Shown here one piece after another: positions 1-64,000 of a stretch of DNA of 64,000 nt. The translations under genes were made by a program, and so were the position numbers. The notes beneath the pieces were generated by a model. That model did no database searches and was not told the DNA's origin. It was given only the letters and a program-made list of their open reading frames with translations. The first letter of the stretch is position 1, and each line of letters opens with the position of its first letter. The DNA comes from Myxococcaceae bacterium. GTDB lineage: Bacteria; Myxococcota; Myxococcia; Myxococcales; Myxococcaceae. Location of the stretch: assembly GCA_016793095.1 (NCBI GenBank), contig JAEUJQ010000026.1, forward strand, positions 1 to 64,000, in the 5' to 3' direction.

Positions 1-288
1 GTCGATGTCGAGCTGGTCGCGGTTCGACGCGAACGGGCAGTTGTCCACCGAGTCCGCCTTGCCGTCGCCGTCAGCGTCGTCGGTGTACGCCAGCGTCTTG
101 CCGTCGTCCGTGTAGGCCACCCACACCGAGCAGCCACAGCCACAGCCACAACCGCCGCCTCCCTGCTCTTTGGGCGTACCGCACGAGGGGTCGAGACACT
201 CAGGGTTGGTGCCATTGCCCAGCTGGGCGAAGGCCGGCGCGGCCGTCAGGGCCACCGCAGCTGCAAACAGAGTCAGGGTCCGGGTCAT
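1..288 (-). CDS. Secreted thrombospondin type-3 repeat protein, 5' part only
   Basis: This is the N-terminal 96 codons of a gene that stays open to the left edge, so the rest lies outside the window. The ATG at 288 opens a clear Sec signal peptide: a short basic start, a hydrophobic core rich in Ala and Leu, and an Ala-Phe-Ala cleavage site near residue 21. Around residues 45-52 the mature part has an alternating Cys-Gly run (CGCGCGC). The last third carries a calcium-binding thrombospondin type-3 pattern (DADGDGKADSVDNCP) that continues off the edge. TSP3 repeats are common in myxobacterial surface proteins and fold around Ca2+. The product is probably exported to the outer surface or periplasm. 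Its full length and partner domains cannot be seen. Confidence 0.75.
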   Translation of the reverse strand, partial: MTRTLTLFAAAVALTAAPAFAQLGNGTNPECLDPSCGTPKEQGGGGCGCGCGCSVWVAYTDDGKTLAYTDDADGDGKADSVDNCPFASNRDQLDID

Positions 289-476
289 GTGGGTCTCCAA
301 TTGAAGAACGAGTCGAACCAGTACGCTTCAAACGGCGATCCAGCCTCCCTGCCACCTCGAACCGACGCCGATCCAGCCGGTTGGCGTCGTTCCGAGCTGG
401 TCGGTCCCAGGGAGTGGGGGGCGCACTCAACACCCTGCCTGCGGAGCGCGCGCCTCAGTTGCGCCGCCCTTTACTT

Positions 477-2087
477 TTACAGACCGTTCTCGAACCGGGT
501 GTCGTCGAGCTTGATGAGGCCCCGCGGCCTGCGGGTCGAAGGGGCCGTGAAGCGGACGGTTTCCACTGAGATCCGTCCAACGCCGGTCCCGCGAGGGTCG
601 TTCTCCCGGCCGACCTGGAAGTAGAGATAGATGTCGTTGGTGCCCTTCAAGATGACGCGCCCGGTGTCGTTGGGTGAGGCGCGCTGCAGGGTCTCCATGA
701 CGCTGATGTTGTACGCGTTGATGTTGTAGCAGCTGCGCCCGTCGGGGGTCGGGTCGATCTCCTTGATGGAGTAGCCGTACCCGCGGTCCTGTCGGAACTC
801 GATGTCAGCCGACGTGGGGTCCGTGTGGGCCTCGAGCTCTCCGATGTTCGGCAGGCCGTCGCGATCATCGTCGTTGAGGTCTTCCGGGATGAGCGGGTTG
901 GTGTCTCCGAGGAACTCGACGAGATCCGGGGCCGAGTCTCCGTCCGTGTCCGTGATGCAGGCGTCGGTGCCCAGCACGCGCTCTTCGCAGTCGTTGAGCC
1001 GGTCGCCATCGGTGTCGAGGGTGTAGCTGCAGCCCCGCACGACGTCGATGTTGCCTGGCTGGGGCTTGAGCCCCATCTTCACCTCGACGCCATCGCCCAG
1101 CCCGTCTCCATCGGAGTCGATGAGGATGGGATCGGTGCCGATGTTCGCCTCGTCCTGATCGGGCAGACCGTCGCCGTCGCTGTCAACGAGCCCGGGCGAC
1201 GGGGCCTTCGTGTTGCGCACGCGCACGTTGCGGTTCATCGCGATGAAGCGCTTGAGGCGCAACGCCCGCTGCAGGGAGCCGTAGTTCAGCGTGCGAATGC
1301 GATCGACGATGGCGCCCTGGTTCGTCTCGTAGAGCTCGGTGCCGCCAGCGCGCGCGATGGCGCTCGCCTGGAACCGCGCGAGATCGTCAGCGCCTCGGCG
1401 CACCAGCACGGGTTGAACGGTCACCTCTCCAGCGTTGAAGCGGACGGCGAGCTGGCGCAGCTCCTCGGTCACCTTGCCCAGCTCACACTCGGTGCACCGC
1501 GGAATGTCCCCGGCGCGCGCGAACGCATCGCAGCGACCGTCGATCCCCGCGTTGAAGGTGGGGTTGTTGCAGCTGTCGTCGGCGTTCAGCATCAACAGCA
1601 CGATGTAGTAGCGCGTTCGCGCGACCTGGCCGCGGCAGCCGGTCTGCATGTCGCCTCCGATGATGCTCGCGGCGAGCTTGAGCGGAGCCCGGGTGGAGAT
1701 CGGCCCCGCCTCGTTGAACGCGTTGTACCGCGCGAACGCCTGCGACAGCGTGGCCTGGTCGGTGGTGAATCGGCCCAGCAGACCGCTCGCGATGGAATGG
1801 TAGGCGACGACGCCGAACGAGATGCCCGGGTTCGACTGCTGCGTGGTGGTGTCGGTGATCGCCTGCACGACCTCTTCGCGCAGCATCGTGTCCACGCCCG
1901 CGCCGCCCTCGAGCGCGAAGAGCACTTTCACGGGGAAGGCCTCTCCCGACGCGATGGGCGTGCAGACGGTCGCCTCGAACTCCGCGCGATCGGGGCCGCC
2001 AGCACCGCCAGCTCCGACTGCGTAGAGCCCGACATCGGTACAGCTTCCCAACGACACGAGCGCGACGAGGACCAGGAGCAGGCGCAT
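477..2087 (-). CDS. Lipoprotein with VWA-like domain and calcium-binding TSP3 repeats
   Basis: The 536-residue product starts with a lipoprotein signal (lipobox VSLGSC, Cys near 16), so it is probably anchored in the outer membrane. Residues about 40-270 look like a von Willebrand A-type fold, but the metal site is degenerate: the strand that should carry DxSxS reads ALEGGAG. Several cysteine pairs in this region (for example CTEC) suggest periplasmic disulfides. Residues about 300-410 hold four or five TSP3/EF-like Ca2+ loops (DSDGDGLPDQDE, DSDGDGLGDGVE, DTDGDRLNDCEE and similar). The C-terminal 130 residues look like a beta-rich domain I do not recognise. It lies on the same strand as the downstream partial TSP3 protein. 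A structural or adhesive role is inferred only from domain type. Confidence 0.75.
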   Translation of the reverse strand: MRLLLVLVALVSLGSCTDVGLYAVGAGGAGGPDRAEFEATVCTPIASGEAFPVKVLFALEGGAGVDTMLREEVVQAITDTTTQQSNPGISFGVVAYHSIASGLLGRFTTDQATLSQAFARYNAFNEAGPISTRAPLKLAASIIGGDMQTGCRGQVARTRYYIVLLMLNADDSCNNPTFNAGIDGRCDAFARAGDIPRCTECELGKVTEELRQLAVRFNAGEVTVQPVLVRRGADDLARFQASAIARAGGTELYETNQGAIVDRIRTLNYGSLQRALRLKRFIAMNRNVRVRNTKAPSPGLVDSDGDGLPDQDEANIGTDPILIDSDGDGLGDGVEVKMGLKPQPGNIDVVRGCSYTLDTDGDRLNDCEERVLGTDACITDTDGDSAPDLVEFLGDTNPLIPEDLNDDDRDGLPNIGELEAHTDPTSADIEFRQDRGYGYSIKEIDPTPDGRSCYNINAYNISVMETLQRASPNDTGRVILKGTNDIYLYFQVGRENDPRGTGVGRISVETVRFTAPSTRRPRGLIKLDDTRFENGL

Positions 2088-2141
2088 GGGGACCGGGAGG
2101 ATAGCCCACGCCGGCGCCGTGGGGTGATCCGTCGTGAGAGC

Positions 2142-4409
2142 CTACAACGACAGCACGAACGCGAGCAGGTCGTCCCGCTCGGCAGGTGTGAGCTGATCGG
2201 CGCGACCGTGGGCAGGCGCCCACCGCTCCACGGCGACCCGCAACGCGAAGCGGCTCTCGACCACGACGGCCTCACCCTGCACGGTGAGCCCCGCGAGCCC
2301 GGTCGTCAGCATGGGGAAGACGTCCCAGGCGCCGACGAGCGCAGGGGCACCGAAGCCCTCGAAGCGCGTGTTCTGCAGCTCGGGCCTCAGCGGCATGAAG
2401 CGCGGCGTGCCGACGTCGATGAACTGGCCGCGCGTCTCGTGATCCTGGTCGAGCGTGTACTGCGGCGCGGGGTGGCAGCGTGCACAGTCGGCCTTGCCCT
2501 CGAAGAGCGCGAGGCCTCGGCGCGGTGAGCCGAGCTTCCCATCGGGCAACGTGAGTGACTCGGCGAGCGCCCCCGTGCGCTCGACGAACGGGTTGGGCAA
2601 CGTGGGGATGAGGGAGGAGTAGAGCGTGAGCGCCTCGATCTCCTCTGGCGTCATCACGGGGTTCTGGAACCGGTTGCGCGTGCCGACCACCTTCGCGGTC
2701 TCACCCATCGAGTGCGTCGAGGCCGGGGTGAAGTAGGGCGGCGTCTCGCGGCTGCCGCGCACGGTGGTCGAGCGATAGATGCGCAGCGGCATCGTCTTCT
2801 CGAAGAGCACCCCTTCGCCGTGGCCCTCGAGGTGGCAGGCATCGCAGCTCATCGCCGTGCGCCCGAGGTCCGCGAAGTAGAGCACCTGGCCCAGCCGCCG
2901 CGTCTTCTGCCCGAGCACGTCGGTCACGCTCCACTGCCCGGCTACGCGCGCCCTGCCCTTCGCGGCGTCCTTCACGTCGAGCGCGGCGACGGTGCCGGTG
3001 AAGCGGTTCAACACGAACAGCGTCCCGCGGTCAGCCGAGAGCACCAGCGCCCTGGGCCCAGAGTGGAGCGAGGGCCCGGCGCGGCCATTGGCGTTGAAGT
3101 CTTCTTCCGGGCGAACGAGCGGGAACCGCGGCGGCGGTGCGAGCGCGACTTCCTGAATGAGCGCCTTCGCGGCGTCAGCATCGGACTTCGCGAGCCGACG
3201 CGCGTCGAGCACGCGGACCAGCCCCAACGAGACGTCGGTGGCGTAGAGCAGGCCTGCAGCGTCGTCCAACGCGAGCGCCTCGGTCACGCCCGCCCCGAAG
3301 CCGAGGTGCCGCTGCCAGGAGAGCCCGCTGCCCTTCGACGACCCCGACGGCAACGCCAGAGAGGCGACGCCGCCGTTCATGCTCACCTCCATCTTGTCCG
3401 GGTTGGGGCCGATGTTCGGGCCGATGCTGGAGAGGAAGAGGCGCCCGAGCTTCGTCGAGGCGATCAGCGCGCGGGGGGCCTTCCCGTTCATGACGAACGC
3501 CTGGTACCTCGCCGTCGTGCCTCCGACGATGGCGGTGCCCGGGCCAGGCTGGGTCGTGGCCAGCACCCGACCCGACGTGGGGTCGAGCAGCTCCACCTCG
3601 CCGGTCTGCAGAGAGCCGACCGCGAGCCCCGCCGGGGTCAACGCCATCGCGCGAGGGTTGGGCGCCACCGGAGTTCGCCAGCGCTCGCGAAAGCCCGCCG
3701 TCGCGTCGAGGGCGCTGACGGTGTCGCGCGCCTGCTCCGCGAGGAAGACGGTGTCGCGGTCGACCGCGAGGCCTGACGCGTTGGCGAGCGCGGGCACCCG
3801 GCTCACGACGGGCGGCGCCGCGGCGGTGTCCACGATCGCGAGCTCGGCAGAGAAGAGGTGGCTCACCACCAGGCTCGACGGCCCCAGCGCCGCGACCGCG
3901 CTCGGCCCATCACCCACCGACACCCGCGTCACCGCCTTCGTCGAACGATCGACGAGGTAGAGGGTGTCTTCGGTCGTGCTGACGACACCGAGGACCCGCT
4001 CGTCGTTGGTGCCTGCCATCGCCACCAGGTCGGGGAACTTCGTGTCGTTGATGAAGCGCAGCTCGGCGCGCCCGCTGCCGCCGGGCAGCGTCGCCTCGAT
4101 GACGACCTCGGGCGCGAGGCCGAGCTCGACGGACGCGGGCACGCGCGCGAACGCATGCTGGTCGTCGAGGACCGTGAGCGGCAGCTCGAGCGACGCCGGC
4201 GGACCCAGGCGCAGGCTCGGCGCCTTCGTCAGGCGCTCACCGGTGATGCTGATCGGTGTGCTCGTGGCGTTCGAGAGCAGTCGCGGGCCGACGGCGCGAA
4301 GCGTGCTGGTGGACGGCCCCGCGTCGGGAACCGCCAGCGGAGCCGCGGTGTCGGCTCGCTTGCACCCCAGGGCGAGCAGCCCCAGCAGGAGCCACCAATG
4401 TCGTTGCAT
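2142..4409 (-). CDS. Lipoprotein with beta-propeller and two c-type haem (MauG/peroxidase-like) motifs
   Basis: The chosen ATG at 4409 gives a lipoprotein signal (LLALGC, then Lys at +2); an upstream in-frame start lacks a sensible signal. Residues about 60-490 look like repeated YVTN/YncE-type propeller blades (for example DTVFLAEQARDTVSALD, GTLFVLNRFTGTVAALD). The C-terminal third carries two CxxCH haem c sites (CDACH and CARCH), as in di-haem cytochrome c peroxidase/MauG relatives. The family is known for periplasmic redox chemistry, but the substrate is unknown. In Myxococcus xanthus, Lys at +2 has been linked to release into the extracellular matrix (from memory), so surface exposure is possible. 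The gene diverges from the Glt-like operon across an 84-bp gap. Confidence in the domains is good; the function is inferred. Confidence 0.75.
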   Translation of the reverse strand: MQRHWWLLLGLLALGCKRADTAAPLAVPDAGPSTSTLRAVGPRLLSNATSTPISITGERLTKAPSLRLGPPASLELPLTVLDDQHAFARVPASVELGLAPEVVIEATLPGGSGRAELRFINDTKFPDLVAMAGTNDERVLGVVSTTEDTLYLVDRSTKAVTRVSVGDGPSAVAALGPSSLVVSHLFSAELAIVDTAAAPPVVSRVPALANASGLAVDRDTVFLAEQARDTVSALDATAGFRERWRTPVAPNPRAMALTPAGLAVGSLQTGEVELLDPTSGRVLATTQPGPGTAIVGGTTARYQAFVMNGKAPRALIASTKLGRLFLSSIGPNIGPNPDKMEVSMNGGVASLALPSGSSKGSGLSWQRHLGFGAGVTEALALDDAAGLLYATDVSLGLVRVLDARRLAKSDADAAKALIQEVALAPPPRFPLVRPEEDFNANGRAGPSLHSGPRALVLSADRGTLFVLNRFTGTVAALDVKDAAKGRARVAGQWSVTDVLGQKTRRLGQVLYFADLGRTAMSCDACHLEGHGEGVLFEKTMPLRIYRSTTVRGSRETPPYFTPASTHSMGETAKVVGTRNRFQNPVMTPEEIEALTLYSSLIPTLPNPFVERTGALAESLTLPDGKLGSPRRGLALFEGKADCARCHPAPQYTLDQDHETRGQFIDVGTPRFMPLRPELQNTRFEGFGAPALVGAWDVFPMLTTGLAGLTVQGEAVVVESRFALRVAVERWAPAHGRADQLTPAERDDLLAFVLSL

Positions 4410-4493
4410 GCGCGTTCCCGTACCACATGCCAGCATGGAGCTTCGTACTCCTTGACCAATCGGCTCACGCTTCGGTTAACGTCCGGAGCCGAC

Positions 4494-4847
4494 ATGCGCT
4501 CCCTCCTTCTCGTTGGCTCTCTTCTCCTGATCGCGACCGCAGCCGAAGCAGGCCCGAAGAAGAAGGGCGGCGCCGCGCGACCCGCTCCTGCAGCCGCGCC
4601 CGCCGCAGCGCCCTCGCCAGCAGCCGAGGCAGCCCCAGCGCCGGCAGCCGACGCCTCCGGCGGAGGCGGCGCGCCCGGAGTTCGCGGGCCGACGCGCATC
4701 GACTTCGATGACCGCCTCATCCAGGGTCAGAGCAACAAGTCGGGCTCCGTGTACCTCTACGATCGGAAGGAGCTCAAAGTCCGGTCGATGATCAAGAAGC
4801 GCGACAACTTTCGCGACGAGATCGTGGGCTCGCTCTACGACACCTGA
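4494..4847 (+). CDS. Small secreted Pro/Ala-rich protein heading the Glt/Nfs-like operon (GltF-like?)
   Basis: The 117-residue product has a signal peptide (MRSLLLVGSLLL, cleavage after AEA near 18), then a Pro/Ala/Gly-rich linker (about 25-65). A compact conserved-looking C-terminal block follows (about 68-117) with the pattern RIDFDDRLIQGQ, SGSVYLYDRKE and a final Arg-x-x-Phe-Arg stretch. The ATG at 4494 is preceded by a GGAG ribosome site. It lies 42 bp before the FHA/TonB-like gene and is likely its operon partner. From memory, small proteins with this C-terminal block occur beside AgmX/GltG-type proteins in myxobacteria, and GltF of M. xanthus is the nearest candidate. That equivalence is inference. 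A TTGACC motif at 4452-4457 could belong to the promoter, but no convincing -10 element goes with it. Confidence 0.7.
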   Translation: MRSLLLVGSLLLIATAAEAGPKKKGGAARPAPAAAPAAAPSPAAEAAPAPAADASGGGGAPGVRGPTRIDFDDRLIQGQSNKSGSVYLYDRKELKVRSMIKKRDNFRDEIVGSLYDT

Positions 4848-4889
4848 GCCGTCGGCAGCAGCGGGTCTCTTTTCCGAAGGAGTCTTCTC

Positions 4890-7091
4890 GTGAGTGGACA
4901 GCCCTCCGTCCTCCAGGTGGTGATCTTGCGGGACGGCCTGTTGGTGGGCACCGAGGTGTTCGTGCCTGGCCAGTACGCGCTCGGCTCGGGCGATCACGTG
5001 GATCTCCGCCTCGACGATCCGTCCGTCGCCGCCAGTCACGCGACGCTCTATTTCCAGAACGGCCGCGCGGCGATCCAGGACGCTGGCTCTGGAGCCGTCT
5101 TCGTCAACGGCCACCGCGTGAACGCCTGCGAGGTGCGCGCGGTGGACGAGATCGCGTGCGGTCCGTTCACCCTGAAGGTGCGGGTGTTGTCGCAGAAGCC
5201 CGCCGCCAAACCTGCGCCGCCTCCCGAGGTGGCCGCGCTGCTCGGGTCGCAGCAGCCTCAGCAGCCTGCTCGGCCGGCCCCGGTCGCCCCTGCGCGTCCA
5301 CAGCCGGCTCCGGCTGCGGCGCCTGCTCAGCCCAAGTCCGCCCCGGCCACGGTCGTCTCCGCACGGCGGATGAACACCGCACCCCAGGTGTCCGACTCCG
5401 CCGTCACCGCCAGGGCGACCCCCGCGCTCCGCGCGGTCCAGCCGGTCCCCATCGAGGAGCACGAAGAGAAGACGGAGAGCGTGGCGCTCGGCGCCGACCT
5501 GCTCGACCCGACCGGCCGCGTCCGCCACGATCCGCAGATGACGGTTCCTCTGATGCCAGAGGAGCCACCGCCGCCTCCTCCGCCGTCGGTTCCGCCGCCG
5601 CAGCAGCCCGCGCCCAGGGTTCAGGCCCGACCGGCCCCGGCCGCGGAGGCACCGGCGCCCGTCGCTCCAGCACCGAAGCCTCAGCCTGCGCCGCCAGCGA
5701 AGCAGCACCACAAGGCCGCGCCGCAGCCTCAGCGCCGCGAGGGCCATCGGGCGCGTCCCACGCCTTCCATTCCGCCTGCGAACGAGGGCAAGGGCCGCCC
5801 CCACCTCTTCGTCGAGCTCTACTGGGGTGAGACGCGCCGCTACGCCACGTCCCACGCCAGGATCGATCCCAAGAAGAAGCTCATCGCCCGCGACGATGAC
5901 ACCGCCCCCCTGCCGCTGTGGGGCTTCGGCACCGAGGGCTCGGACTTCGTGTTCGCGGAACAGCAGAAGGATCTGTTCCGTGTCTACGTGCCTGCGCAGG
6001 CCGCCGTCGAGCGGCGCGCCCAGGACGGCAACTTCTACCCGGTTCAGGCGGAGTCGCTCGAGGTGGGGCCCGGCCAGCGCCGGTGCGTCACCCTGGGTTC
6101 GGGGCACGCCGTGCGCTTCACGGGCGACAAGGAGATGACGCTCGTCGCGTATGTGCAGCCCGCGCTGCCCCGCCCGTTCGTCAACCCGCTCAAGAAGATG
6201 CCCTGGCTGGTGCTCGCGTTCCTCGGGCTCTTCGGCAGCGCCTTCATGGCGTTCGCGCTCTACGCGTACCAGCCCGAGTCGGCGGACTTCAACGCGAAGA
6301 ACGTGCCGCCCGTCGCGGTGCGCCTCATCGCCCCTCCGAAGAAGGAGGAGAAGAAGAAGATCGAAGAGAAGATCAAGGAGCTCAAGAAGGAGAAGCCGAA
6401 GAAGGAGGAGCCCAGGGTCGAGAAGCAGGTGCCGAAGGCCGTGCCGCAGGAGACGAAGAAGGCCCTCAAGTCGGTCGAGAAGCTGGTCGCGGCAGGCCCC
6501 GCCATGAAGGACCTGCTCGCCGCCGTCGACAAGCTGGGCTCGGGGCCGGGCGCGAAGAACGCGAAGAACGACTTCAAGCTCTCGGGCCTCATCGGCAAGG
6601 CGCCCATCGCGAACGCGGGCATCGGCACCTTCGGGCTCGGCGGCGGCGGTGGTGGCGGCATGGGCATCAAGGGCGCGGAGCTCTTGCGCGGCAAAGGCGG
6701 CGGCGGCATCGGCGCGCTCGGCGCAGGCAACATCGGCAAGGGCAAGGTCGGCGGCGCGGTGACGTCAGCGGTGAGCCGCAACATCGGCGCACAGGGCACC
6801 ATCGACAAGGACGCGGTCGCGAAGGCCATCAACGCGCACCTGCATGAGGTGTCGAGCTGCTACGAGCGCGCGCTGCTGAAGGAGCCCGGCCTCGCGGGCA
6901 AGATCGTGCTCGAGTGGCAGATCACCACGTCGGGCAGCGTCGGCTTCGCCAAGACCAAGTCCTCGACGATGAAGAGCTCGGCGGTCGAGGGCTGCATCCT
7001 CAACTCACTCAAGACCTGGCGCTTCCCGCCGGCGAAGGGCGCTGGCGTGCTCATCACCTACCCGTTCATGTTCAACTCCGTCGGGTACTGA
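4890..7091 (+). CDS. GltG/NfsG-like inner-membrane protein: FHA domain, TM helix, TonB-like AgmX/PglI C-terminus
   Basis: The 733-residue product starts at GTG 4890 behind GAAGGAG. Order of parts: a cytoplasmic FHA domain (about 8-100, with the Ser-His pair at 49-50 and FVNG), a long Pro/Ala/Gln-rich linker (105-300), a second beta-rich globular block (about 303-430), one transmembrane helix (about 437-460), a charged Lys/Glu segment, a Gly-rich stretch (about 585-625), and a C-terminal TonB-like domain (about 640-733). The last domain has the two cysteines and the WRFPP motif of the AgmX/PglI family. In M. xanthus, GltG and NfsG of this layout link cytoplasmic signals and the motor to periplasmic parts. 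FHA domains bind phospho-Thr, which suggests control by Ser/Thr kinases. I cannot tell Glt from Nfs by eye. Confidence 0.85.
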   Translation: MSGQPSVLQVVILRDGLLVGTEVFVPGQYALGSGDHVDLRLDDPSVAASHATLYFQNGRAAIQDAGSGAVFVNGHRVNACEVRAVDEIACGPFTLKVRVLSQKPAAKPAPPPEVAALLGSQQPQQPARPAPVAPARPQPAPAAAPAQPKSAPATVVSARRMNTAPQVSDSAVTARATPALRAVQPVPIEEHEEKTESVALGADLLDPTGRVRHDPQMTVPLMPEEPPPPPPPSVPPPQQPAPRVQARPAPAAEAPAPVAPAPKPQPAPPAKQHHKAAPQPQRREGHRARPTPSIPPANEGKGRPHLFVELYWGETRRYATSHARIDPKKKLIARDDDTAPLPLWGFGTEGSDFVFAEQQKDLFRVYVPAQAAVERRAQDGNFYPVQAESLEVGPGQRRCVTLGSGHAVRFTGDKEMTLVAYVQPALPRPFVNPLKKMPWLVLAFLGLFGSAFMAFALYAYQPESADFNAKNVPPVAVRLIAPPKKEEKKKIEEKIKELKKEKPKKEEPRVEKQVPKAVPQETKKALKSVEKLVAAGPAMKDLLAAVDKLGSGPGAKNAKNDFKLSGLIGKAPIANAGIGTFGLGGGGGGGMGIKGAELLRGKGGGGIGALGAGNIGKGKVGGAVTSAVSRNIGAQGTIDKDAVAKAINAHLHEVSSCYERALLKEPGLAGKIVLEWQITTSGSVGFAKTKSSTMKSSAVEGCILNSLKTWRFPPAKGAGVLITYPFMFNSVGY

Positions 7092-7386
7092 GCCGCACCC
7101 CGGCAGTCGAGCAGTCGATCGCTCCCCGCGCACCTGCGAGCTCCTGCTGGTCCGCTCCGCCCGAGCGGCAGCCAGTCGTGTTCGCCGCGTCGTCGCTCGA
7201 TCTTGCCGACGCGCACCGGGCTGCCGAGCTCAGCCTGCACGCACGGCCGCGCTCACCTCGGGCTCCGCGCTCCTCCGCTGAGCGGGCGAGTCGTTTTCGT
7301 GTTTGTTTTCGACGCGCGCGGCCTATCATCGCCGCCGTTTTTCTCGACGCCTCGCGCCTGACACATCAGGGCGCGGGAGGGGTGAC
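7092..7386 (+). other. Non-coding gap inside the Glt-like cluster, probable second promoter and leader
   Basis: This 295-bp gap separates the FHA/TonB-like gene from the beta-barrel genes, whereas every later gene pair overlaps or nearly abuts. It holds a perfect 6-bp hairpin (7152-7157 with 7163-7168, loop CGCCC) without a T tract. A locally T-rich stretch (7292-7309) is followed by TATCAT at 7324-7329, which could be a -10-like element. A second hairpin sits just before the next gene. A separate promoter for the outer-membrane half is plausible but not shown. Confidence 0.35.
7353..7382 (+). promoter_or_regulatory. Leader hairpin abutting a strong ribosome site before the first beta-barrel gene
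   Basis: Bases 7353-7361 pair with 7366-7375 as a 9-bp stem with one bulged G and a CACA loop. The 3' arm runs directly into GGGAGGGG (7375-7382), which sets the GTG start at 7387. A stem touching the ribosome site could tune translation of the following overlapping genes. This is visible in sequence only, with no functional evidence. Confidence 0.35.
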
Positions 7387-8028
7387 GTGCACAGAGCGAT
7401 ACTCGCGCTGACTCTTGTTTCTCCGTTCCTCGCCTGGGGACAGACGGAGCTGTTGGAACCGCCTCCGTCGAGCGTCTACGCGCTTCAGGATCGGTACTAC
7501 CGGCTGCAGAACGAGTTCACCTTCATGGTGGGCTTCCTGCCGTCGGATCCGTACACCAAGGGGCTCACCGCGCAGGGAGGCTACGCCTTCCACTTCAACG
7601 ACTACTTCGGCATTCAGGCGCGCGGCGCCTACGCCATCGAGGTTCCCACCTCGCTCAGGCAGCAGCTCGAGCGCGACTTCACGGTGCTCCCCACGGCCTT
7701 CCAGCGGGTGCAGTTCTTCATCGGCGGCGACCTCATCTTCCGACCGCTCTACGGCAAGCTCTCGGTGCTCAACCGCTCCATCGTCCACGCCGAGCTTCAC
7801 CTGCTCGCGGGCGGCAGCGCGTTCGGGTTCACCGATGGCCTCACGCCGTCGCTGCGGCCCGCGCTCGACGTCGGCGGAGGTGCCCGGGTGTTCCTCGGCC
7901 GCAACGCGAGCCTCAGGCTCGATCTGGTCAACCACATCGTGCTCGCGGCGCCCGGCTCGATGACGGGCATCACCAACGTGCTGGCCGTTCACTTCGGCCT
8001 GGCCGTCAACTTCGGCGGGACGGAGTGA
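7387..8028 (+). CDS. GltA/NfsA-like outer-membrane beta-barrel protein, first paralogue
   Basis: The 213-residue product starts at GTG 7387, chosen because GGGAGGGG lies at the right distance and gives a proper signal peptide (VHRAILALTLVSPFLAWGQ). An earlier in-frame start would add an unlikely 28-residue head. The mature part alternates amphipathic strands, with aromatic girdles and a terminal strand ending near Phe-Gly-Gly, as in small outer-membrane barrels. The block GDLIFRPLYGKLSVLNR is shared with the next gene (GSDVMWKPLYGKLAVMNR). In M. xanthus the paralogous barrels GltA and GltB (NfsA and NfsB) form the outer-membrane module. It sits 2 bp before its paralogue, so the two are surely co-expressed. 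Confidence 0.8.
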   Translation: MHRAILALTLVSPFLAWGQTELLEPPPSSVYALQDRYYRLQNEFTFMVGFLPSDPYTKGLTAQGGYAFHFNDYFGIQARGAYAIEVPTSLRQQLERDFTVLPTAFQRVQFFIGGDLIFRPLYGKLSVLNRSIVHAELHLLAGGSAFGFTDGLTPSLRPALDVGGGARVFLGRNASLRLDLVNHIVLAAPGSMTGITNVLAVHFGLAVNFGGTE

Positions 8029-8030
8029 CC

Positions 8031-8678
8031 ATGTCAGCCAGGACGCTCTGTGCAGCCGCCGTCAGCCTCGCCCTCAGCCTCGGCTCCACCGCGCTCGCGC
8101 AGGTGAACGAGCTCGAGAACCCGGGCGTCACCTCGGCCGTTCAGGACAGGCCGTATCGCCTGCTGCACGAGCTCGACCTGTGGTTCGGGGTGCTGCCGCT
8201 CGACGCCTTCTACGTCGGGGTCTTCGCGCAGGTCGGCTACGTGTACCACTTCACTGATCGCTTCGCGTGGCAGGTGGGCCGTGGCGCCTACGGGCTCGCC
8301 GCGCGCACCTCCCTGCGCAGCGAGCTGGAGCGCACCTTCGGGGTGCAGCCCACCGCCAACGACGAGGTGCAGTTCTTCGTGGGCTCCGACGTGATGTGGA
8401 AACCGCTCTACGGGAAGCTGGCGGTGATGAACCGGCTGGTCATTCACGGAGAGGTGCACCTGCTGGGCGGCGTGTCGCTGTTCCGCTTCACGAACTCGGG
8501 CTTCCGGCCGGGCATCAACCTCGGTGGCGGCGGCCGGATCTTCCTCAACAAGTGGGTCAGCTTCCGCCTCGACATCACCCACAACGTCGTCATCCCCACG
8601 GGAGGCGGCACCACCAGCTTCGCCAACGTGATGACGGCCAACCTCGCGCTCGCTCTCAACTTCGGGGGGAACGACTGA
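8031..8678 (+). CDS. GltB/NfsB-like outer-membrane beta-barrel protein, second paralogue
   Basis: The 215-residue product starts at ATG 8031; an overlapping GTG two codons upstream is less likely. The signal peptide ends ALAQ near residue 25. It aligns by eye along its whole length with the preceding gene: the ELENP and QDRPYRL start, the SLRSELERTFGV helix-like insert, PLYGKLAVMNR, the glycine-rich GGGGRIFL strand and the final LALNFGG. This is an old tandem duplication that has diverged. The barrel probably pairs with its neighbour to make a heteromeric outer-membrane pore or foothold, as proposed for GltA/GltB. Its stop overlaps the next start in ATGA, which implies translational coupling. 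Confidence 0.8.
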   Translation: MSARTLCAAAVSLALSLGSTALAQVNELENPGVTSAVQDRPYRLLHELDLWFGVLPLDAFYVGVFAQVGYVYHFTDRFAWQVGRGAYGLAARTSLRSELERTFGVQPTANDEVQFFVGSDVMWKPLYGKLAVMNRLVIHGEVHLLGGVSLFRFTNSGFRPGINLGGGGRIFLNKWVSFRLDITHNVVIPTGGGTTSFANVMTANLALALNFGGND

Positions 8679-10267
8679 TGATCCGCGCCCGACTCCTCCT
8701 GGCCTCCTGCTGCTTCGCCACGTCGCTCGCCGCGTCCGCGCAGGCTCCCGGCAAGCCCGCCGACCCCGTGACGGGAGAGCCGGCCCAGCCCGCCGCCGCC
8801 GCCGGTGACGGTGGCGTGGCCTCGATCGCCACCTCGACCGTCGGGACCGGAACGGGGGCCGCGCCCGTCGCCGCGCCCCCGCCTCCCCCCAAGAAGATCG
8901 ACCCGAAGCTGTTCGACGACGCGCTCAACGACTACTTCGCTGGTCGTCCGCGCGAGGCAGCGCCGAAGCTGTTCGAGTACACCGAGAACGTGCCCTCGAC
9001 GGACGAGAACTACGCCTGGGCGCAGTTCTTCCTCGCGCGCTCGCTCATCGAGCTGAAGCTGCACCACGCTGGCGCGGTGTACCTGGCGCGCATCGCCCGC
9101 GAACGCACGAACCCCGCGGTGCTCACCAAGGCGCTGGCCGAGCTGCAGCTCTTCACCGACCGCGCGCACGACGAGGTGATGATCGACGAGCAGGTGTTCG
9201 GAGCCCTCGACCTCGGCTTCCTGCCCGAGGACATCGCCGGCTACGCCCACTACCAGCAGGGCCTCGTCGATCTGCGCGTGGGCAACGAGCGGTGGGCCAC
9301 GACGCACTTCGCGAAGCTGCCAGAGGGCGGCACCGAGGCCTCGCGCGCGAAGTACGCGATGCTGGTGACCCGCCTCAAGCAGGCCAAGAAGGATCTGCCG
9401 AAGGAGATGATCGATCAGTTCTTCGAGCTCGCGCAGGATCCCAAGCTGACCCAGGACGCGCGCAACGACGCCATGCTCGCGGTGGCGCGCCTTCGCTACG
9501 AGCTCGCCGACTACACCGGCGCCCTCGACGCCTACAACCTCGTCAAGCTGCCCTCCCTCGACCCCGGTCGGGCGGCGCTCTACCTCGAGGAGGCGTGGAC
9601 GCGGTACCAGCTCGGCCAGGTGCACGCGGCCATGGGCCTGCTCACGACGCTCGACGCGCCGTCGTTCCGCGAGGAGTTCCTGCCGGACAAGTTCCTGCTC
9701 AAGGCGCTCATCTACCGCGACCTCTGCCACTACCTGCCCGCCAAGCGCTCGGCGAAGGAGCTGACCCGTCGCTACAGCGAGTCGCTCGACGCGGTGCGGG
9801 ATCGTGACGACCTGACGCGTGACCCGCGCCTGCTCCGCGCCGCCTCCGCCCGCGGCAGCACCCGGCGCGCGCGCCAGTTCCTCGAGTCCCTCGAGCTCGA
9901 GGGCGAGCAGCTCGGGCGCTTCGCCGGCACCTTTGGAGAGCGCATGTTCGGCTACATGACGCGGCTCTACGATCTGTCCCGCGCCGAGGCGGTGCGCATC
10001 TACCAGCAGCGCCTGACCGAGGCCGTGCGCGTCGAGGCCGACAAGCTGCTGCGCGCAGCCGAGCAGGTGCGCCTCATGGAGTACGAGGTGGGCCTCAAGC
10101 TCTACGAGCGCGTGAAGAAGGGCGCGAAGCTGGTCGCGCTCATCGAAGAAGAGCCCCTCAAGGCCAACCAGGTGTCCTTCAAGTTCACCGATGAGTACTG
10201 GAACGACGAGCTGCGCACGTACCGCTTCTCGCTCAAGTCCCGGTGCATCGAGGAGACGGCGCGATGA
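8678..10267 (+). CDS. GltC/NfsC-like periplasmic TPR protein
   Basis: The 529-residue product starts at ATG 8678, overlapping the previous stop (ATGA). It has a signal peptide (residues 1-22, ending ASAQ), then a Pro/Ala/Gly-rich linker to about 72. A long helical body follows, with TPR-like pairs (for example FLARSLIELKLHHAGAVYLA, AVARLRYELADYTGALDAY, LEEAWTRYQLGQVHAAMG). The last 150 residues look like longer coiled helices. In M. xanthus GltC is a periplasmic TPR protein that associates with the GltA/GltB barrels. The gene order barrel, barrel, TPR seen here matches gltA-gltB-gltC and nfsA-nfsB-nfsC. It is probably periplasmic, bridging barrel and inner parts. Assignment by position and fold is fairly strong; direct homology was not tested. 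Confidence 0.75.
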   Translation: MIRARLLLASCCFATSLAASAQAPGKPADPVTGEPAQPAAAAGDGGVASIATSTVGTGTGAAPVAAPPPPPKKIDPKLFDDALNDYFAGRPREAAPKLFEYTENVPSTDENYAWAQFFLARSLIELKLHHAGAVYLARIARERTNPAVLTKALAELQLFTDRAHDEVMIDEQVFGALDLGFLPEDIAGYAHYQQGLVDLRVGNERWATTHFAKLPEGGTEASRAKYAMLVTRLKQAKKDLPKEMIDQFFELAQDPKLTQDARNDAMLAVARLRYELADYTGALDAYNLVKLPSLDPGRAALYLEEAWTRYQLGQVHAAMGLLTTLDAPSFREEFLPDKFLLKALIYRDLCHYLPAKRSAKELTRRYSESLDAVRDRDDLTRDPRLLRAASARGSTRRARQFLESLELEGEQLGRFAGTFGERMFGYMTRLYDLSRAEAVRIYQQRLTEAVRVEADKLLRAAEQVRLMEYEVGLKLYERVKKGAKLVALIEEEPLKANQVSFKFTDEYWNDELRTYRFSLKSRCIEETAR

Positions 10268-13200
10268 ACGCGGTGACCCTACTCCTCGCGGCGTCGCTGC
10301 TCGCGCAGGCCCCCAACTCCGCCCTCGAGAACCCGCTGGTGACGCGGCAGCGCGAGAAGCAGGATCTCGTGGACAAGCTGCGCCGCGACATCTTCAAGGT
10401 CGATCGGTCGATCAACGAGACCGACAAGCTGATCGCGAAGAGCCGCAACGCGCCTTACCTGCCCGATCTGCAGTTCCGGCTCGCCGAGCTCTACGTCGAG
10501 AAGAGCCGCTACGTGTACTACCTGCAGGCCGAGACGCGGCCCGAGGGCGCCAAGGGCGCGCTGGTCTCGCCCGAGACCAAGCTGCTCAAGCAGAAGGCGA
10601 TGCAGATCTACAACCGCATCTTGCGCGAGTTCCCCGACTTCAAGGACGCGGACAAGGTGACGTTCTACCTCGCGCACGAGCAGCGCGAGATGGGCGAGTT
10701 CGACAACATGCTCAAGACGCTGGCCGATCTCGTGAAGAAGTACCCGAGCTCGCCGCTGCGCCTCGACTCCGAGCAGATCCTCGGGGACTACTGGTTCGAC
10801 AAGGCCGACCTCAAGCAGGCCGAGGACCACTACAAGGCGATCCTGGACGCGCCCCCGTCACCGGTGCACGACCTCGCCCGCTACAAGATGGGGTGGATCC
10901 GCATCAACCAGCAGAACCACAACGAGGCGGTCACCTTCTTCGAGGCCGCCGCCGCGTCGGCCCCGCTGCCGGGCACCGATCTGAGCAAGGCCCTCAACGT
11001 GAAGCGCGAGGCGCTGCTCGACCTCGTCTACAGCTACACCGAGGCGCGGCCCGCCAAGGGCGCGATCCAGTACTTCGAGAAGCTGTCTGAGTCGCGCGCG
11101 ACCTTCTCGCTCGCCCTCGACAAGCTGTCGAACCGCTACTTCATCAAGCAGCAGTTCGAGTTCGCGATCCCCGCGCTGCGCAAGCTGCTCGAGATCCAGC
11201 CTGACCCTGAGCTCGAGGTGGAGCGGGTGGGCAAGCTCTACGACTCCCTCAAGGCCGCCAAGGGCAAGGTGCAGCCCAAACCCGAAGACGTCGCCTTCCT
11301 CGTGCGCGCTGCGGTGCAGGTGAAGCTCGACCCGACCAAGGACGAGCCGTCGCGCAAGCGCACCCTCGCCGAGCTCGAAGAGATGGGTCGCGACCTCTCC
11401 ACCTCCATCCACGCCCAGGCGCAGAAGAAGGAAGACAAGGCCCTCTACGTCGAGGCCGCTGCCGCCTATCAGCGCTACCTCGGCCTGTTCCGGCCCCGGC
11501 AGTACGCCACCGTCATCATGCAGAACCGCGCCGACGCGCTGTTCGCCGCCAAGCGCTATGTGGACGCGGCGCGGCAGTTCGAAGAGCTCGCCGTGTACCT
11601 CGACGCGAAAGATCCGAAGGCCGCGGAGAAGAAAGCCGACGCCTCGAAGGACACGATGGACGTCGCGAAGGACGCTCCAAAGGACGCGCCGAAAGACGCG
11701 CCGAAAGACGCGCCGAAGGACGCAAAGGCCGGCAAGGAGGCCCCGAAGGACTCGAGGCTGGCGGCGGTCGCGACCGTCGGCGCGCCTGGCGCCCAGTCGC
11801 AGCGCACGATGTCGGACACCAAGTCGCACGACGAGGCCCTCTACGGGGCGCTGCTCGCACACTTCTCGGCGCTCAAGCCCGGCGAGGTCGAGCGCCTCAC
11901 CACCTTCGAGGTCGCCGACGCGCGGCAGGCGCTGAAGCTGCTCGGCTCCCAGTTCATCGGCCGCTACCCGAAGAACGAGCACGCGCTCGAGGTGAAGTTC
12001 AACATCGCGCGCGCCTACTACGAGGACGGCGACTACAAGAAGTCAGCCGAGCTCTTCAAGGAGTTCGCCCTCTCTCACGCGGATCACAAGGACGCGGTGG
12101 TGGCCGGCAACCTCGCCTTCGACTCCCTGCGCCAGCTCAACGACTTCAAGGCCATCGAGGAGTACGGCAAGGCCTTCCTCGCTGCGAACCTGCCGCCGGC
12201 GTTCAAGGCCGACGTGACGAAGATCCTCAACCAGTCGAAGGCCGACGCGCTCGGTGAGCTCGCGCTCAAGTCGTCGGAGGAGACGGGCGACGTCATCACC
12301 GGCCTGCTCAAGGTCGCTGACGAGAACAAGGGACAGGAGATCGGCGAGAAGGCCCTCTATGGCGCCTTCGTCGCGGCCCGCGAGAAGCGCGACCTGCGCA
12401 AGGAGCGCGAGATCGGCGAGCGCTTCATCAAGGAGTACCAGAAGTCGCAGTTCCTCTCGGACGTGATGATCACCCTCGGCCGCCACGCCGCCGAAGCGGG
12501 CCGCTTCCAGGACGCAGCCGCCTACTTCGAGCAGATGGGCAAGCAGTTCGCGGGTGACGCGACCGGCCTCGACTCGCTGCTGTCGTCGGCGCGCCTGCGC
12601 ATGGCGATGGGCGACAACGTCGGCGCCATCAAGGTGCTCGAGCAGACCGTCGAGCAGGCCGGCGCGCGCAAGGTCGAGGTGCTGACGCTGCTCGCGCAGA
12701 CGCACATGAAGATGAAGGCGCCTGGCAAGGCCCGCGCGACCGCTGAGCAGGTGATGAAGATCGACAAGGTCAACGCCACGGCCGCCGCCATCATCTGCGA
12801 GGTGGCCGCCAGCACGCCGGGCGAGAAGGTGGAGCCCCTGGTCGCGATGATGCAGGCGGTGACGAACTCGCCCAACGCGGCCGGCGACGATCCCGCGAAG
12901 GCCATCTGGTACCTCGCCGAGATGCTGTACCGGCAGTTCAAGGCCATCCCCAACGACAAGGTCGAAGACAAGGTGGCCTCGCTGCAGCAGCTCCAGGGCC
13001 TGTACCAGCAGGCGGCCTCGCTTGGCTCCGCCGAGTGGGCGGTGGCGTCGCTGTGGCGCATCGCGAACTCGCTCCAGCACATCGCCGAGGCGGTCGAGGC
13101 GACCCCGCCGCCAGCGGGCCTCAAGCCGAACGAGATCGAAGAGTTCCGCGCGGCCGTGAAGCAGCAGGTCGACCCCCTCAAGGAGCAGGCGAACAACACC

Positions 13201-13710
13201 TACGAGACCTGCCTCGCGCGCGCCGACTCGCTCGAGGTCTTCAGCGCGGCCGTGGTGGGCTGCCGCAAGAAGGTGGACGAGGCGAGCTCGCCCCTCTCCG
13301 GGCCGCCGGCCGAGCGCCAGGTCAACGTCGAGGACCTGCAGAAGAAGGCGGAGCAGACCCAGAACGCGGCCGACTTCGAGGCGGTGGCGATGGCCTTCCT
13401 CGGCGCGGGCCAGGTGAACAACGCCATTCTCAACCTCAACCGCGCCCTCGAGATCGACGAGTCGCGCGCGTCGACCCACTCGGCCATCGGCTACGCCTTC
13501 CTCCTCAACGGCGACGCCAACGCCGCGCGCGCCGAGTATGGCAAGGCGCTCGAGGCCGACCCGACGTTCGACAAGGCGCGCGCCAACCTCGCCGCGCTGC
13601 GCTGCCGCTTCCTCGACGTCGAGGGCGCCAAGCGCGAGACGAGCGTGCTGAAGGACGCGTCGAGCCTCACCGGCCCCGACGTCGATCCCGCCTGGAAGAA
13701 CTGCAAGTGA
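10264..13710 (+). CDS. GltD/NfsD-like giant periplasmic TPR protein
   Basis: The 1148-residue product starts at ATG 10264 within ATGA of the previous stop; it has a signal peptide (MNAVTLLLAASLLAQ). The body is a solenoid of tetratricopeptide pairs. Recognisable units include FRLAELYVEKSRYVYYL, FNIARAYYEDGDYKKSAELFKEF and, near the end, a classical unit with SAIGYAFLLNGDANAARAEY. A Lys/Asp/Ala/Pro low-complexity insert at about 470-486 splits the solenoid. In M. xanthus GltD/AgmU and NfsD are TPR proteins of similar size that span the periplasm as the core scaffold, which fits this place after the GltC-like gene. The stop overlaps the next gene's GTG (GTGA). Confidence 0.75.
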   Translation: MNAVTLLLAASLLAQAPNSALENPLVTRQREKQDLVDKLRRDIFKVDRSINETDKLIAKSRNAPYLPDLQFRLAELYVEKSRYVYYLQAETRPEGAKGALVSPETKLLKQKAMQIYNRILREFPDFKDADKVTFYLAHEQREMGEFDNMLKTLADLVKKYPSSPLRLDSEQILGDYWFDKADLKQAEDHYKAILDAPPSPVHDLARYKMGWIRINQQNHNEAVTFFEAAAASAPLPGTDLSKALNVKREALLDLVYSYTEARPAKGAIQYFEKLSESRATFSLALDKLSNRYFIKQQFEFAIPALRKLLEIQPDPELEVERVGKLYDSLKAAKGKVQPKPEDVAFLVRAAVQVKLDPTKDEPSRKRTLAELEEMGRDLSTSIHAQAQKKEDKALYVEAAAAYQRYLGLFRPRQYATVIMQNRADALFAAKRYVDAARQFEELAVYLDAKDPKAAEKKADASKDTMDVAKDAPKDAPKDAPKDAPKDAKAGKEAPKDSRLAAVATVGAPGAQSQRTMSDTKSHDEALYGALLAHFSALKPGEVERLTTFEVADARQALKLLGSQFIGRYPKNEHALEVKFNIARAYYEDGDYKKSAELFKEFALSHADHKDAVVAGNLAFDSLRQLNDFKAIEEYGKAFLAANLPPAFKADVTKILNQSKADALGELALKSSEETGDVITGLLKVADENKGQEIGEKALYGAFVAAREKRDLRKEREIGERFIKEYQKSQFLSDVMITLGRHAAEAGRFQDAAAYFEQMGKQFAGDATGLDSLLSSARLRMAMGDNVGAIKVLEQTVEQAGARKVEVLTLLAQTHMKMKAPGKARATAEQVMKIDKVNATAAAIICEVAASTPGEKVEPLVAMMQAVTNSPNAAGDDPAKAIWYLAEMLYRQFKAIPNDKVEDKVASLQQLQGLYQQAASLGSAEWAVASLWRIANSLQHIAEAVEATPPPAGLKPNEIEEFRAAVKQQVDPLKEQANNTYETCLARADSLEVFSAAVVGCRKKVDEASSPLSGPPAERQVNVEDLQKKAEQTQNAADFEAVAMAFLGAGQVNNAILNLNRALEIDESRASTHSAIGYAFLLNGDANAARAEYGKALEADPTFDKARANLAALRCRFLDVEGAKRETSVLKDASSLTGPDVDPAWKNCK
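11671..11718 (+). repeat. Four in-frame 12-bp repeats encoding Asp-Ala-Pro-Lys
   Basis: Four near-identical 12-base units (gacgcgccgaaa and variants) encode DAPK four times in the GltD-like protein, flanked by further Lys/Asp-rich codons. The tract probably forms a flexible charged hinge, and its copy number could vary between strains. Confidence 0.8.
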
Positions 13711-14309
13711 CGAAGGTGACGCGCCACCGCCGCCTCGCGCGGCTCGTCGGGCTGGTCCTCGTGGCGACGGCCACCTGGGGCTGCTCTCCACCGCCAGGGC
13801 AGGTCGCGCCTCCGCGGTTCCGCCTCGAGGGCAGCCTCACCCAGTTGATGGCCCTGGGCTACGACGAGTGTCGGCTGCGGCTCGACTACGACCCGAACAA
13901 CCCGGCCCCCACCGACACCCTGGGCATCGAGTTCGTGCGGCTGCGCCCCATGGGCTCGGGCTCGCTCGACGACGGCGGCATGGCGATGGCGGGCGACAGC
14001 GAGGACATGGTGCTGAAGATCGGCTACCTGCTCGCCGGCGACGCGCCCCCGGCCAACGCGCGCCTCGATCTGACGTTCCTCGATCAGAACGGCATCTCGC
14101 GCACCACGCTCTCGCGCAACGTCGCCAACGACCCGCGCCGGGCCTTCCCTCCGCTGCGGGTCGGCAGTCTCTTCCTCGATCGCGCACCCGACCGGCTCGC
14201 GATGAACATCGTCAACGGTGAGTTCAACCTCACCTTCGAGAACGGCATCGAAGTGGCTTCCGGTCGCACCGTCTTCGGACGCTTTGCGGCCAAGGTGATC
14301 CCTCCATGA
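13707..14309 (+). CDS. Predicted lipoprotein inside the Glt/Nfs-like operon, no recognised family
   Basis: The 200-residue product starts at GTG 13707 (GTGA overlap with the previous stop); an in-frame GTG at 13716 is the alternative. An Arg-rich start and hydrophobic core end at WGCSPP near residue 26, a usable but not ideal lipobox. The mature part is beta-rich, with a motif around FLDQNGISRTTLSRNV and a final VFGRFAAKVIPP. I do not recognise a family. Its place between the GltD-like and GltE-like genes, coupled on both sides by 4-bp overlaps, says it belongs to the machine. GltK-type outer-membrane lipoproteins are a possible parallel in M. xanthus, but nothing in the sequence proves it. 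Confidence 0.65.
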   Translation: MTKVTRHRRLARLVGLVLVATATWGCSPPPGQVAPPRFRLEGSLTQLMALGYDECRLRLDYDPNNPAPTDTLGIEFVRLRPMGSGSLDDGGMAMAGDSEDMVLKIGYLLAGDAPPANARLDLTFLDQNGISRTTLSRNVANDPRRAFPPLRVGSLFLDRAPDRLAMNIVNGEFNLTFENGIEVASGRTVFGRFAAKVIPP

Positions 14310-14932
14310 GAAACGTGCTCCTGCTGACGTCGGCGCTGCTCGTCCTGTCCGGGTGCGGCATCAAGCGCATCCCCCAGTCCATCCTCGACAAGCTGCCCTA
14401 CGAGGCCAAGATCGAGCTCCTCGAGAGCGAGAACGATCTCGCGCTCGCCGTCGATCGCCTCGACGAGGCCCGCGCCGAGGTCGCCCGCACCCGCGATCAG
14501 ATCCGCCGCGCGAAGGACCGCTACTCGGCCGCGAAGGGCGAGGTGAGCGCCGCCCAGGACGCCCTGTCGCGTGAGGTGGCCGAGCTGGCCGTCATCGAGG
14601 CCGACGCCCGCGTCGAGTGGCTGCGCGCACGCCAGCGCGTCAACGTGCGCGAGGAGTCGCTGGCCGACCAGAACATGACCTGCGCGATGGCGCGGCACGA
14701 GCAGTCCCGCCTCGCCGCCGCGCGCAAGGCGAAGCTCGAGGGCTCGGAGGACTACGAGCCGGCCGCCTTCGAGCAGCAGGTGAAGGGCTGCGAGGCCGAC
14801 TACGCCGAGCTCAAGACGAAGCTGGCCGAGACGAACACCGAGGCCGAGGCCGTGCGCGCCGAGTGGGAGAAGACGCGGGCGGCGCTGGCGAAGAAGACGT
14901 TCGACGCCCGCGCCTCGCCCTTCGTGGAGTGA
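14306..14932 (+). CDS. GltE/NfsE-like coiled-coil lipoprotein
   Basis: The 208-residue product starts at ATG 14306 within ATGA. The lipobox VLSGC at residue 16-17 is near-ideal, and the +2 residue is Gly, so outer-membrane sorting is expected. After a short linker the protein is one long Glu/Ala/Arg-rich coiled coil (about 35-200) with two conserved-looking cysteines (MTCAM and VKGCEAD) that could pair. In size and type it resembles GltE/AglT and NfsE, the lipoprotein that pairs with GltD/NfsD, and it follows the GltD-like gene as expected. The likely role is anchoring the TPR scaffold to the outer membrane. Fold and position are clear; the family link is inferred. Confidence 0.7.
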   Translation: MRNVLLLTSALLVLSGCGIKRIPQSILDKLPYEAKIELLESENDLALAVDRLDEARAEVARTRDQIRRAKDRYSAAKGEVSAAQDALSREVAELAVIEADARVEWLRARQRVNVREESLADQNMTCAMARHEQSRLAAARKAKLEGSEDYEPAAFEQQVKGCEADYAELKTKLAETNTEAEAVRAEWEKTRAALAKKTFDARASPFVE

Positions 14933-14944
14933 GAGACCGCCACC

Positions 14945-16882
14945 ATGATCGCCTTCACCCTCGCCCTCTCGCTCTCGCTGGCGCAGAAGCCCGACGCGGA
15001 CGCCCTCAAGCGCACCGTCGCGGTCGAGACGGCGACCGTCGAGAAGAGCCCCGAAGACACCGACGCGCTCTACCGCCTGGGCCTCGCCTGGCTGGCGCTC
15101 GGCGACGCGAAGAAGGCCATCAAGCCGCTCGAGAGCCTGGTGCAGAAGGACCCGGAGTCGCTGGACGGCAAGCTGCTGCTGTCGCGCGCCTACCGCGGGG
15201 CGAACGAGCCCCAGAAGGCGAAGGAGCTGCTCGAGAAGGCGATCCTCGCGCAGCCCGACGAGCCGACGCTGCGGGCCGAGCGCGGCGCCCTCGCGCGGGC
15301 GATGGAGGAGACCGAGGTCGCCATCGAGCACTACAGCAAGGCCGTCACCTACGCGCCGACGGACGCGAACCTGCGCTTCAACCTCGCCGAGGCGCTGCAG
15401 AAGTCGTCCCGCCTCGACGAGGCCATCGCCGGCTACCGCAAGGCCCTCGAGCTCGACTCGCAGCTCACCGCCGCGCGCGTGAACCTCGGCAAGGCGCTGG
15501 CCGAGAAGGGCCTGTTCGGCGAGGCGAAGGAGATCCTCGTCGCGGTCAGCAAGGACACGCTCGAGGACGCGGAGGCCCACTACAACCTCGGCGTCATCCT
15601 CATGCGTGAAGGCAACGCGTCGAGCGCGGTGAAGGAGTTCGAGCGCACCCTGGCCATCGCTCCCCGGCACGCGCAGGCGCTCAACAACCTCGGCGTCGCG
15701 TGGGACGCGATGGCCGACACGAAGAAGGGCCTCGACTACTTCAAGAAGGCGACCCAGGCCGACCCGACCTTCACCGAGGCGTTCTTCAACCAGGGCATGA
15801 GCTTGATGAAGCTGAACAAGCCCGCCGAGGCCACGAAGGCCTTCGAGCAGGCGCTCAAGCTCGAGCCCGGCAACACCGCGCCCTACGTGCAGCTCGGCAC
15901 GCTGTACCTCAAGCAGAACAAGCGCGATCGCGCCGTGGAGGCCTTCAAGAAGGCCATCGAGCTCGCCGACGCGCAGGAGAAGGCCGACTCCTCGTTCAAG
16001 GCGCTGCTCAAGCGCGACAAGATGAAGCGCACCACTGACGCCTACCGTGGCCTCGCGCTCGCGTACCTGCAGCTCGGCAAGCCGGACGAGGCGGTGGCGA
16101 CGCTCAAGCTGGCCACCGAGAAGATGCCCAACGACGCCTCGGCGCGGCTGGCCCTGGGAGAGGCGATGCTCGCGCAGAACAACCCCGACGGGGCCGTCGA
16201 GCAGTTCCTGAAGCGGCTCGAGCTCGAGCCCGGCACCGAGGCGCGCCTCGACCTCGCCCGCGCCTACACGAAGAAGCGCGTCGCGAAGCAGGCCGAGCCG
16301 CTCTACCGCGACATCTTGAAGGAGGAGCCGGACAACCGCGCCGCGAAGATCGGCCTCGTCGATCTCTTCACGGCGCAGGGCCGCTTCGCCGACGCCGAAG
16401 GCCTGCTGAAGGCGATGATGGCGGCGGACCCGAACGACGGACAGGCGTTGATGCGCTTCGGGATCATGAAGTCGCGCATGCAGCGCCCCAACGAGGCCCT
16501 CGACCCGCTCGAGCGGGCGGTGGCGGTCAACCCCTCGCTGCTCGACGCCCGCGCCGAGCTGGGCTTCCTGCTCTTCCGCGGCGACCCGGCGAACGCCGGC
16601 CGGTGCGTGGCCACGATGAACGAGATCCTCACCACCGACGATCGGCACGTGCTCGGCCTGCACTACCGTGGCTACTGCCTCTTCGCGCAGGGAGAGAAGG
16701 CGCGCGCCGAGGAGTCCTTCAAGGCCGCCACGCGAGTGGACCCGGCCTTCGGTCAGGCGTGGTTGATGCTGGGCGAGCTCTACGAGGAGCAGGGCAAGAA
16801 GGACGACGCGAAGAACGCCTACCAGACGGCCCAGAAGCTCGACGTGCCGGAGGCGGGCGAGGCCCTCAAGCGGCTGAAGTAG
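14945..16882 (+). CDS. GltH/NfsH-like secreted TPR protein ending the cluster
   Basis: The 645-residue product starts at ATG 14945, 12 bp after the GltE-like stop, with a GAGAG ribosome site. A short signal peptide (MIAFTLALSLSLAQ) leads to an almost pure TPR solenoid. About fifteen 34-residue units are visible, many with canonical Trp/Leu, Gly, Tyr and Ala/Pro positions (LYRLGLAWLALGDAKKAIKP, AHYNLGVILMREGNASSAV, APYVQLGTLYLKQNKRDRAV). The last unit stops a few residues before the end. In the M. xanthus Glt and Nfs systems, TPR proteins such as GltH/NfsH and GltI complete the periplasmic part. The 3' end overlaps the convergent minus-strand gene by 17 bp. Confidence 0.75.
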   Translation: MIAFTLALSLSLAQKPDADALKRTVAVETATVEKSPEDTDALYRLGLAWLALGDAKKAIKPLESLVQKDPESLDGKLLLSRAYRGANEPQKAKELLEKAILAQPDEPTLRAERGALARAMEETEVAIEHYSKAVTYAPTDANLRFNLAEALQKSSRLDEAIAGYRKALELDSQLTAARVNLGKALAEKGLFGEAKEILVAVSKDTLEDAEAHYNLGVILMREGNASSAVKEFERTLAIAPRHAQALNNLGVAWDAMADTKKGLDYFKKATQADPTFTEAFFNQGMSLMKLNKPAEATKAFEQALKLEPGNTAPYVQLGTLYLKQNKRDRAVEAFKKAIELADAQEKADSSFKALLKRDKMKRTTDAYRGLALAYLQLGKPDEAVATLKLATEKMPNDASARLALGEAMLAQNNPDGAVEQFLKRLELEPGTEARLDLARAYTKKRVAKQAEPLYRDILKEEPDNRAAKIGLVDLFTAQGRFADAEGLLKAMMAADPNDGQALMRFGIMKSRMQRPNEALDPLERAVAVNPSLLDARAELGFLLFRGDPANAGRCVATMNEILTTDDRHVLGLHYRGYCLFAQGEKARAEESFKAATRVDPAFGQAWLMLGELYEEQGKKDDAKNAYQTAQKLDVPEAGEALKRLK

Positions 16883-17741
16883 CGCCGCCGAGCCAGGCCT
16901 TGAGGCGCGCCTCGACGGCTGGCGTCGCGCGCGCGTCGAGCCGCCGCCGCCCACGCAGCCCCGCCGCGCGCATCGCCGCGTCGACGTGTCGGGGCAGCTC
17001 GAGCAGCGAGACCGTGCCGTCCACCGGCAGCCCCTCGACTGCTCGGCGGGTGGAGTCGCACCGGCGCGGCCCCCACTCGAGCGCGTACCAGTTGAGGCGC
17101 ACGGGGTTGATGGTGAGGCACACCTGCGGCTCGCTCGCGCGGAAGGCGCACGTGAGGGTGAAGGGTGGCTCGCGGTCGAGCCCGAGGGCGGCGACGAAGG
17201 CTCCCCACTCCGCGCGAGCCTGCGCCTTGAGCGCGGCCGCGCGCTCCTTCACCGGGGCGAGGCGGTTGGAGCGATCGGCGAGGGCCGACAGCAGCTCGAG
17301 CCGTGCGCCGTCGCGGGCCTCGACGGCGGCGAGGAAGACGGGGATGAGGGCATCGGCCAACGCGTCGTCCTCGGCGCTGGCGAGCCACTCCACCAGCTCG
17401 CTCGAGGCGCTGGCGCCCCGCTGCGCCGCCGTCACCAGCAACGCCTCGCGCACCTCGCCCGCGCGGGCCCACTGGGCCAACCGCGCCACACGATCGGACG
17501 AGCCACGCGACGCGAGATCAGACAGGGCGTCGATGCCGACGCGCACGAGGCGCTCCTGCTCGACGTGAGGGAGGGCGCGGTCCACGAGGGCGCGCAGGAA
17601 GAGGTGCGCCTCGGCGGCGGCGTCGTCGTCGTGCACGGCGGCGATGAGGGCGGGTCGATCGGCCGCGGCCGAGCGGCTCCAGACGGCGTCGAGGCCCGCG
17701 GTGTTGCTGGTGCGCAGGTGCTCGAGGAAGGCGCGGCTCAC
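16866..17741 (-). CDS. Unknown cytosolic protein overlapping ychJ
   Basis: The product is about 291 residues. The GTG at 17741 is chosen because it overlaps the ychJ stop as GTGA; GTG 17750 is an alternative. No signal peptide or membrane segment is visible. Residues 1-190 are Ala/Leu/Glu-rich and predicted helical, perhaps HEAT/ARM-like repeats. The last 100 residues form a different, beta-containing block with four cysteines and a conserved-looking core (NPVRLNWYALEWGPRRC). I do not recognise a family. Coupling to ychJ suggests co-expression. Its stop lies inside the 3' end of the convergent TPR gene. Confidence 0.6.
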   Translation of the reverse strand: MSRAFLEHLRTSNTAGLDAVWSRSAAADRPALIAAVHDDDAAAEAHLFLRALVDRALPHVEQERLVRVGIDALSDLASRGSSDRVARLAQWARAGEVREALLVTAAQRGASASSELVEWLASAEDDALADALIPVFLAAVEARDGARLELLSALADRSNRLAPVKERAAALKAQARAEWGAFVAALGLDREPPFTLTCAFRASEPQVCLTINPVRLNWYALEWGPRRCDSTRRAVEGLPVDGTVSLLELPRHVDAAMRAAGLRGRRRLDARATPAVEARLKAWLGGATSAA

Positions 17742-18193
17742 GAGTGACACTGCTTCACCTTCTTCCCGCTCCCACACGGACAGGGCTCGTTGCGCCCGAG
17801 CTTCTGCGAGGAGGTGCGCGCGGCGCCCTCGACGTACCGCCACCGGCCGTCCACCTTCTCGAAGCGCGAGTCCTCCTCGAGCGCCACCAGGGCGCCCCGC
17901 TCGACGAAGCGCGCCACGAAGCGAACGCGGCCAGCGGCGTCAGCCGCTCCACCCCGCTCCCGGTCGATGATGGACAAGCCCACCCACCCCACCGAGCGTC
18001 CCCACGCAGCGAGCTCGGCGGCGTCACCAGCTCGTGAGGACGTGGCGACCAGGTACTCGCCCAGCCCCAGCGCGTAGGCCGAGTACCGCGAGCGCATCAG
18101 CGCCTCGGCCGTCTCCGCAGGGACGGAGCCGTCGTGACGGGGCCCGCAGCAGGCCGACAGCGCCGCGCCCGAGCCGCAGGGACACACCGTCAC
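17738..18193 (-). CDS. ychJ: YchJ/UPF0225 family protein with two SEC-C zinc motifs
   Basis: The start is set at GTG 18193, which gives 151 residues and places the N-terminal SEC-C motif at residues 2-16, the same layout and length as Escherichia coli YchJ (about 152). Visible family marks: CPCGSG near the start, ALMRSRYSAYALG, FVARF, SRFEKVDGRW and a C-terminal GRNEPCPCGSGKKVKQCH zinc-binding SEC-C motif. The protein is cytosolic. YchJ proteins have an NTF2-like middle domain; the molecular role is unsettled. Longer in-frame starts upstream would run into Arg-rich, repeat-derived sequence and are rejected. The stop overlaps the following gene. Confidence 0.9.
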   Translation of the reverse strand: MTVCPCGSGAALSACCGPRHDGSVPAETAEALMRSRYSAYALGLGEYLVATSSRAGDAAELAAWGRSVGWVGLSIIDRERGGAADAAGRVRFVARFVERGALVALEEDSRFEKVDGRWRYVEGAARTSSQKLGRNEPCPCGSGKKVKQCHS

Positions 18194-18724
18194 GAGAAGC
18201 CTCGACCGAGAGCGACGTGCATGCGCCGCGGAGCCTCGGGTGCTCGCCCCCGCGACGTCAACGGACAACCCGCTCGACGCGCGACCCACCAGACGTCGCG
18301 GAGCCTCGCGTGCCCGCGTCAACGAACGACCCGCTCGAGGCTCCAGCGCCTGACGTCCACGACGGAGCCAGCCTCAGCCGGCCACGCGAGGGCGCCAGGT
18401 GTCGAGCCGGCGCGCTCGCACGAGCGTGAACCACGCGTCCACCACGGCGCGCGCCTCCCTCGGGTGCTCGCCGCGTCTACGGAGGACCCGTTCGCGAGGC
18501 GCCTGGTCCACCGTCACGAGAGGCCTCTCCTGAGACGACCCGCAGGAGCGCTGGCGCTCGCCCTGGTCGCCTTCTTCGCACGCAGCCTCCTCAGGCCCGA
18601 CGGCGCGCTGACTGGGCCGCGTGGGTGGTGGCGTCACGGCCGGGGGAGGAGGCGGTGGGGGCAACGCAGCAGCAGCCGAGACGCAGGTGAAATGCACCAA
18701 GGGCCTCTTGGCGTGCCCGCCGCG
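18194..18724. other. 531-bp intergenic region with degenerate repeats
   Basis: No convincing gene is visible. The region holds several diverged copies of a roughly 48-bp sequence (listed separately). It also has two copies of a caccgtcacgaga(a/g)gcctc block, at 18185 and 18509. A 108-codon minus-strand frame (18374-18700) contains one repeat copy and a Pro-rich head, with no ribosome site, and looks like chance or remnant sequence. Confidence 0.5.
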
Positions 18725-18750
18725 TCAACGAACGACACGCTCGAGGCGCC
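18231..18750 (-). repeat. Four diverged ~48-bp direct repeats behind the capA-like gene
   Basis: Copies lie at about 18231-18280, 18300-18345, 18453-18503 and 18701-18750. Shared core on the plus strand: gcctcgggtgctcgccgcg, then tcaacgaacgacccgctcg, then aggcgcc. Read on the minus strand the core gives Leu-Glu-Arg-Val-Val-Arg-stop, then Arg-Arg-Gly-Glu-His-Pro-Arg. The last copy forms the real C-terminus and stop of the CapA-like gene. This looks like repeated duplication of a gene tail, or a short dispersed element that supplied that tail. Confidence 0.55.
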
Positions 18751-19960
18751 CCCGGCCGACGATGCGGAACGGCGTCGCGCGCCAGGTGAGCCCGAGCACC
18801 CGGTGCGCACGTACCTCGAGGACGACTGCCTCCTCGGTGCCGCCGTCGGCGCTGCCGTAGCCCTCCTGGTCGAAGAGGAAGTTGCCCAGCGACCACGCGA
18901 CGAGCGTGCTGCCGGTGGGCTGCTCGACGGGCTGCTGCACGTGAGGGTGCGCGCCGAACACCGCCACCACGCCCCGCTCGAAGAGCCACGCGGCGACCCG
19001 GCGCTGGGCGGCCGAGGGGGTGCGCTCGTACTCCTCGCCGAAGTGGACGAGGGCGACGACGACGTCAGCGCGAGCGCGCGCGTCGCGGAGCTGCGCCTCG
19101 AACGTCGACGAGAGCGCCGCGTCGAGCGCCTCACGCGTCGAGGGCCAGGCCAGCAGCGCCACGACCGCGACCGACGCGCCGGTCGTCCTGCTGAGCCACG
19201 GCGCGCCACGAACACCAGCGATGCCTGCGTCGCCCAGCAGGGCCTGAGAGAAGGCCGCGTCAGCGTCGGCGCAGTGGTTGTTCGCGAGCGACAGCGCGTC
19301 GAAGCCGAGGGCGTCGAGGGCCGCGAGGTGCCTGGGCGGCGCGACGAGATCGAGCGCCCCGCGCGCCTCGCCGCCTTCGCGGAAGCACGACTCGAGGTTG
19401 CCGAGCCGCAGGTCGGCGCGGGCGAGCACCGGGCGCACCTCGGCGAAGGCCCGCTCGGGGCCGACGACGTCGAGCGCGCGGGCCGTGGCGCGGCCCACCA
19501 TGACGTCACCCACGACCGCGAGGTGCACGAGGCCGGTGTCGAACCTGGCGGCCAGGCGGCGAGCCGACAGGCTCGGGTCTGGCGGGCGCTCACTGCGCTC
19601 GAGCTGCCAGCCGCGGAAGACGTAGCGCGTGAGCGTGCCCTTCGAGCGCACGATGACGTCGTCACCTTCGACGAAGAGGCCGTCGAGCTCGAGGGCCGAC
19701 GACATCCACCGCACCGAGGGCTGCCCGGCGCGCCGGGTGACGACGGCGAGGTGGTGGTTGAGCCATGGCGTGTGCCCGTAGTCCATCCACCCCGACTGAT
19801 GCGGCGCCACCCCACGCTCGTTCTCGTCCCGTCGGATCACCCAGCGCAGCTCGGCCTGCTCGCGACGCCCGTCGACGCGGGTCGTGAGCTCGAGCGCGGT
19901 GACGAGGTGAGCGCCCTCGAGGGCAGCGGCGCAGGCGAGGGCGGTGAGGGCCGGGCCCAC
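18725..19960 (-). CDS. CapA-like metallophosphatase-fold protein
   Basis: The 411-residue product starts at GTG 19960, only 4 bp after the DUF3160 gene stop, so the two form an operon. The hydrophobic start suggests export. Residues 1-145 are an extra N-terminal domain. From about 148 the CapA/PGA_cap fold is clear: VVGDVMVGR, NLESCF, LANNHCAD, VHFGEEYE, FGAHPHV and SLGNFLFDQ carry the Asp/Asn/His metal ligands of calcineurin-like phosphoesterases. CapA relatives act in poly-gamma-glutamate capsule handling, but many are of unknown substrate. No capB, capC or ligase genes are nearby. The C-terminus (RLERVVR) is formed by one copy of the adjacent repeat. Confidence 0.8.
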   Translation of the reverse strand: MGPALTALACAAALEGAHLVTALELTTRVDGRREQAELRWVIRRDENERGVAPHQSGWMDYGHTPWLNHHLAVVTRRAGQPSVRWMSSALELDGLFVEGDDVIVRSKGTLTRYVFRGWQLERSERPPDPSLSARRLAARFDTGLVHLAVVGDVMVGRATARALDVVGPERAFAEVRPVLARADLRLGNLESCFREGGEARGALDLVAPPRHLAALDALGFDALSLANNHCADADAAFSQALLGDAGIAGVRGAPWLSRTTGASVAVVALLAWPSTREALDAALSSTFEAQLRDARARADVVVALVHFGEEYERTPSAAQRRVAAWLFERGVVAVFGAHPHVQQPVEQPTGSTLVAWSLGNFLFDQEGYGSADGGTEEAVVLEVRAHRVLGLTWRATPFRIVGRGRLERVVR

Positions 19961-19964
19961 GCCG

Positions 19965-22361
19965 TCACTCCCCCGTCATCGAGTCGAAGCGGTTCAGGCG
20001 CGCCTTCTCGTCGACGACGAAGACCGGCCTGGTCCAGGGCGGCAGCTTCGGCCTTGCGTCACCGGAGAGCATGGCGCGCCAGGCGGGGTCCGACAGGCGC
20101 TCCTTCGCCACCACCTCGTAGAAAGACAAGACGCCGCCGCGGCCCACCGCCGGCTTCCCGTCGCGCGGGAAGACGACGTACACCGGGTGCACCCACCCCG
20201 AGGCCACGTGCTGCACGCCGTCGGGCCCGGTGAAGACGTCGGCGATGAGGCGCGAGTTGTTCTCGTCGAGCAGGAGCCAGCGGTCGCGGTCCTTGCCGGT
20301 GATGAGCGTCTCTTCCCAGAAGTGCTCGAGGTCGCCGCCGATGAACTTGATGAGGTGGTAGTCCTCGGGCGAGAGCGGCTTGCCCGCGAGCTCCTTGCGA
20401 GAGATGGCCTCGAGCTTCGCCACCAGCGCCTCGAAGCGCGTGAAGGGCTTGTCGAGCCTGGGAGGAAACAGCGCGCGATCGGCGAGGCCGGCGCGGAGGG
20501 AGGCGAGCACGACGCCGGCGCGGGCGTAGACGGCGACCTCGGGCACGACGTACCCGCGATCGTCGATGGCCTCCTCGGTGTCCTCGAAGCCGGGGCCGCC
20601 CATCTCGGCCACGGCCTGCTTCGCGTACAGCACCGTGTCGTGCTTCAGCTCGGCGTAGCCCGCGAGGTACGAGCTGAGCCGCAGCGTCTCGTACGCGCGA
20701 CCCGTCATGAAGGGCGGCAGGCCCGCGGGCACGGGCTCGAGGAGCGGCTGCATCGAGTACATCCACCCGGCGACCGCCTCGGACGGCGCGCGGGTCGCGA
20801 GCAGCTTCGGCATCGTCGACTCGAGCCGGCTCCGGTTCGTCAGGTAGCCGTCGAAGCGCGAGAGGTTCTCGGGCTCGAGCAGCGTCGCGGCGAGCTTCGA
20901 GCCGAACATCGCCGGCACCTCGAGCGCGCGCACGAAGGTCTTCTGGGTCGCCTGAGGCTCGACGAGGGACTGGAAGATGACGGCGTCGAGCACCGCGCGC
21001 TGCGAGAAGAAGTGGAACGCGCCCTGCGCCTCGAGCGCCGGCCCCTTCACCGTCTTCGTGACGACGCTCTGCACCTGCGGCTTCGGCAGCTTCGCGAGGC
21101 GCTCCCTCAAGGCCGTGAAGGCGGCCTCGTCGTCGAGGTTCGGGGTGGCGGCGACCGCGCCGAGCAGCTCTCGAAACGAGGCGTCGTCTGGAGGCCCGAC
21201 GAGGAAGCCCACCGCCTCGTCGATGGCCCTCCAGCGCGCGAGGAGGTCGCCCTTCGAGCTGGCGAGGCCGAGCAGCGTGGCGCCGCGGGTAGCGAGCTCG
21301 GAGTCGAACGACAACAGCACCCGCGACAGCCACATGGTGGCGCGGAAGTACGCCTGCAGCCTGGTGCGCTTCAGGTAGTGCCCGCGCACCGAGTACATCG
21401 AGTAGTCCTCCTTGAAGTCGCCGGGGTACTCGTAGACGCCAGGCTTCTCGACGGCCGTCGCGTCGAGCACCCGCGCCACCTCGTCGGTGACGCGCGCGGC
21501 GAGCGGCTCAGGCAGCCCCTTCGGCAGCAGCGTGGGGGTCGCGCTGCGCGTCGCCTGCGTGAAGGCACGCGCCACCTCGGCGGTATCGACCCCCACCGAG
21601 CTTCCCTCGCTTCCGTCGTCGTCCACCTCGAGGTCGGCGCTCGCGAGGAACACGTGGGCGACGGCGAGGAACACGAGGTTGTCATCGACGGCGCGCGCCC
21701 ACTTCGTGCCCGTGAGCGCGGCACGCTGGGCGAGCGTCTCGGCGAAGAGGCCGTCCACCAGGGCAGTCAGCTCGGGGAGCAGCCTGGTCGTCTCGGCCTC
21801 GGCCAGCGTGTAGTCGAAGAAGAGGTGCAGGTGGTGCAGCACCACGTCCGCCGTCACGACGCTGGGCAACGACGTGAGGAAGCGGCGCTTGATGACGAAC
21901 CCGTCCTCGCTGTTGACGTCCTCGCTCGAGATGAGCAGCGGGCGGTAGCGGTTCTGCTCGTACAGCTGGAAGAACTCGTCGTAGGCGCGGTTGCCGTCGA
22001 CGGCGACGCCTTCCTTCTCGAGCACCGCGAGGGTGCCCTTCGCGTCGAGCAGCTGGGCCAGGTACTTCCAGCCCGGGGCCGTCGCGGCGCCAGCGTCGAG
22101 CGTGCCCCAGGCGATGGTGGGCGGGGTGTCGGAGAAGGCCTTCGCCGCGAAGGGCGTCTGGGGGACGGCGACCGGCACCTCGGCGCTGAGTGAGCCCAGC
22201 GTCACCGTCACCCGCTTCGAGGGCGCTGGACCGGCGGCGGCGCTCGTCCCTGCGTCGGGCGCGACGGACGGGCCTGCGTCCGCGGCTGCCGTCTTCTTGT
22301 CGCAGCGCGAACACGAGAGGGCGAGCAACGACAGCAGCAAGGCTGTGAGGGGCGTGCGCAT
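19965..22361 (-). CDS. DUF3160 lipoprotein
   Basis: The start at ATG 22361 gives 798 residues with a good lipobox (LLALSC). An upstream open frame is in the antisense of the divergent gene and is ignored. A short Ala/Asp/Gly linker follows the lipid anchor. The body matches the DUF3160 pattern by eye: SSEDVNSEDGFV, a helical TADVVLHHLHLFFDYTL block, and near the end WLLLDENNSRLIADVF and GWVHPVYVVFPRDG. DUF3160 proteins are large, helical and extracytoplasmic with no established function. The 4-bp spacing to the CapA-like gene argues for a joint role at the cell envelope. A 45-bp gap separates it from the divergent FG-GAP lipoprotein. Confidence 0.8.
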   Translation of the reverse strand: MRTPLTALLLSLLALSCSRCDKKTAAADAGPSVAPDAGTSAAAGPAPSKRVTVTLGSLSAEVPVAVPQTPFAAKAFSDTPPTIAWGTLDAGAATAPGWKYLAQLLDAKGTLAVLEKEGVAVDGNRAYDEFFQLYEQNRYRPLLISSEDVNSEDGFVIKRRFLTSLPSVVTADVVLHHLHLFFDYTLAEAETTRLLPELTALVDGLFAETLAQRAALTGTKWARAVDDNLVFLAVAHVFLASADLEVDDDGSEGSSVGVDTAEVARAFTQATRSATPTLLPKGLPEPLAARVTDEVARVLDATAVEKPGVYEYPGDFKEDYSMYSVRGHYLKRTRLQAYFRATMWLSRVLLSFDSELATRGATLLGLASSKGDLLARWRAIDEAVGFLVGPPDDASFRELLGAVAATPNLDDEAAFTALRERLAKLPKPQVQSVVTKTVKGPALEAQGAFHFFSQRAVLDAVIFQSLVEPQATQKTFVRALEVPAMFGSKLAATLLEPENLSRFDGYLTNRSRLESTMPKLLATRAPSEAVAGWMYSMQPLLEPVPAGLPPFMTGRAYETLRLSSYLAGYAELKHDTVLYAKQAVAEMGGPGFEDTEEAIDDRGYVVPEVAVYARAGVVLASLRAGLADRALFPPRLDKPFTRFEALVAKLEAISRKELAGKPLSPEDYHLIKFIGGDLEHFWEETLITGKDRDRWLLLDENNSRLIADVFTGPDGVQHVASGWVHPVYVVFPRDGKPAVGRGGVLSFYEVVAKERLSDPAWRAMLSGDARPKLPPWTRPVFVVDEKARLNRFDSMTGE

Positions 22362-22406
22362 GGCGAGGGTCTTGCCAGAGTCGTGGCGAGGTGACACGCA
22401 CCACGC

Positions 22407-24728
22407 ATGCGCACCCTCTGCGTGAGCGCCAGCTCCCTTCCCCACCGGCCCGACGCGAGGTCGGCGCTGATGCTCGTCTCCCTCGCCCTCGCCGCGTGCC
22501 AGTGCACGAACCAGGTCTCGGTGCGCGACCGGATGATGGACGGCGGCAGCGACGCGGGCGTGCCCGGCGGCGGCGCGGGTGGGATTGGCACGGCCGGCGG
22601 CTCGGCGGGCGGAGCGGCCGGTGGAGCTGGCGGTGGCGCGCCCTCGTGCGTCGATGGCGACCCATGCGGCGACGGGGGCGTGTGCGCCGGTGGCACCTGC
22701 TGCGCCTCGTCGCTCGCCTGCGGCGGCGCGTGCTGCGGCGCGGGCGCCGTGTGCAGCTTCGAGCGGTGCCTGCCTCCGGGGGCGGCCTGTCGAGACAGCG
22801 CCGAGTGCGCGATGGGCGAGTTCTGCGACCTCGCAGGCTCGCGGCCGGGACAGAGCGACGGAGGCGTCTGCCTCGCCGCGCCCACGCCTGGCCAGTGCCT
22901 GCCCCAACCGCCCGCCTGTCCACCCGACGCCGGCGCCGCAGCCGGTCGGCGCTGCATCGAGCCCTGCCGCTTCACACGCACGGCGCAGACCTTCCGCCCG
23001 ACGGTGAAGTACGCCTGGGGAGATCCCACGCCCCCGTACGCCTCTGACGTCATGATGGCGCCGATCGTCGCGCAGCTCACGGACGACGACTGCGACGGCC
23101 GCATCACCGCGCAGGACAGGCCCGAGATCGTCGTCATCACCTTCGAGAGCGGCCGCTACACCGAGATCGGCGTGGTGCACGCCCTCACGGTGAAGAACGG
23201 CGCGCTCGTCGAGCTGTGGAGCCGGCCTGGTGTGCTGAGCGCGATGAGTCAGCTCGCGTCAGGCGACCTCGACGGCCAGCCGGGCAACGAGGTGGTGGGC
23301 TGCGGCGCCACCGGGCCGGTCGCCTTGCGCGGGGTGGACGGCACGGTGCGGTGGACCGCCACCGGCAACGCCTGCAGCATGCTGTCCCTCGCCGACCTCG
23401 ACGGTGACGGGGTGGTCGAGGTCGTCACCGAGTCGCAGGTCTTCGACGGGCGCACCGGCGCCCTGAAGTTCGCCCTCCCGGTCGGCGCGAACACCGTGCC
23501 GGCAGACGTGGACGGCGACGGCGTGCAGGACCTCGTGTCTGCGGCCGACGTCGCGCTGATCGACGGCGGCTTCCTCGCGCGCGTCACCGGCCCCGCGGGC
23601 TTCGTGGCGATCGGCGATCTCGACAAGAACGGCCGCGCCGACATCGTCTCGGTGAACTCCAGCACGCACACGCTCGCCGTGTGGACGTACGATCCCACAG
23701 CGCCGACGAAGGGCACGCTGGTGCGCAGCGGCATCGACATCAACCAGACGCTCTCGCCGTCGCTCTGCCCCATGGGGAGCGCGGGGAACATCGGCGGTGG
23801 TGGCCCGCCCACGCTCGGCGACTTCAACGGCGACGGGTACCCTGACGTCGCGCTCGCGGGCGGCGTCGGCTACGCGGTGTTCGACGGGCGCAAGCTGATG
23901 GACGGCGTGACGCCAGCCAACCAGACGCTCTTGTGGATCCGTCAGACCCAGGACTGCTCGTCAGCGGCCACCGGCAGCACGCTCTTCGACTTCGACGGCG
24001 ATGGCCGCGTGGAGGTCGTCTACGGCGACGAGGTGAACCTGCACGTCTACGACTCGGCGACGGGCAACGAGCTGTTCACCACCTGCAACACGTCAGGCAC
24101 GCTCATCGAGTACCCGTTGGTCGCTGACATCGACAACGACGGCCAGGCCGATCTCATCGTCGCGGCGAACGCCTACGCCTTCACCTGCCCCGGCGCGCCG
24201 TCCACGCGCATCTCAGGCGTCCGCGTCTTCCGCAGCATGGACGACAACTGGGTGGTGACGCGGCGGGTCTGGAACCAGCACGCGTACAGCGTCACCAACA
24301 TCGAAGAGGACGGCACGGTGCCGCGGCGACCTGCACGGAACTGGACGGTGAGCGGCCTCAACAACTTCCGTCAGAACAAGCAGCCGGGGCTCGAGTTCGC
24401 GGCGGCCGACGCGGTGGTGAACGTGGTGGGGGCCTGCGTCAACGACGGCGTCAGCTACCGCATCACCGTGCGCAACATCGGCGAGGCGACGCTCCCCGCC
24501 GGCGTGCGGGTCGAGCTGGTCGCGAACCCCGGCGGCGTGCAGCAGGTGCTGGTGAGCTTCACCACCACCCGCAGCCTCGGCCCCACCCAGGCCGAGACGT
24601 TCTCGTACTCCACGATGGCCAACGTCGGCGCGCAGCCGGTGGTGGCGCGGCTCGACGTGGGCGCAGTTCGCGAGTGCCGCTCGGACAACAACACCTCGGC
24701 GCCGCCCACCTTCGGCTGCATCAACTGA
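22407..24728 (+). CDS. FG-GAP/VCBS-repeat surface lipoprotein with Cys-rich head
   Basis: The 773-residue product starts at ATG 22407; ATG 22470 is an alternative but leaves no basic n-region. The lipobox is LAAC at 27-30. A Gly-rich linker (about 45-75) is followed by a Cys-rich section with about 15 cysteines (75-190). The main body has FG-GAP/VCBS calcium loops (DLDGDGVVEVV, DVDGDGVQDLV, DFNGDGYPDVA, DFDGDGRVEVV, DIDNDGQADLI), consistent with a beta-propeller. The last 110 residues resemble a CARDB-type adhesion module (ITVRNIGEATLPAGVRVEL). The protein is probably displayed on the outer surface. Such proteins are frequent in myxobacteria; ligands are unknown. Its stop codon lies in a hairpin shared with the convergent gene. 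Confidence 0.8.
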   Translation: MRTLCVSASSLPHRPDARSALMLVSLALAACQCTNQVSVRDRMMDGGSDAGVPGGGAGGIGTAGGSAGGAAGGAGGGAPSCVDGDPCGDGGVCAGGTCCASSLACGGACCGAGAVCSFERCLPPGAACRDSAECAMGEFCDLAGSRPGQSDGGVCLAAPTPGQCLPQPPACPPDAGAAAGRRCIEPCRFTRTAQTFRPTVKYAWGDPTPPYASDVMMAPIVAQLTDDDCDGRITAQDRPEIVVITFESGRYTEIGVVHALTVKNGALVELWSRPGVLSAMSQLASGDLDGQPGNEVVGCGATGPVALRGVDGTVRWTATGNACSMLSLADLDGDGVVEVVTESQVFDGRTGALKFALPVGANTVPADVDGDGVQDLVSAADVALIDGGFLARVTGPAGFVAIGDLDKNGRADIVSVNSSTHTLAVWTYDPTAPTKGTLVRSGIDINQTLSPSLCPMGSAGNIGGGGPPTLGDFNGDGYPDVALAGGVGYAVFDGRKLMDGVTPANQTLLWIRQTQDCSSAATGSTLFDFDGDGRVEVVYGDEVNLHVYDSATGNELFTTCNTSGTLIEYPLVADIDNDGQADLIVAANAYAFTCPGAPSTRISGVRVFRSMDDNWVVTRRVWNQHAYSVTNIEEDGTVPRRPARNWTVSGLNNFRQNKQPGLEFAAADAVVNVVGACVNDGVSYRITVRNIGEATLPAGVRVELVANPGGVQQVLVSFTTTRSLGPTQAETFSYSTMANVGAQPVVARLDVGAVRECRSDNNTSAPPTFGCIN

Positions 24729-24744
24729 CGGGCTCACCGTCAGT
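24724..24744. terminator. Perfect dyad over two convergent stop codons
   Basis: An 8-bp perfect stem (ACTGACGG with CCGTCAGT, loop GCTCA) spans the stops of the FG-GAP gene and the PilT-like gene. It could act as a bidirectional terminator, although no T tract follows on either strand. Confidence 0.4.
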
Positions 24745-25720
24745 GGTGCAGGGTGCGCAGCCACTCGCGTGAACGCTCGAAGGTCAACTGTCCGTCCATG
24801 CCGCCGCCCTCGAGCGCCGTGGGCAGCATCGCGAAGTGGTTCTGCCGCACCACCGACCGGACCGCCGAGGTCGCTTTGAGGATCTCCATCTCGGGCACGA
24901 GGCCACCCAGCCGCTCGAACGGCACCAGCCGCTGCGAGACGACCGCGACGAGGGAGTCGGCCAGCTGCGCGCAGATCGACGGGTGCGCGTCAGGCGGGAA
25001 CGACGCGACGATGCGCTGCAGCGCCTCGGTGGCGTTGGCCGCGTGCATGGTGGCGAGGACGAGGTGCCCGGTCTCGGCGGCGTTGAGCGTCACCCGCATC
25101 ACGGCAGGCTCGCGCATCTCTCCGACGAGCAGCACGTCGGGGTTCTCACGGAGCCCGTCGATGATGCCGCGCTCGAAGCTGGGCGTGTCGCGCCCGACCT
25201 CCCGTTGGCGGATGAAGGACAGCTTCGGCTCGAACACGTACTCGATGGGGCTCTCGAGCGTGATGATGTGCCGCGCCTCGTGCTGGTTGAGCTCCTGCAC
25301 CATCGCCGCGAGCGTCGTCGTCTTCCCGCTGCCGGTGGCGCCGCTCACGACGATGAGTCCCGCCTTCGCTTTGAGCAGCTGCCGCAGCTGCGGGCTGAGG
25401 TGCAGGTGCTCGAAGGACACGTCGGCGAGCGACAGCACCCGCAGCGCGAGCCCCACGCCGCGCCACGTCTTGAGCACGTTCACCCTCACGCGATGGCCGT
25501 GCAGCGTCATCGCCAGGTCCGCCGAGCCCTGGTGCTGGAAGCGGTCCCAGGCCGGCCCTGGCAGCAGGTCCTTCGCGAGCGCGAGGAGCTGCTCGGCCGA
25601 GGCGAGCTGGCCCTGAGGCTTGAGGCCGTCACGGGATCGGAACGTCACCGGCAGGCCCGGCTCGAGGTGGATGTCGCTGGCTCCGCCCTTCAGTGCCGCT
25701 GCAACGAGTTCGTGGAGCAT
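24740..25720 (-). CDS. PilT-type secretion/pilus retraction ATPase, isolated
   Basis: The 326-residue cytosolic hexameric ATPase has all the family marks: ASDIHLE (14-20), Walker A GATGSGKT (127-134), the Asp-box region around LESPIEYVF, Walker B DVLLVGEM (195-202) and the His-box GHLVLATMH (218-226). The C-terminal part has the PilT-like AVRSVVRQ and GMDGQLTF segments, but the end is short for PilT (usually about 345-370). PilT powers type IV pilus retraction. No pilus genes are beside it, so this is likely an accessory paralogue. A 126-bp gap separates it from the upstream TPR gene, which is read in the same direction. Confidence 0.85.
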   Translation of the reverse strand: MLHELVAAALKGGASDIHLEPGLPVTFRSRDGLKPQGQLASAEQLLALAKDLLPGPAWDRFQHQGSADLAMTLHGHRVRVNVLKTWRGVGLALRVLSLADVSFEHLHLSPQLRQLLKAKAGLIVVSGATGSGKTTTLAAMVQELNQHEARHIITLESPIEYVFEPKLSFIRQREVGRDTPSFERGIIDGLRENPDVLLVGEMREPAVMRVTLNAAETGHLVLATMHAANATEALQRIVASFPPDAHPSICAQLADSLVAVVSQRLVPFERLGGLVPEMEILKATSAVRSVVRQNHFAMLPTALEGGGMDGQLTFERSREWLRTLHH

Positions 25721-25846
25721 GGTGTCAGGAGAGAGGGCACGATCGATGCCAGCGCGACGAACGGGTTCTCGCGGATCTGGAGAGACGCGCTGCGCAGCTT
25801 CTGCCGGGGCTCGCTCCCTCGAGCGTGGACGCCCGCACGGGGTGCG

Positions 25847-26443
25847 TCAACGTTCGTCGAGGTCGAGCAGCGCTTCGTACCAGGCCAGGTGGAGATCTCG
25901 CAGCGCACGCGCCAGCGGGCGGGCGGCGTCACCGCCCTTCTGCTCCAGGACGGCGGCGGGCGACTGCTCGGAGACCGGCTCGTCGAGCAGCCCCCGTCGG
26001 ACGAACGTCTTCGCGTCCTCCAGGGCCTCGCGACCCTGCATCGGCAACGACGGCGCGAGGGCGTCCGCCTGGGCGAGCCACCCGTCGGGTGATGGCGCCT
26101 CGGGGCGCTCACCGCGGAGCATCCGCTCGAGGCGAACGTGCTCGTCGGAGGGGTGGAGGAACGGCTTGTGCTGGCTGTGGAGCACCTGGCTGAGCGTGCT
26201 CACCGCCTGGTGGAGCAGGAACGCGTACTCGCCCCGGCCGTCGAGCGTCTGCGCACGCCGGAAGGCGCCGAGGGCCCGGCGCAGGTGACCGCGCGCCGCG
26301 TACAGCTCGCCCAGGCGGAGCCAGGCTTCGTGGAGCCGCCCGCCGGAGCCGCGGATGACGTCCCACAGCTGCTGCTCAGCCGCCTCCAGCTCGTTCCGCT
26401 CGAGCAGTCGCTTTGCGTCTTCCAGTCCCATCGCCCGCACCAT
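25847..26443 (-). CDS. Small cytosolic TPR-like protein
   Basis: The product is about 198 residues from ATG 26443, with ATG 26431 almost equally likely; neither has a clear ribosome site. There is no signal peptide. Two TPR-like helix pairs open the protein (AKRLLERNELEAAEQQLWDV and AWLRLGELYAARGHLRRAL). A mainly helical, Leu/Ala/Glu-rich tail ends in ALLDLDER. It lies upstream of the PilT-like gene on the same strand and could be co-transcribed. No specific function is visible. Confidence 0.6.
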   Translation of the reverse strand: MVRAMGLEDAKRLLERNELEAAEQQLWDVIRGSGGRLHEAWLRLGELYAARGHLRRALGAFRRAQTLDGRGEYAFLLHQAVSTLSQVLHSQHKPFLHPSDEHVRLERMLRGERPEAPSPDGWLAQADALAPSLPMQGREALEDAKTFVRRGLLDEPVSEQSPAAVLEQKGGDAARPLARALRDLHLAWYEALLDLDER

Positions 26444-26579
26444 GGCGCAGCTGAGGAGGCTGGACCATCGATGCTCCACTGGAGCGCGCCGGCGCTGGAG
26501 CGTGTCAGCTCCGACTCCCGCAACCAGTTGGAAGTAGACCGGTCCTCAGATGGCACGGATGGTGATCTGAGCCCTGCGC

Positions 26580-26882
26580 ATGAAGCGCTTCGCCTTCGTC
26601 CTCTTCGCTGCGTCGCTGGTGTCGACCCTCGCTGTCGCCTCTTCGCCGAAGCAGAAGCAGGTGGCGCTGCCCGTCGGCCACAGCATGACGATGGCGATGC
26701 CGGCTGCGGTGACGGGCGTGAAGGTGAATGACCCCGCGCTGGTCGAGGTGAGGCGGCAAGGGCGGAAGGTGACGCTCGTCGCGCTCGCGCAGGGCAGCAC
26801 CGAGGCCACCGTGACGACGGCCGAGGGCTCGCACCGGTTTCGCGTCTACGTAGCGGCAGACAAGTACGCGATGCCCCACTGA
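26580..26882 (+). CDS. Secreted pilus/secretin N-terminal-domain protein
   Basis: The 100-residue product has a signal peptide (MKRFAFVLFAASLVSTLAVA), and the whole mature part is one small beta-domain. It resembles the N-terminal region of CpaC/type II-III secretins (pilus formation protein N-terminal family): a GHSMTMAMPAAVTGV strand pair, NDPALVEV, and a repeated-strand end in GSHRFRVYVA. Stand-alone versions occur in several bacteria with unknown roles, probably in the periplasm. It diverges from the TPR/PilT-like pair (136-bp gap). Its stop is interleaved with the convergent gene's stop as TGATCA (26880-26885). Domain assignment is moderately sure. Confidence 0.7.
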   Translation: MKRFAFVLFAASLVSTLAVASSPKQKQVALPVGHSMTMAMPAAVTGVKVNDPALVEVRRQGRKVTLVALAQGSTEATVTTAEGSHRFRVYVAADKYAMPH

Positions 26883-27305
26883 TCACAGCTGCGGTGGCTG
26901 GTCTGATGCTGGAGGCTGAGCCGGTGGTGGTGGAGTCCTGGCCCCGAGCCGCAACGCGTGGCCGGGACTCGGAGTGACCTCTGCACGCGCGCGGACCGCC
27001 CCGTCACAGTCGACTGCGTGCAGGTGGTAGACGGCGTCGCGAGGGACGATGCCCACCGTGACGGAGGCGCCCGGCTCGAGTCGGCGAACGTCGGTGAGCT
27101 CGAGCCAGTTGGCGTCGCGATCGGTGGCCGGCCCCGCGTCGCGCCACATGTTGATCGAGCAGACGGCGGTCGGCAGGTCATTGACGAAGGTGATGGTGGG
27201 CGTTCGCGGCGTGTTGCGGATGTGATCGAGCGCGAGCGACGTGCCGACATCGGCGACCGCCAGGCAGCCCAGGTTCAAGAAGGCGCAGCCGAGCGCGAGA
27301 CGCAT
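26883..27305 (-). CDS. Small lipoprotein with a single beta-sandwich-like domain
   Basis: The start is placed at ATG 27305 (140 residues), which gives a lipobox FLNLGC near residue 14. The frame extends 75 codons further upstream, but that head is Arg/Ser/Pro-rich and runs over the neighbouring divergent gene. The mature domain has the pattern ITFVNDLPTAVCSINMW, an EPGASVTVGI turn and YHLHAVDCDG. It is shared, as I recall, with small extracytoplasmic proteins that show two conserved cysteines and no known function. A Pro-rich tail ends the protein. It is probably on the outer-membrane inner leaflet or the surface. Confidence 0.65.
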   Translation of the reverse strand: MRLALGCAFLNLGCLAVADVGTSLALDHIRNTPRTPTITFVNDLPTAVCSINMWRDAGPATDRDANWLELTDVRRLEPGASVTVGIVPRDAVYHLHAVDCDGAVRARAEVTPSPGHALRLGARTPPPPAQPPASDQPPQL

Positions 27306-27385
27306 GCGTAGAGTCGAGGACACCCGGCGTCGCGATGCAAGCGACGGCTCGAACGGCGTCGCAGGATGAAGCAAGCTCGGCGGCG

Positions 27386-28627
27386 ATGACCCGATCTCTG
27401 ATCGTCCTTCTCGTTGTGCTTGGGTGCGCTGGCTTTTCTTGCGGGAGCGCTCGCGTGGACATGCGGAACTCTGCCGGCGGAACAGCAGGTGGGTCCGCGA
27501 CGGCGGGTGGCGCGACGGCGGGTGGCGCAACGGCAGGCGGCTCGACTGCGGGCGGTTCCACTGCGGGCGGTTCCACCGCGGGCGGCTCCACTGCTGGCGG
27601 CTCGACGGCGGGCGGCTCGACTGCTGGCGGTTCCACTGCTGGCGGCTCCACCGCGGGCGGCTCGACCGCGGGCGGCTCCACTGCTGGCGGTTCCACTGCT
27701 GGCGGTTCCACTGCTGGCGGCTCCACGGCTGGCGGCTCCACTGCTGGCGGCTCCACTGCTGGCGGCTCCACCGCGGGCGGCTCGACAGCGGGCGGCTCGA
27801 CAGCGGGCGGCTCCACCGCAGGCGGCTCCACCGCGGGCGGCTCCACCGCAGGCGGCTCCACTGCGGGCGGCTCCACCGCGGGCGGCTCCACTGCGGGCGG
27901 CTCCACTGCGGGCGGCTCCGCCATCGACGCCGGGGCTTTCACCAACTACGGCGCGATCTCCACCGTGGCGAGCATTCAGAGTCTGGGCCTGCGCGGGAAC
28001 AACAACACCATCTACCGCTTCGACTGCCCGGCGCTGGGGCTGGGCGCGCAGCAGGAGCTCTGGGGCACCGCCCTCTTCACCGACGACTCGCCCATCTGCT
28101 GGGCCGCGATGCACTCGGGGATCATCTCGCGCACCATGGGTGGCGAGGTCTTCGTCGAGGTGCTCCCGGGCACGACGTCCTACGCAGGCTCGTACCGCAA
28201 CGCCGCGGTGAGCCAGGACTACGGCCTCTTCGACGGCAGCTACTTCGTGCTCGGCTCGCCGCCTGGCATCCCTGGGCCGTACGACGGCGGCACCATCTGG
28301 AGCGGGACGCCGGTGCAGCCGATGGGCCTCATCGACTGGGAAGAGAACGCGCAACCACAGCGCGGCCGGTGGGGCCTTCGGTTTCAGTACACGTGCCAGT
28401 CGATCGGCCCGACGGTGGCGCTCGGCACCATCTGGGGCTCGGATGTGTACACCGACGACTCGCGCATCTGCGTGGCGGCCGCGCACGTCGGCGTCATCGG
28501 GCGCGGCGGAGGCTCCGTCACGGTCGAGACCGTGCCGGGCGTCTCGTACTACCCCTCGACCAACCGCAACGGCGTGCTCAGCAACGCGTTCGGCGCGTAC
28601 ACCGGCAGCTTCCTCGTCGTGCCATGA
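27386..28627 (+). CDS. Lipoprotein with pentapeptide stalk and tandem LCCL domains
   Basis: The 413-residue product starts at ATG 27386, with a lipoprotein signal (VVLGC at 14 or GFSC at 19). Next comes a 25-copy Ser-Thr-Ala-Gly-Gly stalk (residues about 53-177). The globular part is two LCCL-like domains in tandem (about 190-290 and 310-413), each with the TDDSxIC-AAxHxGxI core and the second with STNRNGVLSNAFGAYTGSF. LCCL domains are beta-rich, cysteine-linked modules first known from eukaryotic extracellular proteins and common in large-genome bacteria. The protein probably presents this pair on a flexible stalk at the cell surface. It is coupled by ATGA to the next lipoprotein gene. Confidence 0.8.
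   Translation: MTRSLIVLLVVLGCAGFSCGSARVDMRNSAGGTAGGSATAGGATAGGATAGGSTAGGSTAGGSTAGGSTAGGSTAGGSTAGGSTAGGSTAGGSTAGGSTAGGSTAGGSTAGGSTAGGSTAGGSTAGGSTAGGSTAGGSTAGGSTAGGSTAGGSTAGGSTAGGSTAGGSTAGGSTAGGSAIDAGAFTNYGAISTVASIQSLGLRGNNNTIYRFDCPALGLGAQQELWGTALFTDDSPICWAAMHSGIISRTMGGEVFVEVLPGTTSYAGSYRNAAVSQDYGLFDGSYFVLGSPPGIPGPYDGGTIWSGTPVQPMGLIDWEENAQPQRGRWGLRFQYTCQSIGPTVALGTIWGSDVYTDDSRICVAAAHVGVIGRGGGSVTVETVPGVSYYPSTNRNGVLSNAFGAYTGSFLVVP
27542..27916 (+). repeat. 25 tandem 15-bp repeats encoding Ser-Thr-Ala-Gly-Gly
   Basis: Twenty-five in-frame 15-base units (tccactgcgggcggc and synonymous variants) run without interruption, preceded by degenerate Gly-rich units from about 27470. Synonymous third-base changes show the array is not freshly expanded throughout. 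Blocks of identical neighbours suggest copy-number change by slippage or recombination. Confidence 0.95.
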
Positions 28628-29061
28628 GAGCCCTCCCGGTCCTCTGCGTCCTCGCCGCCGCCGCGTGTCACGAGAAGAGCCGCTCGACGGACACCTGGAG
28701 CAGCTCGCTCGGCACCGCGAAGGAGCGCGCGACGTTCCTCTGCGCCTATGCGCTCTGCGCCTCGCCGGTGAAGGACGCCGCGTTTCACGTCGTCTTCCAC
28801 GACAACTCCGGCGGGCTGCTCGCGGGCCCTGACGACGCCGACATCAAGGCGGTGGTGTCGGTGGACAAGGATGAGCTCGAGAAGTGGACCCGCGGGTGTG
28901 CACCCGTCCGAGTCGAGGCGCGTCCGGCCTGGCTCACGGAGGTCGCGAAGGGCACGGCGTTTCTTCCGACGACGGCGCCTGACGGCTACCGGTGCGGCCC
29001 CGAGCTCCGCGCGATCCACGTGAAGGACGGCCTCGTCGTCCGCCATGTCCGGCTGGAGTGA
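28624..29061 (+). CDS. Small lipoprotein of unknown function
   Basis: The 145-residue product starts at ATG 28624, overlapping the LCCL gene stop (ATGA), so it is translationally coupled to it. The lipobox is LAAAAC (residue 15). The mature part is mixed alpha/beta with four cysteines (LCAYALC, RGC, YRC). I do not recognise a family. The coupling suggests that it works with, or is delivered together with, the LCCL stalk protein. Confidence 0.65.
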   Translation: MRALPVLCVLAAAACHEKSRSTDTWSSSLGTAKERATFLCAYALCASPVKDAAFHVVFHDNSGGLLAGPDDADIKAVVSVDKDELEKWTRGCAPVRVEARPAWLTEVAKGTAFLPTTAPDGYRCGPELRAIHVKDGLVVRHVRLE

Positions 29062-29225
29062 GCCGCCAGGTCAACGAGTCAACGTTCGTCACCACATCGC
29101 CTGACAGCTGGGCGGCAGCGCGTCGTCGCGCAGGGTCGCGGCCCCAGAGTCTTCCAACCTGCGCACCTCGCCGTCGTCGTGTGCAGTTGAAGACCCGCGC
29201 GCTCGAGCTCGACGCAGACCCTCAA

Positions 29226-29885
29226 TCACCGACAGACGCCGCCGACACAGGTCTGGCTCGCTGAACAGACGACGCAGGCGGCCCCGTTCAGACCGCACGC
29301 GCTCGCCGAGGGCGTGGTGCACACGCTGTTCCGGCAGCACCCGGTCGCGCACGACAGCGGACCGCACCCGGCCACGCCACAGGTCCCCGAGCGGCACTCC
29401 TGCCCCAGAGGGCAGGCCGCGCACAGGCCGCCATCGACGCCACAGACCAGACGGTCCCTCCCGGCCCGGCACGTCCCGAGCGCGTCAACGCAGCCCGAAC
29501 ACGCTGCGGCGACGCACCGCCCCGCCTCGCAGCGCTCCGTGACCGGAGCACACATCACGCACGCGCCCGCGTCCCACCCGCAGGCCTCGGGCAGGTTGCC
29601 TGGCTGACACTCGGAGGACGCTGACACACAACCGGTCGAGCAGTTCGTCGGCTGTGGCCCCGCGTCGACCGGCCCCGCGTCGGGAGGCATCACGCAGCTG
29701 CCCGCCTGGCACCGCTGCGACGTCGGACAGGCTCCGCACACGACCCCGCCGCGCCCACAGAAGCCTCGGCTCGTGCCGGGCATGCACTCGCCGCCTGGCT
29801 CACAGCAGCCGGAGCAGGTCGAGCGATCGCACGGAGGCGGACACGCGGCCAACACCATCGCCACGACGAGCACGGGGAGCCGCAT
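29226..29885 (-). CDS. Cysteine-rich repeat lipoprotein
   Basis: The 219-residue product has a short signal with lipobox VLAAC (residue 15). Almost the whole mature chain is cysteine-rich: about 35 cysteines in repeating knots such as CGACPTSQRCQAGSC, CVMCAPVTERCEAGRC and CAACPLGQECRSGTC. Each unit is about 40-45 residues with a C-x2-C-x5-C-x4-C core, separated once by an Ala/Gly/Pro linker. This looks like a disulfide-stabilised extracellular rod. Similar Cys-rich lipoproteins are typical of myxobacteria; the role is unknown. Convergent with the previous gene; the 164 bp between them holds nothing I recognise. Confidence 0.7.
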   Translation of the reverse strand: MRLPVLVVAMVLAACPPPCDRSTCSGCCEPGGECMPGTSRGFCGRGGVVCGACPTSQRCQAGSCVMPPDAGPVDAGPQPTNCSTGCVSASSECQPGNLPEACGWDAGACVMCAPVTERCEAGRCVAAACSGCVDALGTCRAGRDRLVCGVDGGLCAACPLGQECRSGTCGVAGCGPLSCATGCCRNSVCTTPSASACGLNGAACVVCSASQTCVGGVCR

Positions 29886-29997
29886 GGGCGCGAGTCAAGC
29901 CCACCTTCCTTCACTGGAGAAGCACCGTGAGCGGCGCCTCACCTGAGAACCCCGACCCGGCGCGCGTCACCTCCTGCGGCTCGACTATGCTCACGCC

Positions 29998-32900
29998 ATG
30001 CGCTCCTGCTTCTGGGTCGTGGCCCTCGCGGCAGTACTGGCCGTGGCTGGCTGCCGGTGTGATCGAGGCACGAACCTGTCGGGTCGCTTCGCCGAGCTCG
30101 TCGTCGTCACCGTCAACGGCTCCGTCGAGCAGCTGAGTCGCGAGGCGGTGGTGAGCGTGGCCGCGGCGCCGATGGGCGAGTCGTCGGCCGGGTCGGTGCT
30201 GGTGCGCAACATCGGTGACGCCACGCTGACCCTCGAGTCCGTCAAGCTCGTTGACGGGAGCACGGCCTTCTCCATCACGCTCCCGGAGCGCACCGTGCTG
30301 GAGCCCCAGGAGGAGACGACATTGACCGTCACCTTCTCTCCCGAGCAGGTCAACGACGCGACCCTCGCGACCGTGGAGCACCGCGCCACCTTCGAGCTCG
30401 CCAGCCTGGGCGGCCGTCCAGCCGAGACGAAGGCCTCCATCGAGCTCGTCGCCATCGCCGAGGCGCGTGACTGCTACGTCCCCGCGCTGCTCGACTTCGG
30501 AGAGGCCCCCATCGGCCAGGCAGTGCAGATCCCCCTGTCCCTCTCGAACGTGACGAGCGCGCCCGCCCAGGCGACGCTGGGGACGATCGCTGGCGCGAAC
30601 CCCGGCTTCTTCTCCCTCGATCCACCAGGCCCCACGATCGACGTCGAGGCGGGCGTCATGAGGGACGTGCTGGTGCGCTTCGCCCCGCAGACGGAGGACG
30701 CCGTCGAGGCGCAGGTCACCGTGAGACGGCGCGCGTCCTGCCCGGAGGCGACCGTGCGCCTCATCGGCCGCGGCTCGATGCAGTCCCTCTCGTGGCTGCC
30801 GGCAGAGGTGAACTTCGGCCGCGTGCCCCTCAGGGAGTCGGCGACCCGAGCCGTCACTTTCAGCAACCGGAGCGGAGCGGCGTTGGCCCTCGCCGTCTCG
30901 ACCGACGGCGCGGACTTCTCCACGCCCAGGCCGATGGCGGTGCTCCCGGCGCGCGGGACCCTCAGCATCGAGGTGTCGTGCAGCCCCACCTCGCTCAACG
31001 CCCTCATGGGCACATTGCGGGTGGACGTCGGAACCAGCCCCGTCCTGCCGGTGCGCGTGCCGATGCGCTGCTCCGGGGGCGGGCCACGCCTGCGCCCCAG
31101 CCCGTCGCCGCTCGCGTTCGGACAGGTGCCCGTGCTGCTCGACCAACCTGGCGGGCGCCCCCTGCCCCTCGCGCGGCAGACGCTGATCACCCGCCGGCTG
31201 CGGCTCGAGAACGTGGGAACACCGCCGCCCGCGCCGAACGACACCACCTTCAACCTCGTCCTCGGCCGTGACGGCCAGCCGCCGCTGATGTCGCTCTCGC
31301 CACTGGGCACCACCCAGCCGGGGGAGTTCGACGTCGCCCTCGGGCGCTACGACGCCGCCGCTGGGGTCCCCGCGGTCGCCTCCCGGAACGGCGTGGACGT
31401 CGAGGTGATGCTCCGCCCCGCGGCCATCGGCCTGCGGGAGGCGATGTTGACCGTCTACTCGAACGACGCGGTGCAGCCGGTGCAGCAGATCCGCCTCACG
31501 GCCAACGGGGCCGTCGCCCAACCCTGCTCGATCGCCGTCGCGCCCGGGTCGGTGCTGTTCGGCGACGTGCCTCCCGAGTCGAACGAGAGCCAGACCCTCA
31601 CCCTGACGAACCAGGCGAGCACGGGCTGCCTGGTGAGTGGGCTCGAGATCGCCTCGAGCAGCCACCCGGGCTTCAGCCTCGCGCCGCAGGTGATGCCCTC
31701 GCTGACCCTGGGCCCCGGACAGTCGATGCCGATCCCGGTGCGGTTCAACAGCGGTGGCCTGGCGACCGGCACGGTGGCGACCGGCTTCCTGCGCTTCAGC
31801 ACACCGGGCAGCACGGCCCCCAGAGTCGTGCCGCTGAGCGCCCGCGTCGCCCAGTGCCTGGTCGTGGTGCCGGACGAGGTCGAGTTCGGGAACATCAAGC
31901 TCGGGTGCCGCTCGGCCGCGCGGCCCGTGCAGATCTTCAACACCTGCGGCACGCCCATCAGGTTGACCGGTCTGTCCGTGACGGGCCAGCCCTTCGGCAT
32001 CTCGGCGCAACCGAACCTCCAGGGTGGCTTCCCGCTCGCGCCGAGCACGGGGCTCGCGGCGGTGAGCCTCGTCTTCACGCCGCCAGCGCTCGGCACTCAC
32101 GCGGGGGTCCTCTCGATCCAGAGCGTCGAGGGCAGCTCCACGCGGACGGTGCAGGTCGCGCTTCGCGGCCAGGGAGACACGACGGGGACGACGACCGAGA
32201 CGTACCAGCAGCCAGCCCAGCCGATGACCGACATCCTCTTCACCATCGACAACTCCTGCTCGATGGGTGACGAGCAGGCGGCGCTCGCGGCCAACTTCGG
32301 CTCGTTCATCAGCTACGCGAACATGGCGAACGTGGACTACCGCATCGCGGTGACGACGACCGACGACTTCGCGGCCAGCGGCCAGGGGCAGTTCACGACG
32401 CAGGGCGGGGGCCCGGCCGTGCTGTCGCGCTCGATGCCGAACATCAACATGCTCTTCGCGTCCCGCGTGAACGTCGGCATCTTCGGCAGCGGCTACGAGC
32501 GACCGCTCTCCACCACCTTGAAGGCGCTGACGGCGCCGCTGACCGACACCACGAACGCCAACTTTTTGCGTGACGACGCCAACCTCGCCATCATCATCGT
32601 CACCGACGCGCCGGACCAGTCACCAGAGCCCATCGACTACTACCTCTCGCGAATGCCGCTGGTGAAGGGGCCGCGCCGCATCCACCAGGTGAGCGTCAGC
32701 GTCATCGGGCCGTTCACGCCTGCCTCGGCGACGTGCCAGATCGAGGGGCTCGACATGGGCCGGTATGATCCCCTGGTGCGGAAGACGGGCGGAGTGAGCT
32801 CGACCATCTGCACGCAGAACTGGGCGACGTCGCTGCAGGCCCTCGGACAGAGCGCGCTCGGTCCGCGCAGCAACTTCTTCGTCCGCAACCCGCCAGACAC

Positions 32901-33051
32901 CGCGCAGCCAGTGGACGTGCTGGTGAACGGCCAACCAGTGTCGAACGCGTGGACCTACGACGCGAACGCCAACGCCATCGTCTTCGGGACGGGACAGGCG
33001 CCGGCCGCCGGCACGACGCTGACCATCACCTACCAGTCACAGTGCCTGTGA
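29998..33051 (+). CDS. Large lipoprotein with ASH-type repeats and a C-terminal VWA domain
   Basis: The 1017-residue product has a lipoprotein signal (AVAGC, residue 19). Residues about 35-730 are a series of roughly 100-residue ASH/'choice-of-anchor D'-type beta-sandwich repeats, each built around a phrase like 'LDFGEAPIGQ', 'VNFGRVPLRES' or 'VLFGDVPPES' and ending in a VxxxFxP strand. From about 742 a VWA domain begins with an intact metal site DNSCS (DxSxS), followed by VDYRIAVTTTDD and IIIVTDAPDQSPEP. The last 80 residues are another beta module. Such proteins are probably extracellular adhesion or scaffold factors. The 112-bp divergent gap to the Cys-rich gene must contain both promoters. 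Confidence 0.8.
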   Translation: MRSCFWVVALAAVLAVAGCRCDRGTNLSGRFAELVVVTVNGSVEQLSREAVVSVAAAPMGESSAGSVLVRNIGDATLTLESVKLVDGSTAFSITLPERTVLEPQEETTLTVTFSPEQVNDATLATVEHRATFELASLGGRPAETKASIELVAIAEARDCYVPALLDFGEAPIGQAVQIPLSLSNVTSAPAQATLGTIAGANPGFFSLDPPGPTIDVEAGVMRDVLVRFAPQTEDAVEAQVTVRRRASCPEATVRLIGRGSMQSLSWLPAEVNFGRVPLRESATRAVTFSNRSGAALALAVSTDGADFSTPRPMAVLPARGTLSIEVSCSPTSLNALMGTLRVDVGTSPVLPVRVPMRCSGGGPRLRPSPSPLAFGQVPVLLDQPGGRPLPLARQTLITRRLRLENVGTPPPAPNDTTFNLVLGRDGQPPLMSLSPLGTTQPGEFDVALGRYDAAAGVPAVASRNGVDVEVMLRPAAIGLREAMLTVYSNDAVQPVQQIRLTANGAVAQPCSIAVAPGSVLFGDVPPESNESQTLTLTNQASTGCLVSGLEIASSSHPGFSLAPQVMPSLTLGPGQSMPIPVRFNSGGLATGTVATGFLRFSTPGSTAPRVVPLSARVAQCLVVVPDEVEFGNIKLGCRSAARPVQIFNTCGTPIRLTGLSVTGQPFGISAQPNLQGGFPLAPSTGLAAVSLVFTPPALGTHAGVLSIQSVEGSSTRTVQVALRGQGDTTGTTTETYQQPAQPMTDILFTIDNSCSMGDEQAALAANFGSFISYANMANVDYRIAVTTTDDFAASGQGQFTTQGGGPAVLSRSMPNINMLFASRVNVGIFGSGYERPLSTTLKALTAPLTDTTNANFLRDDANLAIIIVTDAPDQSPEPIDYYLSRMPLVKGPRRIHQVSVSVIGPFTPASATCQIEGLDMGRYDPLVRKTGGVSSTICTQNWATSLQALGQSALGPRSNFFVRNPPDTAQPVDVLVNGQPVSNAWTYDANANAIVFGTGQAPAAGTTLTITYQSQCL

Positions 33052-33078
33052 CGTGCCCACGCGCGTCGGGGCCCATGC

Positions 33079-34284
33079 TCACGTCGTGTACTCGGCGTTG
33101 ACCTGCACGTAGCGGTAGCCGAGATCGCTCGTCATCAGCAGCGCGTGACCCTTCCCCTCGTCGAGGATCAGCTCGAGCGAGACGTCCTCGCGCGCCATGG
33201 CCGTTGACGCCGCGGCGCGATCGAACGCCGAGGGCTCTCCGTTGCGGAAGACCTCGATGCCCTGCAGCCGGCAGACGAGCCGCTCGGGGTGCTTCACGGC
33301 GTCCACGTTGCCGACCTGGCTGACGAAGCGGCCCCAGTTCGGGTCGTTGCCGAACAGCGCCGTGCGGACCAGCGCCGAGGTGGCCACCGCGCGCGCCACG
33401 GCCTTCGCCGCCTCGTCGCTGCCGGCGCCCGTCACCCGCACCGTCGTCACCTTGGTGGCGCCCTCCCCGTCCCGGGCGATGAGCCAGGCCAGGCGGCGCG
33501 CGACGGGCTCGAGCCGCTGCTCCCAGTCCTCCGGCGCTTCGACCTGCCGCGTGGTGAGCAGCAGGAAGGTGTCGTTCGTCGAGGTGTGGGTGTCGACGTG
33601 CACGGCGTTGAAGCTGGTCGCCGAGATGCGGCCCATCGCCGCCTGCATCGCCGCCGCGCCCACGTCGACGTCGGTCGCCACGAACGCGAGCATGGTGGCC
33701 ATGTCGGGTTGGATCATGCCAGCCCCCTTGCACACCCCGGCCATCGTCGCGTCGCCGACCCGCACCCCCGCCTCCTTGGGGAACGCGTCGGTCGTCATGA
33801 TGGCGTGGAGGAACCGCCGGCCGGCCTCGGGCTCGTTCGAGAGCTCGCCGATCGCCGCGTCGATCCCTGCGCGCACCTTGTCCATGGGCAGCTTCACGCC
33901 GATGACGCCGGTGCTGCAGACGAGCACCTGCTCCACCGGGCACGAGAGCGCGTTCGCCACGCGCTCGCACATCTCGAGGGCGTCGCGCTCGCCCTGCGCG
34001 CCGGTGCACGCGTTCGCGTTGCCCGAGTTGACGACGACGGCGCGCACCAACCCGCCCGACCTCGAGAGGTGTTGTCGTGAACGCAACACCGGCGCCGCTG
34101 CGAAGTGGTTCCGGGTGAAGAGCGCGGCGCACGTCATCGGAGCGTCGGCGACGAGCAGCGCCACGTCCGGGTTGCCAGATGGCTTGATGCCGGCGCGCAC
34201 CCCCGAGGCACGAAGTCCCTTCACGCTCGTCAGCGTCCAGGGCGCGGGCGGGAACGATGGAACTGGAGGGACAGGGATCGACAT
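33079..34284 (-). CDS. argJ: Bifunctional ornithine acetyltransferase/N-acetylglutamate synthase
   Basis: The 401-residue product is the length of ArgJ proteins (about 390-410). It moves the acetyl group from N-acetylornithine to glutamate in cytosolic arginine synthesis; many ArgJ also use acetyl-CoA. Seen: NSGNANACTG, STGVIG, KGAGMIQPDMATMLAF holding the Ala-Thr autocleavage site that makes the alpha and beta chains, GEGATK, GNDPNWGR and the final DLGYRYVQVNAEYTT. All key residues appear present. No other arg genes flank it; the downstream HD-type gene is 36 bp away on the same side but divergent in function. Housekeeping gene; assignment is firm. Confidence 0.95.
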   Translation of the reverse strand: MSIPVPPVPSFPPAPWTLTSVKGLRASGVRAGIKPSGNPDVALLVADAPMTCAALFTRNHFAAAPVLRSRQHLSRSGGLVRAVVVNSGNANACTGAQGERDALEMCERVANALSCPVEQVLVCSTGVIGVKLPMDKVRAGIDAAIGELSNEPEAGRRFLHAIMTTDAFPKEAGVRVGDATMAGVCKGAGMIQPDMATMLAFVATDVDVGAAAMQAAMGRISATSFNAVHVDTHTSTNDTFLLLTTRQVEAPEDWEQRLEPVARRLAWLIARDGEGATKVTTVRVTGAGSDEAAKAVARAVATSALVRTALFGNDPNWGRFVSQVGNVDAVKHPERLVCRLQGIEVFRNGEPSAFDRAAASTAMAREDVSLELILDEGKGHALLMTSDLGYRYVQVNAEYTT

Positions 34285-34320
34285 GTGCGGGGTCTCAGCG
34301 AGCGCCGACGTCAGGGCGCG

Positions 34321-35670
34321 TCAGGACTTTCTGGTGGTGAGTCGTGAGGCGACCGCCTCGAGCAGCTCGCGGCGGGTGTCCGAGATGTTCGCGGCGGCGC
34401 GGGCGATGGCAGCCGTGGTGTGCGTGGGTTGCGCGTCGAGGAACGTGCGCGCGGTGGACTTCCCCTGCCACCAGTCGCGCGCCTGCACCAGCCCCTCCAT
34501 CACCACCCGTTCACCGAGCGTCACGTGCAGGTAGCTCGCGATCGGTGAGGGCGAGAGATCGAACGCTGACGCGTTGAGGCGACCTCCGTCGAGCAGGCCC
34601 TGGAGCAGGAGATCGACGGGCTCCGGAGGCGTCGCCAGGGCCGGCAGGAACTGCTCGATGCGGCGCATGCGCTCACCGTTCGCGTCGCCGATGCCACCCA
34701 TGAAGAGATCGATGGGGGCGTCGCCGCCGGTCTCGTACGCGAGCGCCTCGACGACGGCAGTGCTGTACAGCTTGGTGCGCATGTAGCGGACAGCGAGGGC
34801 CATGTTGCGGCCAGCAGCCTCGACGCGCCGCTTGTGCTCCTCTGGCGCCGGCTCGCCGGCCTGCATGCGAAAGACGCGCTCGGGCGGGAGTCCCGCGAGG
34901 AAGCCTTCCATCTTCTGCAGCGCGACCCGGTACTCGTGCACCGTGTACGTGTTGGCCGTGTGCAGGGTGGGGTTGGTCTCGGGCAACAGCTTCCAGGTGT
35001 TGTCGAGGAAGATCGCAGCGTCGGCCTCGGCGAAGTTGCCGACGTCGTTGTTCGCGAGCCGCGTCGCGCGTCGCACCATCACCGTGCGTTCGGCGGCTGG
35101 CACGCCCAGGGCCGTCAGGCGCGCGTCGAGCACCAGTTTCTCGGGCGCGCGGAAGGGGATGGTCGCCTCGATGCACGCGGCGAGGGCGAGCTGCTGGTCG
35201 TTCGAGAAGACGCCCTCCATCTCCTTCGCGGCCACCAGCCCGCTCGCGAGCTCGTTGAGGCCGTTGTAGGGCGTGAGCACCTCGCCCGGTTGGTGGCCGA
35301 ACACGTCCAGCACCAGCCTGGCCGTCGGGTCGATGCCGGCGTGCGGCAAGATGCGCCACCCCTCACGCTCGCGGCTGATCAACGGCTCGAGGATCTCGGC
35401 GTAGTGCGGGGGCACGCCGAGATCGACCTGGACGTAGACGATGTCGTGGTACAGCGCGGCGATCGTCTCGATGGCATCGGCGTCGACGATGAGGTCGAGC
35501 ACGTGCTGGTGCGTGTGGAACTCCCGCGCACGCGACGAGAGCGCCTGGTGCACTGCGACGCCCCAGCGCTCCACGAAGAGCGGCGGCACTCCGAGGCCGA
35601 GCGCCTGCACGGCGCCGTGAAGGGCGTCGATGATGCGGTGCACCGGTGAGCGGGCAGTTCCGGGAGACAT
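34321..35670 (-). CDS. HD-domain-like metal-dependent phosphohydrolase
   Basis: The product is about 449 residues from ATG 35670; an in-frame start at 35718 would add 16 residues. It is cytosolic. The N-terminal third has an HD-type metal site: FHTHQHVLDLI, then ALYHDIVYV, as in small predicted HD phosphohydrolases (COG4339-like). Here, though, it is followed by about 300 extra residues, mostly helical, with no family I know. The reaction is presumably hydrolysis of a phosphate ester or nucleotide, unknown. It lies directly upstream of argJ on the same strand with 36 bp between them, so co-transcription is possible. Confidence 0.7.
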   Translation of the reverse strand: MSPGTARSPVHRIIDALHGAVQALGLGVPPLFVERWGVAVHQALSSRAREFHTHQHVLDLIVDADAIETIAALYHDIVYVQVDLGVPPHYAEILEPLISREREGWRILPHAGIDPTARLVLDVFGHQPGEVLTPYNGLNELASGLVAAKEMEGVFSNDQQLALAACIEATIPFRAPEKLVLDARLTALGVPAAERTVMVRRATRLANNDVGNFAEADAAIFLDNTWKLLPETNPTLHTANTYTVHEYRVALQKMEGFLAGLPPERVFRMQAGEPAPEEHKRRVEAAGRNMALAVRYMRTKLYSTAVVEALAYETGGDAPIDLFMGGIGDANGERMRRIEQFLPALATPPEPVDLLLQGLLDGGRLNASAFDLSPSPIASYLHVTLGERVVMEGLVQARDWWQGKSTARTFLDAQPTHTTAAIARAAANISDTRRELLEAVASRLTTRKS

Positions 35671-35760
35671 GAGCGAGACGTGGCCGATGTAACCACGAGC
35701 GGGGCCTGGCCAGAACAAAAGCCCTCACGCGCTACAGCCTGCAACCCCGCTCAACAGGGC

Positions 35761-36699
35761 TCAGAAATGCCACCCGGTGTCCAGGGAGATGCCCCAGGCG
35801 GTGCCGGCCGAAGAGAACAGTGGCGTGAGTGGCAACAACGTCAGGTGCAGCTGGCCAGCGGGGCGAACCCGGACGCCCCACAAGAGCCGCACCGTCGCCA
35901 GGGGATCGAAGCCCAGCTCGCCGCCCACGAGGAGGGCCACCCGATGCTCGGGATCGAACGCGCCGATGAGCGCGAATCTGCCGAAGACGCCGGGACGCAG
36001 GAACAGCTGCCTCATGACGAGCGGCGACGGGACGCGGAGCAGGACATCGGGCGACAACAACCGGAGGCCGAGTGACAGCTCGGCGAAGTCACGCATGAGC
36101 AGGCCGACTCGCGTGATGGTGAAGAGATCGGGCACGGCGCCGACGGTCATGCCCACCTCCTGGGCCACGACGCCCCGCACGTTGTCGACGCGAACCGCGC
36201 GCTCGGTGAAGAGCCGTTCGGGCGAGTCGAGGCTGAGCCGCTCGCCTGGGAACGAGCGGTCATCCTCCGGCGCGAAGATCGCGGCGATGCCACCGGTGAC
36301 GAGCACACCCAGCAGCCAGAGCATCGTGAGGCCCCGGCTGAAGGTGGCGATCTCGACGTCCGCGATGTGCTCGAGGCGAAGCCGGCCACCCGACCATCGC
36401 TCACCCCACGAAACCGTCCGATCGAAGAGGCGGAGCTCGCGTGCCTGCACCCACTCCGTCCACACGCCGTTCGTCGTCGAGAACCGCAGGCGGCTCGACG
36501 GCTCGAAGCGAATGGGGGCCTCGGAGGGACCGACCGGGGCCGCAGGCTCGAGGACGAAGGCGTCGTCCTGACCTGCGCGCAGCGACGCGAGCGCCGAACC
36601 GCGGAGCGAGACCGTCGTCGAGCAGCCCGCCGTCGGGAGGGCGAGGAGCAGGCCCAGCGCCAGGCGACTGAGACACCAGGCAGCAGACGAACAGCGCAC
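35761..36699 (-). CDS. Lipoprotein with an internal membrane-like segment, unknown function
   Basis: The 312-residue product starts at GTG 36699, with lipobox PTAGC at about 26. One strongly hydrophobic segment (MLWLLGVLVTGGIAAIF) lies near residue 130. The second half alternates short amphipathic strands with Arg/Leu pairs and ends in DTGWHF, the aromatic-Phe ending typical of outer-membrane beta-barrels. I do not recognise a family. It could be a lipoprotein with a C-terminal barrel-like domain. It diverges from the second pentapeptide-stalk gene across 110 bp. Confidence 0.6.
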   Translation of the reverse strand: MRCSSAAWCLSRLALGLLLALPTAGCSTTVSLRGSALASLRAGQDDAFVLEPAAPVGPSEAPIRFEPSSRLRFSTTNGVWTEWVQARELRLFDRTVSWGERWSGGRLRLEHIADVEIATFSRGLTMLWLLGVLVTGGIAAIFAPEDDRSFPGERLSLDSPERLFTERAVRVDNVRGVVAQEVGMTVGAVPDLFTITRVGLLMRDFAELSLGLRLLSPDVLLRVPSPLVMRQLFLRPGVFGRFALIGAFDPEHRVALLVGGELGFDPLATVRLLWGVRVRPAGQLHLTLLPLTPLFSSAGTAWGISLDTGWHF

Positions 36700-36809
36700 T
36701 GCGGAACGGTATCGACTCCGGGCGTTTCAGGACACCCCTCCGGGAAGCCAGGCTCGCCTCTGTCGGCGAACGACGTTAGACGGTGGGGCCGCTCAGACCG
36801 GAGAACGTG

Positions 36810-38354
36810 ATGCGCCTTCAACTTTCGTCCATCGTGGTGTTGGCACTGTCTTTCGCGTGCAGTGGCCCCGGTCCCGGACCTGCCGGAGGCGGCAGCGCTG
36901 GCGGTGGCTCGGCGGCGGGTGGCTCGGCGGCGGGCGGCTCGACTGCGGGCGGCTCGACAGCGGGCGGCTCGGCTGCGGGCGGCTCGGCTGCGGGCGGCTC
37001 GGCTGCGGGCGGCTCGGCGGCGGGCGGCTCGACTGCGGGCGGCTCGGCTGCGGGCGGCTCGGCTGCGGGCGGCTCGGCTGCGGGTGGCTCGACCGCTGGT
37101 GGAAGCGTCGGCGGTGGAATGACCGCTGGCGGCATGACGGGAGGTATCGGCACCTTCGTGCGGGTCGGCTTCTTCAATCAGGCGCTCGCGACGGGCCCCG
37201 ATGGTCGCCTGCACCTCACCTTCCTCGACGGCGCGGCGGAGCGCATCTGGTACGGCAGCTGCGCCTCGAACTGCTTCACCGAAGCCGCGTGGAACCTCGT
37301 CGAGCTCCGCAGCAGCGCGCAGCTCGGGACGACGACGGTGGGCTCCTACGGCGTGGGCGTCGACAACACGGGCCGCGTGCACCTCCTGGTGGGCGCGGTG
37401 ACGGGCTCCGGCATGTCAGCCAACGCGATTCAGTACGGCACCTGCGCCAGCCAGTGCAGCCAGGCGTCCAACTGGACGTGGCTCGACCTCTCGACGGTCG
37501 CGCAGGGGCGCAGCATCATCGGCGCCACGCGCCCGTTCGTGGTGCAGCCCTCCGGCGCCGTGTCGTTCTTCACCCGCGACCCGGGCGTCCTCGTCACCTG
37601 CGCTTCGGGTTGCACCAGCCTCGCGAACTGGTCCACGCCGGTGCAGCTCAACGCCGACCCGCTGCAGCTCGTCGTGGACGGCACGGGCGCGTTCCACGTG
37701 CTCATCGACAAGGGCCGCTCGGCCAACCAGGAGGTCCTGCTCGGCTACGCCCGCTGCACCTCGAGCTGCTCGGTGCCGGCGAACTGGCCACAGTCTCAGC
37801 TCGGCTTCCTGACTGGCCACCCGGCGTACACCGCCAGCCTCACCGCGACGGCGAGCGGGCGCGTCTTCATGACCTACAACCAGGGCGTCATCACCGTCTC
37901 GACCCAGGACAACCGCAAGCTCACCGTCACCTCGTGCGCCGGCGCGGGCTGTCTCGACCTCACCACGTGGACCTCGTTCACCACCGGCGTCCTCGACGAG
38001 GGGAACGACGGCGCCTGGGTGCAGGCCGACGGCGAGGGCGTGGCGCTCGCCAGCACCACCATCAGCGCGCTGCACCTGCAGGCGTGTGACCAGTCCTGCC
38101 AGCTCGCCGGCGGCTGGAGCCAGAGCCTCACCCTCGACACCAGCGCCGCCATCGCGCAGGTCGTCCCGCCCGCGCTCGGCAGCTCGTGCCCGTCGTCCGC
38201 CACGTTCGCCGCCTGGTACCCGAAGCGCCCCATCGTGGGGGTGGCGCCGGCGGGCCTCGCCGTCATTCACAACCCGAACGCGCTCGTGACCTGTCCCGGC
38301 TCCACGGGGCCGTCGTCGAGGCCGCCCATCGGCCGCATCTTCACCACCTTCTGA
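36810..38354 (+). CDS. Lipoprotein with pentapeptide stalk and six Cys-x3-Cys-type repeats
   Basis: The 514-residue product starts at ATG 36810, set by GGAG seven bases upstream. The lipoprotein signal ends ALSFAC at 17, then a Gly-Ser-Ala/Thr stalk (about 25-115). The globular region has six repeats of roughly 55-65 residues. Each has a 'G-x-hydrophobic-H/F' strand (TGPDGRLHLTF, DNTGRVHLLV, GTGAFHVLI) followed by a paired-cysteine motif (CASNC, CASQC, CASGC, CTSSC, CAGAGC, CDQSC) and a Trp. The spacing suggests a six-bladed propeller with one disulfide per blade. The ligand is unknown; surface display is likely. Convergent with the metal pump. Confidence 0.7.
   Translation: MRLQLSSIVVLALSFACSGPGPGPAGGGSAGGGSAAGGSAAGGSTAGGSTAGGSAAGGSAAGGSAAGGSAAGGSTAGGSAAGGSAAGGSAAGGSTAGGSVGGGMTAGGMTGGIGTFVRVGFFNQALATGPDGRLHLTFLDGAAERIWYGSCASNCFTEAAWNLVELRSSAQLGTTTVGSYGVGVDNTGRVHLLVGAVTGSGMSANAIQYGTCASQCSQASNWTWLDLSTVAQGRSIIGATRPFVVQPSGAVSFFTRDPGVLVTCASGCTSLANWSTPVQLNADPLQLVVDGTGAFHVLIDKGRSANQEVLLGYARCTSSCSVPANWPQSQLGFLTGHPAYTASLTATASGRVFMTYNQGVITVSTQDNRKLTVTSCAGAGCLDLTTWTSFTTGVLDEGNDGAWVQADGEGVALASTTISALHLQACDQSCQLAGGWSQSLTLDTSAAIAQVVPPALGSSCPSSATFAAWYPKRPIVGVAPAGLAVIHNPNALVTCPGSTGPSSRPPIGRIFTTF
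36909..37103 (+). repeat. 13 tandem 15-bp repeats encoding Ser-Ala/Thr-Ala-Gly-Gly
   Basis: Thirteen in-frame 15-base units (tcggctgcgggcggc or tcgactgcgggcggc) form a stalk between the lipid anchor and the globular part. The same peptide logic as in the 27542-27916 array is used by an otherwise unrelated protein. Confidence 0.95.
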
Positions 38355-38366
38355 CCGGGCGGCAGG

Positions 38367-41300
38367 TCACGAGACTGACGCTGGCGGTGGGGCCTCACCT
38401 GTCGCCTCTCCCGGCGGCGTCGGGGCTGACACCAGGCTCGCAGCCACCCGCTTCGGCACCAGCAGCATGCGCATGATGCCCGGGAAGACGACGAGCATCA
38501 GCACCGTCGCGCCGACGATGCCGAAGATGACGACCGTCGCCAGCGGCCGCTGCACCTCGCTCCCGGCCCCCGAGTTGAGCGCCATGGGCGCGAAGCCGAG
38601 CGCCGCGACGGCCGCCGTCGTCAACACGGCCCGAAGCGTGTGCGACGCGCCCTCGATGATCGCCTCGTCGAGCGGCCGACCCTGCTCGAGCTCGCGCCGC
38701 ACCTCCGACGCCATCACGACGCCGTTCAGCACCGCCACGCCGGCCAACGCGATGAACCCCACCGCCGCTGGAATGCTGAACGCCATGCCGCGCACCAGCA
38801 GGCCCGCGAGGCCGCCGATCAGCGCCAGCGGCACCAGGGTGAAGACCGCGAGGGCCTGGCGCGGACTGCCGAACGCGAGGATGAGCATCACCATGATGAT
38901 CGCGAGCGCGAGCGGCACCACCAACGCGAGCCGCGCCTGCGCGCGCGCGAAGTTCTCGAACTGGCCGCCCCACGACACCGCGTAGCCGGTGGGGAGCGCC
39001 ACCTCGGTCGCGACCTTCTGCCTCGCCTCGGTCACCCACGAGACCAGGTCTCGGCCGCGCAGGTTGACCTCGACGCGAACGGTGCGCTCGAAGTTCTCGC
39101 GGCGGACCGTCGTCGGCCCCTCGAGCTCGCGCACGGCGCCCAGCTCGTCGAGGTTCACGAGCTTGTCGTCGAAGGTCTCGACCTGGAGATCGCCGACGGC
39201 GTTGGGCGACGGCGCGCTGGGGGGCACGATGACGCGCACGTCGAAGCGTCGCGGCCCATCGTAGATGGTGCCCACCTTGCGCCCGACGCGCGCCGCCTCG
39301 ATGGTCTCGAAGGCCTTCTCGAGCTCGACGCCGTAGCGGGCCAGCCGCTCGCGGTCCGGCGTGAACGTCAGCGTCGGCATGCCGGTGAGGCGCTCGATGC
39401 GGACGTCGCCGGTGCCCTGGATCCGGCGCACCACCTCGCCGATGGCGGCGGCCTTCTCGTTGAGCACGGGCAGCTCCTTCCCCGACAGGCGAATCGCCAC
39501 GTCCGCGCGGCTGCCCGAGATGAGCTCGTTGGTGCGGTCTTCGATGGGCTGGCTCACCGACACGAAGGTGCCCGGCACCCGGTCCTCGATGCGGGCCTTG
39601 AGGAGCTTCGCCATGCCCTCGAAGGTCTTCGCCGAGGTCCACTCCTGCTCGGGCTTCATGCGAATGAGCATGTCGGTCGCGTCGTTCCCGCGCGGGTCGA
39701 AGGCCATCTCGGCCCGCCCCGTCATCCCCAGCACGGCGCGCGCGTCGGGCAGCTCCATCACCGCCTGCTCGACCTGCAGGTCGAGCCTCCGCGCCTCGGT
39801 GAGGGCGACCGACGGCGGCCGGCGAATGCCGAGCACGATGTCGCCTTCCTGAATGCGCGGCACGAACTCGGCTCCCCGGGTGGACTGCGCAAGCCCCAGG
39901 CCGAGCAGCAGCGTCACCGAGACCAGCGCCCACACCACGCGGTGCTTGAGCGCCCCCGGCAGCGCGGCGCGATAGCGGGCGGTGAGGCGCTCGAGCCAGT
40001 GCGGGCCATGCTCGATGCGCCCGGGCAGGAGAAAGGCCATCACTCCCGGGAACAGCGCGATTGAATAGAAGAGCGCTCCAAGCAGGGCCGCGGCCATCAC
40101 GATCGTCATCGGCCGGAACATCTTGCCCTCGACGCCCTCGAGGGTGAGCAGGGGCAGGTAGACGAGCATGATGATGGCAACCGAGAACGCCACCGGCCTC
40201 GCCACCGAACCGGCTGCCTTGCCCAGTCGTTCATCACGTTCTTCGGCCGTTCGCATCGACACGCCAGCCACGGCCGCCAGCACGCCCTCGAGCACGACGA
40301 TGGGCCCATCGACGAGGAAGCCGAAGTCGATGGCGCCCAGCGACATGAGATCGCCGGTCACGCCCAACCCGTGCATCACGAAGAGGGCCACGCTCATCGA
40401 CGCCGGAATGCCCAGCACCACCGCGAACGCGCCGCGCAGACTGCCGAGGAACACCGCGAGCACGAGCAGCACGACGAGCGCCCCTTCAGCGAGGTTCTTG
40501 AGCACCGTCACCAGCACCCGGTTCACGAACTCGGAGCGGTCGTACATCGTGGTGAGCTTGACCCCCGGCGGCAGCGTCGCCGACAGCTCGCGGACCCGGT
40601 CCTTCACGGCGGTGATGACGTCACGGCTGTTCGCGCCGAGCACCATCATCACCGTGCCAGCCACGACCTCGCCCTTGCCGTCCTTGGTGGCGACGCCGTA
40701 GCGCAGGGCCGGGCCCACCTTCACGTCGGCGACCTGCTTCACCGTCACGCGCTGGGTGCCGCCGCGCACCACCACGCTCTCGAGATCATCTTCGTCGAGC
40801 AGCAGGCCCTCGCCCCGCAGCAGCAGGTTCTCACCCCGGTACTCGAGGTACCCGCCACCGACGCTGGACGTCGCGCGACCGATGGCAGCTTCGAGCTCGT
40901 TGATCGTGAGGTTGAAGGCCGCCAGCCGCGTGGGCGAGGTGACGACGTGGTATTGCTTGAGCTCGCCTCCCAGCGTGTTCACCTCGATGACGCCGGGCAC
41001 GGAGCGCAGGCGTGGCACCAGCTCCCAGTCGAGCAACGTGCGCAGCTGCATCGCCGAGTGCGCGCCCGTCTCGCTCTCGACCGCAAAGAAGAAGATCTCT
41101 CCGAGGCCGGTGGACACCGGCGCCAGCTGAGGCGGGGGAATGAAGGGGGGGAGATCGGGCGTCACCTCGCGCAGCCGCTCGGCCACCAGCTGGCGTGCGA
41201 ACCAGATGCTGGTGCCGTCCTTGAAGACGGCGGTGATGACCGAGAGTGACGCGCGCGACACGCTGCGTACCTCGAGGAGGCCGGGCATGCCGTTGAGCGC

Positions 41301-41513
41301 CAGCTCCATCGGCGTCGTCACCATGCGCTCGGCGTCGGTGGGCGAGAGGCCGGGCGCCTCGGTGACGATGGTGACCTGCACGTTGCTGACGTCGGGCAGC
41401 GCGTCGATGGGCAGTCGTGTTGCGGCGTACAGCCCTGCATGCAGCAGGGCGCCCAGGATGGCGACGACGGCCCCTTTGCGGCGAATGGACGCCAGGACGA
41501 TCCGCTCGAGCAT
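38367..41513 (-). CDS. Heavy-metal efflux RND transporter (CzcA/CusA type)
   Basis: The 1048-residue inner-membrane pump has the usual length and layout: TM1 at the start, periplasmic porter loops, TM2-6, a second loop, and TM7-12. HME-type marks are RLPIDALPDVSNVQV just after TM1 and, in TM4, DFGFLVDGPIVVLE with the two Asp and one Glu used for proton transfer. CzcA exports Zn/Co/Cd and CusA exports Cu/Ag; I cannot assign the metal by eye. These pumps need a membrane-fusion protein and an outer-membrane channel, and neither is in the window. The pump is therefore an orphan that may borrow partners. It diverges from the Ig-like lipoprotein. Confidence 0.9.
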   Translation of the reverse strand: MLERIVLASIRRKGAVVAILGALLHAGLYAATRLPIDALPDVSNVQVTIVTEAPGLSPTDAERMVTTPMELALNGMPGLLEVRSVSRASLSVITAVFKDGTSIWFARQLVAERLREVTPDLPPFIPPPQLAPVSTGLGEIFFFAVESETGAHSAMQLRTLLDWELVPRLRSVPGVIEVNTLGGELKQYHVVTSPTRLAAFNLTINELEAAIGRATSSVGGGYLEYRGENLLLRGEGLLLDEDDLESVVVRGGTQRVTVKQVADVKVGPALRYGVATKDGKGEVVAGTVMMVLGANSRDVITAVKDRVRELSATLPPGVKLTTMYDRSEFVNRVLVTVLKNLAEGALVVLLVLAVFLGSLRGAFAVVLGIPASMSVALFVMHGLGVTGDLMSLGAIDFGFLVDGPIVVLEGVLAAVAGVSMRTAEERDERLGKAAGSVARPVAFSVAIIMLVYLPLLTLEGVEGKMFRPMTIVMAAALLGALFYSIALFPGVMAFLLPGRIEHGPHWLERLTARYRAALPGALKHRVVWALVSVTLLLGLGLAQSTRGAEFVPRIQEGDIVLGIRRPPSVALTEARRLDLQVEQAVMELPDARAVLGMTGRAEMAFDPRGNDATDMLIRMKPEQEWTSAKTFEGMAKLLKARIEDRVPGTFVSVSQPIEDRTNELISGSRADVAIRLSGKELPVLNEKAAAIGEVVRRIQGTGDVRIERLTGMPTLTFTPDRERLARYGVELEKAFETIEAARVGRKVGTIYDGPRRFDVRVIVPPSAPSPNAVGDLQVETFDDKLVNLDELGAVRELEGPTTVRRENFERTVRVEVNLRGRDLVSWVTEARQKVATEVALPTGYAVSWGGQFENFARAQARLALVVPLALAIIMVMLILAFGSPRQALAVFTLVPLALIGGLAGLLVRGMAFSIPAAVGFIALAGVAVLNGVVMASEVRRELEQGRPLDEAIIEGASHTLRAVLTTAAVAALGFAPMALNSGAGSEVQRPLATVVIFGIVGATVLMLVVFPGIMRMLLVPKRVAASLVSAPTPPGEATGEAPPPASVS

Positions 41514-41612
41514 CGGGGCCTCTTACCGACGGCCCTCCAGACCCGCAACCTGCTGACGTTCCTCCTGTTCCTGTCCGAATCCCGCTCCTGGGTGGCACGG
41601 ACTTCCCAGAAA

Positions 41613-41628
41613 ACCGGGCTCGACCGGT
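41613..41628. promoter_or_regulatory. Possible operator dyad between the metal pump and Ig-like gene
   Basis: ACCGG, six bases, CCGGT forms a 16-bp dyad inside the 167-bp divergent gap. The position would suit a regulator of either gene, but short GC dyads are common in such DNA. Confidence 0.2.
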
Positions 41629-41680
41629 CTCTTCCACGACACGGGAGCGGCCGGCCCCGACTGGAGATGGAGACCGAGGC

Positions 41681-44446
41681 ATGTGCACACGAGGGACGAT
41701 GACGGGGTGGGTGGTGCTGGCGCTGGTGGCGAGCGCCTGTCTGGCGCCGACGGCAGAGCCAGGCGCTTCGGCCGATGGAGGCGCGGGCGATGCAGGCTCG
41801 GTCGCACTGGCGACGCTCGAGGTGAGTCCAGCGACGCTCACGCTGCCCCTGGGCGGGACGGCGCCGGTGCGGGTGCTGTCGGTGCAACCGGACGGCACGG
41901 TCGTCGACGTCACCGCCACCGCGGAGCTCCGGAGCGAGCCTGAAGGCATCGTCAGCGTGAGCGAAGGGCAGGTGCGCGGCGTCGCGGCCGGCTCGGTGCT
42001 GCTGACGGCTCGGGCAAGTCAGCTCGAAGCGCGCGCGTCGGTGACGGTCCTGCCTGCGCAGGTGCGCTCCATCGAGGTGTCGATGACGGAGTCGTCCTTC
42101 CTGAAGGGCGCCGTCATCGACGCCGCCGCGCTCGCGACCCTCACCGACGAGACCCGCCTCGACGTCACCGCGACCGCACAGTGGGTGGTAGACCCGCCCC
42201 GAGGCGCGACGGACGTGCTGCGCCTCATCGCGCCGGGCCGCTTCCTGGCGGTGGAGCCGGGCGAGGCGCGCGTGCGGGCCACCGTCGCGGCCATCTCGGG
42301 CTCAGCCGACCTCACCGTGCGCGACTCGCGCTTCCTCTCGCTCACCGTGACGCCGGGCGCGGCGATGGTGGCCGTGTCGGGGGCCGTTCAGCTCAGCGCG
42401 AAAGCGAGCGCTGCCGACGGCAGTGAAGTCGACGTCACCCGCGCCGCCACGTGGACCTCGAGCGCTCCCACCTTCGCCGTGGACGCCCAGGGGCTCGCGC
42501 TGGCGAAGTCACCCGGCGCGGCGACGGTCACGGCCACCTTCGAAGGGCTCGAGGGCAGCGCGACGCTGTCCGCGACCGAGGCCACGGCGCGACAGCTCGC
42601 GTTCATGCCGGGCTCCCTCACCCTCGGCGTGCGCACGACGGCTGCGTTCCGGCTCATCGCCACCTTCAGCGACGGCTCGACGTCGGACGTCACGTCGCTC
42701 GCCACCTTCTCGTCGTCAGCACCGGCCATCGCGAGCGTGTCGTCTTCGGGCGTCCGCGGCGTCGTGTCGGGGCTGTCGGCGGGCGCCGCTTCCATCACCG
42801 CGCGGTTCGCCACGTTGTCCGCGAGTGCGCCGGTCGTCGTCACGGCGGCGGCCATGCAGTCGCTCGAGCTGACGCCCCGCAGCCTCACCCTCGCGGGGAA
42901 CGCCGTCGTGTCGGTGCGCGCGCGGGCCACGTACGCCGACGGCTCGCAGGCCGACGTCACCGAGCAGGCGCTGTGGGGCAGCGATGACGCCTCCATCGCC
43001 GCCGCCTCGAACGTCGCCGGCGCGAAGGGGCAGGTGCGCGGGCTGGGCGGCGGCGCGACGCGCATCCATGCCGTCGTCGGGAGCGCGCGCGCCCAGGCCG
43101 ACGTGACGGTGCAGGCGGCGACGCTGCAGACCCTCGAGGTCGCGCCGGGCGCGGTGAGCGTCGAGGCGGGCCGCACCACGCAACTGCGCGCGATGGCCTT
43201 CTTCTCGGACGGGGCGGTGCGAGACGTCACGGCGCAGGCGACCTGGTCGAGCCTCGCGCCCATGGTGGCGTCGGTCAGCCCCCGGGGCCTCGTCCGGGGC
43301 CTCGTCTCGGGCCCGGCGAGCATTCAGGCGACCTTCCAGGGCCGCACGGCGACCGGCACGGTGCGGGTCGAGCAGCCGACGCTCGTGCAGCTCTCGGTGA
43401 GCCCCGGCGTGCTTTCGGTGCCGCTCGGGCTGCCCGCGGGCTTCGAAGCCACAGCGGCGTACTCCGACGGCAGCACCCTGCCGGTGACGGATCAGGTGCA
43501 GTGGACGTCGTCGAACCCCGCCGTCGCCGAGGTGCTGCTGTCGCAGGGCTACGCCTACCTGGACAGCAAGCAGGCCGGCACCATCGTCATCACCGCGTCC
43601 ATGATGGGCGTCGCACCCGCCCGCGTGTCCGTGACGGTGACGACGGCGACGCTCACGCGCCTCGACGTCAGCCCTGCGCGTCCCGTCCTCCCCGTTGGCG
43701 CGTACGTCGAGCTGGACGCCTCGGGCATCTACAGCGACCTCACCACCCAGTACCTGCGCTACGCCGCCTCGTGGACGTCGTCGGACCCGGCGGTGGCCAC
43801 CGTCGGCAACGGCTACCAGGACAAGGGCTTCGTCACCGCGCTGCGCGCCGGCACCACCACCATCACCGCGACGTTCGGGGGCGTGTCGTCATCGACGGTG
43901 CTGACGGTGACGAGCGCGACGCTGACGCAACTGCAGGTGACGCCGTTCGCGCCGCGGCTGCCCATCGGCTTCGACACCTCGCTGCGCGCCACCGGCCTCT
44001 ACAGCGACAACAGCACCCGCGATCTGACGTACCTCGTCTCGTGGACCTCGAGCGCCCCTGCCGTCGCGACCGTCGGGAGCTGGGCCTCGCTGCAGCCCAT
44101 CCAGGCAGGCAGCGCCACCATCACGGCCACCCTCGGCGGCGTGCAGGGCACCACGGTCGTCACCGTTTCCAGCGCGACCCTCACCGGCCTCACCCTCTCG
44201 ATGGCGTCGATGGCGCCGCTGGCGGTGCAGGAGACCCGCAAGCTGAGCGCCAGGGGCAGCTTCTCGGACGGCTCGGAGCTGGACGTCACGCCCTACGTCA
44301 CCTGGCTGTCGAGCGCGGCGACGGTGGCGGCGGTCAGCAACGCGTGGCCGTCGAACGGCGAGGTCAAGGGGCTCTCGAGCGGCAGCACCACCGTCAGCGC
44401 CGTCCGCGGCAGCATCAGCGCCGCGGTGACCATTCAGGTGCAGTGA
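41681..44446 (+). CDS. Lipoprotein with ten bacterial Ig-like (BID_2-type) domains
   Basis: The 921-residue product starts at ATG 41681 behind GGAGA; ATG 41699 is an alternative. The lipobox is VASAC near 20. After a short Ala/Gly linker the protein consists of ten repeats of about 85-90 residues. Each opens with 'L-x-VSPA/xTLxLPxG', has 'DGSxxDVTxxATWxSSxPxVA' in the middle and closes with 'GxATITATxxGxxxxTxVTV', the pattern of bacterial Ig-like domain group 2. There is no terminal effector domain, so the protein looks like a plain rod of about 10 beta-sandwiches. Surface adhesion or spacing is inferred. The ECF sigma gene starts 57 bp downstream. Confidence 0.85.
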   Translation: MCTRGTMTGWVVLALVASACLAPTAEPGASADGGAGDAGSVALATLEVSPATLTLPLGGTAPVRVLSVQPDGTVVDVTATAELRSEPEGIVSVSEGQVRGVAAGSVLLTARASQLEARASVTVLPAQVRSIEVSMTESSFLKGAVIDAAALATLTDETRLDVTATAQWVVDPPRGATDVLRLIAPGRFLAVEPGEARVRATVAAISGSADLTVRDSRFLSLTVTPGAAMVAVSGAVQLSAKASAADGSEVDVTRAATWTSSAPTFAVDAQGLALAKSPGAATVTATFEGLEGSATLSATEATARQLAFMPGSLTLGVRTTAAFRLIATFSDGSTSDVTSLATFSSSAPAIASVSSSGVRGVVSGLSAGAASITARFATLSASAPVVVTAAAMQSLELTPRSLTLAGNAVVSVRARATYADGSQADVTEQALWGSDDASIAAASNVAGAKGQVRGLGGGATRIHAVVGSARAQADVTVQAATLQTLEVAPGAVSVEAGRTTQLRAMAFFSDGAVRDVTAQATWSSLAPMVASVSPRGLVRGLVSGPASIQATFQGRTATGTVRVEQPTLVQLSVSPGVLSVPLGLPAGFEATAAYSDGSTLPVTDQVQWTSSNPAVAEVLLSQGYAYLDSKQAGTIVITASMMGVAPARVSVTVTTATLTRLDVSPARPVLPVGAYVELDASGIYSDLTTQYLRYAASWTSSDPAVATVGNGYQDKGFVTALRAGTTTITATFGGVSSSTVLTVTSATLTQLQVTPFAPRLPIGFDTSLRATGLYSDNSTRDLTYLVSWTSSAPAVATVGSWASLQPIQAGSATITATLGGVQGTTVVTVSSATLTGLTLSMASMAPLAVQETRKLSARGSFSDGSELDVTPYVTWLSSAATVAAVSNAWPSNGEVKGLSSGSTTVSAVRGSISAAVTIQVQ

Positions 44447-44503
44447 GCCGCGGGCCGGCGCCGCGGTCGTCCCGACGGACCCTGCTATGAGTCGTCCCGG
44501 TCC

Positions 44504-44992
44504 GTGACGAACGAGGCGCTTGGCCAGCTCTACACGCGGTACGGCGCGTACGTGCACCGGCGCTGCCGTGCCTTGATGGGGAATGACGCTGACGCGAACG
44601 ACGCCCTGCAGGAGACCTTCATGCGCGTGCAGCGCTACCCCCCTGGCGAAGACGTGATGGCGCTGCTGCCGTGGCTCTACACGGTGGCAGCCCGGGTGTG
44701 CTTCGACCAGCTCGCACACCGCCGGCGCGCGGAGCCGATGGGGCTCCTCGGCCGGGTGACGGCGTGGTTCGACCGCCCCACGACCGGCTCGGTGGAAGAG
44801 AAGCTGTGCCTCGGCGGGGAGCTGGCCCGCCTCGACGAGACGACGCGCGAGATGGCGATGCTGCACTGGCTCGACGGGCTGACGCAGGACGAGGTGGCCA
44901 CGAAGACGGGCTACTCGCGCAAGACGGTGGGGGTGAAGCTGAAGAGCGCCGAGGGCGTGCTGCGTGAGGCCCTTCGTGGAGGCGTGACATGA
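44504..44992 (+). CDS. ECF-type RNA polymerase sigma factor
   Basis: The 162-residue product starts at GTG 44504. Region 2 (about 8-75) includes DANDALQETFMRV and LPWLYTVAARVCFDQLAHRRR, which binds core polymerase and the -10 element. Region 4 (about 104-155) has a helix-turn-helix in DGLTQDEVATKTGYSRKTV for the -35 element. No region 1.1 or 3 is present, as in ECF factors. The stop overlaps the anti-sigma gene start (ATGA), the standard ECF/anti-sigma arrangement, so activity is probably held by that partner until an envelope signal. The likely targets include its own operon. Confidence 0.92.
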   Translation: MTNEALGQLYTRYGAYVHRRCRALMGNDADANDALQETFMRVQRYPPGEDVMALLPWLYTVAARVCFDQLAHRRRAEPMGLLGRVTAWFDRPTTGSVEEKLCLGGELARLDETTREMAMLHWLDGLTQDEVATKTGYSRKTVGVKLKSAEGVLREALRGGVT

Positions 44993-45684
44993 GAGGCCCC
45001 GACTGCCCCCCTCGCATCGAGCTCGAGCGCCTCGCGGCCGGCGAAGACGTGCCAGCCATCGCGCCCCACGTCGCGGGTTGCGCGGCGTGCCAGGCGACGG
45101 TGGCGACGCTGCGCAGCGACGCCGACGCCTTCCTCCGCGCGCGCCCGGTGGACCGCTTCCTGGGGCAGCTCGACACCGCGAGGGCCAGGAAGGCGTCGTC
45201 GCGACGGGGGCTCGTCGTGGCCCTTTCGGGCGCGCTCGCCGCGGCGGTGGTGGTGGCGCTGGTGCTGCCAGGTGAGCCGCAGCCGGGGGTGCACTTCAAG
45301 GGGGCGCTCGCCTCGGTCCTCGTCAAGCGTGACGGCGTGGTGCGACCGCTCCAGCCGGGTGAGGTGCTCCAGGCCGGCGACGCGCTGCGCTTCTCGGTGA
45401 CGGTCGAGCGCCCCGGCTTTGCCGTCGTGCTCAATCGTGATGGCCGTGGGAAGGTGACGGTGGTGGCGCCCTTCGAGGCCACGGGCCCGCAGGCCATCGG
45501 CGAAGGGACGACGGTGCTCGAGGACTCGGCGGTGCTGGACGCGACGGTGGGCCGCGAGACCTTCGTCACGGTGTTCTCGCCGCGACCGTTCGAGGTGCCG
45601 CCGCTGGTGCGCGAGCTCGCGGCGTCGAGCCCCGTTCAGTGTGGAGGCTGCGTCGTCGAGACGGCGTCGTTCGACAAGCGATGA
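44989..45684 (+). CDS. Zinc-finger transmembrane anti-sigma factor with large periplasmic part
   Basis: The 231-residue product starts at ATG 44989. The N-terminal cytosolic ZAS-type motif is HVAGCAAC (His27, Cys31, Cys34). One TM helix (about 74-93) is followed by a periplasmic beta-rich domain (about 100-231), which is larger than in simple anti-sigma factors. It resembles the DUF4384-like domain often placed between regulators and caspase-like proteins. Two close cysteines (QCGGC) near the C-terminus could sense redox or bind metal. It is predicted to tether the ECF factor at the inner membrane and release it on an envelope cue. Coupled on both sides by ATGA overlaps. Confidence 0.85.
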   Translation: MRGPDCPPRIELERLAAGEDVPAIAPHVAGCAACQATVATLRSDADAFLRARPVDRFLGQLDTARARKASSRRGLVVALSGALAAAVVVALVLPGEPQPGVHFKGALASVLVKRDGVVRPLQPGEVLQAGDALRFSVTVERPGFAVVLNRDGRGKVTVVAPFEATGPQAIGEGTTVLEDSAVLDATVGRETFVTVFSPRPFEVPPLVRELAASSPVQCGGCVVETASFDKR

Positions 45685-47231
45685 GGCGCGCGCTCGCGAC
45701 CACCTGCCTGTGCGTCGCGGCCGTCGGGTGGGCCGCAGAGCCGGTGCGCCTGGTGGTGAGCCTCGGGAGCAACTACGGCGCCGCCGACGACGTGGTGCTG
45801 CAGCACGCCGAGGCCGACGCCGCCCGCGTGCGGGAGGTCTTCGTCGAGCTGGGCGGCGTCGAGCCTGGCCGGGCCCTCGTGTTGACGCGCCCCACCGCGA
45901 CGCGCGTGCGCGAGGCGTTCGCCGAGGTGACCGGCCGCATCGCCGAGCTCACGGGCGCGGGCCGGGAGGTGCAGCTGTTCGTCTTCGCGACCTCGCACGG
46001 CCGTGACGGGGCGCTCCGGCTCACCGGCTCGACGTTGCCCATCGCCGAGCTGAAGGCCCTGGCCCGGGGCACCCGCGCGAGCCTGCGCGTCGTGGTGGTG
46101 GACGCGTGCGAGGCGGGCGTGCGGGCGAAGGGCGCGACGAAGGGGCCGGCGTACCAGCTCGACCTGGGCCGTCCCGAGACGACCGGCGACGTCTTCATCT
46201 CGTCCAGCGGGGCCGCGGAGGCCGCGCAGGAGTGGGAGGCGCTCTCGGGCTCGCTCTTCACGCACCACCTGCTGGCGGCGCTGCGGGGCGACGCCGACGC
46301 GAACCAGGACGGCCGGGTCACGCTCATGGAGGCCTACGGCTACGCCGAGCGTCGCACCGTCGCCGAGAGCCTCGACGTCGGTCAGCACCCGCAGTTCGAC
46401 GTCGGCCTGGCGGGCTCGATGGACGTGACGCTGACACAGCCGGGCGTGGCGCGCGCGAAGGTGGTGCTGAACGAGGGGCTCGAGGGCCGCTTCGTGGTGG
46501 TGAGCCAGCCGCGACCCGACGTCGTCCTCGAGGTGCAGAAGCGCCGCGGCCGCCCGCTGGCGCTCGCGGTGCCGGCCGGGCGCTACGTGGTGCGCCAGGC
46601 GCGCGGCTTCTCGGTGGCGCTGCAGGAGGTCGAGCTGCCGTTCGGCGGCGTCGCGCGCGTGGACGGCCGGGGCTTCGTGACGCGCGACTTCGGCGAGGTG
46701 GCCCTCAAGGGCGGCGTCATCGAGTTCCACCCTCACGCGCTGCGGGTGACGGGCGGAGGCACGAGTCCGCTCATGGCTGACGGCCCGCTTCGGTGGAGCC
46801 TCGGCCTGTCGTACCGCGTGGCCATCGGGACCCTCTGGGGCCTCATCGGCGTCGCGTGGGGCGCCTCGCGGTTCGGCGGAGACGGCCTCACGGTCTTCGA
46901 TCACCGCGTCGCCGCGCGCCTCTCGGCGGGGCCGCGCTTCTGGCTCGGTCCAGTGGTGTTGATGGTGGGCGGCCTCGTCGAGGTGTCGTGGCTGCGGCAG
47001 GCGTTCGTGCGCGACCGGGAGGCTGAGATCCAGCGCTCCTACCCTGCCCTGCCGCCGCGCATGACGGTGGGGGCCGCACTGGGCCCGCAGGTGCTGGCCG
47101 AGCTCCCGCTCGTCGGGCCGCTCTTCGTGACGGCGGGCGCGGCGGGGGTGCTGCGCGTCCTGCCGGTGCAGGGAGCGCCCCTCTGGTCGCCGGGGCTCGA
47201 CGTCGAGCTGGGGTTGGGAGCGCGGCTGTGA
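45681..47231 (+). CDS. Secreted caspase-like (C14) cysteine protease with C-terminal envelope domain
   Basis: The 516-residue product starts at ATG 45681. The signal peptide ends VGWA (about 18). Residues 20-260 are a caspase/metacaspase fold with both catalytic positions: His106 in ATSHGRDG and Cys143 in VVDACEAG. An SSSGAAEAA loop and DGRVTLMEAY follow, as in other bacterial caspase-like proteins. The remaining 250 residues are beta-rich with membrane-like segments (about 385-500) that look like an outer-membrane barrel or several TM strands. A protease tied to a sigma/anti-sigma pair by overlaps suggests regulated proteolysis in the envelope, or an output of the sigma factor. Substrate unknown. 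Confidence 0.85.
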   Translation: MRRALATTCLCVAAVGWAAEPVRLVVSLGSNYGAADDVVLQHAEADAARVREVFVELGGVEPGRALVLTRPTATRVREAFAEVTGRIAELTGAGREVQLFVFATSHGRDGALRLTGSTLPIAELKALARGTRASLRVVVVDACEAGVRAKGATKGPAYQLDLGRPETTGDVFISSSGAAEAAQEWEALSGSLFTHHLLAALRGDADANQDGRVTLMEAYGYAERRTVAESLDVGQHPQFDVGLAGSMDVTLTQPGVARAKVVLNEGLEGRFVVVSQPRPDVVLEVQKRRGRPLALAVPAGRYVVRQARGFSVALQEVELPFGGVARVDGRGFVTRDFGEVALKGGVIEFHPHALRVTGGGTSPLMADGPLRWSLGLSYRVAIGTLWGLIGVAWGASRFGGDGLTVFDHRVAARLSAGPRFWLGPVVLMVGGLVEVSWLRQAFVRDREAEIQRSYPALPPRMTVGAALGPQVLAELPLVGPLFVTAGAAGVLRVLPVQGAPLWSPGLDVELGLGARL

Positions 47232-49024
47232 GGCCCCTCGCTGCGCTGCTCGCGCTCAGTGTCCTCTGCTGCACACCCGCCGGCGTGGTTGGCACCCGCT
47301 ACCGCGGCGAGCCGCTCTTCACGGTGCGGGGCCAGTTGGTGACGCCGAGCGCCGCGCCCACCGCGCCCATCCGCCTCGCAATCGCCTGGTACCCCGACGA
47401 GACGAGCAGCACCGCGCCGCGAGCCATCGTCACCCAGGAGGTGGTGTACGAGGGCAGCTTCCCGCTCAACTACACGTTCAGCTTCTTCACGGTGCCGCCG
47501 CCCGGAGTGCTGACGGAGTACCGCGACGGCGACGAGGTGACGCGCGCGGCGTTCGGCGTGCTGCTCGCGTACCAGGACGTGGACGGCAACGGGCAGCTCG
47601 ACGCGATCCCCGCGGGCGGCCGGGCGGTGGACCGCGTGCTCGGGACGAGCGTGGGCGACACGTACAACGGCGCGCCGGCCGAGGCGCCGCTGTGGGTCGC
47701 GTACGTCGAGGGCGCTCCGGGGCGACGGTGGACCGGGTACGCAGCGGGCTACAACCTCTGGGAAGCGCGCGCGCGGCAGGTCGTCCCATCGGACACCGGC
47801 GTGCCCATTCGTCTCGACGCCACCAACGAGCTCGCCTTCTTCGTCTGCGACGAGTTCATCTCCGGCAGCGCGTACGGCTTCGATCTGCCCTGCAACGTCG
47901 AGCCCACCGGCGGGCTGCGGGTCATCGGCAACGTGCAGCGCACCGACGGCGTTCCAGCCATCGCCCTGCGCATCACCGACGGTCGCGCCCCCGTCCCCGG
48001 CCTCGTCGTCGAGCTCAACGACGCTGGCGTCTCCTTCGACACCGCGAGCGGCAACTACACCGCGTCCGGCGAGGTGCCCGTGACGGCGCCGGGCCTCAAC
48101 GTCGTGCGCGTGCGCGCGCCGAACCGGGAGCCGATCGTCTTCACCGTCGAGGCGCCGGGTGACTTCTCGCTGCTGGCCCCCAGAGCCGGCGCGCGAGTGC
48201 TCGCCGGGACCCCGCTCGTCGCGCAGTGGGGCCGGGCGCCGGGCGCGCTCTTCTACCAGGCGCAGGCCTACGCAGTGACGCCGCCTCACGACGGGCCGCC
48301 AGCGGTGCTGGTGTACGACCGCCAGGAGGCGTCGCTCTCGGCGCGGCTCGAGGGCCTGACTCGCGACGATCACCACGAGGTCCTCGTCAGCGCCTTCGCG
48401 CCCCGCTACCTCGCGCACGGCCGGGGCGGCTCGCTCGTGAACGCGTTCGTCAGCCACAGCGAGACCGTCGACGTGCTGCCGGCCGACGTGGGCGGGTGGC
48501 TGTCGGGCGTCGCGCTGGTGAGCCGGTACCAGGGCCAGTCAGGCGGATCGGTGTGGGTCGAGGCCTTCGACGGCGTCGCGCCCGTCACCAACGCCCTCGT
48601 CACCGCCAACGGCGAGGCGCTCACCTTCGACGCCATGACCGGCGAGTACGGAGCGACGGTGGCGCTCCAGCCCGGTGACGTCGCCCGCCTCGGGCTGACG
48701 TTGCCGGGGCAGGCGCGGAAGTCGTTCGACCTTCCCCTGCCCGGCGACTTCACCGTGACCGCGCCACCGCGTTCCCACCCCACCCGCACGCCGCTGCGCC
48801 TCGAGTGGACGCGCGCTCCCGACGCCAGCGACTACCGCGTCAGCGTCACCGACCCCACCGGGCGGAGCCTTCACTTCGCCGTCGTGAGCGATCACAGCGC
48901 CACGGTGCCGGCCCTCGACGCGGTGGGCGACGTCTTCGTGACCGTCACCGCTGCGCGCCAGTCGTCGAGCCGCCATCGGTTCGGGCTCGTCCAGCAGTCC
49001 TTCGACGTGACGCTGACACCCTGA
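47228..49024 (+). CDS. Secreted or lipid-anchored multi-domain protein closing the caspase operon
   Basis: The 598-residue product starts at GTG 47228 (GTGA overlap). An N-terminal signal with Cys15 or Cys14 (VLCC) is a weak lipobox. Residues 25-220 are a first domain with an FLxDVDGNGQLD-like Ca2+-style loop. The rest is a series of beta-sandwich modules (about 230-330, 330-420, 430-510, 510-598), each ending in a 'PGDF(S/T)V' phrase followed by a fibronectin III-like strand set. It is probably the exported partner or substrate of the protease encoded just upstream. No catalytic motif is visible. Confidence 0.7.
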   Translation: MRPLAALLALSVLCCTPAGVVGTRYRGEPLFTVRGQLVTPSAAPTAPIRLAIAWYPDETSSTAPRAIVTQEVVYEGSFPLNYTFSFFTVPPPGVLTEYRDGDEVTRAAFGVLLAYQDVDGNGQLDAIPAGGRAVDRVLGTSVGDTYNGAPAEAPLWVAYVEGAPGRRWTGYAAGYNLWEARARQVVPSDTGVPIRLDATNELAFFVCDEFISGSAYGFDLPCNVEPTGGLRVIGNVQRTDGVPAIALRITDGRAPVPGLVVELNDAGVSFDTASGNYTASGEVPVTAPGLNVVRVRAPNREPIVFTVEAPGDFSLLAPRAGARVLAGTPLVAQWGRAPGALFYQAQAYAVTPPHDGPPAVLVYDRQEASLSARLEGLTRDDHHEVLVSAFAPRYLAHGRGGSLVNAFVSHSETVDVLPADVGGWLSGVALVSRYQGQSGGSVWVEAFDGVAPVTNALVTANGEALTFDAMTGEYGATVALQPGDVARLGLTLPGQARKSFDLPLPGDFTVTAPPRSHPTRTPLRLEWTRAPDASDYRVSVTDPTGRSLHFAVVSDHSATVPALDAVGDVFVTVTAARQSSSRHRFGLVQQSFDVTLTP

Positions 49025-49040
49025 CAGAGCGCTCAGCGTC
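49009..49040. terminator. Inverted repeat over two convergent stop codons
   Basis: GACGCTGA at 49009-49016 pairs perfectly with TCAGCGTC at 49033-49040 across a 16-base loop. It covers both convergent stops. It may end transcription in both directions, though no T tract is present. Confidence 0.3.
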
Positions 49041-50118
49041 CCGGTGCGAGCGTCAGCTCGTAGAGCGTGGTGACCTCTCTCGAGCGGGCGGCGTGCAGCG
49101 GGTCCGAGCGATCGCGCGCCTTCCCGTGCCGGGGCTTCGCCGCGTGGCGCCTGGCGATGACGAGGCCCGCGGCCGCGATGCGCTCCTGGAGCCAGCCGCG
49201 CGGTCGGAGCCCCAGCAGCTCGGCGAGATCGGAGATGATCAGCAGGCCCCGGCCACCCGGCTCGAGGTGGGGCGCGAGCCCGTTCAGGAACGCGAGCAGG
49301 AACGCGCTGCCCTCGTCGAACACCGCGGCGTCGAAGCGGCTCTTCGGCGCCTCGGGGATCCACGGCGGGTTGCAGACGACGAGGTCGGCCCGCCCCTCGG
49401 GGAAGAGCGCACGCTGCTCGGCGACGAAGCGCCTCGACAGCTGCAGCCGGCTGGCGTTGTCAGCGGCACATGCGACGGCGCGGGGCTCGAGGTCCGTCGC
49501 CACGGCGCTGGCGGCGCCGCGCTGGAGGAGCACGAACGAGAGCACACCGGTCCCGCAGCCGACGTCGAACACCCGCGTGCCCGAGACGTCTCGCACGCGC
49601 GTGAGCAGCTCGACGTACTCCGCGCGCGTGGGCGAGTAGACGCCGAACGCCGGGTGCAGCCGCCCCTCGAGCCCTGGCACCTCGAGGCCCTTCTGTCGCC
49701 ACGCCTCGGCGCCCAGCATGCCCAGGAGCGTCGAGAGCGGCGTCAGCGTGAGCGCGCGCGTCGCACCGCCCCAGACCGCTTCGCAGGCCGTCCGGACGTC
49801 CGGTGCGCCGCCGAGGAGGAGCCGGTACTGCGCGTCGAGCCCGACGACGAGCTTCGAGGTGAGGGCGTGCTCGAGCTGCCGGCGGGCGCGCTCCTGCCTG
49901 AAGGCCTCGAGCGCCGAAGCGGCGGGCTTCGCCTCGGGGAGCCTGCGCGTCATCGCCCCGAGCAGCTGCTTCGCGTTGAAGAAGGTGCCGCGGTACCACA
50001 GCGTCTCACCCTTGCGGACGCGGCGGAGCGCCTCGTCGGCCCGCAGGCGATCGTCCACCTCGACGAGCGCCGAAGGTGCGGGCTCGTCGTACTCCGTCTG
50101 CCAGGTGAACGGCTCCAT
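49033..50118 (-). CDS. Class I SAM-dependent methyltransferase with NPPW motif
   Basis: The product is 361 residues from ATG 50118; an in-frame GTG at 50136 adds six residues. It is cytosolic. The C-terminal half has motif I VFDVGCGTGVLSF and motif IV VVCNPPWIPE, the Asn-Pro-Pro-aromatic signature of N-methyltransferases acting on glutamine, adenine or guanine nitrogens (HemK/PrmB, RsmC/MTS-type). The N-terminal 170 residues are a substrate-recognition domain I cannot place. A ribosomal or release-factor target is possible. It stands alone and converges on the caspase operon. Confidence 0.8.
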   Translation of the reverse strand: MEPFTWQTEYDEPAPSALVEVDDRLRADEALRRVRKGETLWYRGTFFNAKQLLGAMTRRLPEAKPAASALEAFRQERARRQLEHALTSKLVVGLDAQYRLLLGGAPDVRTACEAVWGGATRALTLTPLSTLLGMLGAEAWRQKGLEVPGLEGRLHPAFGVYSPTRAEYVELLTRVRDVSGTRVFDVGCGTGVLSFVLLQRGAASAVATDLEPRAVACAADNASRLQLSRRFVAEQRALFPEGRADLVVCNPPWIPEAPKSRFDAAVFDEGSAFLLAFLNGLAPHLEPGGRGLLIISDLAELLGLRPRGWLQERIAAAGLVIARRHAAKPRHGKARDRSDPLHAARSREVTTLYELTLAPGR

Positions 50119-50177
50119 GCGGGGCTCTTGTCTCACGAAGCAGGGCGGGCGACGAAGCGTGCTATCGTCCTGACGAG

Positions 50178-51062
50178 ATGTTCGCGCTCACCCTCACCGC
50201 GCTCTTCTTGAGCCAGACCCCCGACACCCGCGCCCCGGTCGGGGTCGCCTTGACCAGCCGACGCCCCAACGCCGACGCGTTCGCGCCGAAGGTCGCCACC
50301 CGCGTGGCCGAGATCCTCAAGCGCGAGGGCGTGAGCGACGTACGCGACGACACGCGCACGACGAAGGAGCTCAAGGCGGCCGGCTTCTCTGACCCGCGCA
50401 CCTGCAACGGTGGGCAGACCTGCAGCGCGCGCCTCGCGGTGCTCCTGGGGCCGAAGGCGGTGCTGGTGGGCGTCGACGTCGCCAGGGTGGGCAAGTCCCT
50501 GGCGATTCACCTCGAGGCCTTCGCCGCCGACCTGTCGGAGCCCCTCGCCGCGATCGACATCACCGCGCGTGAAGACAAGTGGGCGGATCAGTCGCTCGCC
50601 GACATCACGAAGTTCGCCCGGCAGGTGAAGGAGCGACTCTCCATCGAGAAGCCGAAGGTGGCGGTGGCGCCACCCCCTCCCCCGCCCCCTGTCGAGAAGA
50701 AGCCTGGCGACGCGCCCGTCGAGCCGAAGCTCGAGCCGAAGCCGGGCGGCGGTGAGCGCCCTGACGTGACGGCGACGACCGAGCCTGCGCCCTCGAGGGT
50801 ACCTGCGATCGTCGTGGCCTCGGCGGCTGGGGCCGCTGCGATCACCGCGGGCATCTTCGCTGGCCTCGCCGCCGCCGACCGCGCCACCTGGGACAAGAAC
50901 GTCACCATGCAGCCGGACGGCTCGCTGGGCTCGGCGACGCTCACCGACACGCAGGTCTCGCAGCTCGCGCAGGGAATGAACACGAAGGCGACCGTCGCGC
51001 TCGGCAGCGGCATCGGCGCGGCAGTGCTCGCCGGCGTGGCGACCTGGCTCTTCGTGAAGTGA
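50178..51062 (+). CDS. Unknown membrane-associated protein with Pro-rich linker
   Basis: The 294-residue product starts at ATG 50178. A short hydrophobic start (MFALTLTALFLSQ) may be a signal peptide. Residues 20-155 form a compact alpha/beta domain with two cysteines (RTCNGGQTC). A Pro/Lys linker (about 165-205) leads to two hydrophobic helices: about 209-235 and the very C-terminus (about 275-294). I recognise no family; the linker and hydrophobic tail resemble myxobacterial periplasmic helper proteins. Divergent from the methyltransferase across 59 bp and convergent with the next gene. Confidence 0.6.
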   Translation: MFALTLTALFLSQTPDTRAPVGVALTSRRPNADAFAPKVATRVAEILKREGVSDVRDDTRTTKELKAAGFSDPRTCNGGQTCSARLAVLLGPKAVLVGVDVARVGKSLAIHLEAFAADLSEPLAAIDITAREDKWADQSLADITKFARQVKERLSIEKPKVAVAPPPPPPPVEKKPGDAPVEPKLEPKPGGGERPDVTATTEPAPSRVPAIVVASAAGAAAITAGIFAGLAAADRATWDKNVTMQPDGSLGSATLTDTQVSQLAQGMNTKATVALGSGIGAAVLAGVATWLFVK

Positions 51063-51068
51063 CGCGCC

Positions 51069-51722
51069 TCAGGCCGCGCCGGTGACGGTGATGATCGGCG
51101 CCCGCTCGGCGAACGACGGCCGGTCGAGCTGATCGAGCATCCACGCGGCCACGTCGGCGCGGGAGATGGTGGCCCGCCCGACCAGCGCGCGGGTCGTCAC
51201 GGCCTTGTTGGTGAGCGGGCCGTCGGTGAGGCCAGTGGGCCGTGGGACGCAGACGTCGAGGCCGCTCTCGAAGAGCTGCCGCTCCATGTCCGCGAGCTGC
51301 GCGTAGGCGGTCTTCAGCGCGGTGAGCTTGATCATCCACCGGAAGAAGCCGGGCACCAGGGCTGCGCTGTCACCGACCCCGCCCGCGCTGATGGCGAGCA
51401 CGCGCCTCGTCCCCTCCGCCTTCATCGCCTCGAGGAGCGCCGCCGTGCTGCGTGAGAGGAACGTGCCGTCTTCGGGGCGGTGCCAGGGCGCGAGGCCCGG
51501 CATCCTGAGTCCGAGCGCCGACACCACGGCGTCCTGGCCCTTCACGACGCCTCGGAGGAACTCAGCCGAGGTCAGGTCGCCGCGATCGACCTTCACGCCA
51601 GGCGGCACCTCGAGCTTCGACGTCGTGCGCGCGACCGCGGTCACGGTGTGTCCCCGTCGCGCTGCCTGCTCGACCAGCTGCCGCCCACAGCCTCCGCTCG
51701 CTCCCAGCACTGCGATCTTCAC
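51069..51722 (-). CDS. NAD(P)-binding atypical SDR/NmrA-like protein
   Basis: The 217-residue cytosolic product starts at GTG 51722. A Rossmann start, IAVLGASGGCGRQLV, carries the GxxGxxG-type dinucleotide site. GDLTSAEFL and DAVVSALGL follow as in atypical short-chain dehydrogenases, and the catalytic Tyr-x3-Lys is not obvious. A short TMMERQL-like 'DMERQLFESGLDVCVPRPTGL' region matches NmrA/SDR-a5 proteins. The likely role is redox or sensor protein acting on a small molecule; substrate unknown. A 121-bp gap separates it from the upstream DUF3857 operon. Confidence 0.8.
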   Translation of the reverse strand: MKIAVLGASGGCGRQLVEQAARRGHTVTAVARTTSKLEVPPGVKVDRGDLTSAEFLRGVVKGQDAVVSALGLRMPGLAPWHRPEDGTFLSRSTAALLEAMKAEGTRRVLAISAGGVGDSAALVPGFFRWMIKLTALKTAYAQLADMERQLFESGLDVCVPRPTGLTDGPLTNKAVTTRALVGRATISRADVAAWMLDQLDRPSFAERAPIITVTGAA

Positions 51723-51843
51723 GCGACCACCTCACGGCTTCACACCATCGCCCAGAGGCTCCCGCCGCCAACGTGACGGAGGGCTCACCTCCAGCGGGCG
51801 GGCCCATAGCCGACTGCGCGCACGATTGCCTGAGAGATCCGCG

Positions 51844-53778
51844 TCAGTCGGGTTCGAGCTCGATGACGGTGTTGCGGAGCGCGATGAAGGGCGCGAGGGC
51901 GGCGAGGAACTTCGCGGAGTCGGCGGGCGAGACCGCGGTGGGGGTGAACGTCACCCGGCGACTCAGGCGCAGGCCGGTCCTTGTCCGCTCGGCCGCGACG
52001 CGCACCGCGACGCCCGGCCCGGTCGCGTCGATGACGTCGGGCAGGTGCACCGGGTGGTAGCCGGTCGGCGTCTCGAGCTCGAACAGCTCCTCGACGAAGC
52101 CATCGCTGCGCACGTGCAGGTCCTGGCGCCGCGCAGCCGAAGGGAAGAACTCGTACAGGGCGTCGAGCGCCTTGAGGGGGACGAGCCAGTTGCGACCGTC
52201 GCGGACCGCGTAGCGCGGCGTGCGCATCTTCCACGTGAAGCCGCAGCGCCCCTCGAGCCCGCTGCAGGCGGTCCACTCGCTCTTCGAGTGCTTCGCGAGC
52301 GGCGAGGTGCCGGCGGCGATCCGGCCGACCTCCCGCTTGAGCCCCTCGGTGCGCGAGTCCTTGTGGGTGCGTTGCCACGTCTCGGCCCACTCGCCCCTCG
52401 CCTCGAGCGTGGCGTCATCGAGCAGGGTTCCGTCGGCCTCGAGCCGCGCCTGGTGCACGAGGCGCTGGTGCTGCTCTCCGGCGCGCTCTCCCTCGAGCGT
52501 CTGCCACGCGCCTTCCGTCAGCCCGTCCCCCAGCGCGAGGCCGACCTCCTGGAACACGAAGGCGGGTTGCCCGAGCACGAGCGGCGGCAGTTGGCCCGGG
52601 CGCACGTACTCGGACTCGAGGTCGATGGCGAGCGCGCGGGGAATCGACTCCTGCGCCGGCACGTACACGAGGAGCCGGTTCAGCTGCGACCACTCGGGGA
52701 ACCCCTGGGCGGTCTGGCGGCTCAGGCGGTCGGTGGTGAACGCGAGCTTCGTCTCGACGCCGGCCTCGGCGAGCACCTTACGGAGCATCAGGGCGCGCTC
52801 CTTCGCGCTCGCGCGACCGCTCTGGAACGCCTCCGCGAGCTTCGACTCGCGGTTGGTGTCCACGCCGAGGGTGCTCGTCTTCTGCTGGAGCCAGCTCGTC
52901 GCGACGTCAACCCTGCACCTGGCGTCACGGCAGGTCGAGAGATCGGGCCGCGCCGTGAAGCCGTCGAAGGTGGTGGGCCCGAACCAGGCGCGGCGCGCGA
53001 AGTTGGCGACGACGTCGGACCAGGAGCGGTACCAGTCTCTGGTGACGAGCGACGAGACCTTCATGCCCATGACACGCCACGCCCAGCGAGGCTCGGTGAA
53101 GGTCCAGTGGGGGCTCCAGGGCTCGGGCTGGCGCGCGGGCAGGTCCTTCAACGAGAAGGTGAGCCGGCTGGAGCCATCGTCGAGGACCTGCACGTCGATG
53201 GGCCGCGTCGAGTTGTACTCGATGGTCTCGAGCACGAGCTGCCGGGAGCCGACGAGCTCGAACTCGTACTCGCGCACCGGGAACGCGCCGAGGGTGTCTT
53301 GATCGTCTGCGGGGACGATCCACGGCGACCGCACGACCCACAGGTACTCGAGCACGCTGCCGAGGCGCACGTCGGGGAAGCGGAAGAACTTCGCCTGGGT
53401 GTCGCGCTCGCCCTTGCCGTTGGTGTCCACCAGCACCTCCCGGGCGAGGAGCTCGCGCACGCTGCCGTCCGGCTGAATGACGCGCGCCTTGAGCACGACG
53501 AGCTCCTGCTGCTTCGAGAAGGGCACCCGCACCTCGGCGAGATCGAAGCCGCCCTCCTTCAGCACGCCGATCACCTCGTGGTGCAGCACCTCGCTGGTGC
53601 CGCCCAGGCCGTCCAGCTTCGTGCGATCGGCGCGGAAGAGCACCACCGCCGCGGCCTCGCCGTAGCGCTCCTTGTCCCACGTGAGCCGCTCGGCGCTCAG
53701 CCAGTCGGTCGAGTGCGTGGTGGTCGTCGCGCACCCGGCGCCGAGGCAGACGCCCAGCACGACGATGAGGGCGCTCAT
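51844..53778 (-). CDS. DUF3857 lipoprotein with degenerate transglutaminase site
   Basis: The start is ATG 53778, overlapping the previous stop (ATGA), for 644 residues; a longer frame upstream is antisense to nothing useful and is dropped. The lipobox is CLGAGC. The N-terminal DUF3857 beta-domain is followed by a transglutaminase-like region. Where the paralogue upstream has the catalytic GDCKDKA, this protein reads GRASAKERA, so the cysteine is missing. His/Asp positions are also not obvious. It is probably a pseudoenzyme or a binding partner of its active neighbour. Both products have exactly the same length, consistent with a tandem duplication. Confidence 0.8.
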   Translation of the reverse strand: MSALIVVLGVCLGAGCATTTTHSTDWLSAERLTWDKERYGEAAAVVLFRADRTKLDGLGGTSEVLHHEVIGVLKEGGFDLAEVRVPFSKQQELVVLKARVIQPDGSVRELLAREVLVDTNGKGERDTQAKFFRFPDVRLGSVLEYLWVVRSPWIVPADDQDTLGAFPVREYEFELVGSRQLVLETIEYNSTRPIDVQVLDDGSSRLTFSLKDLPARQPEPWSPHWTFTEPRWAWRVMGMKVSSLVTRDWYRSWSDVVANFARRAWFGPTTFDGFTARPDLSTCRDARCRVDVATSWLQQKTSTLGVDTNRESKLAEAFQSGRASAKERALMLRKVLAEAGVETKLAFTTDRLSRQTAQGFPEWSQLNRLLVYVPAQESIPRALAIDLESEYVRPGQLPPLVLGQPAFVFQEVGLALGDGLTEGAWQTLEGERAGEQHQRLVHQARLEADGTLLDDATLEARGEWAETWQRTHKDSRTEGLKREVGRIAAGTSPLAKHSKSEWTACSGLEGRCGFTWKMRTPRYAVRDGRNWLVPLKALDALYEFFPSAARRQDLHVRSDGFVEELFELETPTGYHPVHLPDVIDATGPGVAVRVAAERTRTGLRLSRRVTFTPTAVSPADSAKFLAALAPFIALRNTVIELEPD

Positions 53779-55709
53779 CGCGCACCTCCGAAGCGGATCA
53801 CCACGGGCGACGCCTCGGCCTCGTCGAGCTGTCGCGCGACCTGCCTGGCGAGCGGGAAGTCGGCCGGCTCGATCACCCGCTGGGTCCGCCTGAACCGCCG
53901 GGTGACGGTGAGCACCTGGCCCTCGCGCTTCCACTCGAGCTCGTACAGCCCGATCGGCGACTCGAGGCGGGTGCCCGTCGGCAGCTCAGCCACCCCCGCG
54001 CCCGCAGGCAAGGTCAGCTGCAGCCTGACCTCGGTGGTGGCGAGCCACTTCCAGGCGAAGGGAGCGACGCGCTTGTCTGCGAGGTCCGGCGACCACCGCT
54101 CGAGCGCATCGCTCAACCTGAACAGGCTCGCGGTGCCGAGGCCACGGCCGACCAGGCTCCGCAGGGTCGCGGAGCCGCTCACCGTCGTGCGGCCGCCGAA
54201 GTCCTGCACGTCGTCGAGCCGGGCGCTCGAGACCTCGACGCCGCGCAGCCACAGCTGGCCCCGCACCCACGGCTCGATCTTCCCGGTGCCGTACAGCGCG
54301 CGGTACTTGAAGGGCTGGGCGTTGTCGCCGACCGCCTCCACGCGGAACGTGCCGGCCGCCGCGCCCGCCTCGTCGAGGGTCAGCTCGTAGACGTGCCGCT
54401 CGACGTTGCGGTCGGGCGACGTCGGCGGGGTCTTCTTGAGCGGAGCGCCCTCGCGCACCACCTCGAGCACCGTCGCGTCGGCGTCGTTCCACGGCAGCTC
54501 GCCGAACGGCACCGCGCGGGTGGTGGGGTCGGCGTACACGGTGCCCTGGGGCAGGCGCACCGCGAGGATGACGTGGTTGAAGTTCGCGCCCAGGCTCGGC
54601 AGCTCGAAGGGCCGTGGCCAGCCCTGGTGCGAGTAGATGATGGTGGGCGAGGACTCGATGCCCGCGACCTTCAGCAGCGCGTGCAGGTAGGTCGCCTTGT
54701 CTTTGCAGTCGCCCCAGCGCTGCGCGTGCACGTCCTTCGCGGCGTGCGGCACCCACCCGCCATAGCCGACCTCGACCGCGCAGTACTGAATGCGCCGGCA
54801 GGCGTACTCGTAGAGCGCGCGCGCCCTCTGGGTCGGGTCCTCTGGAACGCCGGCGAGCACCTCGCGGGCGACCGCCTCGAGCTCGGGGGTCAGCTCGGCC
54901 TTCTCGCGATAGGAGTCGTAGCGCCAGCGCGAGAGGGCCTCGGGGTCGGGCGGGGCGATGCGCGAACCGCCGTTCTCGGTCCAGGCGTCGAGGCGAAGCG
55001 CGAGGCGCCGGTGCCTCATCCACGTGGGTGGCGCCGAGGGCTCGGGGCTCGGCGCCTTCACGTCCCGCTCCTCGAAGACGAGCCGCGTGACGCCGTCTTC
55101 GAGGGCCTCGCGCGCGGGCGTCAGGCTGATGGAGCCCTCGGGCGCCTGCCCTGCCCACCGCACGGACCAGCTCTGCGGCGCTTCGACGACGACGCGGGAG
55201 CGCAGCACCGGGACCTCACCGCCGAAGGTGTGGTGCAGCACCCAGGGCTCGATGTCCTTCTGGCGGGTGACGATCTCGGTCTCGAAGATCGACCCGGGCG
55301 GGAGCAGCGGCGCGTTGACCTGCCGAACCCGCGTGTCGGAGAACAGCACCGACGAGTCGAACGACGGGCGATCGAAGGCCTCTGAGACGTCAAGGCGGCG
55401 CTCGGTGCCGTCAGGCAGGATGCTGCGACCAGCCATCGACACGATCTCGGTGAAGGTCGAGTTGTAGAACGCCGCCACCGGCGGGAGATCGACGGACTTG
55501 AGCAGCTTCACCCGCCAGCGCTCCGTCACCAGCGCCTCGGCCTTCCCGTCCTTCCCCGCGCGGAAGCGCACGTGGTCCTCGTCGAGCAGCACCACGTACT
55601 TCGCGTTCGGGAAGGCGGCGGGCTCGGGCAGCCCCGCTCGATCGATGGCGGGGAAGCCGCTGGCGCAGGCCATCGCGACCGAGGCGACGAAGGGAAAGGC
55701 CGTTCGCAT
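53775..55709 (-). CDS. DUF3857 lipoprotein with intact transglutaminase-like triad
   Basis: The start is ATG 55709 (lipobox VAMAC), giving 644 residues. The N-terminal DUF3857 domain covers about 40-240. The transglutaminase-like core (about 285-400) has RRIQYCAVEVGYGGW, then the catalytic Cys in RWGDCKDKATYL, the His in NFNHVILAV and the Asp in YADPTT, so the Cys-His-Asp triad is present. A beta-rich C-terminal part follows. These proteins are extracytoplasmic; protease or amidase activity on envelope peptides is a family-level guess. It lies 23 bp after the TIGR02996 gene and overlaps its paralogue by 4 bp, so the three form one operon. Confidence 0.82.
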   Translation of the reverse strand: MRTAFPFVASVAMACASGFPAIDRAGLPEPAAFPNAKYVVLLDEDHVRFRAGKDGKAEALVTERWRVKLLKSVDLPPVAAFYNSTFTEIVSMAGRSILPDGTERRLDVSEAFDRPSFDSSVLFSDTRVRQVNAPLLPPGSIFETEIVTRQKDIEPWVLHHTFGGEVPVLRSRVVVEAPQSWSVRWAGQAPEGSISLTPAREALEDGVTRLVFEERDVKAPSPEPSAPPTWMRHRRLALRLDAWTENGGSRIAPPDPEALSRWRYDSYREKAELTPELEAVAREVLAGVPEDPTQRARALYEYACRRIQYCAVEVGYGGWVPHAAKDVHAQRWGDCKDKATYLHALLKVAGIESSPTIIYSHQGWPRPFELPSLGANFNHVILAVRLPQGTVYADPTTRAVPFGELPWNDADATVLEVVREGAPLKKTPPTSPDRNVERHVYELTLDEAGAAAGTFRVEAVGDNAQPFKYRALYGTGKIEPWVRGQLWLRGVEVSSARLDDVQDFGGRTTVSGSATLRSLVGRGLGTASLFRLSDALERWSPDLADKRVAPFAWKWLATTEVRLQLTLPAGAGVAELPTGTRLESPIGLYELEWKREGQVLTVTRRFRRTQRVIEPADFPLARQVARQLDEAEASPVVIRFGGAR

Positions 55710-55732
55710 GGCGCCGCACGATGCCACGAGCT

Positions 55733-57025
55733 TCACGTGCTGGCTGCCAGCACGAGCACGCACCCGTTCACCGCCATGCGCAGCCGGTGCGCCTGCGCCA
55801 CCATCGCCACGGCCTGGTGTGCGCCCGCGCCGAACGTCACCTCCTCGAAGCGCACCTCACAGTGGGAGGGCCACCGGTTCCGCCTCGCGAGCGAGGCGAG
55901 ATCGTTCTCCGTCAGCTGGTTGAAGCGCAGCACGAGGCGCGAGGTCCGGGGCCCGAGCTGATCGAGCAGCCGCGAGACGCCGCCGAGCCCCAGCAGGCAC
56001 CCGCTGGCGTCCAGGCTCTCGAGGCCGTGGAGGCGGCCCGTCGCCGTCAGCAGGCGGACGAGGTCGGCGCCAAGCGGCACGCGGATGAGCGAGAGGTGGG
56101 TCAGCGCGGGAGCGCCCCTGAGCATGGCCTCGAGCGCCGGCGGCCCGAGCGGCCAGTCCTTCACCTCGAGGCGCTGCAGCCCCGAGAAGAGGCCCGCGCG
56201 TGAGAGGCCGTTCGCCACCGGCACCTCGAGCGGCGTCTCGACGAGCCGCAGGTGCCGCACCACCCCGTCGCGCGAGGGGCCCACGTCTTCGACCGGGAGC
56301 CGCACCCGATCGAGCCACAGCATCGACGCGTTGGCGCAGGTGCCCAGCAGGGCCGCGAACGTGTCGACCTCGAGGGCGCCATCAGCGAGGCGGAGCTCGG
56401 CGGGCGTCGATCGCTTCGCGAGCGCGTCGGCGAAGCCTCGAAACCGCCACCGCTCGTCGTCGGGGCCGGGTCGCCCCAGGCGGGACAACGAGGCGGGCAG
56501 CTCGAGATCGAAGCAGGCGAACCGCGCGATGGCCTCTGGGCCGAGGAGCTGAAGCACGGGCACGGGGTGCAGGGCGAGCACCGACAGGCCTGCGCGCGCT
56601 GGCGCCGCGGCGGGAATGCCCACCTCGCTGACCGTGGGCACGGCCGTCAGCAGCGAGGCTGGCAGCGGCACGTCGCGGCCCGGGGCGCAGCGGAGCCGAT
56701 GCAGCACGCCCTCTTCGTGCGAGAGGAAGCCTACGGTGTCGCTGGTGACGCCCCGGGTATCGGCGGAGCGCCACGGCCGGCCCTCGGGCACCTTCTCGTC
56801 GAGCCAGCCAGCGAGCTTCTTGAGTGCGGCGACGAGCTCGAGCCGCGCGCCACTGCGGCCGCTCGCGGAGGTCGCCTCCTTGAGGGTGCGGGCCGCGGTG
56901 AGCACGAGCCCCCGGGGGTCGCCGTGCTCGAGCAGCCAGTCCGTGTAGACGGCGCGCTGCTCGGGTGACTCCAGGACGTGCGAGGCGAGCTCGCGATCGA
57001 GGTGAGGCTCCGACACGGCCTGCAT
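55733..57025 (-). CDS. TIGR02996-type protein with leucine-rich repeat-like body
   Basis: The product is 430 residues from ATG 57025; a GTG at 57031 adds two residues. Residues about 18-42 (ESPEQRAVYTDWLLEHGDP) match the TIGR02996 repeat-companion domain, a short helical module seen only in large-genome Myxococcota, Planctomycetes and relatives, usually ahead of repeats. Here it precedes a long Leu-rich body with LRR-like periodicity (LQRLEVKDWPLGPPALEAML, LTHLSLIRVPLGADLVRLL, LESLDASGCLLGLGGV). No signal peptide is visible, so it is probably cytosolic. It heads the DUF3857 operon. Confidence 0.7.
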   Translation of the reverse strand: MQAVSEPHLDRELASHVLESPEQRAVYTDWLLEHGDPRGLVLTAARTLKEATSASGRSGARLELVAALKKLAGWLDEKVPEGRPWRSADTRGVTSDTVGFLSHEEGVLHRLRCAPGRDVPLPASLLTAVPTVSEVGIPAAAPARAGLSVLALHPVPVLQLLGPEAIARFACFDLELPASLSRLGRPGPDDERWRFRGFADALAKRSTPAELRLADGALEVDTFAALLGTCANASMLWLDRVRLPVEDVGPSRDGVVRHLRLVETPLEVPVANGLSRAGLFSGLQRLEVKDWPLGPPALEAMLRGAPALTHLSLIRVPLGADLVRLLTATGRLHGLESLDASGCLLGLGGVSRLLDQLGPRTSRLVLRFNQLTENDLASLARRNRWPSHCEVRFEEVTFGAGAHQAVAMVAQAHRLRMAVNGCVLVLAAST

Positions 57026-57076
57026 CCTCACATCGCAGGCAGCGGGAGACCACCCGGGGCGGGGCTGAGGGCGACG

Positions 57077-57532
57077 TCAGTTCTTCAGGCTCGTCGCGCC
57101 CAGGTAGTCCGCGTTGGCGAACTTCGAGTGACACCCGTGGCACATCGCCACGTTGTCGCCCTTCGGAGCTCCAGCCATCTCGGCTCCGTCTTTCGCCCGG
57201 GCCTCGTAGTTCCACGTGTCCTTCGACTTCTTGATCATCACGAACACGCCTGAGGGCTGGTTCATGCCGTCGTACGTCTCCTTGATGGCGACGGTCCCGA
57301 CTGGCAGGTCGTTGCCACCGAGCGATTGGCGCACGTTCGCCGAGTACCAGGTGCGCTGCAGCTTGTGCACGAAGGTGGCCGCGTCCATGCCCGAGTTGTC
57401 CACCGACTTCGACATCTGGGTGAAGAAGGACTGGTTCGTCTTGAAGTCGGCGGCGAACGCGCCGGGGCCGTTGGCGGGACCGCACGCGGCGAACACGAGG
57501 AACACGAGGGCACTCACGACGACTCGGGTCAT
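57077..57532 (-). CDS. Cytochrome P460-like haem lipoprotein
   Basis: The 151-residue product starts at ATG 57532. The lipobox is FAACG (residue 17). The mature part resembles cytochrome P460: a beta-domain with GTVAIKETYDG and GVFVMIKKSKDTWNYEA, ending in a single c-type haem site CHGCH (about 131-135) followed by the ADYLGATSL tail. P460 family members oxidise hydroxylamine or bind NO/CO; many, as here, are of unknown role. The cross-linking Lys of true P460 cannot be confirmed by eye. It diverges from the ASCH gene over 108 bp. Confidence 0.75.
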   Translation of the reverse strand: MTRVVVSALVFLVFAACGPANGPGAFAADFKTNQSFFTQMSKSVDNSGMDAATFVHKLQRTWYSANVRQSLGGNDLPVGTVAIKETYDGMNQPSGVFVMIKKSKDTWNYEARAKDGAEMAGAPKGDNVAMCHGCHSKFANADYLGATSLKN

Positions 57533-57640
57533 GAAAAGAACTCCGGGAATGAGGGTGGACCTGCGGCGCTGCTACGCCCCCGCCCCGAAACGGTTACGCG
57601 CCCGACCGCTGAAGGCCTCAGGACGCGCTAGGAAGAAGCC

Positions 57641-58405
57641 ATGCTGCTCTTCCAGAAGCGGTTCCACGCGGGGCTGGTGAGTGGCGCGGTGACGCGCACC
57701 TTCCGGCTCTGGGACAAGCCTCACGTGAAGCCGGGCGGGCGGTACCGGGTGCACCCCATCGGCGTCGTCGAGGTGGACGGCCTTCGCCGGGTGACGCTCG
57801 ACGCCGTGAGCGACGAAGACGCCCGCCTGGGGGGCTTCACCTCGCGCGAGGAGCTGCGGGAGTACCTGGCGCCGGTGGCGAAGGCGCCGCTCACCGGCCA
57901 GACGCTGGTGTTCGACATCACCCTCCGACACGCGGGAGATGGCGACCGGGTGCAGGGCGCGCTCGACGCGAAGCTCAGCGCTGACGATGTCCGCCTCCTC
58001 CAGCAGCGCCTCGCCCGGCTCGATGGCAGCTCGCCGTGGACGATGACGGTGCTGAAGCTCATCAAGCGTCGGCCGCGCGTCGCCGCCTCGAAGCTGGCAG
58101 CGTCGCTGGGCCGGGACACGCTGCCGTTCAAAGAAGGCGTGCGGAAGCTGAAGCGGCTCGGGCTGACGCAGTCCTTCGAGGTCGGCTACGAGGTCTCACC
58201 TCGCGGCCTCGCGTTCATGAAGGCGGCCGGGCGAACGCATCGACAGCCGCGTGCTCCGGACAAGACCGCGCGACGAAGAGGTCCTCGAGCGCCTCGTGGA
58301 CGACAGCGCGCAGCACCACCGGCCGAGGCGGAGAGCTCACGACAGGTGCAGACGCGCGGGCAGCTCAGACAAACCAAACACCCCGCCCGACGTGGACCGG
58401 CGTGA
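57641..58405 (+). CDS. ASCH-domain protein with winged-helix-like C-terminal part
   Basis: The 254-residue cytosolic product has, at residues 1-95, a PUA-related ASCH fold: LLFQKRFHAGLVSG, a TRTFRLW strand and HPIGVVEVDGLRRVTLD, the typical RNA- or nucleotide-binding layout. Residues about 130-200 look like a winged helix (RRPRVAASKLAASLGRD and FKEGVRKLKRLGL). The last 50 residues are Arg/Ala/Pro-rich and probably disordered. ASCH domains are thought to bind RNA or modified nucleosides; the wHTH part would add DNA binding. The function is inferred and no partner gene is adjacent. Confidence 0.65.
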   Translation: MLLFQKRFHAGLVSGAVTRTFRLWDKPHVKPGGRYRVHPIGVVEVDGLRRVTLDAVSDEDARLGGFTSREELREYLAPVAKAPLTGQTLVFDITLRHAGDGDRVQGALDAKLSADDVRLLQQRLARLDGSSPWTMTVLKLIKRRPRVAASKLAASLGRDTLPFKEGVRKLKRLGLTQSFEVGYEVSPRGLAFMKAAGRTHRQPRAPDKTARRRGPRAPRGRQRAAPPAEAESSRQVQTRGQLRQTKHPARRGPA

Positions 58406-58439
58406 CGCTCGGGATTCGCGGTCGGGGAAGTGACGCGCT

Positions 58440-59447
58440 TCACTCCGGCGTGACGGTCAGCCCGGGCTGCACCTGGAAGCCCCACGCCTTGAGGATGGCG
58501 ATCGGATCGACGAACTTCGTCCCGTCGCCCTGCAGCTTGCCGAGCCGGCCCGACATACCCACGTAGGTCACGACGCCGTTGCTCATGTGCAGGTGGCCGT
58601 TGAAGAGCATCTGCTTCCCGCGCGCCAGGGACGCGGTGGTGAGGATGAGGCCCGGGTTGGACTGTGAACGCCGTGAGGCCGGCACCGCGTGGACCGAGCC
58701 ATCGCCGAGGATCGCGAAGTTCGAGGCGTACTTCTCGCCGTCACGACCCCGCGCGCGGGTGTCGGGGTGGTGGGCCTCGTCGTACAGCGCCGAGATCGAG
58801 CCAGAGCCCTTTCGCGTCACCGACTCGTACTCGGCGACCTGCCGCCCGTTCACCGTCGTGGTGCCCTTGATGACGTTGAAGGTCTGCACCGTCGTCATGT
58901 CCCGGGCGATCTTCTCGGGCGTCAGCTCGGTGTAGGCGAAGGCCAGCGTGTCGCTCGAGCCGGACTCCTGCGCGTAGGGGTTGAACTTGCCGTCGAGCTT
59001 CACCTCTCCCTCGCCGTGAGAGGTGTCGTAGACGGGGTCGGGCTTGAGCTCGCGAACGTCGTAGGCCGTCGCGCCCGCGGCGAGCTGTTCCTTCACGAGC
59101 GCCTTCACCGCATCGGGCACCTTGCTGCCACCGAACGTCGTCGTCGCCCCGGGGCCGAGGATCGCGCTCGCCTCGGCGGACAACCGGCTCGCCTGCAGCT
59201 CGACGTTGCGGTTGTGGCGCGCGGCGTGGCTGCGCAGCGTGTCCACCTCTCCGAGCTTCTCCTGCAGCTTCCGCTTCGCGTCGGGGTCCATCATGCCGGC
59301 GAACTTGTCGGCCTCGGCGCGCATCGCCGCCTGCTCGTCGCGGCTGATGGCTCCCGCAGAGGACAAGATGCGATCGACGTCCTGCGCGGTGATGCGCCGA
59401 TCTGCGGCGACCTGGGCGAAGGCGTTGCGAACGTCACGGACGGCCAT
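58440..59447 (-). CDS. Unknown protein with helical N-terminal and beta-rich C-terminal part
   Basis: The start is ATG 59447 (335 residues), preceded by GGGGG; a longer frame adds 19 unlikely residues. No signal peptide is seen. Residues 1-110 are helical, with DVRNAFAQVAADRRITAQDVDRI resembling an EF-hand-like or myxobacterial 'VRxAF' module I have seen at the start of secreted-type proteins. Residues 130-335 are mixed, with LKPDPVYDTSHG and NGHLHMSNGVVTYVGMSG. No catalytic signature is clear. Same strand as and 66 bp downstream of the isoamylase-like gene. Confidence 0.55.
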   Translation of the reverse strand: MAVRDVRNAFAQVAADRRITAQDVDRILSSAGAISRDEQAAMRAEADKFAGMMDPDAKRKLQEKLGEVDTLRSHAARHNRNVELQASRLSAEASAILGPGATTTFGGSKVPDAVKALVKEQLAAGATAYDVRELKPDPVYDTSHGEGEVKLDGKFNPYAQESGSSDTLAFAYTELTPEKIARDMTTVQTFNVIKGTTTVNGRQVAEYESVTRKGSGSISALYDEAHHPDTRARGRDGEKYASNFAILGDGSVHAVPASRRSQSNPGLILTTASLARGKQMLFNGHLHMSNGVVTYVGMSGRLGKLQGDGTKFVDPIAILKAWGFQVQPGLTVTPE

Positions 59448-59513
59448 GGTGAACCCCCGAGTGGATGACGGGTTCACCGTGGCAGGCCAGTCGCCTTCAG
59501 GCAAGCGCGGCGG

Positions 59514-61898
59514 TCACCGCCCCACGAGCAACACCAGCCCGCGTCCACAGACCCAGAACGTCGGCCCTGTCACCAGGACCTCGTCGCCCGACCTCGCGAG
59601 CTGCTCGGGGCCTTCGCGCTCCTCGCAGGTGTCTCCCACCCTGCGCCACGTCTTCCCGGCCCCCGCCCAGGGCAGGGCGAACTGGAGCGGGCCGGTCCAC
59701 CCGTTGATTGCCACCAGGACGGTGTCGGTGCCGCCGAACTCGGTGTCGTCGAGGCGCAGCGCCAGCGCGTGGTTCCCCCGGTTCGCGAGGTAGGCGGCGT
59801 CAGCGACGGCGCCGCTCGGTTGGAACCACCTCACCTGCTCGAGCCCGTTGCTGTTCCCGTCGCCCGAGCGCCAGGCCTGCGCGGGCCGCAAGGAGGGGTG
59901 CGTCGCGCGGAACCGGAGCAGCCGCTCGGTGAAGGTGCGGAACCACGTCTCTTCGGTGGTGAGGGTGGCCGCCAACCAGTTGCGGTCACTGTCGAGGCTG
60001 TAGGGGTTGTTGTTGCACCGCAGCGTGCGCAGGTGCTCGTCGCCGCCGTTGAACATCGGCACGCCCGCCGACAGCAGGGACAGCGCCATGCCCTTGCGCG
60101 CGGCCGCTCTCTGGGCGCGGGCCGAGCCGCCTTGATCCCAGCTGCGGTTGAAGTCGGAGCCGCCGTTCGTCGGCCCCCACGGCCACGGCTGTTCGTTGTT
60201 CTTCGTGTTGCACGCGTACAGGTCGCGCAGCGTGAAGCCATCGTGCGCCACCACGAAGTTGATGGACGCCGCCGGTGGGCGGCCCTCGTCTCCCACGAGA
60301 TCGGCCGAACCGGAGACGCGTTGCACGAGCTCGGCGAGGCTCGTCTCGTCGAACCCCAGCCGGTTCTGGTGCGTGCGCACCGCGTCTCGGAAGCGGTCGT
60401 TCCACTCGGCCCACTGCGGCGGGTGGTTGCCCATCTGGTACGTGCCGTCGCCGATGGCCCACGGCTCGGCGATCAGATCGACCCCCGGTCCTCCCTGCCA
60501 GGCTCGTACGGGCAGGCTGGCCCGAATCCGGTTGAGCGCCGTCGCGGGATCGTCGCGAGAGTAGCGGAAGCAGCCGTGCTCGCAGGTGTTGCCCAGCACC
60601 GGCGACAGGTCGAAGCGGTAGCCATCGACGCCGAGCACCTCGTGCCAGTAGCGCAGGGAGTCGATGATGAGCGTCTGGGCCAGCGGGTTGCGGGTGTTGA
60701 AGTTCCCGACGGTGCCGGTGTTGTCCCAGCTGCCGCGGCGATCGTGCGTCAGCGAGTAGTACGACGCGTTGTCCAGGCCACGGAAGGACTGCGTGCCCCC
60801 TTCGCCGGTGTGGTTGTAGACGACGTCGATGAAGACCTTGAGGCCGGCCTCGTGGAAGGCGCGCACCATCTGCTGGAACTCGCGCGTGGGTCCGCCGGGG
60901 CCCTTGTCGCTCGCGTAGCGCCGGTCGGGCGCGAAGTAGGCGAGCGTCATGTAGCCCCAGTAGTTGTCTCCCGAGGTCGAGGCCTCGAGGTCATTCGTCT
61001 CGTTCTGCGTCTCCTGCACGGGCAGGAACTCGATGGCGGTGATGCCCAGGTCGGCGAGCGCGCGCGCCCGGGTCGCCGCGCCAGCGTAGGTGCCGCGGAT
61101 CGCCTCGGGGAGGGTGAGGTCGTTCATCGTCAGCCCGCGGACGTGCACCTCGTAGATGACGTCGTCCTTGAGCGCGCGGATCGGTCGGGGGCCGACGTCG
61201 GCAGCCCCCGCAGACAGCACGACGCCTTTGGGCGCCTTCGCGGCCGAGTCCTTCGCGCGGTGGGCCGGGCCGCCGAGGTAGACGTCGAAGTCCTGCCAGC
61301 GCTCGTTCTTCGGGTCGTGGCTCTGCTCCAGCGCGAACGGGTCGAAGAGCAGCTTGTTCGGGTTGAAGCGGTTGCCTTCGCCGTCCACCTCGGCGCGGAA
61401 GCCCGTCGTCGAGCCGGGCGTGAAGCCTTCGACCCACGGCCAGTTCGGTCCCCACGCACGGAGGCCGTAGAAGAGCGCTCCGCCGTCGCGCGCGGGCACT
61501 GGCACCGAGGCGCTCCACCGTCCCTCTCCGGCCGGGTCCATCACGGCGGTGGCGATGGCAGGGGCGTTCATCGGAGCGTCGAAGACGAGCACCTCGACCC
61601 GGGTCGCACGCCTGGATTGCACGCGCACCTCGAGCCGCTGGCCCTGCTCGTCGAGCCGCGCCCCCCAGAACGACGGACCGGCGTCCGCAGCCGGTTCAGA
61701 CCCTGCGTCCACCAGCCCCGCGTCCTCGCCACCTGCGTCGAGGCTGAGGGTGCCCGCATCGCGTTCGGGCTGCGGAGTGACGGTGGAGCCCGCGTCCGGC
61801 TCCGGATTCGGAACCGGAGGCGTCGAAGAACACGCAGTGAAGAGGAGCAGAGCCCAGACGAACGTGCGCATGGAGCGCGGCCGCTTCGCACGGGTCAT
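59514..61898 (-). CDS. Secreted GH13 isoamylase/GlgX-type debranching lipoprotein
   Basis: The start at ATG 61898 (794 residues) gives an Arg-rich n-region and lipobox LLFTAC; ATG 61871 is an alternative. An Asp/Ala/Gly/Pro linker carries the enzyme away from the membrane. The CBM48-like N-terminal domain (about 75-190) precedes the GH13 barrel with all four regions visible: VVYNHTGEG, GYRFDLSPV (nucleophile Asp), LIAEPWAI (acid Glu) and VAHDGFTL (His-Asp). These match isoamylase/GlgX/pullulanase-type alpha-1,6-glucosidases. Lipid anchoring and secretion are unusual for GlgX, which is normally cytosolic. A role in extracellular alpha-glucan use or in exopolysaccharide processing is possible. 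Confidence 0.85.
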   Translation of the reverse strand: MTRAKRPRSMRTFVWALLLFTACSSTPPVPNPEPDAGSTVTPQPERDAGTLSLDAGGEDAGLVDAGSEPAADAGPSFWGARLDEQGQRLEVRVQSRRATRVEVLVFDAPMNAPAIATAVMDPAGEGRWSASVPVPARDGGALFYGLRAWGPNWPWVEGFTPGSTTGFRAEVDGEGNRFNPNKLLFDPFALEQSHDPKNERWQDFDVYLGGPAHRAKDSAAKAPKGVVLSAGAADVGPRPIRALKDDVIYEVHVRGLTMNDLTLPEAIRGTYAGAATRARALADLGITAIEFLPVQETQNETNDLEASTSGDNYWGYMTLAYFAPDRRYASDKGPGGPTREFQQMVRAFHEAGLKVFIDVVYNHTGEGGTQSFRGLDNASYYSLTHDRRGSWDNTGTVGNFNTRNPLAQTLIIDSLRYWHEVLGVDGYRFDLSPVLGNTCEHGCFRYSRDDPATALNRIRASLPVRAWQGGPGVDLIAEPWAIGDGTYQMGNHPPQWAEWNDRFRDAVRTHQNRLGFDETSLAELVQRVSGSADLVGDEGRPPAASINFVVAHDGFTLRDLYACNTKNNEQPWPWGPTNGGSDFNRSWDQGGSARAQRAAARKGMALSLLSAGVPMFNGGDEHLRTLRCNNNPYSLDSDRNWLAATLTTEETWFRTFTERLLRFRATHPSLRPAQAWRSGDGNSNGLEQVRWFQPSGAVADAAYLANRGNHALALRLDDTEFGGTDTVLVAINGWTGPLQFALPWAGAGKTWRRVGDTCEEREGPEQLARSGDEVLVTGPTFWVCGRGLVLLVGR

Positions 61899-62156
61899 GC
61901 CACGGTCCCGGGTTGAAGGAGGACAAGGGCTTGCCTGCGGCAGCTCAATCGCGCAGCGACGACTGTCCTCCTGCCGAACAACCACCCGGTGCGAGGTCTG
62001 CCTTCATTTCCCTTCGCGCACGCACCTCGTTGTCGCACCCGCCTCGACATCAGCGCACACGTCGTTGTAAGTGCGTGAAAGAAAATCGGAAACTGGTCGC
62101 CTCAGTCAGCGAGAATCTGATCGCTCGCGCGCTTCAGCCCTTCGAAGGAGAACCAC

Positions 62157-63044
62157 ATGCCTCCCCCTATCGGCAGCTCCAACTCGTTTCGCAACTGGGG
62201 GGCTGGTTCGACGACCTCGAAGACGGTGGAGTCGCAGGTCAAGACGCCGAAGCGCACGGACATCACCACCACGCGCGAGCGGAACGGCTCGACCACGGTT
62301 CAGAAGGACAAGCAGACCACCAACAAGAAGGGCGACACCTTCTACACCGAGGGCAAGCAGAAGAGCGTCGCCACCGAGAAGCCGGGCGTCGAGAAGAGCG
62401 GCACCGTCACCCTCGCCAAGACCGACGAGAAGGTCTTCGTCGAGAAGGGCGCCAAAGAGGTCCGCAACCAGCACGATCTCGCCGGCGGCATCAAGGCCGA
62501 GACCTACTACCAGGGCCCCAGCTTCAAGGTGTCCGGCGACGCGAAGTTGACCCAGAAGGGGCTCGGCGCCGACATCGACGTCTCCCTCAAGATCGACGCC
62601 AACCTCTTCAAGGCCGGCGCGAGCGCGGAGAAAGAGTTCAAGTTCAAGGTCAACGGCGAAGAGGTCAGCGTCAAGGTGAAGCTGGGCGCCGAGGGCCAGG
62701 TGGGCATCAACGGCGAGCTGAAGCTCAAGGTGCACGTCGGCAAGGACGGCATCTCGGTGTCCGCTGGCGCCGAAGGCTTCGGCGGCGCGCGTGGCACCCT
62801 GTCCGGCAGCCTCGAGGTCGGCATCAACGGCTCGACGGCGGCGTCGGGCGAGATCAAGCTGACCGCCGCGGCAGGCGCGATGGCTGGCGCAGAGTTCTCG
62901 GCCGGTAAGGGGAAGTTCCACGCCAAGGCCTACGCTGCGGTCGGCGTCGGCGTGGGCATCGAGATCAACGGCGAGATCAACGCGCAGACCGCTCTCAAGG
63001 GCGGCGCGGCGCTCGTCCTTCCCGGCAGCCAGGGCTGGAAGTAG
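62157..63044 (+). CDS. Unknown beta-strand-repeat protein
   Basis: The 295-residue product starts at ATG 62157 behind AAGGAG (six-base spacer). There is no N-terminal signal peptide. The first 110 residues are Thr/Ser/Lys-rich and hydrophilic. Residues 115-285 are an unusual run of short alternating strands with charged and Gly/Ala positions (FKVSGDAKLTQKGLGADIDV, KLGAEGQVGINGELKLKVHV, GINGSTAASGEIKL, GVGVGIEINGEINA), suggesting a beta-helix, solenoid or amyloid-like fold. The final residues are GSQGWK. I do not know a family. The 258-bp upstream gap is comparatively AT-rich near 62065-62095 and probably holds its promoter. Confidence 0.65.
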   Translation: MPPPIGSSNSFRNWGAGSTTSKTVESQVKTPKRTDITTTRERNGSTTVQKDKQTTNKKGDTFYTEGKQKSVATEKPGVEKSGTVTLAKTDEKVFVEKGAKEVRNQHDLAGGIKAETYYQGPSFKVSGDAKLTQKGLGADIDVSLKIDANLFKAGASAEKEFKFKVNGEEVSVKVKLGAEGQVGINGELKLKVHVGKDGISVSAGAEGFGGARGTLSGSLEVGINGSTAASGEIKLTAAAGAMAGAEFSAGKGKFHAKAYAAVGVGVGIEINGEINAQTALKGGAALVLPGSQGWK

Positions 63045-63094
63045 CAGGCGTTCGGCCGTGACCGGGCTACAACCGGCTCCCGGAGGCCACGGTC

Positions 63095-64000
63095 ATGCGC
63101 AGCAAGCTCTCGAAGGAAGGCGGCCGCCTGATGCAGGGCGGCCTCGTCGCTGACGCCATCAGGACGTTCGAGAAGGGCGTCACCGCTGATCCGAAGGACG
63201 CCGACTGCTGGCTCGGACTCGGCCGCGCCTTTCTCTCGCAAGGCAGACCCGAACAGGCGCGCACAGCGCTCTCGAAGCTGCTGGCGCTCGAGCCCGAGCA
63301 CCTCGAGGCGCAGAGCGCGATCGCGCTGGTGGACTTCCACTCGGGCAAAGAAGACGCCCTGCAGCGCCTCGAGGCCGTGAGCGCCAACGAGAAGGCCGGC
63401 TTCTTCGAGCACTACAACCTCGCCGGCGTGCTGCAGGGACGGGGCGACCTCGCGGGCGCTGAGGCCGCGTACGAGCGCGCGCTCAAGGCGTCGCCCGACA
63501 ACCCGTTCGCGCTGGTGGAGGTGGGGCTGCTCGCGCTGGACCGTGGAGACACGAAGGCGGCGCTGCCGAAGCTGAAGCGGGCAGCGGAGCTGATGCCGAA
63601 CGAGTGGGTGCCGCAGCAGTCCTACGCGCGCGCGCTGGTGCGAGACGGGCAGCTCGGCCAGGCGGCGCACGTGTTGAATCAGGCCGTCGCGAAGCACCCT
63701 GACGAGCCCTCGCTCTACCTCGACCTGTTCCAGTTCTCGATGCTCGCGGGCAGCACAGCGTCCGCCGTGCGCGCGGCAGTGGAGCTGCGCCGCCTCAAGC
63801 CCGAGGAAGCCAACCCGATCTACTTGCACGGGCTGGCCCTCTTCACCTCGGGCGACGTCACGAAGGCGCGCCCGCTCTTCGAGGAGGCCGTCAACCGCGC
63901 GCCGCGCTCGTGGGAGGCGAAGCAGGCGCTGGCGAAGTGCCTGGTGCTCGAGAAGAAGCTCGATGCCGCGCAGAAGCTGCTCGAAGAAGCGAACGCCGCG
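63095..64000 (+). CDS. TPR protein, 3' end beyond the window
   Basis: The gene starts at ATG 63095 behind GGAGG (eight-base spacer) and stays open for 302 codons to the right edge. There is no signal peptide, so it is probably cytosolic. It is built entirely of TPR units (MQGGLVADAIRTFEKGV, WLGLGRAFLSQGRPEQAR, HYNLAGVLQGRGDLAGAEAA, ALVEVGLLALDRGDTKAAL). TPR arrays act as protein-binding scaffolds; the partner cannot be told. It lies 50 bp downstream of the beta-repeat gene on the same strand and may be co-transcribed. Confidence 0.8.
   Translation, partial: MRSKLSKEGGRLMQGGLVADAIRTFEKGVTADPKDADCWLGLGRAFLSQGRPEQARTALSKLLALEPEHLEAQSAIALVDFHSGKEDALQRLEAVSANEKAGFFEHYNLAGVLQGRGDLAGAEAAYERALKASPDNPFALVEVGLLALDRGDTKAALPKLKRAAELMPNEWVPQQSYARALVRDGQLGQAAHVLNQAVAKHPDEPSLYLDLFQFSMLAGSTASAVRAAVELRRLKPEEANPIYLHGLALFTSGDVTKARPLFEEAVNRAPRSWEAKQALAKCLVLEKKLDAAQKLLEEANAA

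Follow-up and report, generated by a model that had tools for sequence, protein, structure and literature searches.

A GltD-linked lipoprotein marks a further Glt-type gene cluster, widespread in the order of Myxococcaceae and distinct from the gliding machine

The lipoprotein of 200 residues that is encoded directly after a GltD-like scaffold protein in a stretch of 64,000 nucleotides from a Myxococcaceae bacterium (the whole stretch is called the window in what follows) is, with good support, a real part of a widely conserved gene cluster. This lipoprotein, here denoted X, marks a further Glt-type cluster, which is widespread in the order and distinct from the gliding machine. As to its role, the reading that we are inclined to accept, if only just, is that X is a subunit of the machine encoded by the cluster and an outer-membrane adaptor, which would connect the GltD scaffold and the beta-barrels with an adhesin-type lipoprotein carrying TSP3 repeats. 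The genes of the cluster are collected in Table 1.

Table 1. Genes of the cluster around X, with their positions in the window and the scores of their profile matches.
Feature	Position	Strand	Remarks
TSP3-repeat lipoprotein, 536 aa	477..2087	-	relative of surface proteins of MtsD/CglD type; 99.6 bits with NF047639, under its cut-off of 800
764-aa protein	2142..4436	-	weak beta-propeller/cytochrome-like matches; divergent from GltG
GltG-like protein, FHA domain and AgmX/PglI C-terminal domain	4890..7091	+	NF033760 164 bits, below cut-off 650
Outer-membrane beta-barrel, GltA/B-type	7345..8028	+	start approximate; TIGR04565 99 bits, above cut-off 60
Outer-membrane beta-barrel, GltA/B-type	8025..8678	+	TIGR04565 101 bits, above cut-off 60
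GltC-like protein	8678..10267	+	NF033756 85 bits, below cut-off 450
GltD-like TPR scaffold, 1148 aa	10264..13710	+	overlaps X by 4 bp; same context in relatives
X, lipoprotein, 200 aa	13707..14309	+	start GTG; predicted beta-rich domain
Coiled-coil lipoprotein, 208 aa	14306..14932	+	not GltE-like; overlaps X by 4 bp
TPR protein, 645 aa	14945..16882	+	weakly GltE-like, judged by TPR content and gene order; 78 bits, cut-off 225

A preliminary description of this DNA had placed a lipoprotein gene at the position of X, and the gene is real. Its frame is open for 200 codons, from a GTG at 13707, preceded by a GGAAG motif, to a TGA at 14307-14309, and its product begins with a signal peptide, after which residue 26 is a cysteine (TWG-C), in a lipobox that seems imperfect when judged by eye. 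The GC content of the three codon positions is 0.69/0.50/0.91, and in comparison with relatives from the same genus substitutions are commonest at third positions. From these two observations follows that X is coding. Processing as a lipoprotein and a beta-rich fold are predicted for the product. Among the relatives of X, glycine or serine predominates right after the lipobox cysteine (eight rows fall outside the lipobox pattern used), which would be compatible with sorting to the outer membrane. The window protein matches the profile of the family here called X/X2, of which X2 is the sister branch described below, and it has the lipoprotein cysteine that is the second mark of this family, while a scan of window X against Pfam and NCBIfam returned no family. 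A search for promoters of the sigma-70 type found no match, and terminator-like sites were near the number expected by chance (nine found vs 7.8 expected).

The start of X and the stop of the GltD-like gene share the four bases GTGA at 13707-13710, and the stop of X shares the four bases ATGA at 14306-14309 with the start of the next gene. When 51 loci were compared base by base (six rows having been dropped, five as duplicate fetches and one as truncated where its contig ends), the upstream overlap was kept in 46 of them and the downstream one, as NTGA, in 49, where it should be noted that the loci are related and do not count as independent events. From these numbers follows that the coupling of X is conserved and not due to chance. 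Both overlaps had been pointed out in the preliminary description, which took the gene after X to encode a GltE-like protein. This second part does not stand: hhalign gives the coiled-coil lipoprotein a probability of 1.2% against GltE and 0.3% against NfsE, and the identification was rejected. The protein that by TPR content and order is a weak GltE-like member is the one encoded thereafter; other TPR models give it a better score than that of GltE does.

The cluster is of the Glt/Nfs type. It encodes a GltG-like protein with an FHA domain (33 bits over a cut-off of 20.7) and a C-terminal domain of TonB type (myxo_SS_tail, 106 bits over 40), two barrels that score above the GltA/B-type cut-off, and, in order, GltC- and GltD-like TPR proteins, of which the GltC-like one falls below the gliding equivalog cut-off. 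The corresponding cut-offs of the gliding machine are missed also by the GltG-like and the weakly GltE-like protein (Table 1). Another contig of the window genome encodes a GltG that scores 914.5 bits and thus exceeds the gliding cut-off of 650. From this follows that the cluster in the window encodes a paralogous machine and not the gliding machine, and the earlier suggestion that X defines a version of the gliding machine is contradicted, since the X cluster is a separate machine of Glt type. The Nfs sporulation machine (nfsA-H) shares the same core of barrels and GltC-, GltD-, GltE- and GltG-like proteins, but differs in that nfsD and nfsE overlap directly, with no X between them. Elsewhere in the window, positions 44504-49024 hold a gene for a protein with Sigma-70 region 2 and, closely packed behind it, unassigned genes.

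When X is used as a single query, matches are found in 81 of the 96 genomes of its GTDB family, a number that includes one genome (G050) with X2 alone. The X profile finds at least 89 of the 147 genomes of the class and at least 102 of the 195 genomes of the phylum, the sister X2 being counted in both; the profile counts for X, GltD, the coiled coil and the 764-aa gene are in each case those obtained when, for most genomes, the top first-look candidates are scored. The GltD-linked type of X is defined here by the 82 top-scoring hits of the class-wide profile search, which lie in 80 genomes. In 78 of these 82 hits a GltD-like gene, X and the gene for a coiled-coil lipoprotein follow each other on one strand, with a gap limit of 150 for adjacency and with counts taken from hand-copied tables. 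Each exception is of a different kind. In G027 the GltD match is partial and the gap is 152, in G092 the contig ends, and in G088:C788 (L044) a second, diverged cluster has diverged GltD and coiled-coil genes on the two sides of X. The last one, G047:C152 (L033, 14797-15243), is a lone X with neither GltD nor the lipoprotein of about 450 residues, to be introduced below, in its vicinity. Extra diverged copies of GltD type in the same family are found at G009:C167:792-2687 and in L044.

The presence of X follows that of GltD. Window-type GltD (E 1e-70) occurs in at least 81 of the 96 family genomes, and X occurs in 80 of those 81; in the one genome that lacks it (G048), some 100 bases separate GltD from the end of its contig. 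Among the best first-look candidates, GltD-linked X is found in none of the 15 family genomes without window-type GltD: 14 of them have no match at all to the X profile, and G050 has X2 alone. These absences include four of the six genomes of genus g3 and all four of genus g7. To see what this joint presence and absence says about function, consider the case where X is an independent protein of cohesion or of the cell surface, which shares an mRNA with the machine without touching it. Such a protein could well have a sister, X2, encoded outside Glt clusters and beside other lipoproteins, and a lone copy like that in L033 (G047:C152) would be in line with it. One would then not expect to find GltD-linked X in 80 of 81 genomes with GltD and in 0 of 15 without, nor overlaps conserved on both sides of the gene, and we regard this independence as quite unlikely.

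In the order, X adjoins GltD in families f1, f6, f7 and f8 and, in a hybrid locus, in f2. The gene order of the window, with X included, recurs in the three further families f6, f7 and f8 (L116, L117, L119, L121). X is also present in M. xanthus, and this, together with its spread over the families of the order, contradicts the earlier view that X would be lineage-specific; what the homology and synteny searches bring out is wide presence with the GltD-linked order kept. In the gene calls of M. xanthus, neither of the two pairs leaves space for X: the overlap is one base between gltD and gltE and four bases between nfsD and nfsE. The preliminary description is right that M. xanthus has no component at these places. 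That X is missing between these pairs is what speaks for a part confined to one lineage and defining its version of the gliding machine. Against this count the presence of X in M. xanthus and in several families of the order and the location of the gliding GltG on another contig than the window cluster, and the proposition is most improbable.

M. xanthus has four gltD homologues, which belong to the gliding set, to Nfs (spore coats), to G4 and to G5. The Glt-type clusters of strain AM003 (G079, with coordinates equal to those of G147) were located by searches with GltD, GltC and the barrel family of the window, and the regions were read. Among the best 24 of 135 candidates, the X profile finds at least two genes in this genome, X and an X2 about 25 kb away, and neither of them lies in the gliding or Nfs clusters. 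M. xanthus X is found in the loci L054 and L096, and the order in L096 is GltG, barrel, GltC, GltD, X, coiled coil, TPR; one barrel was found instead of the two in the window, and the gene order is otherwise alike. A Myxococcus-like cluster with X is present also in L055 (BNCN01000002.1), a record titled Comamonas sp. KCTC 72670, which probably comes from a mislabelled or mixed genome. Of the other AM003 contigs, C8 is G1 (GltE 746 bits) and C31 is Nfs. On contig C76 an MglB-like gene and a gene for a small GTPase lie just upstream, both below cut-offs, which we take, from the mgl locus numbers, to be mglBA beside G4. The contig with G4 ends about 1.2 kb after the GltD homologue.

By elimination, the X cluster of M. 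xanthus is the G5 cluster of Luciano 2011, the gltD homologue of which is MXAN_1327 according to the available sections of that paper (PMC3169522). The same sections state that motility was unaffected by polar mutations in the gltD paralogues, MXAN_1327 among them, that the functions of G4 and G5 were unknown in 2011, and that the AglRQS-type proton motor of M. xanthus is encoded in a separate cluster, M1; their account of G5 does not mention X. In the available part of PMC10196010, MXAN_1327 is grouped with a Tad-like pilus, a grouping that would not be supported by the GltD-like TPR nature of its presumed gene. In the open-access literature no paper naming MXAN_1324, 1325, 1326 or 1328 was found, and MXAN_1328 is absent from the work after 2014 on Glt, Nfs and AglR that was found there (PMC4488436, PMC12288465, PMC5349195).

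GltK, which is the same protein as CglC and AgmO (MXAN_2538), is likewise a small lipoprotein in a Glt-type system. Its gene is divergent from gltBAC, whereas X lies between GltD and the coiled-coil lipoprotein, downstream of GltD, and is read in the same direction as the barrels and GltC. M. xanthus GltK/CglC (L092:213-731, 172 aa) scores 198 bits with NF033754, gliding_CglC, with which window X and M. xanthus X give no match, and an hhalign comparison of the X profile with M. xanthus CglC gives a probability of 0.7% over 14 columns, which cover the lipobox only. X as GltK/CglC was therefore rejected, and the match to a known subunit such as GltK, which the preliminary description had named as the outcome that would speak against a new component, did not appear. 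A similar size and a lipoprotein signal are all that would link X to a diverged GltK/CglC or to another known Glt/Nfs subunit. The absence of any NCBIfam or Pfam match for X counts against such a link as well, and a diverged known subunit is hardly credible.

X could nevertheless act in the way that CglC acts, and this is the main rival to the adaptor reading. In the available part of PMC4488436, CglC is described as a periplasm-facing outer-membrane lipoprotein that serves GltA and GltB, which need it to reach the outer membrane. By analogy, X would be a pilotin-like helper that assists the pair of GltA/B-type barrels encoded in the same cluster to insert into the outer membrane or to remain there. 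X is of similar size, the cluster has two barrels for such a helper to serve, and none of the nine window proteins scanned matches CglC. The similarity between X and CglC is, however, limited to the lipobox, the gene is coupled to GltD and not to the barrels, and in the fetched X2 loci blastp lists no GltA/B-type barrel except in L038, although diverged barrels could escape it. A helper role of this kind is therefore rather unlikely.

The predicted structure of window X is a weak model (pLDDT 65.5, pTM 0.59) with eight strands, and a second model was therefore built on M. xanthus X. This one is good (80.8 and 0.75), with nine strands and one short helix. For both models the top structural match is LpqH, the 19-kDa lipoprotein of M. 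tuberculosis, with 5% identity; the values are Z 5.6, rmsd 3.7 and 102 aligned residues for the weak window model, and Z 7.4, rmsd 3.5 and 101 aligned residues for that of M. xanthus. As Z is under 8 in both cases, the likeness may reflect a common arrangement alone. Apart from these top rows, Z exceeds 5 for further LpqH entries and for one porin (Z 5.5). Lipocalin, avidin and nitrobindin folds appear in rows at Z about 3-5 and are not claimed for X. Foldseek returned nothing below E 0.001 for either model, and a search of the PDB with the X profile gave no match, the best E being 0.35.

The sister family X2 is the second branch of the X/X2 family. A tree was made of 74 rows, which are 73 of the 81 profile hits and the window protein, with eight duplicate or partial rows omitted. 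By neighbour, 50 of the rows lie next to GltD, 16 next to a lipoprotein of about 450 residues, one next to both and seven next to neither. One set of 52 rows, with support 95/92, takes in the GltD rows together with the row with both neighbours and the lone copy in L033, while 11 rows beside the 450-aa lipoprotein make up another set with support 100/99; the deep branches of the tree are weak and some branches are long. X2 is found outside Glt clusters and beside other lipoproteins, and one locus (L038) carries both X and X2. The 450-aa lipoprotein is encoded within 2.5 kb of X2 in 17 of the 23 X2 loci that were fetched (for example L027:8148-10051, L120, L105 and L112) and in six of 23 it is not; beyond the 17, L106 and L107 have a weak relative by protein search. 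Pfam assigned no family to those relatives of the 450-aa lipoprotein that were scanned first, and one of the four in a second scan gave BNR with E 3.6e-6, just under the cut-off.

A relative of the TSP3 lipoprotein of the window is encoded, counted anywhere in the fetched stretch, in 13 of the 23 X2 loci and in none of the other 10. In L105, L112 and L115 the genes for X2, the 450-aa lipoprotein and the TSP3 protein form one run on the same strand, whereas in L120 and the loci of Myxococcus type they are divergent or separated by several genes; in the X2 loci of Myxococcus type it is the TSP3 gene that stands several genes off. Pfam finds TSP3 repeats in the matching relatives that were scanned and a VWA domain in four of them, from L105 and L112, and the best score of the TSP3 relatives near X2 with the NCBIfam MtsD model (NF047639) is 685 bits vs a cut-off of 800. 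The window protein at 477-2087 is homologous to these X2-linked TSP3/VWA proteins (blastp E down to 5e-34, profile E 4e-33), and it is a homologue of MtsD and not a member of that family (Table 1). Cohesion-type lipoproteins related to MtsD are encoded near X2 in 13 of 23 loci and a relative of them flanks the window cluster, where the function of MtsD in cell-cell cohesion is taken from the name of the NCBIfam family alone. X itself is not MtsD-like and differs in this from these lipoproteins.

The 764-aa gene, which stands between the TSP3 gene and GltG in the window, is present in at least 77 of the 96 family genomes among the best first-look candidates, and in all 56 genomes where it shares a contig with the GltD-like gene it lies within 12 kb of that gene and is divergent to it, a count that was likewise taken from hand-copied tables. 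One genome (G050) has the 764-aa gene without window-type GltD, and five (G021, G044, G048, G049 and G081) have GltD without the 764-aa gene. No relative of the 764-aa protein was detected in the X2 loci. The hybrid locus mentioned above (L113, 2-4820, minus strand) comes from one contig of one genome, G103, which is 88% complete, and it combines GltD (E 7e-34), the 450-aa lipoprotein (6e-15), X (3e-21) and the coiled-coil lipoprotein (2e-11) in a run that is apparently interrupted by one gene on the opposite strand. At the contig end a further protein begins, which gives E 1.8e-4 with the profile of the window TSP3 lipoprotein and is cut before any TSP3 region. It was not found by pairwise search, and from the profile match it is probably an adhesin of the window TSP3 type. 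As far as one contig can tell, L113 is the clearest sign that X2-type neighbours and a Glt-type machine belong together.

The adaptor reading can now be stated as a mechanism. X would be a lipoprotein subunit of a further trans-envelope machine of Glt/Nfs type, most likely anchored in the outer membrane, with its gene coupled to those for GltD and the coiled-coil lipoprotein. It would link the scaffold that GltD forms in the periplasm, and the platform of barrels, to the surface lipoprotein with TSP3 repeats at 477-2087, and an adhesin-like cargo could thereby be held or moved by the machine. In current models, the gliding machine makes similar use of its adhesin. The adaptor role is proposed because the sister branch of X is encoded near cohesion-type lipoproteins with TSP3 repeats, often with a VWA domain, and both this role and the location in the outer membrane are inferred. 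Against it stands that a neighbourhood shared with TSP3 genes is not proof of contact. The adhesin cargo, taken alone, is a tentative proposal that we judge to fall short of an even chance. It is doubtful, though conceivable, that the whole arrangement applies, i.e., that the G5-type machine carries and moves a cohesion-type TSP3 lipoprotein, with X as the outer-membrane adaptor between GltD scaffold and cargo.

The type of machine is known and the cluster was noted in 2011, while X, its family and the tie to cohesion-type lipoproteins appear to be new, as no earlier account of them was found in the open-access literature. X gives the G5-type machine, which is common in the family, a marker gene, and it comes with a sister family that hints at cell cohesion. 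If this link holds, a machine of Glt type and parts of cohesion type would work together.
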